A stretch of 44,439 nucleotides of DNA from Chitinophagaceae bacterium. GTDB lineage: Bacteria > Bacteroidota > Bacteroidia > Chitinophagales > Chitinophagaceae. The notes beneath the pieces were generated by a model. That model was not told the origin of the DNA. It ran no database searches and saw only the letters and a list, made by a program, of their open reading frames with translations. Below, in pieces: positions 1 through 44,439 of this stretch. Both the position numbers and the translations under genes were made by a program. The stretch spans positions 1 through 44,439 of the forward strand of contig JAHEZD010000045.1 in assembly GCA_023251255.1 (NCBI GenBank). Direction: 5' to 3'. Position 1 is the stretch's first letter. Every line of letters starts with the position of its first letter.

Positions 1-402
1 CTCCGGGGCCGGGAAATAACTTTTGAAAAGTATGACAAACAGTACGCTGCCCCCCCATTGTTCATGGTAGAAACACCTTTGGGCAGTGAGATCCGTGATA
101 CGAACCAGAAATTTGTTTACGTATATGATTTCACCAAGAACTGGGTATTTTTAGTGGAGCTGATCAATGTAAGCAAGGAAGAAAGTGCTAAAACAGAATA
201 TCCATCCGTATCACGAAAAGAAGGGATTGGGCCGCAACAATATGGTACAAAAAGCTTATTGGGCGATAAATTTGCCGATATAGAAGAGAAATACGACCTG
301 ACAGAAGTGGCGGCCGAAGGCTTTGGTAGCGAAGGGGAAGAAGCGGAGTCAAGTGAGGAAGAAGGCGGAGAAGAGGAAACACATTCGGAAGAAGAATTTT
401 AA
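1..402 (+). CDS. pRiA4b ORF-3-like (IS1096 passenger TnpR-type) protein, 3' part
   Basis: The reading frame is open from base 1, so the true start lies outside the window; 133 codons are visible. The stretch with the sequence YVYDFTKNWVFLVELI followed by a YP...G..PPQYG-type segment resembles the Plasmid pRiA4b ORF-3-like family, also annotated as IS1096 passenger TnpR family. The molecular function of that family is not established and the name does not show resolvase activity. The last 45 or so residues are extremely rich in Glu, Gly and Ser, an acidic tail that looks disordered. A REP-like inverted repeat follows the stop directly. I am fairly sure of the family and cannot say anything about activity. 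Confidence 0.7.
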   Translation, partial: LRGREITFEKYDKQYAAPPLFMVETPLGSEIRDTNQKFVYVYDFTKNWVFLVELINVSKEESAKTEYPSVSRKEGIGPQQYGTKSLLGDKFADIEEKYDLTEVAAEGFGSEGEEAESSEEEGGEEETHSEEEF

Positions 403-416
403 ATTCCAAGCAAGTT

Positions 417-503
417 GTCAGCTTGGGCCTGTCGAAGACGAGTTGGTATTAATAATACGGTTTCGACAAGCCTGCCTGCCGGCAAAGGCAGACTCAACTT
501 GAC
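417..503. repeat. REP-like imperfect inverted repeat
   Basis: The left arm at 417-436 (GTCAGCTTGGGCCTGTCGAA) is close to the reverse complement of the right arm at 462-503 (TTCGACAAGCC...ACTCAACTTGAC). The right arm is interrupted at 473-491 by a GC-rich piece that is itself nearly palindromic (CTGCC...GGCAG). It sits between the stop of the preceding gene and miaA. The arrangement resembles dispersed intergenic palindromes of the REP type; only one copy is in this window, so repetition in the genome is inferred. Confidence 0.6.
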
Positions 504-581
504 GTTACGGTTTATAAAAGCCTCAGTAATGGGGCCCCTTCTTTTCAGGGACCTAGTGTTATGCTGGCAAAAAATTAAACC

Positions 582-1487
582 GTGATTGCAGGAACAAAAA
601 AAAATACAGTCGTTGTTATTGCAGGCCCAACGGCTGTTGGCAAAACTTCCTTGGCAATAAAAATTGCACAGCAACTCAATACAAAAATAATTTCCGCCGA
701 TTCGAGGCAATGCTTCAAAGAATTGAACATTGGTGTAGCAAAACCATCAACAGGAGAACTGGGCCTGGTACACCATTACTTCATCAGTTCACATTCCATC
801 CATGACGAGGTAAATGCAGGAACCTTTGAACAGTACGCCTTGCGGACTGCTGGTGAAATTTTTCAAGAAAACAATATAGCTGTAATGGTAGGCGGTACAG
901 GACTGTACATTAAAGCTTTTTGTGAAGGCATGGATCAAATGCCTCCAATTAATCAGGCCGTCCGCCAGGAAGTCATTGCCAATTATGAAGCCAATGGTTT
1001 GGAATGGCTGCAGGGCGAAGTCAAGGAAAAAGACCCTGCCTTTTGGCAAATGGCTGAACAGCAAAATCCGCATCGTTTAATGCGGGCATTGGAAATATTC
1101 AATGCCACTGGGAAATCGATTGTTGAGTTCCGACAGAATAAAAAAATGGAGAGACCTTTCAATATTGTTAAGGTAGGGTTGGAGCTGCCAAAGGAGCAGC
1201 TTCAGCAAAATATAAACACAAGGGTTGACCAGATGGTTGCAGTTGGTTTGATGGAAGAAGTAAGGACCCTGTTGTCCAACAGGAACATCAATGCTTTGCA
1301 AACTGTTGGCTACCGTGAGCTCTTTCATTATTTTGACGGCAACTGTACGCTGGAGCAAGCTATTGATCAAATAAAGATCAATACCCGGCAATATGCCAAA
1401 AGGCAGATGACTTGGTTTAAGAAAGATGGAGAAGTGAAATGGTTCCAGCCAACCAATGAACAGGGGATAATTGACCTGATAAAATAA
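582..1487 (+). CDS. miaA: tRNA dimethylallyltransferase MiaA
   Basis: MiaA transfers a dimethylallyl group from DMAPP to N6 of adenosine 37 in tRNAs that read UNN codons. The 301-residue length is normal. The P-loop GPTAVGKT lies at residues 15-22, the SADSRQ substrate-binding segment at about 38-43, GGTGLYIKA near residue 105, and the C-terminal QTVGYREL and RQYAKRQMTWFK segments are present. The start is a GTG at 582; an upstream ATG at 561 in the same frame runs into a stop after five codons, so it cannot be used. The gene stands alone, with a REP-like repeat upstream and a bidirectional terminator after the stop. Confidence 0.96.
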   Translation: MIAGTKKNTVVVIAGPTAVGKTSLAIKIAQQLNTKIISADSRQCFKELNIGVAKPSTGELGLVHHYFISSHSIHDEVNAGTFEQYALRTAGEIFQENNIAVMVGGTGLYIKAFCEGMDQMPPINQAVRQEVIANYEANGLEWLQGEVKEKDPAFWQMAEQQNPHRLMRALEIFNATGKSIVEFRQNKKMERPFNIVKVGLELPKEQLQQNINTRVDQMVAVGLMEEVRTLLSNRNINALQTVGYRELFHYFDGNCTLEQAIDQIKINTRQYAKRQMTWFKKDGEVKWFQPTNEQGIIDLIK

Positions 1488-1515
1488 AAAGAAGCACCAC
1501 ATTGGGCTTCTTTTT
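1486..1515. terminator. Bidirectional intrinsic terminator between miaA and the FadL-like gene
   Basis: A perfect 10-bp stem, AAAAAGAAGC (1486-1495) with GCTTCTTTTT (1506-1515), encloses a 10-nt loop and is followed by a T-rich tract. On the opposite strand the same hairpin is also followed by T-rich sequence, so it can serve both converging genes. Confidence 0.85.
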
Positions 1516-1556
1516 ATTTTATTGTAATTGCTCTACTTGCCAATGTATTGTTTGTT

Positions 1557-3089
1557 CTAGAACTTGAACCCAAAGGTCATCACGACATTTCCCCTACTGA
1601 CCGTTTGTTCGGCAAAAGTATTTGGCTTATCATTTAGCCTATAAGGGAATACCACATCCTTGTTGAATGTATGGGCATAGGTCAGGTCAATGAAAATACC
1701 GTGGTTCCTGTATCCTACACCACCGGTTGCAAGGAAACGGTTGGCTTTTAATTCGCTGTCCTTGTATGGACTACCATAAAAGGCACCACCCAATCTAAAC
1801 ATCCAGATATTGAACTTCAATTCGCCGCCCAAACGGAAATTAAGATTGCCTTTGTAATAATCTTTCACTTCCTCATTCACTATTTTTAAATAATCCTTAG
1901 CTGCATTGTCTTTGGGGTCGGCTACGGAGAACCTTGCTCCCCGGTAATTTACATATTCGATATCCGCACTTATAAAAGCCCGTTGTTTTTTTGTATCGTC
2001 CACTTCCCTGAAAACATAGGATCCGCTTACAATTGCCCTCCAAGGGGTAATGATATTGTATTTCCTTTCGCCAGCATTGCCACTGTTCAGGTTATCGCTT
2101 GATTCCTGTCTAGAGCCGGCATAGCTTTCGGTATTGGCCGTAATGGAAGACCTTATTTCGTCCGTGAAAGCAAGCCATTGGGGTGTATGTATAGCGAAGC
2201 CCAGTCGCCAGAATTCCTGTGGTTTGTAAATCAATCCGAGTTTTGCACCAATGCCTATACCATTGCTTTTGAAACTTTCTTTGTAGGTGAAGCTCTGGAA
2301 CTGGTTGTTCGGGTTTGAGGTTGGATCGGTTTCAGAATAGACCAGGTCACGCTGGTAGGAAACAATTGGTATATCCAAGCTCCCGCCTAAATATAATTTG
2401 TCTTCCAGGTTTCCAGCAAAGCCCAAGGCAATTTCATGGTACCCACCTCTTGTAACAGCGCTGTATTCCTGATTGGTACCAGTTGAAATGGGTACCAAAC
2501 TTTGGTAACCATTGAACACTCCAGCAGCGTCATTTGAAGTATCGATAAGAAAAGTCCTGAAAGCTAGGGAAGAGCCAAAAATGTAGTTACTTAATGCTGC
2601 ATTGGTGTCTGCCCTGTCCCGTACCAGTTCCTCCAAATATTGTTCAGTAAACGAGCTTACATTGTTGAAACCTTTGAACTGTACACGATTGTTATAATTT
2701 GCCAATTGGTTGACAGAAATGGAGAAGGCGGTACTTGTCCATTTGCTGGTATTTTTATCATGCGGTGTACCAAATACAAATCCTATTGTTCCATAGTTGA
2801 AATTGTTTTTTGTTGAGCTGGTATCCTTGCCACGGTAATTGAATTTGTTATCGTTCAGGCCAATGCCAAGCGTGAACACAAATTCATTTGTTTTAAAAAG
2901 GCCAAGTCCCGCTGGGTTTACATGCGCTGCCGTGATGTCCCCACCAAGGCTGCCCATAACTCCTCCGGTGGCCATGTTACGTGCAGAACCATTTTGTGTA
3001 AACCATGCTGTTCGCAAGGCTTCATCTGGTGTTTGGGCGAAAATAATGGTGCAAGAAAATAAACTTAAAAAGAGTAGATATTTTTTCAT
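1557..3089 (-). CDS. OmpP1/FadL-family outer membrane transport protein
   Basis: This encodes a probable outer membrane beta-barrel for uptake of hydrophobic compounds; the substrate cannot be read from the sequence. The protein (510 residues from the chosen start) begins with a signal peptide, MKKYLLFLSLFSCTIIFAQ. An early segment with NGSARNMATGG and HVNPAGLGLF is typical of the FadL/OmpP1 N terminus. Alternating hydrophobic residues and a final Phe (TFGFKF) fit a beta-barrel with a Bacteroidota outer-membrane C-terminal signature. The longer frame adds ten non-signal residues before this Met, so I use 3089. It lies downstream of the lipoprotein gene on the same strand, 100 nt away, and converges with miaA. 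Confidence 0.88.
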   Translation of the reverse strand: MKKYLLFLSLFSCTIIFAQTPDEALRTAWFTQNGSARNMATGGVMGSLGGDITAAHVNPAGLGLFKTNEFVFTLGIGLNDNKFNYRGKDTSSTKNNFNYGTIGFVFGTPHDKNTSKWTSTAFSISVNQLANYNNRVQFKGFNNVSSFTEQYLEELVRDRADTNAALSNYIFGSSLAFRTFLIDTSNDAAGVFNGYQSLVPISTGTNQEYSAVTRGGYHEIALGFAGNLEDKLYLGGSLDIPIVSYQRDLVYSETDPTSNPNNQFQSFTYKESFKSNGIGIGAKLGLIYKPQEFWRLGFAIHTPQWLAFTDEIRSSITANTESYAGSRQESSDNLNSGNAGERKYNIITPWRAIVSGSYVFREVDDTKKQRAFISADIEYVNYRGARFSVADPKDNAAKDYLKIVNEEVKDYYKGNLNFRLGGELKFNIWMFRLGGAFYGSPYKDSELKANRFLATGGVGYRNHGIFIDLTYAHTFNKDVVFPYRLNDKPNTFAEQTVSRGNVVMTFGFKF

Positions 3090-3189
3090 ATCGGAATGTT
3101 TAAGGTATAGTTTGGTCAATAGGGGAAGGGCACAATTAAGCTGCTTGCCTTTCCCAATTAATATTTTCCTGGTCTAACTTGTGTATTGT

Positions 3190-3891
3190 TTAATTCCTTC
3201 CACCACGGCCACTGCTGGAGCTGCTGCCTGTGCTATTGAAGCCTCCGCTGTTACCGCCCGCACTGCTACTGGTTGATGAAGATGATGAGGAGGAAGTTGA
3301 GGTTCTTGTCGGATTATCAAAAGTTCTTACAGGCCTGTCCCAACTATTGGTACTACCATTGTTGGTGGAGAATGCTTTTTTTACCAAACTTCCAAACCCA
3401 TTGCTGCTATTGTTTGAACTGCCGATTTTGGGATTGTAATAAGCATTGCTGTTGCTGTAGTTCTTGTTTTTGTAAGCAAGTATATTACTTGCCGTTGTAT
3501 GGCCAATATAAACTGTTGGGTTCTTATACGGAATCAGGGTGTAATAAGGATTGTACCAACTATTGCCATAATAATGTGGGTTCCAGCCGATATAACTGTA
3601 GGGAGAATAGAAACTACCATAACTGCTGCACTGGTAATCATATCTTGTATCGTTCCAATAGCTGTAGTCATCTATAACGCTCCACCTATAGTAATGGTGA
3701 ACTTTCATGTGCAGGTAATTGTCGTCATTGGTAGCATATTGCTGTTGATCGTCTTCCTTTTTGTATTCTTCTTTTATCTCACGCGTTGGGGAATAGTAGA
3801 CATCATCTGGTGTCTGGCTGCTTTTGTAAGCAGAGGAACAGGATGCAAAGAGGCTTATTGTAATAATGGCGAGTAAAAAATGCTGTTTCAT
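3190..3891 (-). CDS. Putative lipoprotein, Tyr/Asn-rich with Ser/Gly-rich tail
   Basis: No known enzymatic domain is recognised. From the chosen Met the protein has 233 residues and begins MKQHFLLAIITISLFASC, a signal peptide with a lipobox-like FASC, so export and lipid anchoring are likely. The middle is dense in Tyr, Asn and Trp (repeats of the YSPYSY, NPHYYG type). The last 50 residues are a low-complexity run of Ser, Gly and Thr ending in GRGGRN. The open frame extends 26 residues further upstream, but that part has no signal-like features, so the internal Met at 3891 is preferred. It is likely a surface or envelope protein of the Bacteroidota. Confidence 0.7.
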   Translation of the reverse strand: MKQHFLLAIITISLFASCSSAYKSSQTPDDVYYSPTREIKEEYKKEDDQQQYATNDDNYLHMKVHHYYRWSVIDDYSYWNDTRYDYQCSSYGSFYSPYSYIGWNPHYYGNSWYNPYYTLIPYKNPTVYIGHTTASNILAYKNKNYSNSNAYYNPKIGSSNNSSNGFGSLVKKAFSTNNGSTNSWDRPVRTFDNPTRTSTSSSSSSSTSSSAGGNSGGFNSTGSSSSSGRGGRN

Positions 3892-4070
3892 ACAACGAGT
3901 TTTAAGGCGGTTACATAATGTGAAGTTACATACATTTGCGAGGTTTGCAGTATGACTTTTTGATGACAAAAATTCTGCCGTATAACGTGCTAACGAGAGT
4001 TAGGTTGTTAAATAAAAGCCAATAAGGAATAAGGATCTAGAAAATTTCAATTAGAAATCAGGAATAAAAA

Positions 4071-5549
4071 ATGAGCAAAGAAATTACAAGTAGGGAAAAA
4101 GATTACAGTCAATGGTACAACGACCTTGTGTTGAAGGGCAGTCTTGCAGATTACAGCGCAGTGCGTGGTTGCATGGTAATCAAACCCTATGGTTATGCCC
4201 TTTGGGAAAATATGAGGGATGTGCTGGACAAAATGTTCAAGGATACGGGACATGTGAATGCTTATTTCCCCCTATTTGTACCAAAAAGCCTGTTTGAGGC
4301 AGAAGAAAAAAATGCAGAAGGCTTTGCAAAGGAATGCGCCATTGTAACGCATTACCGTTTAAAGAATGATCCCAATAAACCGGGCAAATTAATGGTTGAC
4401 CCCGAGGCCAAGCTGGAGGAGGAACTAATTGTCCGTCCAACAAGTGAAGCCATTATTTGGAACACCTACAAAGGTTGGATACAATCTTACCGCGACCTGC
4501 CCCTATTAATTAATCAATGGGCCAATGTGGTCCGTTGGGAAATGCGTACAAGACTTTTTCTGCGAACCGCAGAATTCTTGTGGCAGGAAGGCCATACGGC
4601 ACATGCCACTAAGGAAGAAGCCATTATTGAAACAGAAAAAATGCTCCATGTATACGCCGACTTTGTGGAAAACTGGATGGCTGTCCCTGTAATCAAAGGC
4701 GTGAAAACGGCCAATGAGCGTTTTGCCGGTGCAGAAGACACCTACTGCATTGAAGCTTTGATGCAAGATGGAAAAGCATTGCAAGCTGGTACGAGCCACT
4801 TTCTGGGGCAGAATTTCGCGAAAGCTTTTGATGTTAAGTTCAGCGACAAGACCAATAAATTGGATTATGTATGGGCCACCAGTTGGGGCGTTAGCACAAG
4901 GCTGATTGGTGGTTTGGTAATGGCCCACAGTGACGATGATGGATTGATCCTGCCCCCAAGAATTGCCCCTTTGCAGGTGGTCATCGTACCTATTTATAAA
5001 GGAGATGAAGAAAAGGCAATGATTTCAAATACTGTTGAGCCGTTATTGAAGGAACTGAAAGAAATGGGGATCCGTGTGAAATATGATGATAACGACAACA
5101 ACCGCCCGGGTTGGAAGTTTGCTGAATATGAAATGAAAGGGGTACCTGTTCGTATTGCTATTGGCGCAAGGGACCTGGCCAATAAGGTTGTGGAAGTGGC
5201 AAGACGTGATACCAAGACAAAATTAACCGTTGATGTGAATGGGTTGAGCCTTTATGTGAAGGAACTACTGGAAGAAATCCAGGTGCAGATGTTCAACAAA
5301 GCCAAGGCTTACCGTGATGAACATATCACGAAAGTGGATAGCTGGGACGAATTTGTACATGTGCTGGATACCAAAACGGGTTTTGTTGCTGCCCATTGGG
5401 ATGGGACCCCTGAAACGGAAGAAGTGATTAAGGAAAAAACAAAAGCCACCATCCGCTGCATTCCCTTGAACAATGAACAGGAAGAAGGTGTTTGCATTTT
5501 AAGCGGAAAGCCAAGCAAGGAGAGGGTACTGTTTGCGAGGGCGTATTAA
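4071..5549 (+). CDS. proS: Prolyl-tRNA synthetase, archaeal/eukaryotic-type
   Basis: ProRS charges tRNA(Pro) with proline. The 492-residue protein is of the short type without the YbaK-like editing insertion. It shows the class II core: RPTSEAIIW, the motif 2 region [20 protein letters not shown], and motif 3 [19 protein letters not shown]. An anticodon-binding domain follows (residues about 285-400). The C-terminal domain ends with a terminal Tyr (LFARAY), as is usual for this type. Only two Cys (RCIPL and GVCIL) are left of the four-Cys zinc site seen in some relatives. The start ATG at 4071 matches the expected N terminus [17 protein letters not shown] terminator follows. Confidence 0.97.
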
Positions 5550-5577
5550 TGCTTCTACATCTAAAAATAAGTTTTTG

Positions 5578-5615
5578 AGCTTTGGCGGAAAATATTTTAG
5601 CCAAAGCTTTTTTTA
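5578..5615 (+). terminator. Intrinsic terminator after proS
   Basis: A 9-bp stem, AGCTTTGGC (5578-5586) with GCCAAAGCT (5600-5608), is followed by a run of seven or eight T. It falls 28 nt after the proS stop and before the CD225 gene, so the two are probably separate transcripts. Confidence 0.82.
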
Positions 5616-5671
5616 TTCCAAATTCTTACCATACTTTCAAAATCAATTTTAAACCAATCAAAACTAATATT

Positions 5672-5977
5672 ATGGAACAATCATTTCAGCAGCAGCCACT
5701 AGTGCAACCCAAGAACTGGTTAGTGGAATCAATTCTGGTAACACTTTTCTGTTGCCTTCCTTTTGGTATTGCAGGAATTGTTTTTGCAAGTCAAGTAAAT
5801 TCCAAATTCACAGCAGGTGATTATGCTGGCGCTGCACAAGCTTCTAAAGATGCAGGAAAATGGACCAAAATTGGCTTTTGGATCGGTCTTGGCGTTCTAA
5901 TTATTTACATCATTGCCATATTCGCATTTGGCGCTACTGCCTTCTGGGCTGCAAGAAAGGATATACAATATAGATAA
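5672..5977 (+). CDS. CD225/dispanin-family small membrane protein
   Basis: A 101-residue protein with a short Gln/Pro-rich N terminus and two hydrophobic segments separated by a soluble loop. The first segment includes LVTLFCCLPFGIAGIVFAS, the hallmark of CD225/dispanin proteins, and the loop contains GDYAGAAQASKDAGKW, also typical. The function in bacteria is not known. The frame is open upstream to 5582, but that part overlaps the proS terminator and starts at a TTG, so the ATG at 5672 is chosen. Its stop overlaps the start of the DUF2752 gene by one base, implying translational coupling. Confidence 0.85.
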   Translation: MEQSFQQQPLVQPKNWLVESILVTLFCCLPFGIAGIVFASQVNSKFTAGDYAGAAQASKDAGKWTKIGFWIGLGVLIIYIIAIFAFGATAFWAARKDIQYR

Positions 5978-6399
5978 TGAATGTTTATTTCAGAAGTAAG
6001 TATATTCATTTCATAGTTATAAGTATAACAGTGCTCTTCGTAGCATTGTTATACTTTTTTTATGATGCACGGTCACCAAATTCTTTGTTGCCACATTGTC
6101 CATTCCATTGGCTTACTAAGTTGTATTGCCCAGGCTGTGGCACGCAAAGGGCCTTGTCTTCTTTATTGCATGGACATGTTAAACAGGCGGTAGGATACAA
6201 TTGCTTAGCAGTTTTTAGTTTGCCATTTTTAATTTATGCCGCAATCATTTTTACACTTAATGTATTCAGGAAGAAACAAATAAAACTTCAAATCTTTTAT
6301 ACAAATTGGTTTCCCAAAGTGTTATTAGTGGTTGTATTGCTGTTCTGGGTTTTGAGGAACATTCCTTCTTATCCTTTTAATATGCTTGCACCTTCCTGA
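5977..6399 (+). CDS. DUF2752 membrane protein
   Basis: A 140-residue protein with three to four predicted membrane segments. The signature of DUF2752 is present: CPFHWLTKLYCPGCGTQRAL (residues about 41-60), with a Cys pair in a CPGCG arrangement followed by a basic TQRA. The role is unknown; the CxGC pair could bind metal or take part in redox chemistry, but this is inference. It overlaps the CD225 gene by one base (TAATG), and this pairing recurs in Bacteroidota, which suggests the two membrane proteins act together. Confidence 0.85.
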   Translation: MNVYFRSKYIHFIVISITVLFVALLYFFYDARSPNSLLPHCPFHWLTKLYCPGCGTQRALSSLLHGHVKQAVGYNCLAVFSLPFLIYAAIIFTLNVFRKKQIKLQIFYTNWFPKVLLVVVLLFWVLRNIPSYPFNMLAPS

Positions 6400-6408
6400 A
6401 ACTTTATC

Positions 6409-7131
6409 TTATAGCTTCGATGCTAAATGATTATAATCACTCATTACAGCATACAAAAAAGTAACAGGTTCGTGTTGGCTCATGATATGTAATGTCTGTT
6501 CTATTTTCTGCATAGCCTGCAGGGCAAGCATGGTATTGCCACTCTTTTGTACATTGATTAAAACCTCCTTTACCAATTGTATATCCCCATCACTTAAATG
6601 GATGACTTCTGGATAGGTCGGAATATAATTTGTTTGGGGAACGGGGGTATATAGCGTTTGTGTAAACGCGGTTCTCGGTTTTGTTTTTACCAAAGTGGTG
6701 CCAGCAATGATGTCTCCAACCCGTTGATGCTTTTCGGTAGCGGCCACAGTTATTAAAGCCACCAAGCTTCCGCTTATACTGAAATCAACCAATCTGAATA
6801 GCCAACGGATCATATATTGACCTGTAGATGCTTGGTCACCATTTAAACTGATGACCTTAATGCCCATGGCTTTTTTACCAACGCTTTGACCATTCAATAA
6901 TATTTCACTTACCAAATCATAGAACACAACTGGCAGGCATAAGAATGTTATTATTATTGGCAGGCCGTTAGCTTCCCAATAATTGCCGAGACTAAAGGCC
7001 GCAATGATTAAACCAACATATCCTGCAATCACAAGCCCATCAATGATGCGGCCAAGTATCCTTTCACCAAGACTGGCCAAATCGTATTCCAATTCTATGT
7101 TCTGGGGGGTAGTAATGGAAATTGTTGCCAT
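6409..7131 (-). CDS. RDD-family membrane protein
   Basis: A 240-residue protein. An N-terminal strand region (MATISITTPQNIELEYDLA) leads into LGERILGRIIDGLVIAGYVGL, the RDD motif with its Arg and Asp. Further hydrophobic segments lie at about 60-80 and 115-135, and the GQSVGKKAMGIKVISLNG segment is diagnostic. The last 85 residues are soluble. The family has been linked to ion or compatible solute transport in a few bacteria, but the role here is unknown. It is divergent from the SpoIIM-like gene; RDD genes often sit beside SpoIIM/MoxR/DUF58 clusters, so it probably belongs to the same system. Confidence 0.88.
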   Translation of the reverse strand: MATISITTPQNIELEYDLASLGERILGRIIDGLVIAGYVGLIIAAFSLGNYWEANGLPIIITFLCLPVVFYDLVSEILLNGQSVGKKAMGIKVISLNGDQASTGQYMIRWLFRLVDFSISGSLVALITVAATEKHQRVGDIIAGTTLVKTKPRTAFTQTLYTPVPQTNYIPTYPEVIHLSDGDIQLVKEVLINVQKSGNTMLALQAMQKIEQTLHIMSQHEPVTFLYAVMSDYNHLASKL

Positions 7132-7219
7132 AAAATAAGAAGAATGGTGTAAATAAATTTCAATTTGTTTAGCAATAGTACAAGTTCATCCTTTATTTTT
7201 ACTAATATAGACACAAATT

Positions 7220-8251
7220 ATGAGGGAGGCCCAGTTCCTTAAGCAGAATGCAGATAAGTGGCAGCAGTACGAAGCTGATGTCCGCAACAATATTTCTGCT
7301 GATGCATTGGCAGACCGTTTTGTGGAAATGACCGATGATTTGGCCTACGCAAAGACCTTTTATCCAAAGAGTAATTCAGTTAAATATTTGAATGGGCTTG
7401 CAGCATTGTTCCACCAAAAAATCTATAGGAACAAAAAAGAGAAACAGGGCAGGGTTTGGTGGTTCTGGCAATTTGAATTGCCCTACCTGTTCAAGCAGTA
7501 CCATAAACAATTTTTCTATGCTTTCATCATCTTCGTTGTTTTTAGCTTGATGGGTGCCATGAGTGCGAAGTATGATGAAAATTTTCTCCGTCTTATTTTG
7601 GGTGATGGTTATGTGAACATGACCAATGAAAATATTGCAAAACATGACCCCTTTGCTGTTTACAAGCATAGCGGCCCATTCGATATGTTTTTCAGCATTG
7701 CTTTCAACAATATTAAAGTGGCCTTTATAACCTATGTGCTGGGCGTTTTCTTTTCCGTAGGTAGTATCTGGTTATTGCTGAACAATGGATTGATGCTGGG
7801 TTCCTTCCAATATTATTTCATCTCCAAAGGGCTGGGCACAAAATTCATAACTGTGGTTTTTATCCACGGCACATTGGAAATTTGGAGTTTGGTAATAGCA
7901 GGTGCAGCAGGTTTGATATTGGGGAACAGTATACTTTTTCCTGGTACCTATAAAAGGAGCGTTTCCTTTTTGCGCGGTGGAAAAGATGGACTTAAAATAG
8001 TCTTTGGCCTGGTGCCATTGTTTTTGACAGCTGCTTTCTTTGAAAGCTTCGTAACAAGGCATACAGAAATGACATTGCCTTTGAGCCTTTCCATCCTAGC
8101 TGGTTCATTGGCTTTTATCATATGGTACTTTGTAATTTATCCAATAAGGCTTCACAAACGCATAAATAATACAGGTGCAATACAAATGGAACCTTCCACT
8201 CAAAAAAACCTCAACGCATGGCTCAGCAAAAAATTGAACTCAGGAAGTTAA
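7220..8251 (+). CDS. Stage II sporulation protein M-like membrane protein
   Basis: A 343-residue multi-pass membrane protein of the SpoIIM (DUF95) family. The N-terminal 90 residues are soluble and helical (MREAQFLKQNADKWQQYE). Hydrophobic segments follow at roughly 100-120, 170-200, 215-240, 265-285 and 290-310. The family segment with AFNNIKVAFITYVLG and the FIHGTLEIWSLVIAGAAGL motif are clear. There is no sign of sporulation genes; this branch is common in non-sporulating bacteria. It is the first gene of a tight operon and overlaps the next gene by 34 nt. Confidence 0.86.
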   Translation: MREAQFLKQNADKWQQYEADVRNNISADALADRFVEMTDDLAYAKTFYPKSNSVKYLNGLAALFHQKIYRNKKEKQGRVWWFWQFELPYLFKQYHKQFFYAFIIFVVFSLMGAMSAKYDENFLRLILGDGYVNMTNENIAKHDPFAVYKHSGPFDMFFSIAFNNIKVAFITYVLGVFFSVGSIWLLLNNGLMLGSFQYYFISKGLGTKFITVVFIHGTLEIWSLVIAGAAGLILGNSILFPGTYKRSVSFLRGGKDGLKIVFGLVPLFLTAAFFESFVTRHTEMTLPLSLSILAGSLAFIIWYFVIYPIRLHKRINNTGAIQMEPSTQKNLNAWLSKKLNSGS

Positions 8252-9102
8252 GGGACTTTGGTGAAAATATCAGTGACACTTTCCAGTTCATCAGACAGGA
8301 ATTCAAACCATTGCTCACGGCATTTTTAATTATGTCAGGAGTGTTCATCGTTGCTGGTGGAATAGTTGGGGGCATTTACCAATCTGGTTCCATGTCGGGT
8401 ATTATGAGGGCCTTGAGGTCTGCATCATATTATGGTTCCAGCAGTTTGGGTAATGTGTTTAATGGTACTTATTTTCTGATGATTTTATTGTCATTGTTTG
8501 GCATTGTTTCCATTAGGGTCGTTGTGGCATCCTACATGAAAGTATACGATGCAAAAGCAGGTGAATCTCCAACATTGGACGAAATATGGACACAATTCAA
8601 GCATTATATCGTGCCTTTGTTTTTCTATTCCATCATCATCGGTATTATGATAGTATTGGGGATGGTACTTTGCATAGCTCCGGGCATTTATTTGGCTGTT
8701 GTATTTGCTCCTATTGAAATGGTATTGGTAGTAGAAGATGTCTCATTGGGCCAGGCCATTAGCAGATGCTTCAATATTGTGAAAGAGAACTTCTGGATTT
8801 CATTTGCCATCTATTTGGTGGCGTATATTATTTATTCTTTTTCCTCGGGCATTATAGGTGCAATAATAGGAGTGATAGCAGGTTTGGCCAGTTATTTCTC
8901 CACCAAAGATGTAGCCAGTACAGTAGGCATTGTTACAGGCATACTCAATATTTTTACCTACACTTTCTACATAATATTTGCAGTGTCTGTTGGTCTGCAT
9001 TATTTCAATTTGGTGGAGAAATTGGATGGTGATGGATTGATGAGAAAATTGGAAAATCTTGGCAATACCAACCCTAATTCACAAATAGAAGAACAGTATT
9101 GA
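8218..9102 (+). CDS. Multi-pass membrane protein of the MoxR/DUF58 operon
   Basis: A 294-residue membrane protein with about six hydrophobic segments (roughly 33-55, 80-105, 130-160, 165-180, 198-225 and 240-265) and Gly-rich helices. It resembles the membrane proteins annotated as glycerophosphoryl diester phosphodiesterase membrane-domain-like that occur in such operons; I do not recognise a catalytic motif. The ATG at 8218 lies inside the end of the SpoIIM-like gene (34-nt overlap), and its TGA overlaps the next ATG by one base. Both overlaps indicate translational coupling. Confidence 0.75.
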   Translation: MAQQKIELRKLRDFGENISDTFQFIRQEFKPLLTAFLIMSGVFIVAGGIVGGIYQSGSMSGIMRALRSASYYGSSSLGNVFNGTYFLMILLSLFGIVSIRVVVASYMKVYDAKAGESPTLDEIWTQFKHYIVPLFFYSIIIGIMIVLGMVLCIAPGIYLAVVFAPIEMVLVVEDVSLGQAISRCFNIVKENFWISFAIYLVAYIIYSFSSGIIGAIIGVIAGLASYFSTKDVASTVGIVTGILNIFTYTFYIIFAVSVGLHYFNLVEKLDGDGLMRKLENLGNTNPNSQIEEQY

Positions 9103-9785
9103 TGCGTTACCTGCTGCTAATATTTTTTTTACTTTTTGCATCAATAATCTTTGCAGAAAAAAAACTGAAGTATGACTCCACTTCTACCGTGGAAGTTCGT
9201 AACATAGCCATTGATACATACAAACAGCAGGAGCAGTTCCAGTACGATAAGATCCTGGAACCACCACAAAGCTTATGGGACAGGTTCTGGAACTGGTTCT
9301 GGCGGAAAATAGGTTCCATATTGTCCACGCCCGGTGGCTCCAGAACTTTTTATGCTTTCCTGATTGTATTTGGTGTAGCGGCCATTGCATTCCTTATTTG
9401 GAAAATCACGGGCATGAACAGGGCAAGCATGTTTGGTAGGAGTGGCGATGGCAAATTGAAGTACACACTTGGTGAGGATAATATACATAATATAGATTTC
9501 AATAAGGCGATTGATGAAGCTGTAGCACAAGGTAACTACCGATTGGCTATTCGTTTACTATATCTGCAAACATTGAAATTGCTGTCGGATAAGTCCATTA
9601 TCAACTGGCAGATAGACAAGACCAATACCATGTACGTAAAGGAAATGCAGGGCCATCAGCAACAGCAGAACTTTGCACAGCTTACCAATACATTCGATTA
9701 CTCATGGTACGGAACTGCAGCAATTGATAAAGAAACATTTGCGCAAGCAAACCATTCATTCAAACAATTTCAACAGCAGGTATAA
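9102..9785 (+). CDS. DUF4129-containing protein
   Basis: A 227-residue protein with a signal peptide-like N terminus (MRYLLLIFFLLFASIIFAEK), a Trp-rich juxtamembrane segment (LWDRFWNWFWRKIG), one strong membrane segment at about 85-105, and a C-terminal soluble DUF4129 domain containing GNYRLAIRLLYLQTLKLL and a final YxWYG-like motif (FDYSWYG). The domain's role is unknown; it is frequent with MoxR/DUF58 genes and on transglutaminase-like proteins. The ATG at 9102 overlaps the preceding TGA by one base, and DUF4350 follows after 3 nt. Confidence 0.83.
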   Translation: MRYLLLIFFLLFASIIFAEKKLKYDSTSTVEVRNIAIDTYKQQEQFQYDKILEPPQSLWDRFWNWFWRKIGSILSTPGGSRTFYAFLIVFGVAAIAFLIWKITGMNRASMFGRSGDGKLKYTLGEDNIHNIDFNKAIDEAVAQGNYRLAIRLLYLQTLKLLSDKSIINWQIDKTNTMYVKEMQGHQQQQNFAQLTNTFDYSWYGTAAIDKETFAQANHSFKQFQQQV

Positions 9786-9788
9786 GTA

Positions 9789-10976
9789 GTGAAAGGATAT
9801 AAAATTTTTCTTGTTGTTGGGCTGCTGCTACTTGTACTGTACATTGTGGCAGAGGTAAACCGTCCCAAGCCAATCGATTGGAGCGTTACCCTCAGCAGGA
9901 GTGACAAGAACCCCTATGGTTCCTACATCCTGTACGAAGAACTGAACAAGGTTTTTCCCAAAGCAACCATCAGTGCCTATCGTGAGCCGATTTACAATAG
10001 GATGGATGGGAATGAGTTTGAAAATACCGCTTATATCTGCTTGGACCCGGAACTTGGCCTTGCCAAATTGGATGTGGAAGCGGCCTGCAAATATGTGGAA
10101 ACCGGCAACTATTTGTTCATCTCCTCTTATGAAATGGGCAACGAATTACTTGATACATTGGGACTCAAGATTAGTGAATCGCAGGATTTTTTAGCAACTG
10201 ATTCCACTACAGTCAATTTGGTGAACCCTTCTTTGAAAACCGCAGCGGGTTACACTTTCAAAAGGCAAACCATCACAGAATATTTCTCCAAAATAAAAAA
10301 GAGGGATTCAACCATTGTACTTGGTGTGAACAATAAAAGCCAGCCCGACTTTGTTAAAGTGCCTTTTGGTGGCGGTGCCTTTTTTGTGCATGCCTCACCA
10401 ATATGCTTCAGCAACTATTTTATGCTGTACAAAAACAACGCAGAGTATGTGTCCAAAGTATTGTCCTACATACCAAGTGATGTTACCAGTGTGATGTGGG
10501 ATGAATATTATAAAGTTGGAAGGGGTGGGCCACAAACGCCATTGCGGTTCTTTTTAAGCAATACATTCCTTCGTTGGGCATTGTGGTTAAGTGTAATAGG
10601 CATCATAGCTTTTGTACTGTTTGAGAGGAAGAGGAGGCAGCGCATAATTCCCGTAATTCCACCACTTAAGAATTCCACCATGGATTTTGTGCAAACAGTA
10701 GCAGGTGTTTATTTCAATCAACGTGACAATAAAGGCATTGCAGAAAAGAAGCTACAATACTGGTTGGAATTTGTGCGGCAGCAGTTCTTCCTTCCAACCC
10801 AGCATTTGGATAATGATTTTGTGCAGCAATTAAGCAAGAAAAGTGGCGTTGATGAAAAACAGATTCAAAGGATAATTGCCCACATGGGCGAGCTGAGCGC
10901 GCAGGAGAGGATTGGGGATGCCATGCTAACGGATTTAAGTAAAACAATCGATTCATTTTATCAACTCACTAAATAG
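9789..10976 (+). CDS. DUF4350 domain protein
   Basis: A 395-residue protein starting with GTG at 9789, three bases after the previous stop. An N-terminal membrane anchor (IFLVVGLLLLVLYIVAEV) is followed by the conserved PIDWSVTLSRSDKNPYGSY, a Rossmann-like DUF4350 domain to about residue 240, a second membrane helix at about 265-280, and a cytoplasmic helical C terminus. The fold resembles a GATase-like domain in related proteins, but no catalytic residues can be assigned. It lies directly before moxR (5-nt gap). Confidence 0.83.
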   Translation: MKGYKIFLVVGLLLLVLYIVAEVNRPKPIDWSVTLSRSDKNPYGSYILYEELNKVFPKATISAYREPIYNRMDGNEFENTAYICLDPELGLAKLDVEAACKYVETGNYLFISSYEMGNELLDTLGLKISESQDFLATDSTTVNLVNPSLKTAAGYTFKRQTITEYFSKIKKRDSTIVLGVNNKSQPDFVKVPFGGGAFFVHASPICFSNYFMLYKNNAEYVSKVLSYIPSDVTSVMWDEYYKVGRGGPQTPLRFFLSNTFLRWALWLSVIGIIAFVLFERKRRQRIIPVIPPLKNSTMDFVQTVAGVYFNQRDNKGIAEKKLQYWLEFVRQQFFLPTQHLDNDFVQQLSKKSGVDEKQIQRIIAHMGELSAQERIGDAMLTDLSKTIDSFYQLTK

Positions 10977-10981
10977 AAGTT

Positions 10982-11944
10982 ATGGAAAATAATACCGGAG
11001 TTACTGGCTTGTACGATGCAGTAAACAGAACAAAGGAGGAAATAGCTAAAGTATTGGTTGGGCAGGACAATATGGTGGAGTTATTATTGGCAGCCATTAT
11101 TGCCGAAGGGCACGTATTAATAGAAGGTGTGCCGGGTGTGGCAAAAACATTGGCCGCAAAGTTGGTAGCCCGCTGTATCAATGCCCCGTTCAGTAGGATA
11201 CAATTTACACCAGATTTAATGCCAAGCGATGTATTGGGAACAAATGTGTTCAATCCTCAAAATGGGAATTTCAATTACCGAAAAGGTCCGATTTTCAGCA
11301 ATATTGTGCTGATAGATGAAATAAACCGTGCCCCAGCAAAAACACAGGCAGCCCTATTTGAAGTGATGGAAGAAAGGCAGGTAACAAACGATGGCATTAC
11401 CTATAAAATGGATGAACCTTTTCTTATTTTGTCAACCCAGAACCCAATTGAGCAGGAAGGTACTTACCGTTTGCCAGAAGCGCAATTGGACAGGTTCCTG
11501 TTCAAGATAGAAGTGAAATACCCCACGCTCGAAGAGGAGGTTTTGATACTGCAACATGCAGATAGGGGACTACTTGCACATTACATTGATGAAGTACAAC
11601 CTGTGATGAGCAGCAGTGATGTAATAACTTTTAGGAAGATTGCATCGGCAGTGCATATCGAGGAAAAAGTGTTGAAGTACATAGCAGAACTGGTGTATGA
11701 AACAAGGAGCAATAAATCATTGTTCCTTGGAGCATCCCCAAGGGCAAGTGTGGCAATACTGAAAGCATCCAAAGCAATAGCAGCCATGAGCGGGAGGGAT
11801 TTTGTTACGCCGGACGACGTCATAAAAGTATTGCACCCCGTTCTTTGCCATAGGGTGATACTGACACCGGAAAAGGAAATGGAAGGTAGCACACCGGCAG
11901 AAGTAGTAGCTGAACTGGTGAAGAAAGTGGAAGTGCCCAGATAA
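10982..11944 (+). CDS. MoxR-family AAA+ ATPase
   Basis: A 320-residue AAA+ ATPase with Walker A GVPGVAKT (residues about 45-52), Walker B VLIDEINRAP near residue 110, sensor 1 (ILSTQNPIEQEGTYRLPEAQ) and an arginine finger region (LDRFLFKIEV). The sensor 2 segment LGASPRASVAIL is also clear. MoxR proteins are thought to act as chaperones that mature or insert partner complexes, often with von Willebrand A-like partners such as the DUF58 protein encoded nearby. It sits in the centre of the operon, 5 nt after DUF4350. Confidence 0.94.
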   Translation: MENNTGVTGLYDAVNRTKEEIAKVLVGQDNMVELLLAAIIAEGHVLIEGVPGVAKTLAAKLVARCINAPFSRIQFTPDLMPSDVLGTNVFNPQNGNFNYRKGPIFSNIVLIDEINRAPAKTQAALFEVMEERQVTNDGITYKMDEPFLILSTQNPIEQEGTYRLPEAQLDRFLFKIEVKYPTLEEEVLILQHADRGLLAHYIDEVQPVMSSSDVITFRKIASAVHIEEKVLKYIAELVYETRSNKSLFLGASPRASVAILKASKAIAAMSGRDFVTPDDVIKVLHPVLCHRVILTPEKEMEGSTPAEVVAELVKKVEVPR

Positions 11945-12024
11945 GGATAAAACAACTAAGATGTTGGGAACATACAATCGCCTATTTGTTTTGATAAAAT
12001 GAAATAATAACTAAAAATCAGGTC

Positions 12025-12468
12025 ATGTTCAAACAGAAAACAGTAAAGGCATTTTCAATTGTTGCAATAGTGTTATCAATTCTAGGGTTGCTATTAAGTG
12101 TTGTAGGTGCATTGCTTCTGGCGCAGGTTGAATACAGTATTGCATTCTTTTTGGGGATTGTATCATGGGCCATTTTGCTATGGGCAAGTATTATTGGGTT
12201 TAAACTTTGTAGCTCATACAAACTTTACGATGAAGAATACAAGAAAGTAGGTATTAGAATCTATTTAATAATTGTTGCTTTTATCTTATTCTTTTTTGTT
12301 GGGCTTATTATTGGCCTTGCATTGTCGGTAATCCTGTTGACGGCACTTTGGGGATTAAAACGAAACTATGATGAATGGGACAATAGTGAGTCATCCTCCT
12401 ATACAAGTGAAGTAACAAATACCACTGAACCCACAAATCCAAATGATACAATCCAACCGAACCACTAA
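12025..12468 (+). CDS. Small membrane protein between moxR and DUF58
   Basis: A 147-residue protein with four predicted membrane helices in two pairs (about 10-35, 38-60, 75-100 and 95-115), followed by a polar Ser/Thr/Asn/Pro-rich tail. I do not recognise a family. The layout of closely packed Gly-rich helices recalls small DUF4190-like membrane proteins. It starts 80 nt after moxR and ends 5 nt before the DUF58 start, so it is probably co-transcribed, though the larger gap before it suggests an insertion into an otherwise continuous moxR-DUF58 pair. Confidence 0.7.
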   Translation: MFKQKTVKAFSIVAIVLSILGLLLSVVGALLLAQVEYSIAFFLGIVSWAILLWASIIGFKLCSSYKLYDEEYKKVGIRIYLIIVAFILFFFVGLIIGLALSVILLTALWGLKRNYDEWDNSESSSYTSEVTNTTEPTNPNDTIQPNH

Positions 12469-12473
12469 CAAAC

Positions 12474-13817
12474 ATGTCATTCTTTAAAAAATACATAGGC
12501 TCACTCTTCTTGACCAATAGGTTATATGCAGCATTGGCGCTGTGTATTGTGCTGTTTGTAACTAGGTATTTTTTGGTTTGGCTCGGTATCATCCCTTTTG
12601 TTGCCTTTTTAATATTTGCAACAATCATGGTTTTCGATTACCTGCTTTTGTACGCTTCCAACCAACATGTTTTTGCAAGGCGTTCCATGGCAGAAAGATT
12701 GAGTAATGGCGATGAGAACGGCATTAGGATAGATTTTGAGAACCGTTATAAAATCCCTATAAACTTGGAAGTGGTTGATGAAGTGCCTCACCAGCTCCAA
12801 AAACGGGATGTATTTTTTCAATTGCAGTTGAAAGCCAACGAACAGAAGCATTTAATTTACCAATTGCGGCCAGTAAAAAGGGGTACCTACAATTTTGGCA
12901 CGGTAAACCTTTTCGTTTCATCATTAATAGGTTTCATACGGAGGAGGTTCATTGTGGACGCACCTGTTGATGTACCTGTTTACCCTTCTTACTTGCAGAT
13001 GCGTAAGTACCAATTAATGGCCATCAGCAATAGGCTCAGCGAAACCGGGCTGAAGAAAGTGAGGCGTTTTGGGCATAGCATGGAGTTTGAACAGATCAAG
13101 GAATATGTGCAGGGCGATGATTACAGGACCTTGAATTGGAATGCTACTGCAAGGCGTGGACAGTTGATGGTGAACACTTACAGCGATGAAAAAAGCCAGC
13201 AGGTATATTGTGTAATTGACAAAAGCCGTGTGATGAAAATGCCCTTTGAAGCGTTGAGCCTGCTCGATTATTCCATCAACGCATCATTGGTACTGAGTAA
13301 CGTAGCTTTGGTAAAGCAGGACAAAGCTGGTATTGTTACCTTTGCTGAAGGTATTGGCTCTTTTTTGAAGGCAGATAGGAAATCATTGCAGATGCAATCC
13401 ATTTTGGAAGTATTGCATAACCAGAAGACCCGTTATCTGGAGAGTGATTTTGAAAAACTGTACTCCTTGTTGAAATTGAAAGTTACACAGCGGAGTTTAG
13501 TGGTATTGTTCACCAATTTTGAATCATTGAGTGCCATGAGAAGGCAATTGCCCTACTTGCGTAGCATAGCGAAGAACCACTTATTGGTGGTCATCTTTTT
13601 TGAGAATACAGAACTGAAATCCGTGTTCAGTGAGCCTGCTGAAACATTGGAAAAAATCTATACTAAAACCATTGCAGAAAAGTTTGCTTTTGAAAAAAGG
13701 CAGATTGTAAAGGAACTGAACCGTTATGGCATCATGAGCATCCTTACACCACCCAAAGACCTTACCGTTAATGCCTTAAACAAGTACTTGGAAATAAAAG
13801 CGAGGAACCAGATTTAG
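12474..13817 (+). CDS. DUF58 domain protein (von Willebrand A-like)
   Basis: A 447-residue protein with two N-terminal membrane helices (residues about 15-60), a beta-sandwich-like stretch, then the DUF58 core with the signature EFEQIKEYVQGDDYRTLNWNAT (split here: EFEQIKEYVQGDDYR, then TLNWNATARRG). A von Willebrand A-like fold follows. The metal-site motif is D249-K-S251-R-V253 in place of the canonical DxSxS, so the third ligand of the metal site is changed. DUF58 proteins are standard partners of MoxR ATPases. Last gene of the operon. Confidence 0.9.
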   Translation: MSFFKKYIGSLFLTNRLYAALALCIVLFVTRYFLVWLGIIPFVAFLIFATIMVFDYLLLYASNQHVFARRSMAERLSNGDENGIRIDFENRYKIPINLEVVDEVPHQLQKRDVFFQLQLKANEQKHLIYQLRPVKRGTYNFGTVNLFVSSLIGFIRRRFIVDAPVDVPVYPSYLQMRKYQLMAISNRLSETGLKKVRRFGHSMEFEQIKEYVQGDDYRTLNWNATARRGQLMVNTYSDEKSQQVYCVIDKSRVMKMPFEALSLLDYSINASLVLSNVALVKQDKAGIVTFAEGIGSFLKADRKSLQMQSILEVLHNQKTRYLESDFEKLYSLLKLKVTQRSLVVLFTNFESLSAMRRQLPYLRSIAKNHLLVVIFFENTELKSVFSEPAETLEKIYTKTIAEKFAFEKRQIVKELNRYGIMSILTPPKDLTVNALNKYLEIKARNQI

Positions 13818-13952
13818 AATGGTTGTCCAAGCATACAATAGGATATACAGCGGCAATACCCAGCATAGACTTGCAATTGAAGTTCTGGTGGCATCACTGC
13901 TTGCTTAATATTTCTTCATCTTCAACATGGCCATCTCCTTTACTTTTGCCAC

Positions 13953-14639
13953 ATGCAACAGTTTTCAGAAGGCAAGGTATTATTGTTTGACAAACCATTC
14001 CGTTCCTCGAGTTTCAATGTGGTAAGCAAGGTCCGTTTCATAACCAAGGTAAAGAAGGTCGGCCATGCAGGTACATTGGACCCGTTAGCAACAGGGTTGC
14101 TGATTATCTGCACGGGTAAGTTTACCAAGAAGATCAATGAGTACATGGGCATGGAGAAAGAATATATGGGCACATTTACTTTAGGTGCTACAACCGCTTC
14201 TTATGACCTTGAAACAGCACCTGAAAACCTGAAGGATGTATCACATATAACTGAGGAGCAGATCCATGGTGCAACAGTAGATTTTATAGGTGATATATTG
14301 CAGATGCCACCCCAGTTCTCAGCTATTAAAAAAGATGGCAAACGTTTATATGAATCTGCAAGGCTTGGAATTGAAGTGAAAGTTGATGCGAGGCCAGTAA
14401 CCATCAAGGAGTTCATTATCACCAAAATTGAAATGCCCATAGTGCATTTCAAAGTTGTTTGCGGTACTGGAACGTATATACGCAGTCTTGCCAACGACTA
14501 TGGCCAGGCCTTGGGTGTAGGGGCATACATGAGCAGTTTGCGCAGGACAAGGATTGGAGCGTTTAAAGTAGAGGATGCCTACACATTGGATATATTTGAA
14601 GAAGAAGTGAAACTGATGAAAGAACAAGCTGCTTTATAA
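13953..14639 (+). CDS. truB: tRNA pseudouridine(55) synthase TruB
   Basis: TruB converts uridine 55 in the T-loop of tRNAs to pseudouridine. The 228-residue protein shows the N-terminal LLFDKPFRSSSFNVV segment and the catalytic HAGTLDPLATGLL, with the active-site Asp at residue 43. The KFTKKINEYMGMEKEYMG segment and the CGTGTYIRSLANDYG motif near residue 170 follow. There is no C-terminal PUA extension, as is usual in short bacterial forms. It begins 135 nt after the DUF58 gene and is probably transcribed independently. Confidence 0.96.
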   Translation: MQQFSEGKVLLFDKPFRSSSFNVVSKVRFITKVKKVGHAGTLDPLATGLLIICTGKFTKKINEYMGMEKEYMGTFTLGATTASYDLETAPENLKDVSHITEEQIHGATVDFIGDILQMPPQFSAIKKDGKRLYESARLGIEVKVDARPVTIKEFIITKIEMPIVHFKVVCGTGTYIRSLANDYGQALGVGAYMSSLRRTRIGAFKVEDAYTLDIFEEEVKLMKEQAAL

Positions 14640-14714
14640 TTTGAATGACAGACGCTAAGTCCTGAAAACTGCTCATAACAAGTGCTGTATATATCTTTAA
14701 ACAACTCGTAAACT

Positions 14715-16307
14715 TTGTTCAGAAAGAATAACATACTCTTTATTCTCCTTTTGTTGTTACATGTAGTACTGGCGTCCATGTACCTTTATCAAAGGGATAT
14801 TTGTAGCGATGAACCTGGCTATATAGAATATGCAAAACGGTGGATGCATGGCCGCCCTGAGCGAACTGAACTGCTTGATGACAGCAAAACACCTCTTACA
14901 GTTATAGCATGGTTTCCACGTATAGTGGAACAATTTAAAAACAGGCAGGTAAAGTACAATGATTGGGGCCGGAGCGACCAACGGGCAGGTAGGTACCCAA
15001 TGATCATATATACATTGCTTGCAGCAGGTTACATTTTTTTATGGGGCAGGAAATTATTGGGAGAGGGTTGGTCACTGCTGCCAGTAATACTTTTCCTGTT
15101 TGATCCATTGGTACTTGGTCATAGTGGTATTATTGGCAGTGATATTGCTTCGGCAGCAGTTTGCTCAGCAGTACTGTTCCATTTATGGCAATATTTGGTG
15201 CTCAAAAAAAGGAAGGACTTTTTATGGATGAGCTTCTTTCTGGGTATGGCCTGTATCACCAAGCAGAACCTTGTACTGCTACTGTTTATGGTGCCCATTA
15301 TCTGTTTGTTCAATCATTTGCAGCAACATACACTAAAATCATTCTTCTCCAAGAAAAACATTTTTACTGCAATTGTGGCAGCAGCCATTGTTTGGTTGGT
15401 CATCAATACAGTTTTCTACTTTCATGGAAGTTCCAATAACTTGGCATCCTACCATTTTGAAAGCAATGCATTTATCAACTTGCAAAATAGGTTATCGTTC
15501 TTTTCACACGTTCCCCTACTGCTCCCGGAACCATTTATAAGGGGGGTCGATATGATCCAGTACCACGCACAAATTGGTGGTGGGCAATTGCTCAGTACCT
15601 ACAACAGCGTAACTGTTTGGGGCCATGAAAGTATACACCATGGGTTCTGGTTCTATTATTTGGCTATCGGTATTTTAAAAATGCCATTGCCGGTTATCCT
15701 ATTGGGCCTAGTAGGTCTTTTCAAATTGACACTGCTTGCCATCAACAAAAAGTTCAAGCTAGAAGTTCAGCATATTATTTTGTTATTACCGGTTCTTGTT
15801 TTCTTTGTGGTACTAAGCTTGTTCAATCCCTTTCAAATTGGCATTCGGCACCTGCTCTTTTTGTTCCCATCAATGTACATTTTGCTTGCATTATTGATTA
15901 AGCAACTGGCTTCAGAAAATAATAAAGCAAGACGGATATTTGTGGTATTTGTTTTATGGCAGTTCATTTCTGTAGCATGCTACTTAAACAATTATATCGC
16001 TTATACAAATGAGTTGGCTTTCGATAAAACCAGCATTATACAGTGGGTAAGTGATAGCAGTATGGATTATGGACAGAACAGCTCCCTGCCGCAGAAATAC
16101 GTACATGAGCATCCCGGTTTCAAGCTGCCTGATTCCATACCTTCCATTGGGAAGTTTGCCGTTAGGGCCATTAAAGTGCTCCATACCAATAAACGGGAAC
16201 CTGATACCTATGCTTGGTTGAGGAAGGATTATAAACCTTTCGGGAATTACAAAGGTACTGTTTGGTTATATGATATTAAGGAACTGTCAATGGCAGGTAG
16301 GAATTAA
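14715..16307 (+). CDS. Membrane glycosyltransferase, GT39/ArnT-like
   Basis: A 530-residue protein with about ten membrane helices. An acidic pair in the first periplasmic loop (DICSDEPGYIEYAKRWM, residues about 30-46) matches the Asp-Glu of polyprenyl-phosphate-sugar-dependent transferases of the GT39/GT-C type. A second loop has HYHAQIGGGQ-like residues, and the IGIRHLLFLFPSMY segment is typical. The donor and acceptor cannot be read. The start is TTG at 14715, since an in-frame stop lies two codons upstream and the next Met falls after the first helix. Its stop overlaps the convergent gene by 4 bases. Confidence 0.8.
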   Translation: MFRKNNILFILLLLLHVVLASMYLYQRDICSDEPGYIEYAKRWMHGRPERTELLDDSKTPLTVIAWFPRIVEQFKNRQVKYNDWGRSDQRAGRYPMIIYTLLAAGYIFLWGRKLLGEGWSLLPVILFLFDPLVLGHSGIIGSDIASAAVCSAVLFHLWQYLVLKKRKDFLWMSFFLGMACITKQNLVLLLFMVPIICLFNHLQQHTLKSFFSKKNIFTAIVAAAIVWLVINTVFYFHGSSNNLASYHFESNAFINLQNRLSFFSHVPLLLPEPFIRGVDMIQYHAQIGGGQLLSTYNSVTVWGHESIHHGFWFYYLAIGILKMPLPVILLGLVGLFKLTLLAINKKFKLEVQHIILLLPVLVFFVVLSLFNPFQIGIRHLLFLFPSMYILLALLIKQLASENNKARRIFVVFVLWQFISVACYLNNYIAYTNELAFDKTSIIQWVSDSSMDYGQNSSLPQKYVHEHPGFKLPDSIPSIGKFAVRAIKVLHTNKREPDTYAWLRKDYKPFGNYKGTVWLYDIKELSMAGRN

Positions 16308-17323
16308 TACTCAGTTCTTGTTCTCGGGTCCTCTTTGTTTTTGTTCTTGTCATCTACCTTGTAGGCAGATGGTTTCGGTTCGTCTTTTTTCTTTTTCTTC
16401 GGTTCCTCTTTCTTTTCAGGAAGTGGTGCGGGAACGGGAGGGTTGCCCAGCATGGGGTCAATGCCCTGCATATCTGCTTTGTAGTCAAAAACCTTTGCTA
16501 CATGTACCCATATTCCAGCGTTCCATTTGAATGCTTCATAGTCGCCATCTGGTACCAATGTTTCCCTTTTAGAAGGCTTCTTGTTCTCACTGATCAAATG
16601 ATCAAAAACAATGGCATCCATTTCCGGGTCATAATTCATTCTGGCCCTTCCATCTTCCTTGAATTCAAGGCAGAAACGGAATGCAGGCTGTGGGGGCTTC
16701 AGTTCGTCATTGGCATATTGAAAGAACCGCCCGCCAAATAAAGGCTCCCCTTTTGCATCAAATGTCAATACTTCAATCCATTTTTTATTACTGTATTCAT
16801 TGTTTTCATCAAAGCCCAAAAGGGTATAGTAATTTTTGTTGTTGAATGTTTTTAAGATGATCTTATAATAGATGGCACCAATCCAACGCTTATTTGTCCT
16901 GATGGAATCAACAGGATTTTGGGAATCATCCGAGTTGTCATACAATGGAATTAATTTTAAGGAACCGTCCTCTGTCTTCATTTGTATGGCACCTTTCTGC
17001 CTACATGATGAACTGTCCTTCACTAGTTGCCAAGTGAAGATCCTGAATACACTATCCGGCGAATACAACCTCGAAACTGTCAGTATGGAATCAAAGGGGT
17101 AATAAAACGAGTTGGGTATACGCAATGCTTTTATCAGGCCCCTCGTAAAGAAACTATCCGCCCGGTAACGGTCGATTACATCTGGATCCTGGACCATTTT
17201 GAGGGAATTTACCCTCATCTCATTTTCTGTTTGCTGTAATTGCCTCAATTGTTCAGGAGCTATTTTCTGGGCATGCGACATATATGCTGTACAGGCAAAA
17301 AAAATGAGGGCTATGATTTTCAT
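16304..17323 (-). CDS. Secreted conserved protein of unknown function
   Basis: A 339-residue protein with a signal peptide (MKIIALIFFACTAYMSHAQ) and no domain I recognise. The body is rich in aromatic and charged residues, with segments such as SFYYPFDSILTVSRLYSPD and VLTFDAKGEPLFGGRFF. The last 45 residues are a Pro/Lys/Glu low-complexity tail with KKKKKDEPK. It is probably periplasmic or on the outer membrane. The gene is minus strand, lies 83 nt downstream of the heptose gene cluster, and overlaps the 3' end of the glycosyltransferase by 4 bases. It resembles hypothetical proteins common in Bacteroidota. Confidence 0.72.
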   Translation of the reverse strand: MKIIALIFFACTAYMSHAQKIAPEQLRQLQQTENEMRVNSLKMVQDPDVIDRYRADSFFTRGLIKALRIPNSFYYPFDSILTVSRLYSPDSVFRIFTWQLVKDSSSCRQKGAIQMKTEDGSLKLIPLYDNSDDSQNPVDSIRTNKRWIGAIYYKIILKTFNNKNYYTLLGFDENNEYSNKKWIEVLTFDAKGEPLFGGRFFQYANDELKPPQPAFRFCLEFKEDGRARMNYDPEMDAIVFDHLISENKKPSKRETLVPDGDYEAFKWNAGIWVHVAKVFDYKADMQGIDPMLGNPPVPAPLPEKKEEPKKKKKDEPKPSAYKVDDKNKNKEDPRTRTEY

Positions 17324-17406
17324 ACAAGATTTATTGCAACTAAAAATACAAACTTGTAGCCTGATGAAGGTAAAAGCTGGGGCAAGAAATGAAATTTAGG
17401 CTTTTA

Positions 17407-17961
17407 TTAAGCAGGTAACGCCTTGGCAAATTCAATCAAACTATTGAACCTGAGGTCAATGGCTGGGTGCGGGAACCCGGTTTCTGGATTGGTGGTAGCA
17501 AGGAAAACTGTCTGCATACCCGCATTGCGGCCAAAGTTCATATCACTTAATTTATTGCCCACCATAATACTCCTGCCAAAATTGATAGCTTCAAAATCTG
17601 CTTTTGCCTGCAGTGCCATACCATGGTTTGGTTTCCTATTGGGGGAAGTATCTTCAAGGTCCGTGCAGAAATAGATTTTGTCAATACGGCCATTAGCGGC
17701 CTCAATCTCAGCAAGCATATTGTAATGGATATGGTTCAGGTCATCCAGTGTCATTAATTGTTTGCCTACACCTTTTTGATTGGTCACCACTACAATAGTA
17801 CCAAATTGCTGGTTCAGTATCTCCAATGCCTCTTTCACGCCATCATAAAATTTGAACTCGCTCCAATGCAGGATATAGTCCATCTTTTTTTCGTGATTGA
17901 TAACGCCATCACGGTCCAGGAAAAGGGTCCAGGATGTATCTATTTGCTGTAAATCAAGCAT
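17407..17961 (-). CDS. HAD-IIIA phosphatase, GmhB-like (heptose bisphosphatase)
   Basis: A 184-residue HAD phosphatase. Motif I is FLDRDGVINHEK with the two Asp, motif II is VVVTNQKGVGK, the Lys of motif III lies in NRKPNHGM, and motif IV is GNKLSDMNFGRNAGM. Such enzymes remove the 7-phosphate (or 1-phosphate) from heptose bisphosphate, or act on histidinol phosphate. Neighbouring gmhA and hddA point to heptose. The segment that carries the four-ligand zinc site in E. coli GmhB has a single Cys here (YFCTDLEDTSPNRKP), so the zinc site is missing. Last gene of the heptose cluster, 76 nt after gmhA. Confidence 0.82.
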   Translation of the reverse strand: MLDLQQIDTSWTLFLDRDGVINHEKKMDYILHWSEFKFYDGVKEALEILNQQFGTIVVVTNQKGVGKQLMTLDDLNHIHYNMLAEIEAANGRIDKIYFCTDLEDTSPNRKPNHGMALQAKADFEAINFGRSIMVGNKLSDMNFGRNAGMQTVFLATTNPETGFPHPAIDLRFNSLIEFAKALPA

Positions 17962-18037
17962 CGATTGATTGAATAAAATTTGTAGGGTTTGTTCTAATTC
18001 GTAGGCTGCGAAATAGCATAGTTCCGTTGAAAATATT

Positions 18038-18610
18038 TTAAAACAAAGCTTCTTCTACCAGTTCGCAAATGATATGGCCAAGCATAATATGGCTTTCTTG
18101 GATTCTTGGCGTAACGGTTGATGGAACATTGATCAGGTAATTACTGGAATCCTTCATTTTACCGCCAGTTGTACCAGTAAAGCCAATGGTAATGATGCCC
18201 TTTTCTTTGGCCACCTCAAAAGCCTTTAAAATATTGGTGCTATTGCCGCTCGTACTCAAGCCGATGATTACATCTCCGCTTATACCAATGCCGTCAAGCA
18301 ACCTTGCATAAATCACATCATAACTGTAATCATTGGCAACTGCAGTCAAGTACGAAGTATTGCAATGTAAAGCCTCCGCAGGCAGGGCTTTTCGGTCCTT
18401 GTAAAAACGGCCACTGAATTCCGCAGCCAGATGTTGTGCATCAGCAGCACTACCACCATTGCCGGCAAAAAGAACTTTATTGCCATTTCTGAAAGCAGCA
18501 GCAATTACCTCCACACAGGAGATAACAGTTTGTTTTATTGTTTCATCAGAGAGTATGTTTTGCTTCACTCCAATGGAAGCCGATATGATATGTTCTACTT
18601 TTGATTTCAT
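18038..18610 (-). CDS. gmhA: Sedoheptulose 7-phosphate isomerase GmhA
   Basis: GmhA converts sedoheptulose 7-phosphate to D-glycero-D-manno-heptose 7-phosphate, the first step towards nucleotide heptose. The 190-residue SIS-domain protein shows AGNGGSAADAQHLAAEFSG (about 49-67), a second sugar phosphate loop GLSTSGNSTNILKAF near 118-132, and the C-terminal EESHIM-like segment (IQESHIMLGHIICELVE). The length is usual. It starts 6 nt after the hddA stop and ends 76 nt before the phosphatase gene, so co-transcription is likely. Confidence 0.93.
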   Translation of the reverse strand: MKSKVEHIISASIGVKQNILSDETIKQTVISCVEVIAAAFRNGNKVLFAGNGGSAADAQHLAAEFSGRFYKDRKALPAEALHCNTSYLTAVANDYSYDVIYARLLDGIGISGDVIIGLSTSGNSTNILKAFEVAKEKGIITIGFTGTTGGKMKDSSNYLINVPSTVTPRIQESHIMLGHIICELVEEALF

Positions 18611-18616
18611 ATTTTA

Positions 18617-19642
18617 TTATTGTGTTGTCCAAGTAATTAAGCCGTGCTGTGTAAACTGGTAGGGTCTAGTAAGGCCGCCGAAAGTATTCAAAATATCTAT
18701 CACTTTGTACCTTGTGTTGCTGGGGCAGTAAAATATCATGAAACCACCACCGCCTGCACCACTGATTTTGCCCCCACTTGCGCCAGCAATTTTGGCTGCT
18801 TCATAGATGTCCTCAATAGAATTATTGGAAATATTGTGTGCCATCTTCCTTTTTTGTTGAAAGCCATAATCAAGTATCTCGCCAATTTCATGCAGCCTTC
18901 CACGTAGCAGCGCTTCTTTCATCATCTTGGATTGCTCCTTCAATTGGTGCATGGCTTCAATGCTCTTTTCGTTTTTATCGGTCACATTTTTTTGCTGCTC
19001 CTTGATAATGGTAGCAGATTCGCGGCTTGTAGCCGTGAAATAGAGAACAAGGTTGTTTTCCAGTTCGCTGATGTATTCTTGGCGTATGCGCAAGGGGTTC
19101 ACAATCACTTTATCGTTATCATAAAACTCCATGAAGTTCACCCCACCAAAAGTGGCCGCATATTGGTCCTGTTTGCCACCCGCCAATTGCAGGTCCTTTC
19201 TTTCAATTTCAAAAGCATAATGTGCTATATCATAATCGCCCAGCGGAAGTTTTAGCATTTCCACAAAAGCGCCAATGATAGCAACCATTAATGTGGAGGA
19301 AGTGCCAAGCCCACTACCTGCAGGGGCATCAACAAAAGTGGAGAGGCGTAAACCTTTTTGGGGAATGCCATAATCCTGCTGTATCCGGTTATAAGCCCCT
19401 TTCAATAAATCCAATGTGCCATCAATGGGGAGCTTCTTGGCCCAATCAAAAACCTGCTCCTCCTTTCTATCGAGTGCTTGGAGGATAATTTTGTCCTCGG
19501 GTATGGTTTCTATCGATGCATAGGCGCTTAATGAAATGGTCGCATTGAGAATGGCTCCCCCAAACTCGTCACTATAGGGGCTAACATCTGTGCCACCGCC
19601 AGCCAGTCCAATTCTTAAAGGGGCCCTGCTTCTGTATATCAT
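18617..19642 (-). CDS. hddA: D-glycero-D-manno-heptose 7-phosphate kinase (GHMP kinase), HddA-like
   Basis: This kinase phosphorylates heptose 7-phosphate at C1, giving the bisphosphate for the adjacent phosphatase. The 341-residue protein begins MIYRSRAPLRIGLAGGGTD, the GHMP family N terminus. The ATP-binding motif PAGSGLGTSS lies at residues 107-116, and the C-terminal KISGAGGGGFMIFY motif is clear. The frame extends nine residues further upstream, but the internal Met at 19642 gives the standard N terminus. Order in the transcript is panB, hddA, gmhA, gmhB-like; HddA rather than the bifunctional HldE suggests the GDP- or ADP-heptose branch used for capsule or S-layer glycans. Confidence 0.88.
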   Translation of the reverse strand: MIYRSRAPLRIGLAGGGTDVSPYSDEFGGAILNATISLSAYASIETIPEDKIILQALDRKEEQVFDWAKKLPIDGTLDLLKGAYNRIQQDYGIPQKGLRLSTFVDAPAGSGLGTSSTLMVAIIGAFVEMLKLPLGDYDIAHYAFEIERKDLQLAGGKQDQYAATFGGVNFMEFYDNDKVIVNPLRIRQEYISELENNLVLYFTATSRESATIIKEQQKNVTDKNEKSIEAMHQLKEQSKMMKEALLRGRLHEIGEILDYGFQQKRKMAHNISNNSIEDIYEAAKIAGASGGKISGAGGGGFMIFYCPSNTRYKVIDILNTFGGLTRPYQFTQHGLITWTTQ

Positions 19643-19681
19643 GCAGCAAAAATAATGATCTGGGAACAAAGCCAGGTGTTG

Positions 19682-20497
19682 TCAATAACTCTCCTGTTCA
19701 TTGGGAAAGCTTTTTTCTTTTACATCTTTGATATACGCACTTACCGCATCGGTCGCCAATTGATGGATATTGGCATACTGCCGCAGGAACCGAGGCTTGA
19801 ATTCAGTATTAATTCCCAGCATGTCATGCATCACCAGCACTTGCCCATCACAGTCTCCGCCGGCACCGATGCCAATAGTTGGTATCTGTACGCTCTGGGT
19901 AACTTCTTTTGCAAGAATTGCTGGAATTTTTTCCAGTACCACTGCAAAGCAGCCAGCTTCTTCCAGCAGTTTAATATCCCTTCTTAATTTATCGGCTTCT
20001 GCTTCTTCTTTTGCTCGTACGGAATAAGTGCCAAACTTGTAAATACTTTGTGGCGTCAGTCCTAAATGCCCCATTACAGGTATGCCGGCACCCACAATCT
20101 TCTTGATGCTGTCAATCACTTCTTCGCCACCTTCCAGTTTAATGGAATGGCCACCTGTTTCCTTCATGATCCTAATGGCTGAAGCCAAGGCGACTTCGCT
20201 GTTACTCTGATAGGTTCCAAAGGGCAGGTCTACTACTACAAAGCATCTATTGGTGCCCCTAATGACAGATTGTGCATGGTAGATCATCTGTTCCAAGGTA
20301 ATGGGCAGTGTTGTTTCATGGCCTGCCATAACATTGCTGGCACTGTCGCCAACCAGTATCACATCGATACCGGCACCATCAATAATCTTTGCAAAGGAGA
20401 AATCGTATGCTGTGAGCATGGAAATTTTCTCCCCATTGGCTTTCATCCTCTGCAGGGTATGTGTGGTAACTTTTTTTGTTTCGGTGTGGACTGACAT
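19682..20497 (-). CDS. panB: 3-methyl-2-oxobutanoate hydroxymethyltransferase PanB
   Basis: PanB makes ketopantoate from 2-oxoisovalerate and 5,10-methylene-tetrahydrofolate in pantothenate and coenzyme A synthesis. The 271-residue protein has [19 protein letters not shown], the metal-binding [28 protein letters not shown], and the GHLGLTPQS motif. The [20 protein letters not shown] segment completes the active site. No other pan genes are adjacent; it sits 39 nt upstream of hddA, which is probably positional rather than functional linkage. Confidence 0.97.
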
Positions 20498-21003
20498 TTG
20501 AATAGTTTTTGAGGTTAACTGAATATGGCTCTGCGTTAGAATAAAACATATTCAAATGTGCGGTGCAAGGTAAAGGAAAACTGGTTCTATTTTAAGGAGA
20601 AAATAGCGATGTTTGGTGAATGGGATTATATGCCACTTCTTGGTCAGATGGCACAACAAGCAAAATCAAGTCCATCAGCTACAGCTCCCAAGAAAGGTTC
20701 TTCGCTGATACAGGCATAGCATATTGTTCAGATGGTGTAAAAAATAGACGAACCTGCCTAGCTTGGTTGAGTTTTTGCATCATTTATAAAAACAAGTTCA
20801 TTTTTGTGCCAATTTTTTTTCCGACAACATCCAAACCAATTGACCCCTTTTCAACACGGTACCCGCTCCTTAGTTATGCATCAGGAGTCTAATGGCATCA
20901 AGTTCATTTTGGAGGGGAAACTAGCTGGGACTTTTGCTGATGGGGAACAAGAAGATGAAATGTTGCTGTTTTAGTCACATCAACGGCTTACGTTACAGCT
21001 TGA
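20498..21003. other. Intergenic region with two short open frames, no clear gene
   Basis: This 506-nt gap separates panB from ppx. The panB promoter should lie at its left end, but I see only a partial -7 match. A 7-bp palindrome (CTATTTT, AAAATAG) at 20587-20606 carries AAGGAG in its loop. Two tiny plus-strand frames follow: 20609-20719 (36 residues, starting MFGEWDYMPLLGQ) and 20876-20974 (32 residues, starting MHQESNGIKF). Neither matches a family I know; they could be remnants of a decayed gene or chance. Confidence 0.35.
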
Positions 21004-21882
21004 CTATTTAACCTGATTATATAAACTTTGAATTAACCCGTCCGCTAATCCAATTTTGGGTACATAGATTTCTGGTATATCTGCCCAGCGCATTACATTG
21101 ATGTATATCTGCAGTGCAGGAACAATCACATCTGCACGGTCCTCCCTAAGCTTATAGGTCTTTATCCTTTCTTCCAACGAAACTGCCGAAAGCTCTTTGT
21201 AGTAGTCCTTCAGCAAATCGAGGCTCAAGGGTTTTCCTTCCTTCTTTTTGCTAATGGAGAAAACCTTATTGATATTGCCACCACTACCAATAGCAATCAT
21301 GGGAAGGGAACTTTTGGTATTGGTCTTCAAATGCTCCTTCATCTCGTCCCAGTTCTTTTCCGTAACCATATCTTTTAATAAACGGATGGTCCCTATATTG
21401 AAGGATTCCTTGTACTTTAATTTGCCATCAGAAAAGAAGGTGAGTTCCGTGCTGCCTCCGCCCACATCAATGTACAAATAGGAGTGGGCCTTGTCCAAGT
21501 TTTCGGCAATATGGTTCTCGTAAATATAGGAAGCCTCTGCATCACCAGTAATCACTTCTATTTCGATGCCTGTTTCCAATTTAACCTTCCGGATGAGGTC
21601 GGTACTATTGGCCGCATCCCGCATGGCACTTGTGGCACAGGCCTTTATATGCTGCACATCATAGGCCTTCATTAAATGGCTGTAAGCTTTCATGGTCTGT
21701 ATCACCATGCCCCGTTTGGCTTTGGATATCTCGCCATATTCAAACACATCGAACCCTAGCCTCAATGGCACACGCACCAGGTTCAGTTTATTGAATTGCG
21801 GCTTGCCTTCCTTATCATTGACCACATCGGCTATCAATAATCTTGCTGCGTTGCTACCTATATCAATGGCTGCTAGTTTCAT
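21004..21882 (-). CDS. ppx: Exopolyphosphatase, Ppx/GppA family
   Basis: This enzyme removes phosphate from the ends of polyphosphate (or hydrolyses pppGpp). The 292-residue protein is a short form with only the actin-like ATPase core: AAIDIGSNAARLLIADV at the N terminus, the RDAANSTDLI segment, and DVGGGSTEL near residue 140, then IGSGGNINKVFS. It lacks the C-terminal HD domain of long Ppx/GppA proteins. Its start overlaps the end of ppk1 by 20 nt, so the enzymes for making and degrading polyphosphate are translationally linked. Confidence 0.92.
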   Translation of the reverse strand: MKLAAIDIGSNAARLLIADVVNDKEGKPQFNKLNLVRVPLRLGFDVFEYGEISKAKRGMVIQTMKAYSHLMKAYDVQHIKACATSAMRDAANSTDLIRKVKLETGIEIEVITGDAEASYIYENHIAENLDKAHSYLYIDVGGGSTELTFFSDGKLKYKESFNIGTIRLLKDMVTEKNWDEMKEHLKTNTKSSLPMIAIGSGGNINKVFSISKKKEGKPLSLDLLKDYYKELSAVSLEERIKTYKLREDRADVIVPALQIYINVMRWADIPEIYVPKIGLADGLIQSLYNQVK

Positions 21883-23959
21883 TACTTTGCTTCAACGTGT
21901 TTTGGTGCAGGTACTGGTAAGTTTCTATTTGTGACCGCACTTTCTTTTTACCGGCGGAAGGTACATAGTTATTGGACAGTTCATTGTCCAACAACCTTGC
22001 CTTAACGTTGTCCCTTAATTGAATGTGGATAATATCCTTCAGTTCCTCGCCTATCTTTTTGTTGATGATGGGGATTGCAGCTTCAACCCGGTGGTCCAGG
22101 TTCCTTACCATCCAATCGGCTGAAGAGATATAGATTTTTTCATTGCCTGCATTATGGAAGATCATTACCCTGGCATGTTCCAAATATTCGTCCACGATGC
22201 TGATTGATTGGACTGGAACCTTGAACTTCTTGTTCTCCATCAAAGCACAAAAAATGCCACGCACAATCAGTTTTATTTCCACACCCGCCAGTGCCGCTTC
22301 ATATAGCTTATTGATCAACATGGCATCGCTCAGGGAATTTACCTTAACGGTAATGGCCGCAGCTTTTTTTGCCTTGACATGTTTGATTTCGCGGTTAATA
22401 TTGGCTTCAATTTGCTTGCGCATGGTATTGGGGCAAACCAATAATGTCTTGCACTGCGTCAAGAAACCAGTACCTGTTTTCCAATTAATAAGGTAATTGA
22501 AAATGCGGTTAATATCGGCCATGACATTCCTGTTTGCGGTAAGCAAACAATGGTCACCATAAACCTTTGCCGTTTTCTCATTCAGGTTGCCTGTACTCAC
22601 AAAGCCATACTGAACGGTCTTATTGTGTACCCGTTTCTTGATTACGCATATCTTAGCGTGCACCTTTATTTGGGGAACGCCCAATAGCACCTGTACACCT
22701 TCCTCTTCCAGTATTTCCTTCCATTCCAAATTGGCTTCCTCATCAAACCGGGCTTTCAATTCCAGCATCACGATTACCTGTTTGCCATTACGGGCCGCAT
22801 TGATCAAAGCGTTGATTACTTTGGACTTTTCAGCTAACCGGTAAGCCGTTATCTTGATGGAAACCACATCAGGGTCCATCGCTGCTTCACGCAGCAGGTC
22901 TATCAGCGTATTAAAAGAATGGTAGGGGAAATGCAGCATCACGTCCTTCTTTACAATAACATCGGTCACCCTTGCCGTACCTTGCAGGTCAGGATGTGTA
23001 AAAGGAGCACGCCTTGCACTCTTGGTACTGAACACATCTGGGAAATCCATGAAGTGCCGATAATTATGTATCCTGCCACCGGGTATGATATTGCTCTTCC
23101 GGCTGAGGTTCAGCCTACGGATCAAATGTTCCAGAAGGCCAGCATCCATCTCCTTGTCATATACGAAACGAACAGGCTTGCCCTTGCGCCTGCTCTTCAG
23201 GCCCTTCTCCATTTTCTGCACAAAACTGGTGCTTACATCACTGTCGAGGTCTATTTCAGCATCCTTGGTTACCTTGAAAATATGTGCCTCAAAAGCATCA
23301 TAGTCAAAATAGGAGAAAATGGCCGGCAGGTTGAACCGTACGATGTCTTCCAACAATATAATATGGTGCTCGTTTTCCTTACTGGGCAGCAGCACAAACC
23401 TGCCCACAGCACTTACGGGTATTTCTATCAGTGCATATTTCTGTTTATAGGCACTATGTTTCTTGCTCATCACTACGCCCAGGTAAATGCTCTTGTCCCT
23501 GAGGTAGGGAAGTTGCGGAAGGCTTTCAATCATCAAAGGGATCACATTGCTGCGTACCTGTTCATCAAAATAAGTGGTCACGAATTTCTGCTGTTCCCTG
23601 CTCAGGTGTTTCTCATCTACCAGTATTATTTTTTCTTTCTTCAGTTCCAGCAATATGCCCTTCCATATCCTGTCAAATTCATTCTGTTGCTGCAGCACAA
23701 CCGTCTGTATTTCATCCAGCACTTTTTGGGGGTCTTCTTCCATGTGCATGTTCAGCTTCTTCCTTTTCTCTGCAAATTCAATCATGCGTTTCAGGGTAGC
23801 TACACGTACCCTGAAAAATTCATCCATATTATTGGAGAAAATGCCGAGGAAACGTATGCGTTGCTGAAGTGAGACATTGGGGTCATTGGCTTCCTGAAGT
23901 ACCCTTGCATTGAAACTTAGCCAACTGATGTCCCGTTGAATGAACTGCTTTTTGCTCAT
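21863..23959 (-). CDS. ppk1: Polyphosphate kinase 1
   Basis: PPK1 reversibly polymerises the gamma phosphate of ATP into polyphosphate. The 698-residue protein is of normal length. It begins with the N domain (QRDISWLSFNARVLQEA), has the H domain with NMDEFFRVRVATLKR near residue 45, and two phospholipase D-like C domains. The phosphorylated His of the family falls at about residue 433 in KVHAKICVIKKR and the second His at about 593 in YLEHARVMIF. A Bacteroidota-type promoter lies just upstream. The gene overlaps ppx by 20 nt. Confidence 0.97.
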   Translation of the reverse strand: MSKKQFIQRDISWLSFNARVLQEANDPNVSLQQRIRFLGIFSNNMDEFFRVRVATLKRMIEFAEKRKKLNMHMEEDPQKVLDEIQTVVLQQQNEFDRIWKGILLELKKEKIILVDEKHLSREQQKFVTTYFDEQVRSNVIPLMIESLPQLPYLRDKSIYLGVVMSKKHSAYKQKYALIEIPVSAVGRFVLLPSKENEHHIILLEDIVRFNLPAIFSYFDYDAFEAHIFKVTKDAEIDLDSDVSTSFVQKMEKGLKSRRKGKPVRFVYDKEMDAGLLEHLIRRLNLSRKSNIIPGGRIHNYRHFMDFPDVFSTKSARRAPFTHPDLQGTARVTDVIVKKDVMLHFPYHSFNTLIDLLREAAMDPDVVSIKITAYRLAEKSKVINALINAARNGKQVIVMLELKARFDEEANLEWKEILEEEGVQVLLGVPQIKVHAKICVIKKRVHNKTVQYGFVSTGNLNEKTAKVYGDHCLLTANRNVMADINRIFNYLINWKTGTGFLTQCKTLLVCPNTMRKQIEANINREIKHVKAKKAAAITVKVNSLSDAMLINKLYEAALAGVEIKLIVRGIFCALMENKKFKVPVQSISIVDEYLEHARVMIFHNAGNEKIYISSADWMVRNLDHRVEAAIPIINKKIGEELKDIIHIQLRDNVKARLLDNELSNNYVPSAGKKKVRSQIETYQYLHQNTLKQSNETSSH

Positions 23960-23982
23960 AGCCGTAAAGGATCGTTATTGCT

Positions 23983-24012
23983 CAAATATAATAAGGATGG
24001 GGAATGGGCAAT
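23983..24012 (-). promoter_or_regulatory. Promoter of ppk1-ppx
   Basis: On the minus strand, ATTG (24012-24009), an 18-nt spacer and TATATTTG (23990-23983) match the known Bacteroidota consensus (TTTG or TTG at -33, TAnnTTTG at -7). The -7 element ends 23 nt before the ppk1 start codon. The same layout occurs upstream of the LolA-like gene. Confidence 0.7.
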
Positions 24013-24036
24013 ATTAAGTTTGCCTTTCCTTATAAT

Positions 24037-24120
24037 CGAATACATCGAACAACTGCCGAATGTAGTCGAACATAATAGAACCTCCGCCGAATGGTTACAG
24101 AACAATAGTCGAGCAAATAA
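24037..24120. repeat. Phased CGAA-type repeat, about 10.5-nt period
   Basis: Eight CGAA/AGAA/CGAG words start at 24037, 24046, 24057, 24067, 24077, 24088, 24099 and 24110, giving spacings of 9, 11, 10, 10, 11, 11 and 11 nt. The bases between them vary. The array lies in the divergent gap between ppk1 and nrnA, just upstream of the ppk1 promoter. It shares its CGAAC word with the array at 44330-44439. Confidence 0.65.
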
Positions 24121-24344
24121 TTGCGGCAAAAGCCAGCCCAAACATTTGCCGGGCCACCATTAAACATCCTTTTGGAGGTATTTTCCCATACGTAATGCAT
24201 GAATGAACAAAAATAATGGGGGCAGGTGGGCATGTTGTGGGGAAAAAGAGCAATTGAAACAATCACGGCCATCTAGGGGCTCAATTCCTGCCCGTATTAA
24301 TTTTATCCCTCCAAACCTTAATTCCTCTATTTTTGCCGCCGTTT
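24121..24344. other. Intergenic remainder before nrnA
   Basis: Apart from a -7-like TATTTTTG at 24328-24335, I see no gene, structured RNA or clear repeat here. Confidence 0.4.
24328..24335 (+). promoter_or_regulatory. Possible -7 element of nrnA
   Basis: TATTTTTG fits TAnnTTTG and ends 9 nt before the ATG at 24345; no good -33 element is visible. It overlaps the alternative TTG start at 24333, which argues for the ATG. Confidence 0.35.
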
Positions 24345-25352
24345 ATGCAGCAGATACAAGAATTTTATCCCCAGCTTGATATTCCTAAAAAAGTGGTCAT
24401 CACCTCACATCAGAAACCAGATGGTGACGCAATGGGCTCATCTTTGGGGCTTTACCATTTTCTTGTGCAGTTAGGTCATTCAGTTACTGTCATATCGCCT
24501 ACAAACTGGGCAGATTTCCTGGACTGGATGCCTGGTATAAAGAATGTCATTGATTTTGAACGTTTCAGGGACAAATCGATTGCCATTATCAACGAAGCTG
24601 AAATTATTTTCTGCTTGGATTTCAATATCCTGCACCGGACCAAGCACATGGAGCAGTACCTAGCGGCGGCCAATTGTACCAAAATTCTAATAGACCATCA
24701 CCAACAGCCTCAGGAAGAAGCGTTTACTTATGGCATCAGTAACACTTACAAAAGTTCCACTTGTGAAATGGTGTATGACTTCATAGTGGAGAGCCACCAT
24801 CCAGATAAAATCAGTCTGGATGTGGCTACCTGTTTGTACACAGGGGTTATGACAGATACAGGTTCGTTCCGCTTCCCATCTACTACAGCATCGGTACATA
24901 AAATGATTGCACATTTAAAGGAACTTGGCCTGCAACACACACCTATCCATGACAATATCTATGATAATTTCTTGGAAGATAGGCTGCGTTTCATTGGTCA
25001 TGCCCTGAGCAACAGGATGGAAGTACTATATGAATACAACACGGCACTGATGTACATCCCCAAAGCAGATCTGGTAAAGTACAATATTAAAACAGGTGAT
25101 ACGGAAGGGCTGGTGAACTACCTGCTCACCATTCAAGGAATGAAACTTGGTGCAATAGTTATTGACAGGGATGAGGAAAGAAAATGGAGCTTTCGCAGTA
25201 AAGGTAGCTTTGATGTGAATACATTTGCCCGCACACATTTTGAAGGGGGCGGTCATGCCAATGCAGCAGGAGGCAGGAGCAGCGACAATATTGAAACAAC
25301 AGTTAACAAGTTTAAACAGGTTATTAAACAATACGAATCACAATTACAATAA
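24345..25352 (+). CDS. nrnA: DHH/DHHA1 phosphoesterase, NrnA-like
   Basis: This is a probable bifunctional enzyme that degrades oligoribonucleotides (nanoRNA, pApA) and dephosphorylates pAp. The 335-residue protein shows the DHH motifs: HQKPDGDAMGSSLGL (Asp at residue 26), LIDHHQQP (residues about 117-119) and TDTGSFRF, followed by the DHHA1 motif GGGHANAAGG near residue 300. The ATG at 24345 is chosen over a TTG four codons upstream. It is followed by the FKBP lipoprotein gene after 9 nt, and co-transcription is likely. Confidence 0.9.
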   Translation: MQQIQEFYPQLDIPKKVVITSHQKPDGDAMGSSLGLYHFLVQLGHSVTVISPTNWADFLDWMPGIKNVIDFERFRDKSIAIINEAEIIFCLDFNILHRTKHMEQYLAAANCTKILIDHHQQPQEEAFTYGISNTYKSSTCEMVYDFIVESHHPDKISLDVATCLYTGVMTDTGSFRFPSTTASVHKMIAHLKELGLQHTPIHDNIYDNFLEDRLRFIGHALSNRMEVLYEYNTALMYIPKADLVKYNIKTGDTEGLVNYLLTIQGMKLGAIVIDRDEERKWSFRSKGSFDVNTFARTHFEGGGHANAAGGRSSDNIETTVNKFKQVIKQYESQLQ

Positions 25353-25361
25353 AAACAGAAA

Positions 25362-26336
25362 ATGAGAATCCTCACAACCATTCTTGCGGCTTCGGTTTTA
25401 TTATTCGCAAGCTGCAACAAGTTTGAAAAAACAAAATCCGGTATGTCGTACAAGATTACTTCTGCTGGAAGCAAGGAAAAAGCCAAGCAGGGCAATGTGG
25501 TTAAATTTAACTTGGAATTGAAGATAGCTGGCAAGGACACCGTCTTGAATTCCACCTACAATGGAATGCCGGGTTTTATTGTGGTAGATACCGCAAGGAT
25601 GCCGAAGCACTATTTCACAGAAGTAATTACCAAATTGGGCAAAGGCGACAAACTCCAGTTTGTATTGAGTGTGGATACCTTGGTAAAGATAAATATGATA
25701 CCGGGCTATGATAAACAGTTCAAAAGGGGTGGCACCATTAATGGTAAGCTAGAAGTGCTGAACATCTTTGCAAGTGATAAGGAAGCACAGGCGGATTATG
25801 AAAAAGAATCAAAAGCTGCACAGGAAAAGCAGAATGCCAAAATTGCCAAGGAATCCGCAGGCGAAATTGCCAAGGAAGCAAAGAACATAGAGAAATATAT
25901 AGCTGACCACAAGCTAACCACTGTTAAATCGCCAAGTGGTGTTTATGTGGTAATTGAAAAAGAAGGAACAGGAGCAAAGGCCGATTCTGGCAAGCAGGTA
26001 TCCGTAATGTATAGAGGTTATACGTTGGACGGTACTGTGTTTGATAAAAATATGGATGCCGATGCAAGACATAAGGAACCGATTCCAGTGGTATTGGGTA
26101 CACATGGTGTGATTCCCGGTTGGGAAGAAGGCCTGAAATACTTTGCAAAGGGCAGCAAGGGTAAAATGATTGTTCCTTTCAGCTTAGCCTATGGACCACA
26201 AGGCTCCCAGCCAGCCATTCCTCCTTATGCCACGTTGGTATTTGATATTGAAGTAGTGGATATTTCAGTCCCTGCACCACCTAAACCAATGCCTGTTCCT
26301 CCTCAACATGGCCAACCTGTTCAGGAGCATAAATAG
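25362..26336 (+). CDS. FKBP-type peptidyl-prolyl isomerase, lipoprotein
   Basis: A 324-residue exported protein that should catalyse cis-trans isomerisation of prolyl bonds during folding in the periplasm. The signal peptide ends with a lipobox (LLFASC, Cys at about 18). Residues 30-145 look like a degenerate first FKBP domain, a Lys/Glu/Ala-rich coiled linker follows, and residues 180-305 form a complete FKBP domain with VSVMYRGYTLDGTVFD, the GVIPGWEEGLKYFAKGSK loop and PFSLAYG. The tail is Pro-rich (PAPPKPMPVPPQHG). A terminator follows. Confidence 0.92.
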   Translation: MRILTTILAASVLLFASCNKFEKTKSGMSYKITSAGSKEKAKQGNVVKFNLELKIAGKDTVLNSTYNGMPGFIVVDTARMPKHYFTEVITKLGKGDKLQFVLSVDTLVKINMIPGYDKQFKRGGTINGKLEVLNIFASDKEAQADYEKESKAAQEKQNAKIAKESAGEIAKEAKNIEKYIADHKLTTVKSPSGVYVVIEKEGTGAKADSGKQVSVMYRGYTLDGTVFDKNMDADARHKEPIPVVLGTHGVIPGWEEGLKYFAKGSKGKMIVPFSLAYGPQGSQPAIPPYATLVFDIEVVDISVPAPPKPMPVPPQHGQPVQEHK

Positions 26337-26382
26337 TTAGAAGAAGTTGCGCCGCCGCAGAAGTATATAAAATGTTTAAAGC

Positions 26383-26412
26383 AAAAGGTCTGACTACAAA
26401 GTCGGACCTTTT
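26383..26412 (+). terminator. Intrinsic terminator after the FKBP gene
   Basis: AAAAGGTC pairs with GACCTTTT, with an inner GAC/GTC extension and a short loop. The stem ends in T residues and lies between convergent FKBP and folP genes, so it may act in both directions. Confidence 0.75.
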
Positions 26413-26442
26413 ACTTTAAACCTCTCTCTCTATATATTTACT

Positions 26443-27273
26443 CTATATACTTCTCATTTCCTCCACCAGCTTTATGCATTCCACGGCTTCCTTCACATCA
26501 TGTACACGCAGGATATTTGCTCCATTCAATAGACCAATGGTATTTAAAACGGTTGTACCGTTCAATGCATCCTCGGCAACAATGCCCAATGTTCTGTAAA
26601 TAGTAGACTTCCTTGATAGGCCTACCAATAAAGGCTTCTGTAGCATACTGAAAACAGCCAGTTCTTTTAGTAGCTGAAAGTTGTGTGCAATAGTTTTGGC
26701 AAAGCCGAAGCCAACGTCTACAATAACATCATTGATACCGGCAAGCCTGCATGTTTCTATTTGATGGATAAAAAAATCCAGCACTTCCTTGGTTACGTTT
26801 TCATAGATAGCTTCCTGTTGCATGGTTGCTGGCGTACCCTTTGTGTGCATGCAGATATAGGGTACATGCAATGACGCAACAGTGGAAAACATGTTTTTGT
26901 CCAATACACCCCCACTAATGTCATTGATGATGGACGCTCCCGCTTCAACTGCCTGATTGGCTACCTGTGCGTGATAAGTATCTATGGAAATAACGGCATC
27001 ACGAAATTGCTGGTGGATGGCTTCAATAACAGGCAGCACACGTTTCAATTCTTCCTCCGGACCAATTTGTTCACTGCCCGGCCTTGTGCTTTGGCCCCCA
27101 ATGTCAAGGAGAGTAGCACCTTCACCCAACATTTGTCCAGCTTTCTTCAGGGCCGCATCAACTGTTGCCTGACGGCTGTCTTGGAAAAATGAGTCTGGCG
27201 TAGTATTGATAATGCCCATCACAATGGGCTTATCGATGGTCAATAATTTTCCTTTGCAGTTGAGTGTAAACAT
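26443..27273 (-). CDS. folP: Dihydropteroate synthase FolP
   Basis: FolP joins p-aminobenzoate to the pterin diphosphate in folate synthesis and is the sulfonamide target. The 276-residue protein has VMGIINTTPDSFFQDS, the DIGGQSTRPGSEQIG loop, ISIDTYHAQVA, INDISGG, ICMHTKGTP, and VDVGFGFAKT, and ends with the RVHDVKEAVE motif. Length and order are standard. It is divergent from the DUF1599 gene; a 179-nt gap with imperfect dyads lies between them. Confidence 0.96.
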   Translation of the reverse strand: MFTLNCKGKLLTIDKPIVMGIINTTPDSFFQDSRQATVDAALKKAGQMLGEGATLLDIGGQSTRPGSEQIGPEEELKRVLPVIEAIHQQFRDAVISIDTYHAQVANQAVEAGASIINDISGGVLDKNMFSTVASLHVPYICMHTKGTPATMQQEAIYENVTKEVLDFFIHQIETCRLAGINDVIVDVGFGFAKTIAHNFQLLKELAVFSMLQKPLLVGLSRKSTIYRTLGIVAEDALNGTTVLNTIGLLNGANILRVHDVKEAVECIKLVEEMRSI

Positions 27274-27452
27274 CGTTTTAAAGTATATTGCAAGAGTTCA
27301 AAAGTAAGGGATAAGAAACTAGGTTGTAGGTAAGGAAAGAAGCAGGGCTGCTGTTCCATGTTTCTACAAAGCCGAGTAGGTTCCCTGCTGCATTAGCCTG
27401 TAACTGGAACTTAATAGACGGTCTACTGTTCCCTACAAAAAAGAAAACGATT

Positions 27453-27998
27453 ATGAGCAATACAAATACGCAATACGACGAAGCCATAAAAAACTGCAAG
27501 GATATTTTTATCAAGAAAACAAAGGATTATGGCACCGCTTGGCGTGTACTGAGGCCCATTAGCGTAGTGGACCAGATTTTTATCAAAGCCTTACGCATAA
27601 GGACCATCCAGGACAAGAAGACACAAATGGTTGACGATGATATAACCAGCGAGTTCAAGGGCATAGTCAACTACGCCGTAATTGGCTTGATACAGTTGGA
27701 GCTGAATAATCCTCAAATTGATGAACTGCCAGTAGAACAAGTAAACGGATTGTATGAAAAATATGTGAAGTTCTGCAAGGATACCATGTTGGAGAAGAAC
27801 CATGATTATGGTGAAGCTTGGCGCGACATGAGCCAAGAAAGCTTCGCTGATTTGATCTTGATGAAGCTGCAACGCATCAAACAGATCCTGGCCAATGATG
27901 GTAAGACATTGATTAGCGAAGGCATCGATGCCAATTATGTGGACATACTGAACTACAGTGTTTTTGCTTTGGTATTAATGGAAGAAGGGAAGCATTAA
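27453..27998 (+). CDS. DUF1599 protein with two tandem copies
   Basis: A 181-residue protein made of two similar halves. Residues 15-31 (CKDIFIKKTKDYGTAWR) correspond to 108-124 (CKDTMLEKNHDYGEAWR), an offset of 93; D40, K45 and R48 match D133, K138 and R141, and the NYA motif at 73 matches NYS at 167. The function is unknown. DUF1599 belongs to small helical proteins that some authors group with nucleotide-related enzymes; I cannot confirm an activity. It is divergent from folP and followed 50 nt later by the DoxX fusion gene, a frequent Bacteroidota arrangement. Confidence 0.87.
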   Translation: MSNTNTQYDEAIKNCKDIFIKKTKDYGTAWRVLRPISVVDQIFIKALRIRTIQDKKTQMVDDDITSEFKGIVNYAVIGLIQLELNNPQIDELPVEQVNGLYEKYVKFCKDTMLEKNHDYGEAWRDMSQESFADLILMKLQRIKQILANDGKTLISEGIDANYVDILNYSVFALVLMEEGKH

Positions 27999-28048
27999 AT
28001 TGATTAATGGTGCGATAATTTGATAATGCATACCATGAACTATTGACT

Positions 28049-29149
28049 ATGAACAAGAAGCTACTAACTATTTTCCGTTGGCTTGTTGGCTTGCTATTTA
28101 TCTTTTCCGGATTGATAAAGGCAAATGACCCACTAGGCCTTAGCTACAAGATGCAGGAATTTTTTGAAGCATGGCACCTGAAGGGCTTTCACGATTATAC
28201 ACTGGCCCTTTCATTGGGCATGAACTTATTGGAAGTGGTAGCTGGTGTGGCAGTGATTGTGGGCTGGCAAATGAAGCGTGTAAGTTGGTTGCTGCTGGTA
28301 CTAATTGTATTCTTTACTTTCTTGACAAGCTATGTGCTGTTTTCGGGGAAGATACATGCATGTGGTTGCTTTGGCGATTGTGTACCATTAACGCCCATCC
28401 AGACATTCACAAAGGATGTGGTGTTGCTATTGATGATTATATTGCTGCTGTTCAATGCCAGTAAAATGAAAGGGCTTTTATCTTCAAAGGTCTCTTTATC
28501 CGTGATTGTTGTTTCTTTTTTCTCCATTGTTCTCCTGCAATGGTATGTGTTGAAATATTTGCCCATACTGGATTGCCTGCCTTATGCAAAAGGGAAGAAC
28601 ATTATTGAAGGTATGAAGCTGCCACCTGATGCACAGCCTGATATTATTGCCATGACATTCAAGTACAAGAAAGATGGAAAGCAAGTGGAATTTCAAGATA
28701 GTGTGCCAACAAATGTCATGGAAGATTCTACTTATGAATATGTGGACCGCTATGATAAGGTCATTAAGAAAGGAACCGGGCTGCCGAAGATTGTAGATTT
28801 TTCCTTGGTTACGATGGCCGGGACTGATACAACCCAAGCCGTACTGAACCAGACTGGGAAGTATGTCATGTTGTTTGTAAAGGATTTTACAACATTGGAC
28901 AAATGGAAGGATGATTTTGAAAAGGCAAGAATTGTGTTGAAACAGAAGAACATTCCCCTGTTCTTGGTTACTGCTGATGCAGGAAAAGCAATAAGCCTGT
29001 TTAGCAATATTGATATTTTAAAATGTGATGCAACCGTTATAAAAACTGCAGCAAGAGTCAACCCAACTTATTTCTATATGCAGCAAGCGAATATTATTGG
29101 CAAGTACAGTTATGTCAATGGCAATAAACTATTGATGCAAATAAAATAG
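28049..29149 (+). CDS. DoxX/MauE-family membrane protein with C-terminal extension (BT_3928-like)
   Basis: A 366-residue protein. The first 150 residues contain four membrane helices of the DoxX type (FRWLVGLLFIFSGLIKANDP, then LGMNLLEVVAGVAVIVGW). A fifth helix lies at about 150-170, followed by a 190-residue soluble domain that resembles a thioredoxin-like fold without a CxxC pair. A Cys pair (CGCFGDC) lies at the end of the third helix and may be redox-active, which is inference. The frame opens at a TTG two codons upstream, but the ATG at 28049 is preferred. It follows DUF1599, as in other Bacteroidota. Confidence 0.85.
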   Translation: MNKKLLTIFRWLVGLLFIFSGLIKANDPLGLSYKMQEFFEAWHLKGFHDYTLALSLGMNLLEVVAGVAVIVGWQMKRVSWLLLVLIVFFTFLTSYVLFSGKIHACGCFGDCVPLTPIQTFTKDVVLLLMIILLLFNASKMKGLLSSKVSLSVIVVSFFSIVLLQWYVLKYLPILDCLPYAKGKNIIEGMKLPPDAQPDIIAMTFKYKKDGKQVEFQDSVPTNVMEDSTYEYVDRYDKVIKKGTGLPKIVDFSLVTMAGTDTTQAVLNQTGKYVMLFVKDFTTLDKWKDDFEKARIVLKQKNIPLFLVTADAGKAISLFSNIDILKCDATVIKTAARVNPTYFYMQQANIIGKYSYVNGNKLLMQIK

Positions 29150-29265
29150 AATGAGGCACTAAAACAGGTAATGCTGATTCATTTTTTTCAGGAAGATGGT
29201 ATCTTAACAGAGAAATATTAATTAGACTTATTGCACAATACCAATAAACCAGTTAATCAATTAAC

Positions 29266-30303
29266 TTGCTTTCATTCATCACCAAGAAACTGCTTTATGG
29301 CCTGCTTGTTCTAGCAGGGGTGGTGGTGATTGTGTTCTTCCTATTTCAGGGGTTTGGTGACCCTGCAAGATTGGTGCTTGGCCAAACAGGCGATAAAACG
29401 ACTATCCAGAATATCCGGAAGGAACTGGCACTGGACCAGCCAAAATGGAAACAGTTCCTTTTGTACGTGAATGATATCAGTCCCATTGCCATCCATTCAA
29501 AAGAAGATAGGCAACAGAAACAATTGTCAGGCATTTTTATTGGCAATGTTGGTCTTAAGGTTCCTTATCTACGCCGTAGCTACCAAACAAAAAAAAATGT
29601 AAGTGAAGTATTGATGGATGCGCTGCCAAGGACTATTTTATTAGCCACTGCTGCCATGCTCGTGGCCATTGTTATTGGGATTCTACTGGGTATCCTTGCA
29701 GCAGTCAAACAGAATACATGGATGGATACTGGTTCTATTTTCGCAAGTGTGCTGGGCATTTCGGCGCCGTCATTTTTTATGGGCATTGTGCTGGCCTATT
29801 TATTTGGCTTTGTTCTAAGTGGTTACACTGGACTGCATTTAACAGGCAGTTTGTACGATATTGATGCCTTCAATGGCAAGGAGTTGCAACTTAGGAATTT
29901 GATACTCCCCGCCATAACATTGGGCATTCGCCCAATGGCCATCATTACACAGCTTACCAGAAGTTCCATGCTGGACGTACTTGACCAGGATTATATCAGA
30001 ACGGCTTATGCAAAGGGCCTCAGCAAAAGAACGGTCATCTTCAAACATGCGCTACGCAATGCTTTGAACCCAGTCATTACGGCCATCACAGGCTGGTTTG
30101 CAGAACTGCTTGCAGGTGCTTTCTTCGTGGAATACATTTTTGGTTGGAACGGCATTGGCAAGATAACGGTTGATGCTTTGGAGAAATTGGACTTTCCCAT
30201 CGTCATGGGCAGTGTGCTAATTACTGCTACTTTTTTCATCATTGTAAATATCCTGGCCGATTTATTGTACGGCATTGTGGACCCAAGGATAAAAAAAAAC
30301 TAG
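29266..30303 (+). CDS. ABC transporter permease, OppB/DppB-like
   Basis: A 345-residue inner membrane permease of the peptide/nickel importer class. It has the first helix with LVLAGVVVIVFFLFQGFGDPA, the conserved periplasmic LVLGQTGDKTTIQNIRKEL, and the EAA loop YIRTAYAKGLSKRTVIFKHALRNAL near residue 245 (in pieces: YIRTAYAKGLSKRT, VIFKHALRNAL), then EYIFGWNGIGKI. The start is TTG at 29266. The second permease, ATPases and binding protein of such a system are not in the window, so it is an orphan. The product assignment is firm, the substrate unknown. Confidence 0.88.
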   Translation: MLSFITKKLLYGLLVLAGVVVIVFFLFQGFGDPARLVLGQTGDKTTIQNIRKELALDQPKWKQFLLYVNDISPIAIHSKEDRQQKQLSGIFIGNVGLKVPYLRRSYQTKKNVSEVLMDALPRTILLATAAMLVAIVIGILLGILAAVKQNTWMDTGSIFASVLGISAPSFFMGIVLAYLFGFVLSGYTGLHLTGSLYDIDAFNGKELQLRNLILPAITLGIRPMAIITQLTRSSMLDVLDQDYIRTAYAKGLSKRTVIFKHALRNALNPVITAITGWFAELLAGAFFVEYIFGWNGIGKITVDALEKLDFPIVMGSVLITATFFIIVNILADLLYGIVDPRIKKN

Positions 30304-30553
30304 TAAAGTAAGTTTGGGTTACTGGTTTGCTATTCCCATCGGTTCCTATTGCGCTGCAGGTCCTTTTAAAGCCAGTTAGCGGGGCGGTTCCCCCCATTCA
30401 AGAACTGCCATCAATTTATTTGCTTGTGTTATTTTCTTCGCATGGTAATGAACTGACTGACTTATGTCATTTACCAGTATGAGTAGTGTCACTAATGCCA
30501 AAAAGCAGTTTTGGCACTTTTGCATTCTTACATTCAATCAAAACCAAACGCAC

Positions 30554-30979
30554 ATGAAATTAGTTAAACAAATACTTGCTAGTAAAACCCCTTATTTAAA
30601 TATTGTTGATGCAGATGCTAAAGTGTTTGAAGCACTTGTGGTCATGAAACGGGAAAACCTTAGTTACGCAATTGTTCTAGAAAGAGGCAGTTATGTTGGA
30701 ATTATCAGTGAAAAAGATTATGCGCATAAAGTCGCTTTGTTAGGCAGAAGCTCTGATGCTACCAAGGTAAGGGACATTATGGTCAGCGATTATCCAATTA
30801 TAAACAATGAAGATTCAAGTAACCGCTGCCTTATCTTCATGAATACCTTCAGTACCCGTTACTTACCAGTGTTTAATGAAAGTGAATTTAAGGGCGTCAT
30901 TACCATGCATGATATCCTCCGTGAAGTAGGTTCTGAAAAAGATCAAGAAAGAATTCTTTCGCATTTGGGGCAGGAATGA
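30554..30979 (+). CDS. CBS-domain pair protein
   Basis: A 141-residue protein consisting of two CBS domains. The first includes AKVFEALVVMKRENLSYAIV and GIISEKDYA, the second VRDIMVSDYPIINNE, STRYLPVF and GVITMHDIL. Such pairs often bind adenosine ligands and regulate partner proteins; here no partner domain is fused. The frame extends upstream to 30464, but the Met at 30554 gives a normal CBS start (MKLVKQIL) and the upstream part looks non-coding. It converges with DUF721 (9-nt gap). Confidence 0.9.
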   Translation: MKLVKQILASKTPYLNIVDADAKVFEALVVMKRENLSYAIVLERGSYVGIISEKDYAHKVALLGRSSDATKVRDIMVSDYPIINNEDSSNRCLIFMNTFSTRYLPVFNESEFKGVITMHDILREVGSEKDQERILSHLGQE

Positions 30980-30987
30980 GGATTGAT

Positions 30988-31269
30988 TTATTGGATTACT
31001 ACTTGTGAAATTACCTTCTCCCCAAAAGCCTCATTTACGCGTTGAATGATTTGTGCCTTCTGGAACTGCAGTTCATTCTTCAAAGGACCAACATTTGTCC
31101 GGATGAACAGTGTCTGGTTGATGATTTCAATCTTCTCTGTGTACTTGGCAATGGTTTTTCCCATTAATTGTTCCCATACTTCTTCAATCTGCACGGCACG
31201 TATGCCATTGCGTAACCTGCTTTTATTGATAAAGCCTTTGAGTGCATCGCCTAAAGAATATTCGCCCAT
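30988..31269 (-). CDS. DUF721/DciA-like protein
   Basis: A 93-residue protein of the DUF721 family, whose proteobacterial members (DciA) help load the replicative helicase DnaB. The signature region VWEQLMGKTIAKYTEKIEI, then LFIRTNVGPLKNELQFQKAQII, is clear. From the family the role is replication initiation, inferred by similarity. The Met at 31269 is chosen over one 11 codons upstream, because the upstream residues do not fit the family N terminus. Confidence 0.83.
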   Translation of the reverse strand: MGEYSLGDALKGFINKSRLRNGIRAVQIEEVWEQLMGKTIAKYTEKIEIINQTLFIRTNVGPLKNELQFQKAQIIQRVNEAFGEKVISQVVIQ

Positions 31270-31302
31270 GAAGCAAATGTAAACAATGGAATGTGGCTGC
31301 AT

Positions 31303-31338
31303 AAAAAAAGGCGGTGCTTTATTTGCACCACCTTTTTC
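31303..31338 (-). terminator. Intrinsic terminator after the M13 peptidase gene
   Basis: On the minus strand a stem of AAAAAGGTGGTGC with GCACCGCCTTTTTT (one mismatch) and a 7-nt loop is followed by a run of T. It lies just after the peptidase stop and before the DUF721 start. Confidence 0.85.
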
Positions 31339-31345
31339 TTGGAAG

Positions 31346-33364
31346 CTACCAGATCTTTGTTCTATCGCTTGGCTTCTTGTACATTTTATCTCCTGGTTTC
31401 ACATTAAATGCTTTGTACCAGGCATCCATGTTTACCACCGGTCCATTGCCCCTTGCTTCGCCAGGGCTGTGCGGGTCTGTCAATATTAACTGTGCAGCAT
31501 TGTCTGGCAGGATATTGCTACGCCAAACCTGGGCCCAACTCAGGAAAAAGCGTTGTGTAGGCGTAAGCCCATCAATCTTTTTGTTTTCCTTGAATTCCTT
31601 TGTTTTGGTAAATGCTTCATAAGCAATGTTCAGTCCGCCAAGATCGGCGAGGTTTTCACCCAATGTCAACTTACCGTTTACGTGAATGGTATCCAATACC
31701 GTAAACTTGTTGTACTGCTCCACTACTTCATTGGCTTTTGTTTTGAACTTTTCACCGTCTTCCTTGGCCCACCAATCGCGGAGGTTGCCACTTGCATCAA
31801 ATTGCCTGCCCTGATCGTCAAAACCGTGGGTCATCTCATGGCCAATGGTTGCACCAATGCCGCCATAGTTGACTGCGTCATCAGCACCAAAATCAAAGAA
31901 GGGGAATTGCAGTATACCAGCAGGGAAAGTGAGGTCATTATTGGAGGGGCTGTAAGAGGCATTGATGGTTGGGGGTGTCATGCCCATTTCGGTCCTGTCA
32001 ACTGGTTTGCCCATCCTGCTTACCATGTAGTTATAGCTCCAAACATTCACACTGCGTACGTTTGACATGAAATCATTCTTGTTAATATTAACCCCATCAT
32101 AAGTTTTCCATTTATCTGGGTATGCTATCTTCTTGGCAAAGGCATTCAATTTCTCCAAGGCCTTTGGCTTGGTTTCATCACTCATCCAGTCTAGCTTCTT
32201 TATTCTTTCACCAAATGTTGCTTGCAGGTTGTTCACCAGTTCCAGCATGCGCACTTTTGCTTCGGGCTTGAAGTATTTTTCCACGTACAATTGGCCAATC
32301 AAATCGCCAAGTGTCCTGTCAATCAAGGCACTCATTCTTTGCCAACGTGGTGTTTGTTCCTTCTGTCCTGTTTGAACACGGGTCAATTCAAAATCTGCCT
32401 TCACAAAAGCATTGCTTAAATAAGGGGCGGCAGAACGGATGATATTCCAACGCAGGTAGGTCTTCCAATCGTTTAAGGGGTATTCCTTCAATAAGGTTTC
32501 CATTCTTTTTAGGAAAGAAGGGTTGCTCACTAGGATGCTGTCTGCACCCTGCACTTTCATTAGTTGCAGTTGCTGCTGCCAGTTGATAGACGGGGTTAGC
32601 GCAGTTAAACCTGCAATGGCAAATTTGTTATAGGTCTTGTATGGGTCACGCATTTCCACACGGCTGTATTGTGCTTTGGCAAGTTCAGTTTCAATCTTCA
32701 GCACAGACGCTGCACTTGCAACAGCAGTGGCGGAATCCTCGCCAACAAGACGGAACATCTTTTGCAGTTGCAGTGTATATGCTTCACGGATCTTGATGCT
32801 CCTTGCATCATCCTTTAAATAGTAGTCCCTATCTGGCAATGAGGTACCTCCTTGGCCAATGGAAGGAATGTATTTGGAAACATTTTTCCTATCTGGCCCC
32901 ACAAACATGGTGAACAAGCCCCCTCCAATGCCTGTTGTTCTTAAGATGGCAGCTATCTTCAATAGGTCCTGCAAATTGGTTATGGCACTTATCTGGTCCA
33001 GGTCAAATTGAATGGGCAATGAACCCTTTGCTTCTATGGTTGCACTGTCCATGCCACTTGTATAGAAATCGCCAATCATTTGTGTTTTACGGTCCTTGCT
33101 GGTGTTCTTTGCTGCCTCTTCCAGAAGGAACTGCAGGCGTTTGCTGCTCTCTTCACGGAGCATATCAAAACTGCCCCAACGTGTTTTGGAAGCAGGGACA
33201 GGATTGTTCCTTATCCAATTGCCATTTGCATACTGGTAAAAATTGTCACCCGGCTTTATTGATAAGTCCATATTGGACTTATCAATGTACTTGAAACCCT
33301 TTCTGTCCTGTGCAGTTAAAAGAAGGCTGCTGGATAAGGCGCAGAGCAAAAGCATTTTCTTCAT
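31346..33364 (-). CDS. pepO: M13-family metallopeptidase (PepO/neprilysin-like)
   Basis: A 672-residue exported zinc endopeptidase of family M13. It has a signal peptide (MKKMLLLCALSSSLLLTAQD), an N-terminal domain, and the zinc motif HEMTH near residue 506 with the following GFDDQGRQFD. The third zinc ligand Glu lies in GENLADLGG (about 566), and NASYSPSNNDLTFPAGILQ gives the substrate-binding NAxY motif. It ends in KKPSDRTKIW, the usual Trp C terminus. A good promoter lies upstream and a terminator downstream, so it is its own transcription unit. Confidence 0.95.
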   Translation of the reverse strand: MKKMLLLCALSSSLLLTAQDRKGFKYIDKSNMDLSIKPGDNFYQYANGNWIRNNPVPASKTRWGSFDMLREESSKRLQFLLEEAAKNTSKDRKTQMIGDFYTSGMDSATIEAKGSLPIQFDLDQISAITNLQDLLKIAAILRTTGIGGGLFTMFVGPDRKNVSKYIPSIGQGGTSLPDRDYYLKDDARSIKIREAYTLQLQKMFRLVGEDSATAVASAASVLKIETELAKAQYSRVEMRDPYKTYNKFAIAGLTALTPSINWQQQLQLMKVQGADSILVSNPSFLKRMETLLKEYPLNDWKTYLRWNIIRSAAPYLSNAFVKADFELTRVQTGQKEQTPRWQRMSALIDRTLGDLIGQLYVEKYFKPEAKVRMLELVNNLQATFGERIKKLDWMSDETKPKALEKLNAFAKKIAYPDKWKTYDGVNINKNDFMSNVRSVNVWSYNYMVSRMGKPVDRTEMGMTPPTINASYSPSNNDLTFPAGILQFPFFDFGADDAVNYGGIGATIGHEMTHGFDDQGRQFDASGNLRDWWAKEDGEKFKTKANEVVEQYNKFTVLDTIHVNGKLTLGENLADLGGLNIAYEAFTKTKEFKENKKIDGLTPTQRFFLSWAQVWRSNILPDNAAQLILTDPHSPGEARGNGPVVNMDAWYKAFNVKPGDKMYKKPSDRTKIW

Positions 33365-33380
33365 GGGAATATGTTTGTTC

Positions 33381-33409
33381 CAAATGTAACCATTAGGGGA
33401 AATGGCAAA
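33381..33409 (-). promoter_or_regulatory. Promoter of the M13 peptidase gene
   Basis: Minus strand TTTG (33409-33406), a 17-nt spacer and TACATTTG (33388-33381) match both parts of the Bacteroidota consensus. The -7 element ends 16 nt before the start codon. Confidence 0.72.
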
Positions 33410-33501
33410 GCTGTTTTTTGATGAACGTTAACAAGCCTAATGGCATTATTCTGCGAAGAACAGGAACATGGCCCGTTCATACTCTATTGCTGACGGACTT
33501 A

Positions 33502-33538
33502 AACAGGAATGCCACATTATCCATGTGGCATTCCTGTT
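33502..33538 (-). terminator. Perfect hairpin after the LolA-like gene
   Basis: A 16-bp perfect stem (33502-33517 with 33523-33538; arms AACAGGAATGCCACAT and its complement) with a 5-nt loop. It is 20 nt after the stop. The minus-strand T-run after it is short (TTT), so termination is likely but not certain. Confidence 0.7.
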
Positions 33539-33557
33539 CTATATATTTTTCTGTTCC

Positions 33558-34187
33558 TTAATCCAGCACTTCCACATCCTTAGGGTACTTGCTCTTGTTG
33601 AACACGAACATATTGTCTGCAATGGTGGCATTGGTATTTAGATTGGTAAAGGTGAACTCCAGTGTATTGTTGCTTTTGTCCAGCACTTTTGCCTTGGTGA
33701 TAACGTTCTTGGCCTTGTCAACGTAGATAGTTACTTTCTGGAAATTCTTCCTTGAATCAATGGGCTTCAATTCTATTTCATTGAAGGCTCCAGCAGAGGA
33801 AATAAGCTTGTAGGTGAATTCCTTATCGTAGGAGCCGGAGAGTATTTTTTGTGGGGTGAGGCTCTTGCTGCTTTCTTCTGCTTCTGCTACGGTAACTGTT
33901 TTGCTGCCGTCATAGCTATATGTTTTTGTGCCATCGCAGATAACCTCCGTTTTGCCCTGTTTCAGCACATATTTTGAACCCTTAATGGAAATACTGCCAG
34001 TTTTTGTACCGTTTGGCTGTCCCTTGCTAGTGATTGATTTGATGGTGAAACTTCCAGTGATGGCCTTGAAGGATTTTACTTTTGCACTAACGCCATCCAG
34101 CACTTTCTTTGCATTGGGGTCATTTTGGGCAAATAATAGGTTCACAAACAAAATCGGGGCAATCGCTAACAAATAAATCTTCTTCAT
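33558..34187 (-). CDS. LolA-like outer membrane lipoprotein carrier
   Basis: A 209-residue periplasmic protein with a signal peptide (MKKIYLLAIAPILFVNLLFAQ). It shows the LolA-like sequence KVLDGVSAKVKSFKAITGSF, then the repeated hairpin strands of an open beta-barrel (for example YVLKQGKTEVICDGTKTYSY). It should carry lipoproteins from the inner to the outer membrane. It lies directly downstream of ftsK on the same strand (gap 113 nt), the same order seen in many bacteria, with its own promoter in the gap. Confidence 0.88.
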   Translation of the reverse strand: MKKIYLLAIAPILFVNLLFAQNDPNAKKVLDGVSAKVKSFKAITGSFTIKSITSKGQPNGTKTGSISIKGSKYVLKQGKTEVICDGTKTYSYDGSKTVTVAEAEESSKSLTPQKILSGSYDKEFTYKLISSAGAFNEIELKPIDSRKNFQKVTIYVDKAKNVITKAKVLDKSNNTLEFTFTNLNTNATIADNMFVFNKSKYPKDVEVLD

Positions 34188-34205
34188 GTTCTTTTTTTAC
34201 GGTGG

Positions 34206-34235
34206 CAAATATAAGTTGCAGGGCATTAGGACAAT
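34206..34235 (-). promoter_or_regulatory. Promoter of the LolA-like gene
   Basis: Minus strand ATTG (34235-34232), an 18-nt spacer and TATATTTG (34213-34206). Elements and spacing are identical to those of ppk1. The -7 element ends 18 nt before the start codon. Confidence 0.7.
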
Positions 34236-34300
34236 GACCACGCCGTTACGTTTAAGCTAAATAAAAGGTAAAGAAGACTATTTTAAGGGTTGAAAGGTTA

Positions 34301-36970
34301 TCAATTGCCCATGGTGTCCAAGTATTCCTGTAGTTCCATTTCGGACTTGAAACGCACTTCCCTTGCCTTGCTACCAAGGTTGGGCCCCACTATTCCGGCG
34401 CCCTCCAACTGGTCCATTAGGCGTCCGGCCCTATTGTATCCCAATTTCATCCTACGTTGTATCAATGAAGTGGAACCTATTTGGTTCTGCACAATCAATT
34501 TGGCTGCATCACCAAATAAGGGGTCGCGGTTGGTGTTATCAAAATCCTTTCCTCCCTCTTCCTTTTCATCCACATATTCAGGTAAGAGGAAGGCATCTGG
34601 ATAACCACGTTGATTGCCAATGAACTCACAGATATGTTCAACCTCCGGTGTGTCCACAAATGCACATTGCAAACGTGTTACCTCACCGTTGTAGCTGATG
34701 AGCATGTCACCCTTACCAATCAATTGCTCCGCACCACCTGTATCCAAAATGGTACGGCTATCTATTTTGGAGGAAACCTTGAAGGCAATACGGGCGGGGA
34801 AATTGGCTTTGATCGTTCCCGTGATAATATTTACCGAAGGTCTTTGGGTAGCAATAATCAAGTGGATACCAATGGCCCTTGCCAACTGCGCCAAACGTGC
34901 AATGGGCATTTCCACTTCCTTACCGGCCGTCATGATCAAATCCGCAAACTCATCCACTACCAAAACAATGAACGGCAGGTACTGATGGCCTTTTTGTGGG
35001 TTCAGTTTCCTATTGGTGAACTTTTCGTTGTACTCACGGATATTGCGGCAGCCAGCTTCTTTCAGCAGGTCGTAACGGTTGTCCATCTCTATGCAAAGCG
35101 CATTCAATGTATGCACCACTTTCTTTGTATCGGTAATGATGGATTCTTCTTCGCCGGGCAACTTGGCAAGGAAATGCTTCTCTATGATCCTGTACAGGCT
35201 TAGTTCCACTTTCTTGGGATCTACCAGTACAAACTTCAATTGGGAAGGGTGTTTTTTGTAGAGCAGTGAAACAAGCACCGCATTCAGTCCCACAGATTTA
35301 CCCTGACCAGTGGCACCTGCCATCAACAAGTGCGGCATGGCGGCAAGGTCCACAATAAAGTTCTCGTTGTCTATTTTTTTGCCAATGGCAATAGGCAAGG
35401 AGTAGTTGTTGTTCTGGAATTTGTCGCTACTGAGCAGGGTTTTCATGCTTACCACACGTTTGTTCACGTTGGGTACCTCGATACCTACCGTTCCTTTACC
35501 TGGAATCGGGGCAATGATACGGATACCAAGGGCTGCCAGGCTGAGGGCAATATCATCTTCCAGGTTCTTGATCCTGCTGATGCGTACACCTGGGGCAGGT
35601 ACAATTTCATATAACGTGACGGTTGGGCCCACCGTTGCTGCAATTCGCTGAATAGCAATATCATAGTTCTTGAGGGTGGCAATAATCTGGTTCTTGTTCA
35701 TTTCCAGTTCGGCTGGGTCATGCACAATTTTTTCACTGCCATGTGTTTCAAGCAGGCTGATATCGGGATATTTATAATCACGTAAGTCAAGGGTAGGGTC
35801 ATAGTTCACTGTGGCCAATAAATCGCTCCTCACTTCAAGGGCAGTATCTTCCGGTTCTTTTTCTTCATCGCTGGTATCTTCTATTTCATCCAGTTCCTCA
35901 TCAAGTAGGGCATCGGGCGTTGCGTTTATTTCCATGGCCACTTCATCTTCCTCATCAATTACTGGTTTTATTTCCAGTTCAAGACCTGTAGGCAATGGGG
36001 GATTCTTTGCATATTTTTCATTAATGGACAAGGGAAGCTCTTCAATCATCGGTTCAACGTTTTCAAGGTCCCCAATCATTTCAGCTTGTTCAACTTCTTC
36101 TTCCTTTTCATTCACGCCGAATTCAGTTAATGGATCTGCTATTTCATCTTCGGCTTTTGGCATGATAACCGTTATGCCTATACCATCGTTTTTAAGTTTG
36201 TTGCTGCTGGTGGGTTCCTCAAGGTTCTTATCAATGAACAGTTTGCCACCTTCTGCCATTTCGAGTTCTGGTTCTACCAGTGCCTGTTCTTCCTGGGCTT
36301 TTGCAAAAGCTGTATCTTCTTCAGCATGTTCAACAATGGCCCTTACTTTTTTCTCGGGCCATTTGAATGTTGGATTGAACCGCCAGATAATATAGGCAAA
36401 TACGGACAGGAACAATAATGCGCCCGTACCAACCGTGCCGATCCATTTCACGAACCAGTTGTTGATCAGTTCACCAACGGCACCGCCCCAACTAAACGAA
36501 GAAGCAGTTGTGGCGAAAGCGAGTGCCATGCTTATGAGTACCAACCCAATAATCAGGTAACGTGCATTCCTTACCAATGAAAATATCTTCTTACCAAACA
36601 ATAGGTTCACGCCCAATACAAAGAAGAACGTACAAAATAGATAGGAGGCTATACCAAAGCCTTTGTAGATAAAAATATGGGCAATATACGCACCCAGCAC
36701 ACCCAATAGGTTATGCACCTGCACATCATTGGTAGCAAAAATCTTGATACCGAACTGGTGTACCTTATCCTGGTCTTCCTGCCAGGTAAAGAGGTAGGAG
36801 GTAAATGCAACAAATAGGAATATGGTGGTCAATAGGCTCACGGAGCCGAGGATCTTTGTGGTACGTTCATCCTTCACCACTTCCGTCACGGTCACTTCCA
36901 CTTCCTTGTCTTCGGTAAGCTGCTCTGGGTTTGGCGGTGGTGGTGATTTCTTTTTTAAACGATTTGCCAT
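34301..36970 (-). CDS. ftsK: DNA translocase FtsK/SpoIIIE
   Basis: FtsK pumps chromosomal DNA through the closing septum and helps resolve dimers. The 889-residue protein has a soluble N-terminal tail, four membrane helices between residues about 45 and 200, a Glu-rich linker to about 380, and the alpha/beta motor. Walker A GATGQGKS is near residue 553 and Walker B VLVVDEFADLIM near 670. The C-terminal gamma domain (QIGSTSLIQRRMKLGYNRAG) that reads polar DNA signals is complete. Upstream is a -7 element, downstream the LolA-like gene. Confidence 0.97.
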   Translation of the reverse strand: MANRLKKKSPPPPNPEQLTEDKEVEVTVTEVVKDERTTKILGSVSLLTTIFLFVAFTSYLFTWQEDQDKVHQFGIKIFATNDVQVHNLLGVLGAYIAHIFIYKGFGIASYLFCTFFFVLGVNLLFGKKIFSLVRNARYLIIGLVLISMALAFATTASSFSWGGAVGELINNWFVKWIGTVGTGALLFLSVFAYIIWRFNPTFKWPEKKVRAIVEHAEEDTAFAKAQEEQALVEPELEMAEGGKLFIDKNLEEPTSSNKLKNDGIGITVIMPKAEDEIADPLTEFGVNEKEEEVEQAEMIGDLENVEPMIEELPLSINEKYAKNPPLPTGLELEIKPVIDEEDEVAMEINATPDALLDEELDEIEDTSDEEKEPEDTALEVRSDLLATVNYDPTLDLRDYKYPDISLLETHGSEKIVHDPAELEMNKNQIIATLKNYDIAIQRIAATVGPTVTLYEIVPAPGVRISRIKNLEDDIALSLAALGIRIIAPIPGKGTVGIEVPNVNKRVVSMKTLLSSDKFQNNNYSLPIAIGKKIDNENFIVDLAAMPHLLMAGATGQGKSVGLNAVLVSLLYKKHPSQLKFVLVDPKKVELSLYRIIEKHFLAKLPGEEESIITDTKKVVHTLNALCIEMDNRYDLLKEAGCRNIREYNEKFTNRKLNPQKGHQYLPFIVLVVDEFADLIMTAGKEVEMPIARLAQLARAIGIHLIIATQRPSVNIITGTIKANFPARIAFKVSSKIDSRTILDTGGAEQLIGKGDMLISYNGEVTRLQCAFVDTPEVEHICEFIGNQRGYPDAFLLPEYVDEKEEGGKDFDNTNRDPLFGDAAKLIVQNQIGSTSLIQRRMKLGYNRAGRLMDQLEGAGIVGPNLGSKAREVRFKSEMELQEYLDTMGN

Positions 36971-36984
36971 AGTGCTAATTGCTA

Positions 36985-36992
36985 CAAAATTA
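36985..36992 (-). promoter_or_regulatory. -7 element of ftsK
   Basis: Minus strand TAATTTTG fits TAnnTTTG and ends 14 nt before the ftsK start. The -33 region has only a partial match (CTTT or TTTA 16-17 nt upstream). Confidence 0.5.
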
Positions 36993-37101
36993 TCGTAAGC
37001 TAAGGCAGTAAAGGCTTATATGGCCGGCATGTGGATTACTTTTGGACAGCGATTGCACTGAATACTTGTAGGTGGATAACTATGGTGGGCTTTTTGGGCA
37101 T

Positions 37102-37473
37102 TTACCCTTTAAAATCAGCCCATTTCCTTTCAAAAAGAAGTTTCGTTATTTCTGTTGCGGCAAATTGCGATTTGAAGTTTTTTAAATGCATATCAGTATC
37201 AATCCAATATCCGTAGTTATCCTTAAAAGGAAGGATAATAACACAATCTCCGTTTTGGTCGAGTCCAATTTCTCTATTTGGAAGCCCAGACTCTTTTTCA
37301 ATTTCTAAAAGCCAAGTCTTAATTGTTTCAAATCGATTTTCAAAAAGCGGATTAGCAATAGGAATTATTTTGCTGAGAATGGAAGAAAGTGTTTTTCGAA
37401 GCAATTTTTTATGATTGCCTGGTCGATTAACTGGTTCTTTTTGATAGAACTGTATGTAGTGATATTTTTCCAT
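37102..37473 (-). CDS. Conserved small protein of unknown function
   Basis: A 123-residue soluble protein without recognised domain. It starts MEKYHYIQFYQKEPVNRPG, contains a helical middle (FENRFETIKTWLLEIEKESG), an IGLDQNGDCVIILPFKDNYG strand region, and ends in a basic helix. The open frame extends 52 codons upstream into the DUF423 gene, but that part is the shadow of DUF423 in another frame; the ATG at 37473 lies one base after the DUF423 stop. The gene is visibly richer in A and T than its neighbours, which may mark recent acquisition. Confidence 0.68.
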   Translation of the reverse strand: MEKYHYIQFYQKEPVNRPGNHKKLLRKTLSSILSKIIPIANPLFENRFETIKTWLLEIEKESGLPNREIGLDQNGDCVIILPFKDNYGYWIDTDMHLKNFKSQFAATEITKLLFERKWADFKG

Positions 37474-37474
37474 T

Positions 37475-37858
37475 TTATTTCTTAATCCCCAATCCCAAAC
37501 AGATCCACCCGCCAATAAAGCATGCACCGCCGATGGGCGTAATGGGACCTGCCCATTTGAAACCGGGCAATACCAATGCTTCTTTGTAGGTAAGCAGGAA
37601 CAGTGAGCCACTGAACAAGATGGTTCCAAGAATAAACAACGTACCTGCGGCCTTCAATAATTTGTTGGGAAAGTATTGGTGCAGCAAGCCAACAGCCAGC
37701 AGGGCAAATACATGGTAGAACATATAGCGCACACCCGTTTCAAAAGTGGTAACCACGGTTTCTGCTACTAGGCTCTTTAGCTTATGTGCGCCAAATGCAC
37801 CCAATAGCACACTGAATGCTCCAAGGAAGGCGGCGGTTCTTAAATAAGTTTTATGCAT
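37475..37858 (-). CDS. DUF423 membrane protein (YgdD-like)
   Basis: A 127-residue protein with four membrane helices. The DUF423 signature is clear: LGAFGAHKLKSLVAETVVTTFETGVRYMFYH (in pieces: LGAFGAHKL, then FETGVRYMFYHVFAL), then GTILFSGSLFLL and a final PIGGACFIGGWICLGLG. The function is unknown. It is followed without gap by the small unknown gene. Upstream of it lie the 8-nt phased repeats. Confidence 0.92.
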   Translation of the reverse strand: MHKTYLRTAAFLGAFSVLLGAFGAHKLKSLVAETVVTTFETGVRYMFYHVFALLAVGLLHQYFPNKLLKAAGTLFILGTILFSGSLFLLTYKEALVLPGFKWAGPITPIGGACFIGGWICLGLGIKK

Positions 37859-37868
37859 GGGAGGGAGG

Positions 37869-37900
37869 GTTAATTAGTTAACTGGTTAATTTGTTAATTG
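37869..37900. repeat. Four 8-nt units of GTTAAnnn
   Basis: GTTAATTA, GTTAACTG, GTTAATTT and GTTAATTG follow one another without gap at 37869, 37877, 37885 and 37893. The first five bases are constant and the last three vary. It lies between DUF423 and aroK. Confidence 0.75.
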
Positions 37901-37911
37901 GTGGTATGGGA

Positions 37912-37986
37912 GTTTAAAATGTTCAAGTGTTTGAATGTTTGATTGTTGAATAAGTTGAAAAGGTTTAGCTGTTTAATAGTTCAAAC
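37912..37986. repeat. 8-nt phased GTT array running into aroK
   Basis: GTT words start at 37912, 37921, 37929, 37937, 37945, 37954, 37963, 37971 and 37979; spacings are 8 except for three of 9. The last three units lie inside the 3' end of aroK and encode its C-terminal residues. Confidence 0.68.
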
Positions 37987-38465
37987 AAGTTGGTAGCGGT
38001 TAGGGCCTCACTACCCAAGCGGTATTTTGCTTGGTTGTAAAAAGGTTCCCTTTCTTTTAGTTTGTTGGAGAGGAAAGTATGCAGCTCATCATCGTTGAGA
38101 TTTTTTATTAGTGGACGATGGGCTTTTTCTGGTGTTAGCCTCTTCACCAGCATTTCTACTGGTTCATCAATCCAGATAGTGGTGCCATGTTCGTTCATCC
38201 ATTGCATGTTGTTGTGGAAGCAGGGCGTGCCGCCGCCTGTGGCAACAATGATGTTCTGGTAGGCTGATAGGTTATGCAGTGCATCCCGCTCCTTGTTCCT
38301 GAAAAATGCTTCACCTTCTGTTTCAAAGATTTCCCCGATGGTCTGCAAGGTTTCCTTTTCAATTTCGGCATCAAGGTCCATCCAGTCGATATTGCTCTGG
38401 TCAGCTAAACGCTGTGCCCAGTAGCTTTTGCCACTGCCCATCATGCCTATGAGGAAGAGTTTCAT
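37965..38465 (-). CDS. aroK: Shikimate kinase AroK
   Basis: AroK phosphorylates shikimate at the 3-hydroxyl in chorismate synthesis. The 166-residue protein shows the P-loop MMGSGKSYWAQRLA (residues 8-21), the Asp pair region WMDLDAEIE, FETEGEAFFRNKE with the substrate-binding Arg, ATGGGTPC, and the lid Arg region RLTPEKAHRPLI. Length is normal. The last residues (LFELLNS) are encoded by DNA belonging to the 8-nt phased repeat. It stands between that array and the GxxExxY module. Confidence 0.95.
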   Translation of the reverse strand: MKLFLIGMMGSGKSYWAQRLADQSNIDWMDLDAEIEKETLQTIGEIFETEGEAFFRNKERDALHNLSAYQNIIVATGGGTPCFHNNMQWMNEHGTTIWIDEPVEMLVKRLTPEKAHRPLIKNLNDDELHTFLSNKLKEREPFYNQAKYRLGSEALTATNLFELLNS

Positions 38466-38478
38466 TTATAAAGAGGAT

Positions 38479-38517
38479 TTAAACACATAGGGACATAGTT
38501 AGGAAAAGGACACATAG
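38479..38517. repeat. Left inverted repeat of the GxxExxY module
   Basis: This 39-nt arm has AAACACATAGGGACATAG at its outer end and GGACACATAG at its inner end. Its reverse complement recurs at 39022-39060 with one mismatch in the outer 18 nt, an identical inner 10 nt and a variable 8-9 nt middle. It lies 14 nt upstream of the aroK start codon. Confidence 0.78.
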
Positions 38518-38520
38518 TCT

Positions 38521-38937
38521 TTATCCATTTGGTAATAAAGAATAGTATTCATTTACAAATGTTTTCTGCCCTTCTTTTACAATATTAGTGCAACAAAAAT
38601 TAAGTAGGACACCTTTTGGTTTTTGAAGTAGCTGCATATAACTTAAAGTTTGAGCAAAATGTAAACCTGCAAATTTTTCTACTGCTTTTAATTCAACAGC
38701 TATTAAATCTTCTACCAACAAATCCAACTTTAAATCTGCTTCAACTTTTAATCCTTTATAGTTGATGGGAACGTACAGTTGTGACTTTATTTTTAAATCC
38801 CTCAAACTTAATTCCTGTATTAGGCATTTTTCATAAACACTTTCCAAAAGACCTGCTCCAAGTATTTTATGTACTTCAATGGCAGCACCTATAATTTCAT
38901 ACGTAAGTGCATCCACAATTTTCTTCGTAATTATCAT
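38521..38937 (-). CDS. GxxExxY protein, PD-(D/E)XK nuclease-like
   Basis: A 138-residue protein of the GxxExxY family, which belongs to the PD-(D/E)XK nuclease superfamily. The naming motif G29-L-L-E32-S-V-Y35 is intact. The catalytic pattern is present: E32 in the first helix, D72 in LKLDLLV, E82-x-K84 in AVELKA, and Q96...Y100 in the next helix. No substrate or biological role is established for the family. The gene is rich in A and T and is enclosed by an inverted repeat, so it may be a mobile or horizontally acquired unit between aroK and the acyl-CoA dehydrogenase gene. Confidence 0.93.
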   Translation of the reverse strand: MIITKKIVDALTYEIIGAAIEVHKILGAGLLESVYEKCLIQELSLRDLKIKSQLYVPINYKGLKVEADLKLDLLVEDLIAVELKAVEKFAGLHFAQTLSYMQLLQKPKGVLLNFCCTNIVKEGQKTFVNEYYSLLPNG

Positions 38938-39021
38938 GATTAAGATTTATAGGATCAGGTACAACGGGCTGAAAGGTAAAATTAACTAAAAAGGACACAT
39001 ATTCCTGCTTGTATAGCAATT

Positions 39022-39060
39022 CTATGTGTCCTAAAATACCTATGTTCCTATGTGTTTCAA
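39022..39060. repeat. Right inverted repeat of the GxxExxY module
   Basis: Reverse complement of the left arm, ending 3 nt from the acyl-CoA dehydrogenase stop codon. An additional AGGACACATA at 38992-39001 can pair with TATGTGTCCT at 39023-39032 to form a local 10-bp hairpin with a 21-nt loop. Confidence 0.78.
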
Positions 39061-39063
39061 AAG

Positions 39064-40248
39064 CTACTTAAATGCATTCAACCCTGTTACATCCATTCCT
39101 GTTATCAATAAATGGATATCATGGGTACCTTCATAGGTAATTACGCTTTCCAGGTTCATCATGTGCCGCATGATGCTGTACTCGCCTGTGATGCCCATAC
39201 CGCCGAGCATTTGGCGGGCATCCCTTGCAATGTTGGCCGCTATTTCACAACTGTTCCTTTTGGCCATGCTCACTTGTTGGGGGCTGGCCCTTCCTTCGGT
39301 CATCAGGACGCCCAAGCGCCAGACCAATAGTTGTGCCTTGGTGATTTCGGTGACCATTTCTGCCAGCTTTTTTTGCTGCAATTGGAAGCCGCCAATGGGC
39401 CTTCCAAACTGCACGCGTTCCTTGCTATAACGCAGGGCGGTATCGTAGCAATCCATGGCTGCACCCAATGCCCCCCAGGCTATGCCGTACCTGGCTTTTG
39501 TTAAGCAGCCCAGTGGACCTTTCAATCCTTTTACATTGGGAAGTATGTTTTCTTTGGGAACCTTCACATTGTCGAATACCAGTTCGCCAGTGGCACTAGC
39601 TCGTAGGCTCCACTTGCCATGTGTGGTAGGGGTGGAGAAGCCTTCCATGCCACGTTCCACAATAACACCCTGTATTTCATCCTGTTCATTCCTTGCCCAA
39701 ACAACCGCCACTTGTGCAAAGGGTGCGTTGCTGATCCACATTTTGGCGCCATTTAGTATCACATGGTCCCCTGCATCTTTTATGTTGGTCAACATGCTGC
39801 TGGGGTCACTGCCGTGGTTGGGCTCTGTAAGGCCAAAGCAACCGAGCCATTCGCCACTTGCCAGCTTGGGCAGGTATTTATTCCGTTGCGCTTCATTGCC
39901 GTATTGATAAATGGGAAACATTACCAAGCTGCCCTGCACACTGGCCGTGCTGCGTACACCACTATCGCCACGTTCCAGTTCCTGCATCATCAGCCCATAG
40001 GCAATATAATCGAGTCCGCCGCCGCCATACTGTTCGGGAACGGTTGGGCCGAAGCAGCCCAGTTCGCCCATTTGTTTCACGATCTGTTCAGGGAACTCTG
40101 CCCGTTGCGCATAGTCTTCAATAATGGGCGAAATTTCCTTCTTCACATAGTTCCTGACTGTATCACGGATCAGTTTATGTTCTTCCGTCAATAAATCATC
40201 CAACAAATAATAATCAGGACTTGTAAATAAATCTGTTCTGGCGGCCAT
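39064..40248 (-). CDS. Acyl-CoA dehydrogenase, glutaryl-CoA dehydrogenase-like
   Basis: A 394-residue FAD enzyme. The N-terminal helical domain ends near 125, then the FAD/substrate motif GCFGLTEPNHGSDP, KMWISNAPFAQVAVVWA, and the C-terminal domain with ERVQFGRPIGGFQLQQKKLAEM. The catalytic Glu lies in ITYEGTHDIH at about residue 371, as in glutaryl-CoA dehydrogenases, and the GKWSLRASATGELVFDNV segment supports that subgroup. It probably acts in lysine or tryptophan degradation; other acyl-CoAs cannot be excluded. Confidence 0.92.
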   Translation of the reverse strand: MAARTDLFTSPDYYLLDDLLTEEHKLIRDTVRNYVKKEISPIIEDYAQRAEFPEQIVKQMGELGCFGPTVPEQYGGGGLDYIAYGLMMQELERGDSGVRSTASVQGSLVMFPIYQYGNEAQRNKYLPKLASGEWLGCFGLTEPNHGSDPSSMLTNIKDAGDHVILNGAKMWISNAPFAQVAVVWARNEQDEIQGVIVERGMEGFSTPTTHGKWSLRASATGELVFDNVKVPKENILPNVKGLKGPLGCLTKARYGIAWGALGAAMDCYDTALRYSKERVQFGRPIGGFQLQQKKLAEMVTEITKAQLLVWRLGVLMTEGRASPQQVSMAKRNSCEIAANIARDARQMLGGMGITGEYSIMRHMMNLESVITYEGTHDIHLLITGMDVTGLNAFK

Positions 40249-40448
40249 TCTACTAGTTTTAAAAATTTAAAGGTTTGTTGGCTTACCAATTGGTAAACTT
40301 CACCATTAAGTTAACAATCGTTAGTTGCAAAAATAAAGGGGTGGCTGCATCTGCTTACTGTTTGTTTAATATTTCTTTTTGTTTTCTTTACGAAAGGGAG
40401 CAAAGGTTTTTATTCATTGCCCCGTCCTATTGAACAAAGCAAATAATT

Positions 40449-40856
40449 ATGAAAGTGAAATTCCTTATTGTGGGTATGTTGATGATGGTATCATCTATGT
40501 TTACCCTTGCACAGCCACCGGAGAATCAAGGTCCACCCAAGCCGCCGCCAGCGGAGAAAAGATGGGAACATGACCTGCCCATCATTAAAAAGTATGTAAC
40601 AACTATTACTGCAAAGCAGGAACCTGAACTTAAGGCTGCCTTCTTCAGCTTCTACAAGGAGGCTGATGCTGTTCGTGAAAAGAACAAGGGACAACGCCCC
40701 CCAAAGGAAGAAATGGACAAAGTGAAGGACAAGCGTGATGCACAATTGAAGAAAGTGCTGTCCACGGCACAAATGGAGCAGTTCAAAAAAGCAGAACCAG
40801 AACTGAGGCCAAAGCCTCCTGGCAACCAGCCTCGACCAACTCCGCCCACCAAGTAA
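40449..40856 (+). CDS. Small secreted Pro/Lys-rich protein
   Basis: A 135-residue protein with a signal peptide (MKVKFLIVGMLMMVSSMFTLAQ), Pro-rich ends (PPENQGPPKPPPAEK and PRPTPPTK) and a charged helical middle with KDKRDAQLKKVLSTAQMEQFKKAEPEL. The LSTAQMEQFKK piece recalls the LTxxQ motif of Spy/CpxP-like periplasmic proteins, but the similarity is weak. It probably acts in the periplasm. A strong terminator follows. Confidence 0.72.
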   Translation: MKVKFLIVGMLMMVSSMFTLAQPPENQGPPKPPPAEKRWEHDLPIIKKYVTTITAKQEPELKAAFFSFYKEADAVREKNKGQRPPKEEMDKVKDKRDAQLKKVLSTAQMEQFKKAEPELRPKPPGNQPRPTPPTK

Positions 40857-40870
40857 GTTGATTGTATAAG

Positions 40871-40910
40871 AATGGAAAAGCCTGCTGAATTTTTAGCAGG
40901 CTTTTCCATT
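40871..40910. terminator. Bidirectional intrinsic terminator
   Basis: A perfect 16-bp stem, AATGGAAAAGCCTGCT (40871-40886) with its complement (40895-40910), and an 8-nt loop. It lies between the small secreted protein gene and the convergent cyanophycin synthetase gene and can serve both. Confidence 0.85.
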
Positions 40911-40957
40911 ATCAAAAACTATTGCATCTATACCAATACCTAACTACTGATTCCCCA

Positions 40958-43579
40958 TTACTTCCCGCTATCTTCCCTGTCCTTCAATTCCTTTATCTTG
41001 TCCAATGCGCCTGCCACCACGTCGCACATAATGGTGTACAATGCTCCTTGTTTGTAGTTGCTGTAAATATGCTCCAATGCAAGGTTCTCATTGGCGATAA
41101 CCGTTTGGGGAATATTGGAGTTTACCTTGTTGATGCCTTCCTGTAACAGTCCGATAATTTCATCAGCCGTTCTGCCTCGGAGGTTCTTATCGCAACGGAT
41201 AATGATTTCATCAAAATACTTGGCGGAGATTTCACCCAGTTCACGGATATCCTCATCACGCCTGTCGCCTGTACCACTGATGACACCTACTTTGTAATTG
41301 TAGTCCAGCTTGCTTACAAAATCGCCCAGCAACCTCAACCCATGCGGGTTATGGGCAAAATCTGCCAAGAAAGTAAAATGCTTGAAGTGGAAGAAGTTCA
41401 AACGCCCGGGCGTGGTATTGCTGCCTGCAACGAAGGTCAATAGGCCACTTTTAATGTCTTCAATGGTAATCGATTTGAAGAGGTAGGAAGCCATGACACT
41501 TGGTAAGGTGTTGGAAATATTATGTGTTGCTTTCCCTTCAAAGGTCAATGGTATTTCCTTTACGCTGGCCACACGGATCTTCCATGTGCCTTTGAGGATA
41601 CTGACGTAACCGTTTTCATAAACGGTGGCCAATCCACCAGCTTTGCAGTGTTCCTTAATGCGTGGATTGTTTTCATCCATGCTGAAGAGGGCGACATTGC
41701 ATTTCAAATTATCCCTCATGGCATATACCAGGTCATCATCTGCATTCAGTACGGCATAACCATGTGGGTAAACCGTTTCAGGAACAACGGCCTTTACCTT
41801 GGCCATTTGTTCGATGGTATTGATGCCACCAAGCCCCATGTGGTCTGCCGCTACATTGGTTACAATGGCCACATCGCAATGCTGGAATGCCAGCCCATTC
41901 TTCAGGATGCCGCCCCTTGCACATTCCAGTACCGCAAAATCAACAGTTGGGTCCTTCAATACGAATTGGGAAGATAGAGGTCCTGTGCAGTCGCCCTTCA
42001 TCAGCAACTGGTTCTGGATATACACGCCATCACTGGTGGTATAGCCTACTTTCTTGCCGGCACTTTTGGCAATATGGGCAGTTAACCGTGTAGTGGTTGT
42101 TTTGCCATTGGTGCCCGTAATGGCAATGATGGGTATGCGCCCATTGCTTTTATCGGGGAACAACATGTCAATTACCGGTTCTGCCACATTCCTCGGCAGG
42201 CCTTCTGCAGGTTCAATATGCATCCTGAAACCCGGTGCTGCATTCACTTCCAGTATGGCCCCCCCGTTTTCGGAAACAGGGGTACGTAAATCCTTGGCCA
42301 TGATATCGATGCCACAGATGTCAAGGCCAATGATCTTGGCAATACGTTCACACATCACAATATTGGCCGGGTGCACTTCATCCGTTACATCTTCGCTGGT
42401 ACCGCCAGTGGAGAGGTTGGCTGTTGTTTTCAACAGTACAAGCTCGCCTTTGGGGGGCACGGTTTCCAATGTATAACCTACTTCTTCCAGCATTTTCATG
42501 GTGCTGCCATCAACAGTGATTTGGGTCAGTACTTTTTCATGTCCAAAGCCGCGGCGGGGGTCCTTGTTCACTTCATCAATCAGGTACTGAATCGTGTTTG
42601 CCCCATCGCCTCTTACAGCAGCAGGTGTACGCAGGGCCGCACAGATGAACTTATAATTGATGACCAGTATCCTGAAATCAAAGCCCGTGATGAACCTTTC
42701 CACAATGGCACTGCGTCCATAACGCTGGGCCGATTCCAGGGCCGTAACGGCTTGTTCCCAAGTGGTGATATTGGTAGTGTTGCCCTTGCCATGGTTGCCA
42801 TCTATTGGTTTTATGACCAATGGGTAACCATATTTGTCAACGGCCTCTTTTAAGCCTGCCTCACTTCTTATTACAGTGCCACTTGGCACGGGTATCTCTG
42901 CAGCTTCCAATAGGTTTTTTGTTTCCTCCTTATCGCAGGCAATGTCCACAGCAATGTTGCCTGTTGTTGATGCAATGGTAGCCCTCACACGTTTCTGGTG
43001 CACACCATAGCCCAATTGTACGAGGCTGTGCTTGTTCAACCGTATGAAGGGGATGCCCCGTTTGGCAGCTTCATCCACAATGCAACCGGTGCTGGGGCCA
43101 AGCCTGGTGTCTTCCCTTATTTCACGGAGCTGCTGAATGTCTTCTGTTAAATCATAGTCCACTCCATCCACCAATGCCTGGGCAATGCGTACCGCAGCTT
43201 TGGCGGCATATACACCTGCATCTTCTTCCATATAACTGAGCACCACAAAATACTTGCCTTCCTCGCCACTACCCCTTGTTCTACCAAAGCCTGTGTCCAT
43301 ACCAGCAAGGGTCTGCAGTTCCAGGGCTATATGCTCAATCACATGGCCCATCCAGGTGCCTTCTTTTACCCGCATGAAAAAGCCGCCGCGGACAGATTCA
43401 CTGCAACGGTGTTCGATCATGGTGGGAAACTTGGCTTCCAATCTTTCAAGGAACCCGTCAATGCTATTGGTAGGACGTTGCTCCAAATCTTCCAGGTCCA
43501 GTTTCATCTGGATCAATTTACTGCGCCTAACACTCCAGTAATTGGGGCCACGGAGGATCTTGATTTCTTCAATTCTCAT
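40958..43579 (-). CDS. cphA: Cyanophycin synthetase CphA
   Basis: CphA polymerises aspartate and arginine into cyanophycin without ribosomes, a nitrogen store. The 873-residue length is standard. An N-terminal domain (to about 160) precedes the ATP-grasp domain (about 215-470, with PLVIKPIDGNHGKGNT and ILEVNAAPGFRMH) and the Mur ligase-like domain (P-loop ITGTNGKTTTT near 487, LECARGGILKNG, and FAHNPHGLRLL). All domains look intact. A cyanophycinase gene, often adjacent, is not seen in the window. Upstream begins the gene-free region with phased repeats. Confidence 0.96.
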   Translation of the reverse strand: MRIEEIKILRGPNYWSVRRSKLIQMKLDLEDLEQRPTNSIDGFLERLEAKFPTMIEHRCSESVRGGFFMRVKEGTWMGHVIEHIALELQTLAGMDTGFGRTRGSGEEGKYFVVLSYMEEDAGVYAAKAAVRIAQALVDGVDYDLTEDIQQLREIREDTRLGPSTGCIVDEAAKRGIPFIRLNKHSLVQLGYGVHQKRVRATIASTTGNIAVDIACDKEETKNLLEAAEIPVPSGTVIRSEAGLKEAVDKYGYPLVIKPIDGNHGKGNTTNITTWEQAVTALESAQRYGRSAIVERFITGFDFRILVINYKFICAALRTPAAVRGDGANTIQYLIDEVNKDPRRGFGHEKVLTQITVDGSTMKMLEEVGYTLETVPPKGELVLLKTTANLSTGGTSEDVTDEVHPANIVMCERIAKIIGLDICGIDIMAKDLRTPVSENGGAILEVNAAPGFRMHIEPAEGLPRNVAEPVIDMLFPDKSNGRIPIIAITGTNGKTTTTRLTAHIAKSAGKKVGYTTSDGVYIQNQLLMKGDCTGPLSSQFVLKDPTVDFAVLECARGGILKNGLAFQHCDVAIVTNVAADHMGLGGINTIEQMAKVKAVVPETVYPHGYAVLNADDDLVYAMRDNLKCNVALFSMDENNPRIKEHCKAGGLATVYENGYVSILKGTWKIRVASVKEIPLTFEGKATHNISNTLPSVMASYLFKSITIEDIKSGLLTFVAGSNTTPGRLNFFHFKHFTFLADFAHNPHGLRLLGDFVSKLDYNYKVGVISGTGDRRDEDIRELGEISAKYFDEIIIRCDKNLRGRTADEIIGLLQEGINKVNSNIPQTVIANENLALEHIYSNYKQGALYTIMCDVVAGALDKIKELKDREDSGK

Positions 43580-43590
43580 GTAGTAGATTT

Positions 43591-43625
43591 TGGTGAAAGG
43601 TCAACGGTGAACAGTGGAAGGTACT
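43591..43625. repeat. Five 7-nt units of nGGTnaa type
   Basis: TGGTGAA, AGGTCAA, CGGTGAA, CAGTGGA and AGGTACT start at 43591, 43598, 43605, 43612 and 43619. The GGT (AGT once) keeps a strict 7-nt phase. It lies 12 nt upstream of cphA. Confidence 0.55.
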
Positions 43626-43991
43626 GTTGGTGTTACTTGTACAAACTAACACTGTTCATCAGTTAAATTGGAAGATAGGGAATTTAGTTTCGTGGGGAAA
43701 AATAAAATGAATACAATAGCTAAGAAACTGCCTAAAATAATTTCAATGGCTAATATGTGCTGCTTTTTGACTGTTCCGCATGCAATTGCGGGATTGAATT
43801 TTTCGCCTTAGGCATTAGACTATGGCTGCAAAGCCGATGGCTATCGGCTCTGCCTTGTCTCGCTCCTGCCTGAATGGTCAGGCGGGCAAAAATCATCAAC
43901 CTATTGTTCCATTAAATAATCTTAGACAGTTTCCAATAGAAAAATTCAATGGTACCAACAATTTATCGTTGAGCGTATATACATCCTTCAC
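43626..43991. other. Intergenic region with two hairpins
   Basis: No credible gene is seen; the 64-codon frame at 43822-44016 runs through hairpins and repeats. Two stem-loops stand out: AGCCGAT/ATCGGCT (43832-43838 and 43843-43849) and CCTGCCTGA/TCAGGCGGG (43865-43873 and 43878-43886). Confidence 0.5.
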
Positions 43992-44046
43992 TGATGGTAT
44001 AGTGATCCTACGTTGATCCTACGTTGATGATGGAGTGATGGTTAAC
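43992..44046. repeat. Five 11-nt units of TGATnnnnnnn
   Basis: TGAT starts at 43992, 44003, 44014, 44025 and 44036, spacing exactly 11 each time. Units two and three are identical (TGATCCTACGT); the others share only TGAT or TGATG. Confidence 0.8.
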
Positions 44047-44329
44047 TATTTGCAGCAATGTACCAACTTGTTTTGTTAGGGCCTGTAACTTCAGTATTTG
44101 ACATTTTGCGTAACATCAGTTTCTACGTAGTTTCCTATGGCAAAGCAATATATAGTGGCTTGTTAGGTAAAGATATTGAAGAACATTATTGATACCAACA
44201 AAAATACCCCTACTACTTTAATAGCCGTAGGAGGTATTTCCCATTGGTGGGAAGATGCTGTTACTGCCAGCCCAATAAGCTATTTTGATTGGACAGTGCT
44301 GTGGACAGTCCCTTTCCTGCACCAGTTCC
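44047..44329. other. Intergenic region without recognised gene
   Basis: AT-rich sequence; an imperfect hairpin at about 44203-44241 (AAATACC...GGTATTT with CTAC/GTAG inside) is the only structure I see. Confidence 0.4.
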
Positions 44330-44439
44330 TTCGCTTCTCCTTCGTGTCTTGTTCGGTACTCCTTCGGTGGTTCTTCGGTAGGGCTTCGGTCGTTACCGAA
44401 CAGGTACCGAACAAGGGGCGAACAAGTACCGAACAACGT
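44330..44439. repeat. Ten 11-nt units, TTCGG then CCGAAC orientation, self-complementary
   Basis: Units start every 11 nt from 44330 to 44429. Six begin TTCG (four of them TTCGGT), then four carry CGAAC (three of them CCGAACA). The switch at 44395/44396 makes the array an inverted repeat: TTGTTCGGTAC (44349-44359) pairs perfectly with GTACCGAACAA at 44426-44436 and also with the copy at 44404-44414. The central hairpin is TTCGGT, loop CGTT, ACCGAA. The array reaches the last base of the window and may continue. Confidence 0.85.

Follow-up and report, generated by a model that had tools for sequence, protein, structure and literature searches.

The run of short repeats at the right end of the window (the whole 44,439-nucleotide stretch of DNA that was analyzed, which is one entire contig, C125) represents a single member of a repeat family that is scattered through intergenic DNA. 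This family falls within a class of helically phased Bacteroidota arrays whose 11-nt lattice and inversion spacing are fixed and whose core differs by genome or locus. Arrays of this class often lie 5′ of genes of two protein families, DUF6266 and a second family that is described below. The existence of the family and of the class is well supported, as is the 5′ association with both gene families. With middling confidence, the best overall explanation is that the array in the window is a dispersed offshoot of operator arrays that are read cooperatively by protein on one face of the DNA. An earlier note on this DNA, whose interpretation is partly supported by these results, had not noticed the element family, the class of arrays with other cores, or the link to genes.

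The array at the contig end

The copy in the window (positions 44327..44439) is a cut-off member of a dispersed element of ∼132 to 137 bp, with six forward TTCG units, a TTCG-N8-CGAA inversion, and four of five reverse CGAA units. In the forward arm (44330..44388, plus strand), TTCG cores are located at 44330, 44341, 44352, 44363, 44374, and 44385; in the reverse arm (44397..44433, minus strand), CGAA cores are located at 44397, 44408, 44419, and 44430. Steps on the same strand are 11 nt and the step across the inversion is 12 nt, so that the strict 11-nt phase that had been claimed holds within each orientation and breaks at the inversion.

The longest chain in exact phase within the array was 6. 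In 1,000 dinucleotide shuffles of the 860-nt region at 43580-44439, chains of TTCG/CGAA reached a maximum of 2 and chains of any 4-mer a maximum of 3, and the maximum for any 4-mer in 50 shuffles of the whole window was 4. Thus, the phased run of six TTCG and then four CGAA units that the earlier note had described is confirmed and is beyond chance. The motif TTCGGTNNNNNTTCGGT, with up to two mismatches, had 12 matches in the window, compared to 1.73 expected and a shuffle maximum of 6. The 11-bp outer stem of the proposed fold was located (TTGTTCGGTAC / GTACCGAACAA). The earlier remark that the period is not codon-like and that the units are too short for CRISPR also stands: the arrays consist of 11-nt units with short, drifting spacers, whereas a CRISPR has long identical repeats and unique spacers that are all about equally long.

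Because the contig stops within the element, its right end is absent; relative to a 137-nt reference copy, ∼20 to 25 nt are missing. Over 107 nt, the copy is 93% identical to a copy on contig C75. The same intergenic region holds another 11-nt phased array at 43971..44057, ∼270 bp to the left of the TTCG array; its core is TGAT and its consensus is TGATCCTACGT. Queries for DUF6266, the second family, and the helix-turn-helix (HTH) protein discussed below gave no match in the window at an E value of 1e-4. The copy in the window is most aptly described as a truncated representative of the class that has become dispersed.

A dispersed element in the same genome

When the genome that contains the window (G000; 6.1 Mb, 188 contigs) was searched with a complete copy, 10 near-complete copies were found, including that in the window; these are the query itself and nine others with 86 to 97% identity. 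A degenerate copy on C35 (77%) and short matches, 30 to 32 nt long, on C53, C134, and C178 were also found. The earlier note had named the lack of other copies, or equally long runs in shuffled sequence, as grounds for giving up its claim; neither was observed, and copies are present both in this genome and in related ones. From the left, the copies have six forward units, the N8 center, five reverse units, and then a forward core, which at the right end sits in ...GTTCGGTAAA(ACACC or CTAAC). The left end is sharp and the right end occurs in two versions. On the left, the flanks mostly differ until TCCTTCGCTTC is reached. Exceptions are ∼300 bp on the right that are common to C161 and C168 and some flank common to C73 and C161. 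The number of units was constant in the eight uncut dispersed copies. By eye, the short forms, which are ∼38 nt long, resemble products of deletion between TTCGGT cores, and on C53 and C134 a further 11-nt array, with the core AGTACG, lies to the right of the short form.

C145 carries the only copy in this genome with a second-family gene in the flanks examined, and that gene has a different 11-nt array on its other side; no DUF6266 or HTH gene was found in the examined flanks of the copies in this genome. The DUF6266 gene on C143 has an upstream array of the TTCGAT type, not of the dispersed TTCGGT type, and no array was found at the DUF6266 gene on C85.

Dispersed copies with mostly unlike flanks are a property of miniature inverted-repeat transposable elements (MITEs). 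A rival explanation is that the arrays are selfish repeats of the REP or MITE type, mobilized by a transposase for which the 11-nt units are the sites, and that the association with genes reflects insertion preference. The 10 copies, the sharp left end, and the deletion-like short forms agree with this explanation, as does the lack of a clear overall orientation preference relative to genes (see below). PMC6006769 also describes atypical structures that flank genes of the TnpA-REP subclass 2.6 in Bacteroidetes, have copies elsewhere in the genome, and lack the GTAG foot. Against mobilization, no terminal inverted repeats or target duplications were recognized by eye in 14 copies and partial copies. 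The element of 132 to 137 bp, the ends of which have no GTAG foot in the copies inspected, is not the 20- to 40-bp palindrome with a GTAG foot that characterizes REP sequences.

A RAYT/Y1 transposase was evaluated as a partner by searching 20 array-bearing genomes and scanning 30 Y1 loci. PF01797 was present in 15 of the 20 genomes, and the five genomes with no match (G104, G183, G103, G171, and G015) included four with TTCG arrays. A lag-11 match was found at 4 of the 30 Y1 loci; two were inverted TTCG arrays beside DUF6266, and two had other cores (L310 and L318). The Y1 genes near DUF6266 and arrays in G179 and G099 (L305 and L315) carry the motif Q..HH, which PMC6006769 assigns to TnpA-REP subclass 1.2 and not 2.6. 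The combination expected of a REP or REPtron system, a Y1 gene in the genome and beside the copies, did not hold across this set. Because five array-bearing genomes lacked a Y1 match, the RAYT/Y1 partner was set aside. Insertion preference also does not obviously account for 5′ placement at two gene families or for a common lattice with different cores. It seems unlikely that the arrays are selfish repeats mobilized by a transposase.

Phase grammar and arrays with other cores

After removal of overlaps, 142 of 154 loci, covering 763 kb, were analyzed for the spacing between cores. Same-strand spacing peaked at 11, 22, and 33, forward-to-reverse spacing at 12 to 13, 23, and 34, and reverse-to-forward spacing at 9, 20, and 31. 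The search patterns contained the same-strand spacing and, in part, the forward-to-reverse spacing; none contained the reverse-to-forward spacing. The constraint on spacing of about one helical turn that the earlier note had suggested is supported.

Noncoding lag-11 arrays were also detected in DNA that was picked by coordinate: six in 400 kb of G000, one of which was a known TTCG copy, six in 400 kb of G137, where other lags gave 0 to 1 except for multiples of 11, and two lag-11 arrays in 200 kb of G023. None were found in the noncoding DNA of 200 kb of G026 or in 200 kb of Escherichia coli K-12. The cores of the lag-11 arrays were TATACTGACAC, GGTCYCTATAW, TCTCTATAAGG, and CCCATATC in G000 and ACTCTCAGATA and CCTAGG/CCTTCG in G137. 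Arrays in G251, G061, and L387 are perfect and presumably recent. In the noncoding DNA of G000, unlike that of G137, arrays with lags of 7 and 14 were frequent (12 and 14, respectively; L352-L368, e.g., L352:14273-14530).

Distribution across Bacteroidota

In the bacterial family to which the genome of the window belongs, the pattern TTCG-N7 ×4 was found in 43 of 294 genomes, representing 24 of 101 genera, and an inverted pattern with a free gap of N0-30 was found in 42 of the 294 (26 of 101 genera). Among the inverted matches listed, the gaps were 8, 19, and 30 or 7, 18, and 29, with the exceptions of 9 (twice), 12, and 1. Several genomes (G015, G023, G061, G154, G251, and others) also gave matches to the backward control, and these matches led to the recognition of arrays with a GCTT core, which were present in all nine of the genomes inspected, which had been picked for that purpose.

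A 20-base pattern (FFF-N8-RR) matched at least 115 stretches in genome_contigs (84,980 species). Among the titles listed, 113 name Bacteroidota, one names Candidatus Sulfopaludibacter, and one is an unspecified uncultured bacterium. Cultured carriers listed include Sphingobacterium, Pedobacter, Parapedobacter, Olivibacter, and Chitinophaga. The Candidatus Sulfopaludibacter match, at L217:5391-5439, is the one clearly non-Bacteroidota title and perhaps a chance match. A stricter pattern, applied to genomes sampled evenly across the phylum, was found in only 8 of 395 genomes (6 of 171 genera), and TTCG arrays are therefore sporadic.

A phage origin was considered and rejected. The inverted TTCG pattern was found in just one stretch of viral_contigs, and with a single DUF6266 protein as the query, patterns were matched in nine stretches, none of which encoded a relative. 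At L410:7301-7360 (IMGVR_UViG_3300037400_001217, viral_contigs), an inverted TTCG array lies between short open reading frames (ORFs).

Association with DUF6266 genes

Overall, the arrays have no clear preference of orientation relative to genes, which is not the behavior expected of pure operators. The 107 arrays in intergenic gaps were distributed among 49 tandem, 29 convergent, and 29 divergent gaps, compared to 58.1, 22.0, and 26.9 expected. Placement at terminators or promoters in general was rejected on this basis. When the ORFs located no more than 2.5 kb from arrays (643 ORFs, 79 genome labels) were clustered, a cluster with nine labels contained proteins of ∼212 amino acids, and all four members that were tested were assigned by Pfam to PF19781 (DUF6266). 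The largest cluster of array neighbors (11 labels) is another protein group.

The DUF6266 set comprised 37 loci from 32 genomes, in which only part of the matches are represented; the first 17 loci came from genomes chosen as array-bearing and the other 20 from an even sample of the family. A lag-11 array was present within 1.5 kb upstream at 23 of the 37 loci, downstream at 2, and on neither side at 13. In the same setting, arrays were found at 11 of 206 ordinary genes in G000 and 7 of 225 in G137 (3 to 5%). Of these 23, L438 (a poly-C run) and L447 (A-rich and distant) are doubtful, so that the convincing loci number 21 of 37. It was through their arrays that at least 7 of the 37 loci first came to notice; without them the count is 16 of 30, or 14 of 30 when the two doubtful loci are also subtracted. 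At L433, a TTCG array that is visible by eye was missed by the scan. The cores upstream of DUF6266 vary by genome and include TTCG, GCTATCAGGTA, GGTAA, ACCAAGCCCGC, and GGTTATAGTCA.

Within 700 nt upstream of DUF6266, lag 11 was found at 22 of the 37 loci and lag 10 at 13, with the poly-C locus L438 counted at both; within 700 nt downstream, lag 10 was found at 2 loci and lag 11 at none. The other lags, with the exception of lag 22, were found upstream at no more than 7 loci, with lags 8, 12, and 13 at 1 to 2 loci each, though lag 9 was found at 6. The array with a period of 10 is often nearer to the gene than the 11-nt array: in 46 loci taken because they bear arrays (27 DUF6266 and 19 second family), the median distance from the array end to the start was 202 nt for lag 11 (34 loci) and 114 nt for lag 10 (14 loci). 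Of the 27 array-bearing DUF6266 loci, 10 have a TAnnTTT[GC] box, the type of box that is the Bacteroidota −7 element, at 77 to 100 nt upstream of the start; this count has no chance control.

This selectivity for lag bears on neutral slippage, in which a replication process that favors 11-nt duplications would generate functionless arrays. The perfect, presumably recent arrays and the lag-7/14 arrays of G000 are what such a process might leave behind. It is at odds with the predominance of lags 11 and 10 upstream of DUF6266, with the 5′ placement at two gene families, with forward-to-reverse and reverse-to-forward spacing that is fixed across genera, and with the constant number of units in the uncut dispersed copies. 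For these reasons, neutral slippage appears quite improbable.

DUF6266 genes and arrays also co-occur across genomes. Both were present in 22 genomes, arrays only in 21, DUF6266 only in 21, and neither in 230 (P = 2.6e-10, phylogeny ignored); the corresponding numbers for genera were 21, 12, 8, and 60 (P = 1.6e-7, phylogeny ignored). Part of the genomes in the gene-array comparisons were chosen as array-rich, and 8 of 20 array-rich genomes had no DUF6266 match. A search by sequence for relatives of DUF6266 among solved structures gave a single match, with an E value of 0.96. An AlphaFold model of one DUF6266 protein, built from a six-row alignment (mean pLDDT, 75; pTM, 0.68), predicts a hairpin at the N terminus, followed by helices and, at the C terminus, by a sandwich that is fibronectin-III-like (best E value, 8.5e-4), a fold that does not reveal a function.

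The second gene family

The second family has the N-terminal motif GTIxDIxFYxMxG and was found in 13 of 15 genomes, all of which were chosen as array-bearing, with 50 matches in G243, 26 in G116, and 9 in G137. A lag-11 array was present within 700 nt upstream at 19 of 30 second-family loci (L452-L481) and downstream at 2. Four of the 30 loci provided the seeds of the profile, and without them the upstream count is 16 of 26; L465 is AT-rich, and L454 has just 84 nt upstream. The two members that were scanned had no Pfam, NCBIfam, or PHROG match. The only likeness between DUF6266 and the second family was in 30 N-terminal columns (probability, 39%; E value, 3e-4).

RNA hairpin or double-stranded DNA

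Another possibility is that the arrays are transcribed into a structured RNA, a long hairpin with the 11-bp repeat of an A-form helix, that acts or is processed. Single copies are predicted to fold strongly (z, −5.35 to −6.17), and the TTCG-N8-CGAA inversion center is conserved. Any inverted array, however, would fold in this way. Mirror identity was compared with that after 5,000 shuffles of the right-arm units within arrays. It was matched or exceeded by 2,102 shuffles in RUG737 (13 arrays), 4,822 in GWE2 (7 arrays), 3,013 in the other family genomes (6 arrays), and 1,817 in the other named genomes (13 arrays). In the genome of the window, where the 10 copies share descent, 239 shuffles reached it, a slight excess in favor of a hairpin. 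At the freely varying third spacer base in RUG737, agreement was 0.34 in mirror pairs (38 pairs) and 0.34 in nonmirror pairs (122 pairs).

Thus, in four of five groups there was no mirror excess of the kind that compensatory changes in a helix would leave, and the conserved hairpin that the earlier note had offered as its alternative found no support. Several of the arrays, as listed, are direct only, and a search of 13 loci at the Rfam gathering thresholds returned only DUF805b, which is unrelated to the array. The DUF805b cis-regulatory RNA (RF02914) was assigned by Rfam to L040:702-734. Apart from the weak value in the window's own genome, a maintained RNA hairpin is not supported, and structured RNA is a very improbable explanation of the arrays. 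A constraint on the double helix fits better; the lack of mirror excess in the four groups agrees with unit-by-unit recognition of double-stranded DNA.

A candidate binding protein and a possible mechanism

A gene for a small HTH_17-type protein is present at 9 of the 37 DUF6266 loci and was not found at 28. Six of the nine are divergent to DUF6266, and in four of these six pairs (L418, L419, L422, and L435) a lag-11 array lies within or next to the region that the two genes share. Neither 800 kb of coordinate-picked DNA nor any of the 30 second-family loci yielded the HTH gene; among the 30 Y1 loci it was found at one, and this locus also belongs to the DUF6266 set. HTH neighbors matched PF12728, one of three slightly under the cutoff, and the HTH_17-type protein had weak matches to BldC-family and excisionase profiles; the match of one neighbor to HTH_BldC (E value, 4.7e-4) was 20 bits against a cutoff of 77. 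According to PMC5859096, BldC binds direct repeats of 9 bp, which vary in number, as cooperative multimers arranged head to tail. Such a mode of action is proposed for the arrays by analogy, and membership among BldC-type operators is not claimed.

In the preferred reading, the arrays would present repeated sites on one face of double-stranded DNA that are bound cooperatively, and a candidate for the binder is the small BldC/excisionase-like HTH protein, which may multimerize along the array. The original place of the arrays would be upstream of the promoters of DUF6266 and second-family genes, where 11-nt arrays, frequently accompanied by a 10-nt array, are observed 5′ of the gene and might control its transcription. 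Dispersed copies such as that in the window may have spread from such upstream sites. Several observations weigh against this reading: the lack of a clear overall orientation preference, the 13 DUF6266 loci with no lag-11 array on either side, the array-rich genomes with no DUF6266 match, the many DUF6266 and second-family loci at which the HTH gene was not found, the 9-bp rather than 11-bp repeats of BldC, and the lack of a match to any of these genes in the window and beside all but one of the copies in its genome.

More tentatively, the arrays could constitute a class of cis-acting DNA that is set by the helical period. Each locus would have its own core, repeated at 10 or 11 bp and often in both orientations, upstream of DUF6266 and its partner family, and multimerizing proteins would read the lattice. 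Cores could then diverge, insulating paralogous loci from one another, and the element in the window would be a dispersed descendant of an operator.

The location of the arrays near two gene families suggests an undescribed kind of regulatory DNA. If so, several Bacteroidota orders carry regulatory or chromosome-structuring DNA that similarity searches have missed, because it keeps its helical period while its sequence varies. Uncharacterized gene families, one with up to 50 matches per genome, would gain a regulatory context. Direct experiments would be possible in cultured carriers, among them Pedobacter cryoconitis, Sphingobacterium multivorum, and Chitinophaga pinensis.

Comparison with known systems

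Sites spaced by 11 bp on one face of the DNA, as in the arrays described here, are found in the boxes of OmpR/PhoB-family response regulators and in the ParR/parC repeats. To our knowledge, those systems have few sites, at single loci and with one core, and neither long inverted arrays nor genome-wide dispersal is known in them. Among titles and abstract openings in the nonsubscription literature on 11-bp repeats, Bacteroidetes intergenic repeats, REP/RAYT, and DUF6266, none described this class of array.

Other intergenic repeats resemble the arrays in part. As described in PMC4596501, BrickBuilt, a MITE with a minisatellite in Porphyromonas gingivalis, is likewise a dispersed intergenic repeat array in a Bacteroidales genome, but it has a direct-repeat unit of 23 nt and a leader and tail with IS5-like terminal inverted repeats. 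The TAACTGA repeats of Beggiatoaceae and five Bacteroidetes are also short-unit intergenic arrays in scattered bacteria and differ in being heptamers of one sequence (PMC4679880). REP sequences with RAYT/TnpA-REP genes of subclass 2.6 are alike in being dispersed, palindromic, intergenic, linked to genes, and present in Bacteroidetes. The arrays are far longer, have an 11-nt lattice, do not need Y1, and are linked to DUF6266 and the second family; for subclass 2.6, the comparison is with the structures as described in the text of PMC6006769, and a match to those structures is conceivable.

The operators of the MerR-like regulator BldC in Streptomyces have sites of 9 bp (PMC5859096), compared to 11 or 10 bp with inversion in the arrays. 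They are similar to the arrays in consisting of direct repeats of variable number, and it is by analogy with BldC that the candidate binder may form cooperative multimers on the arrays.
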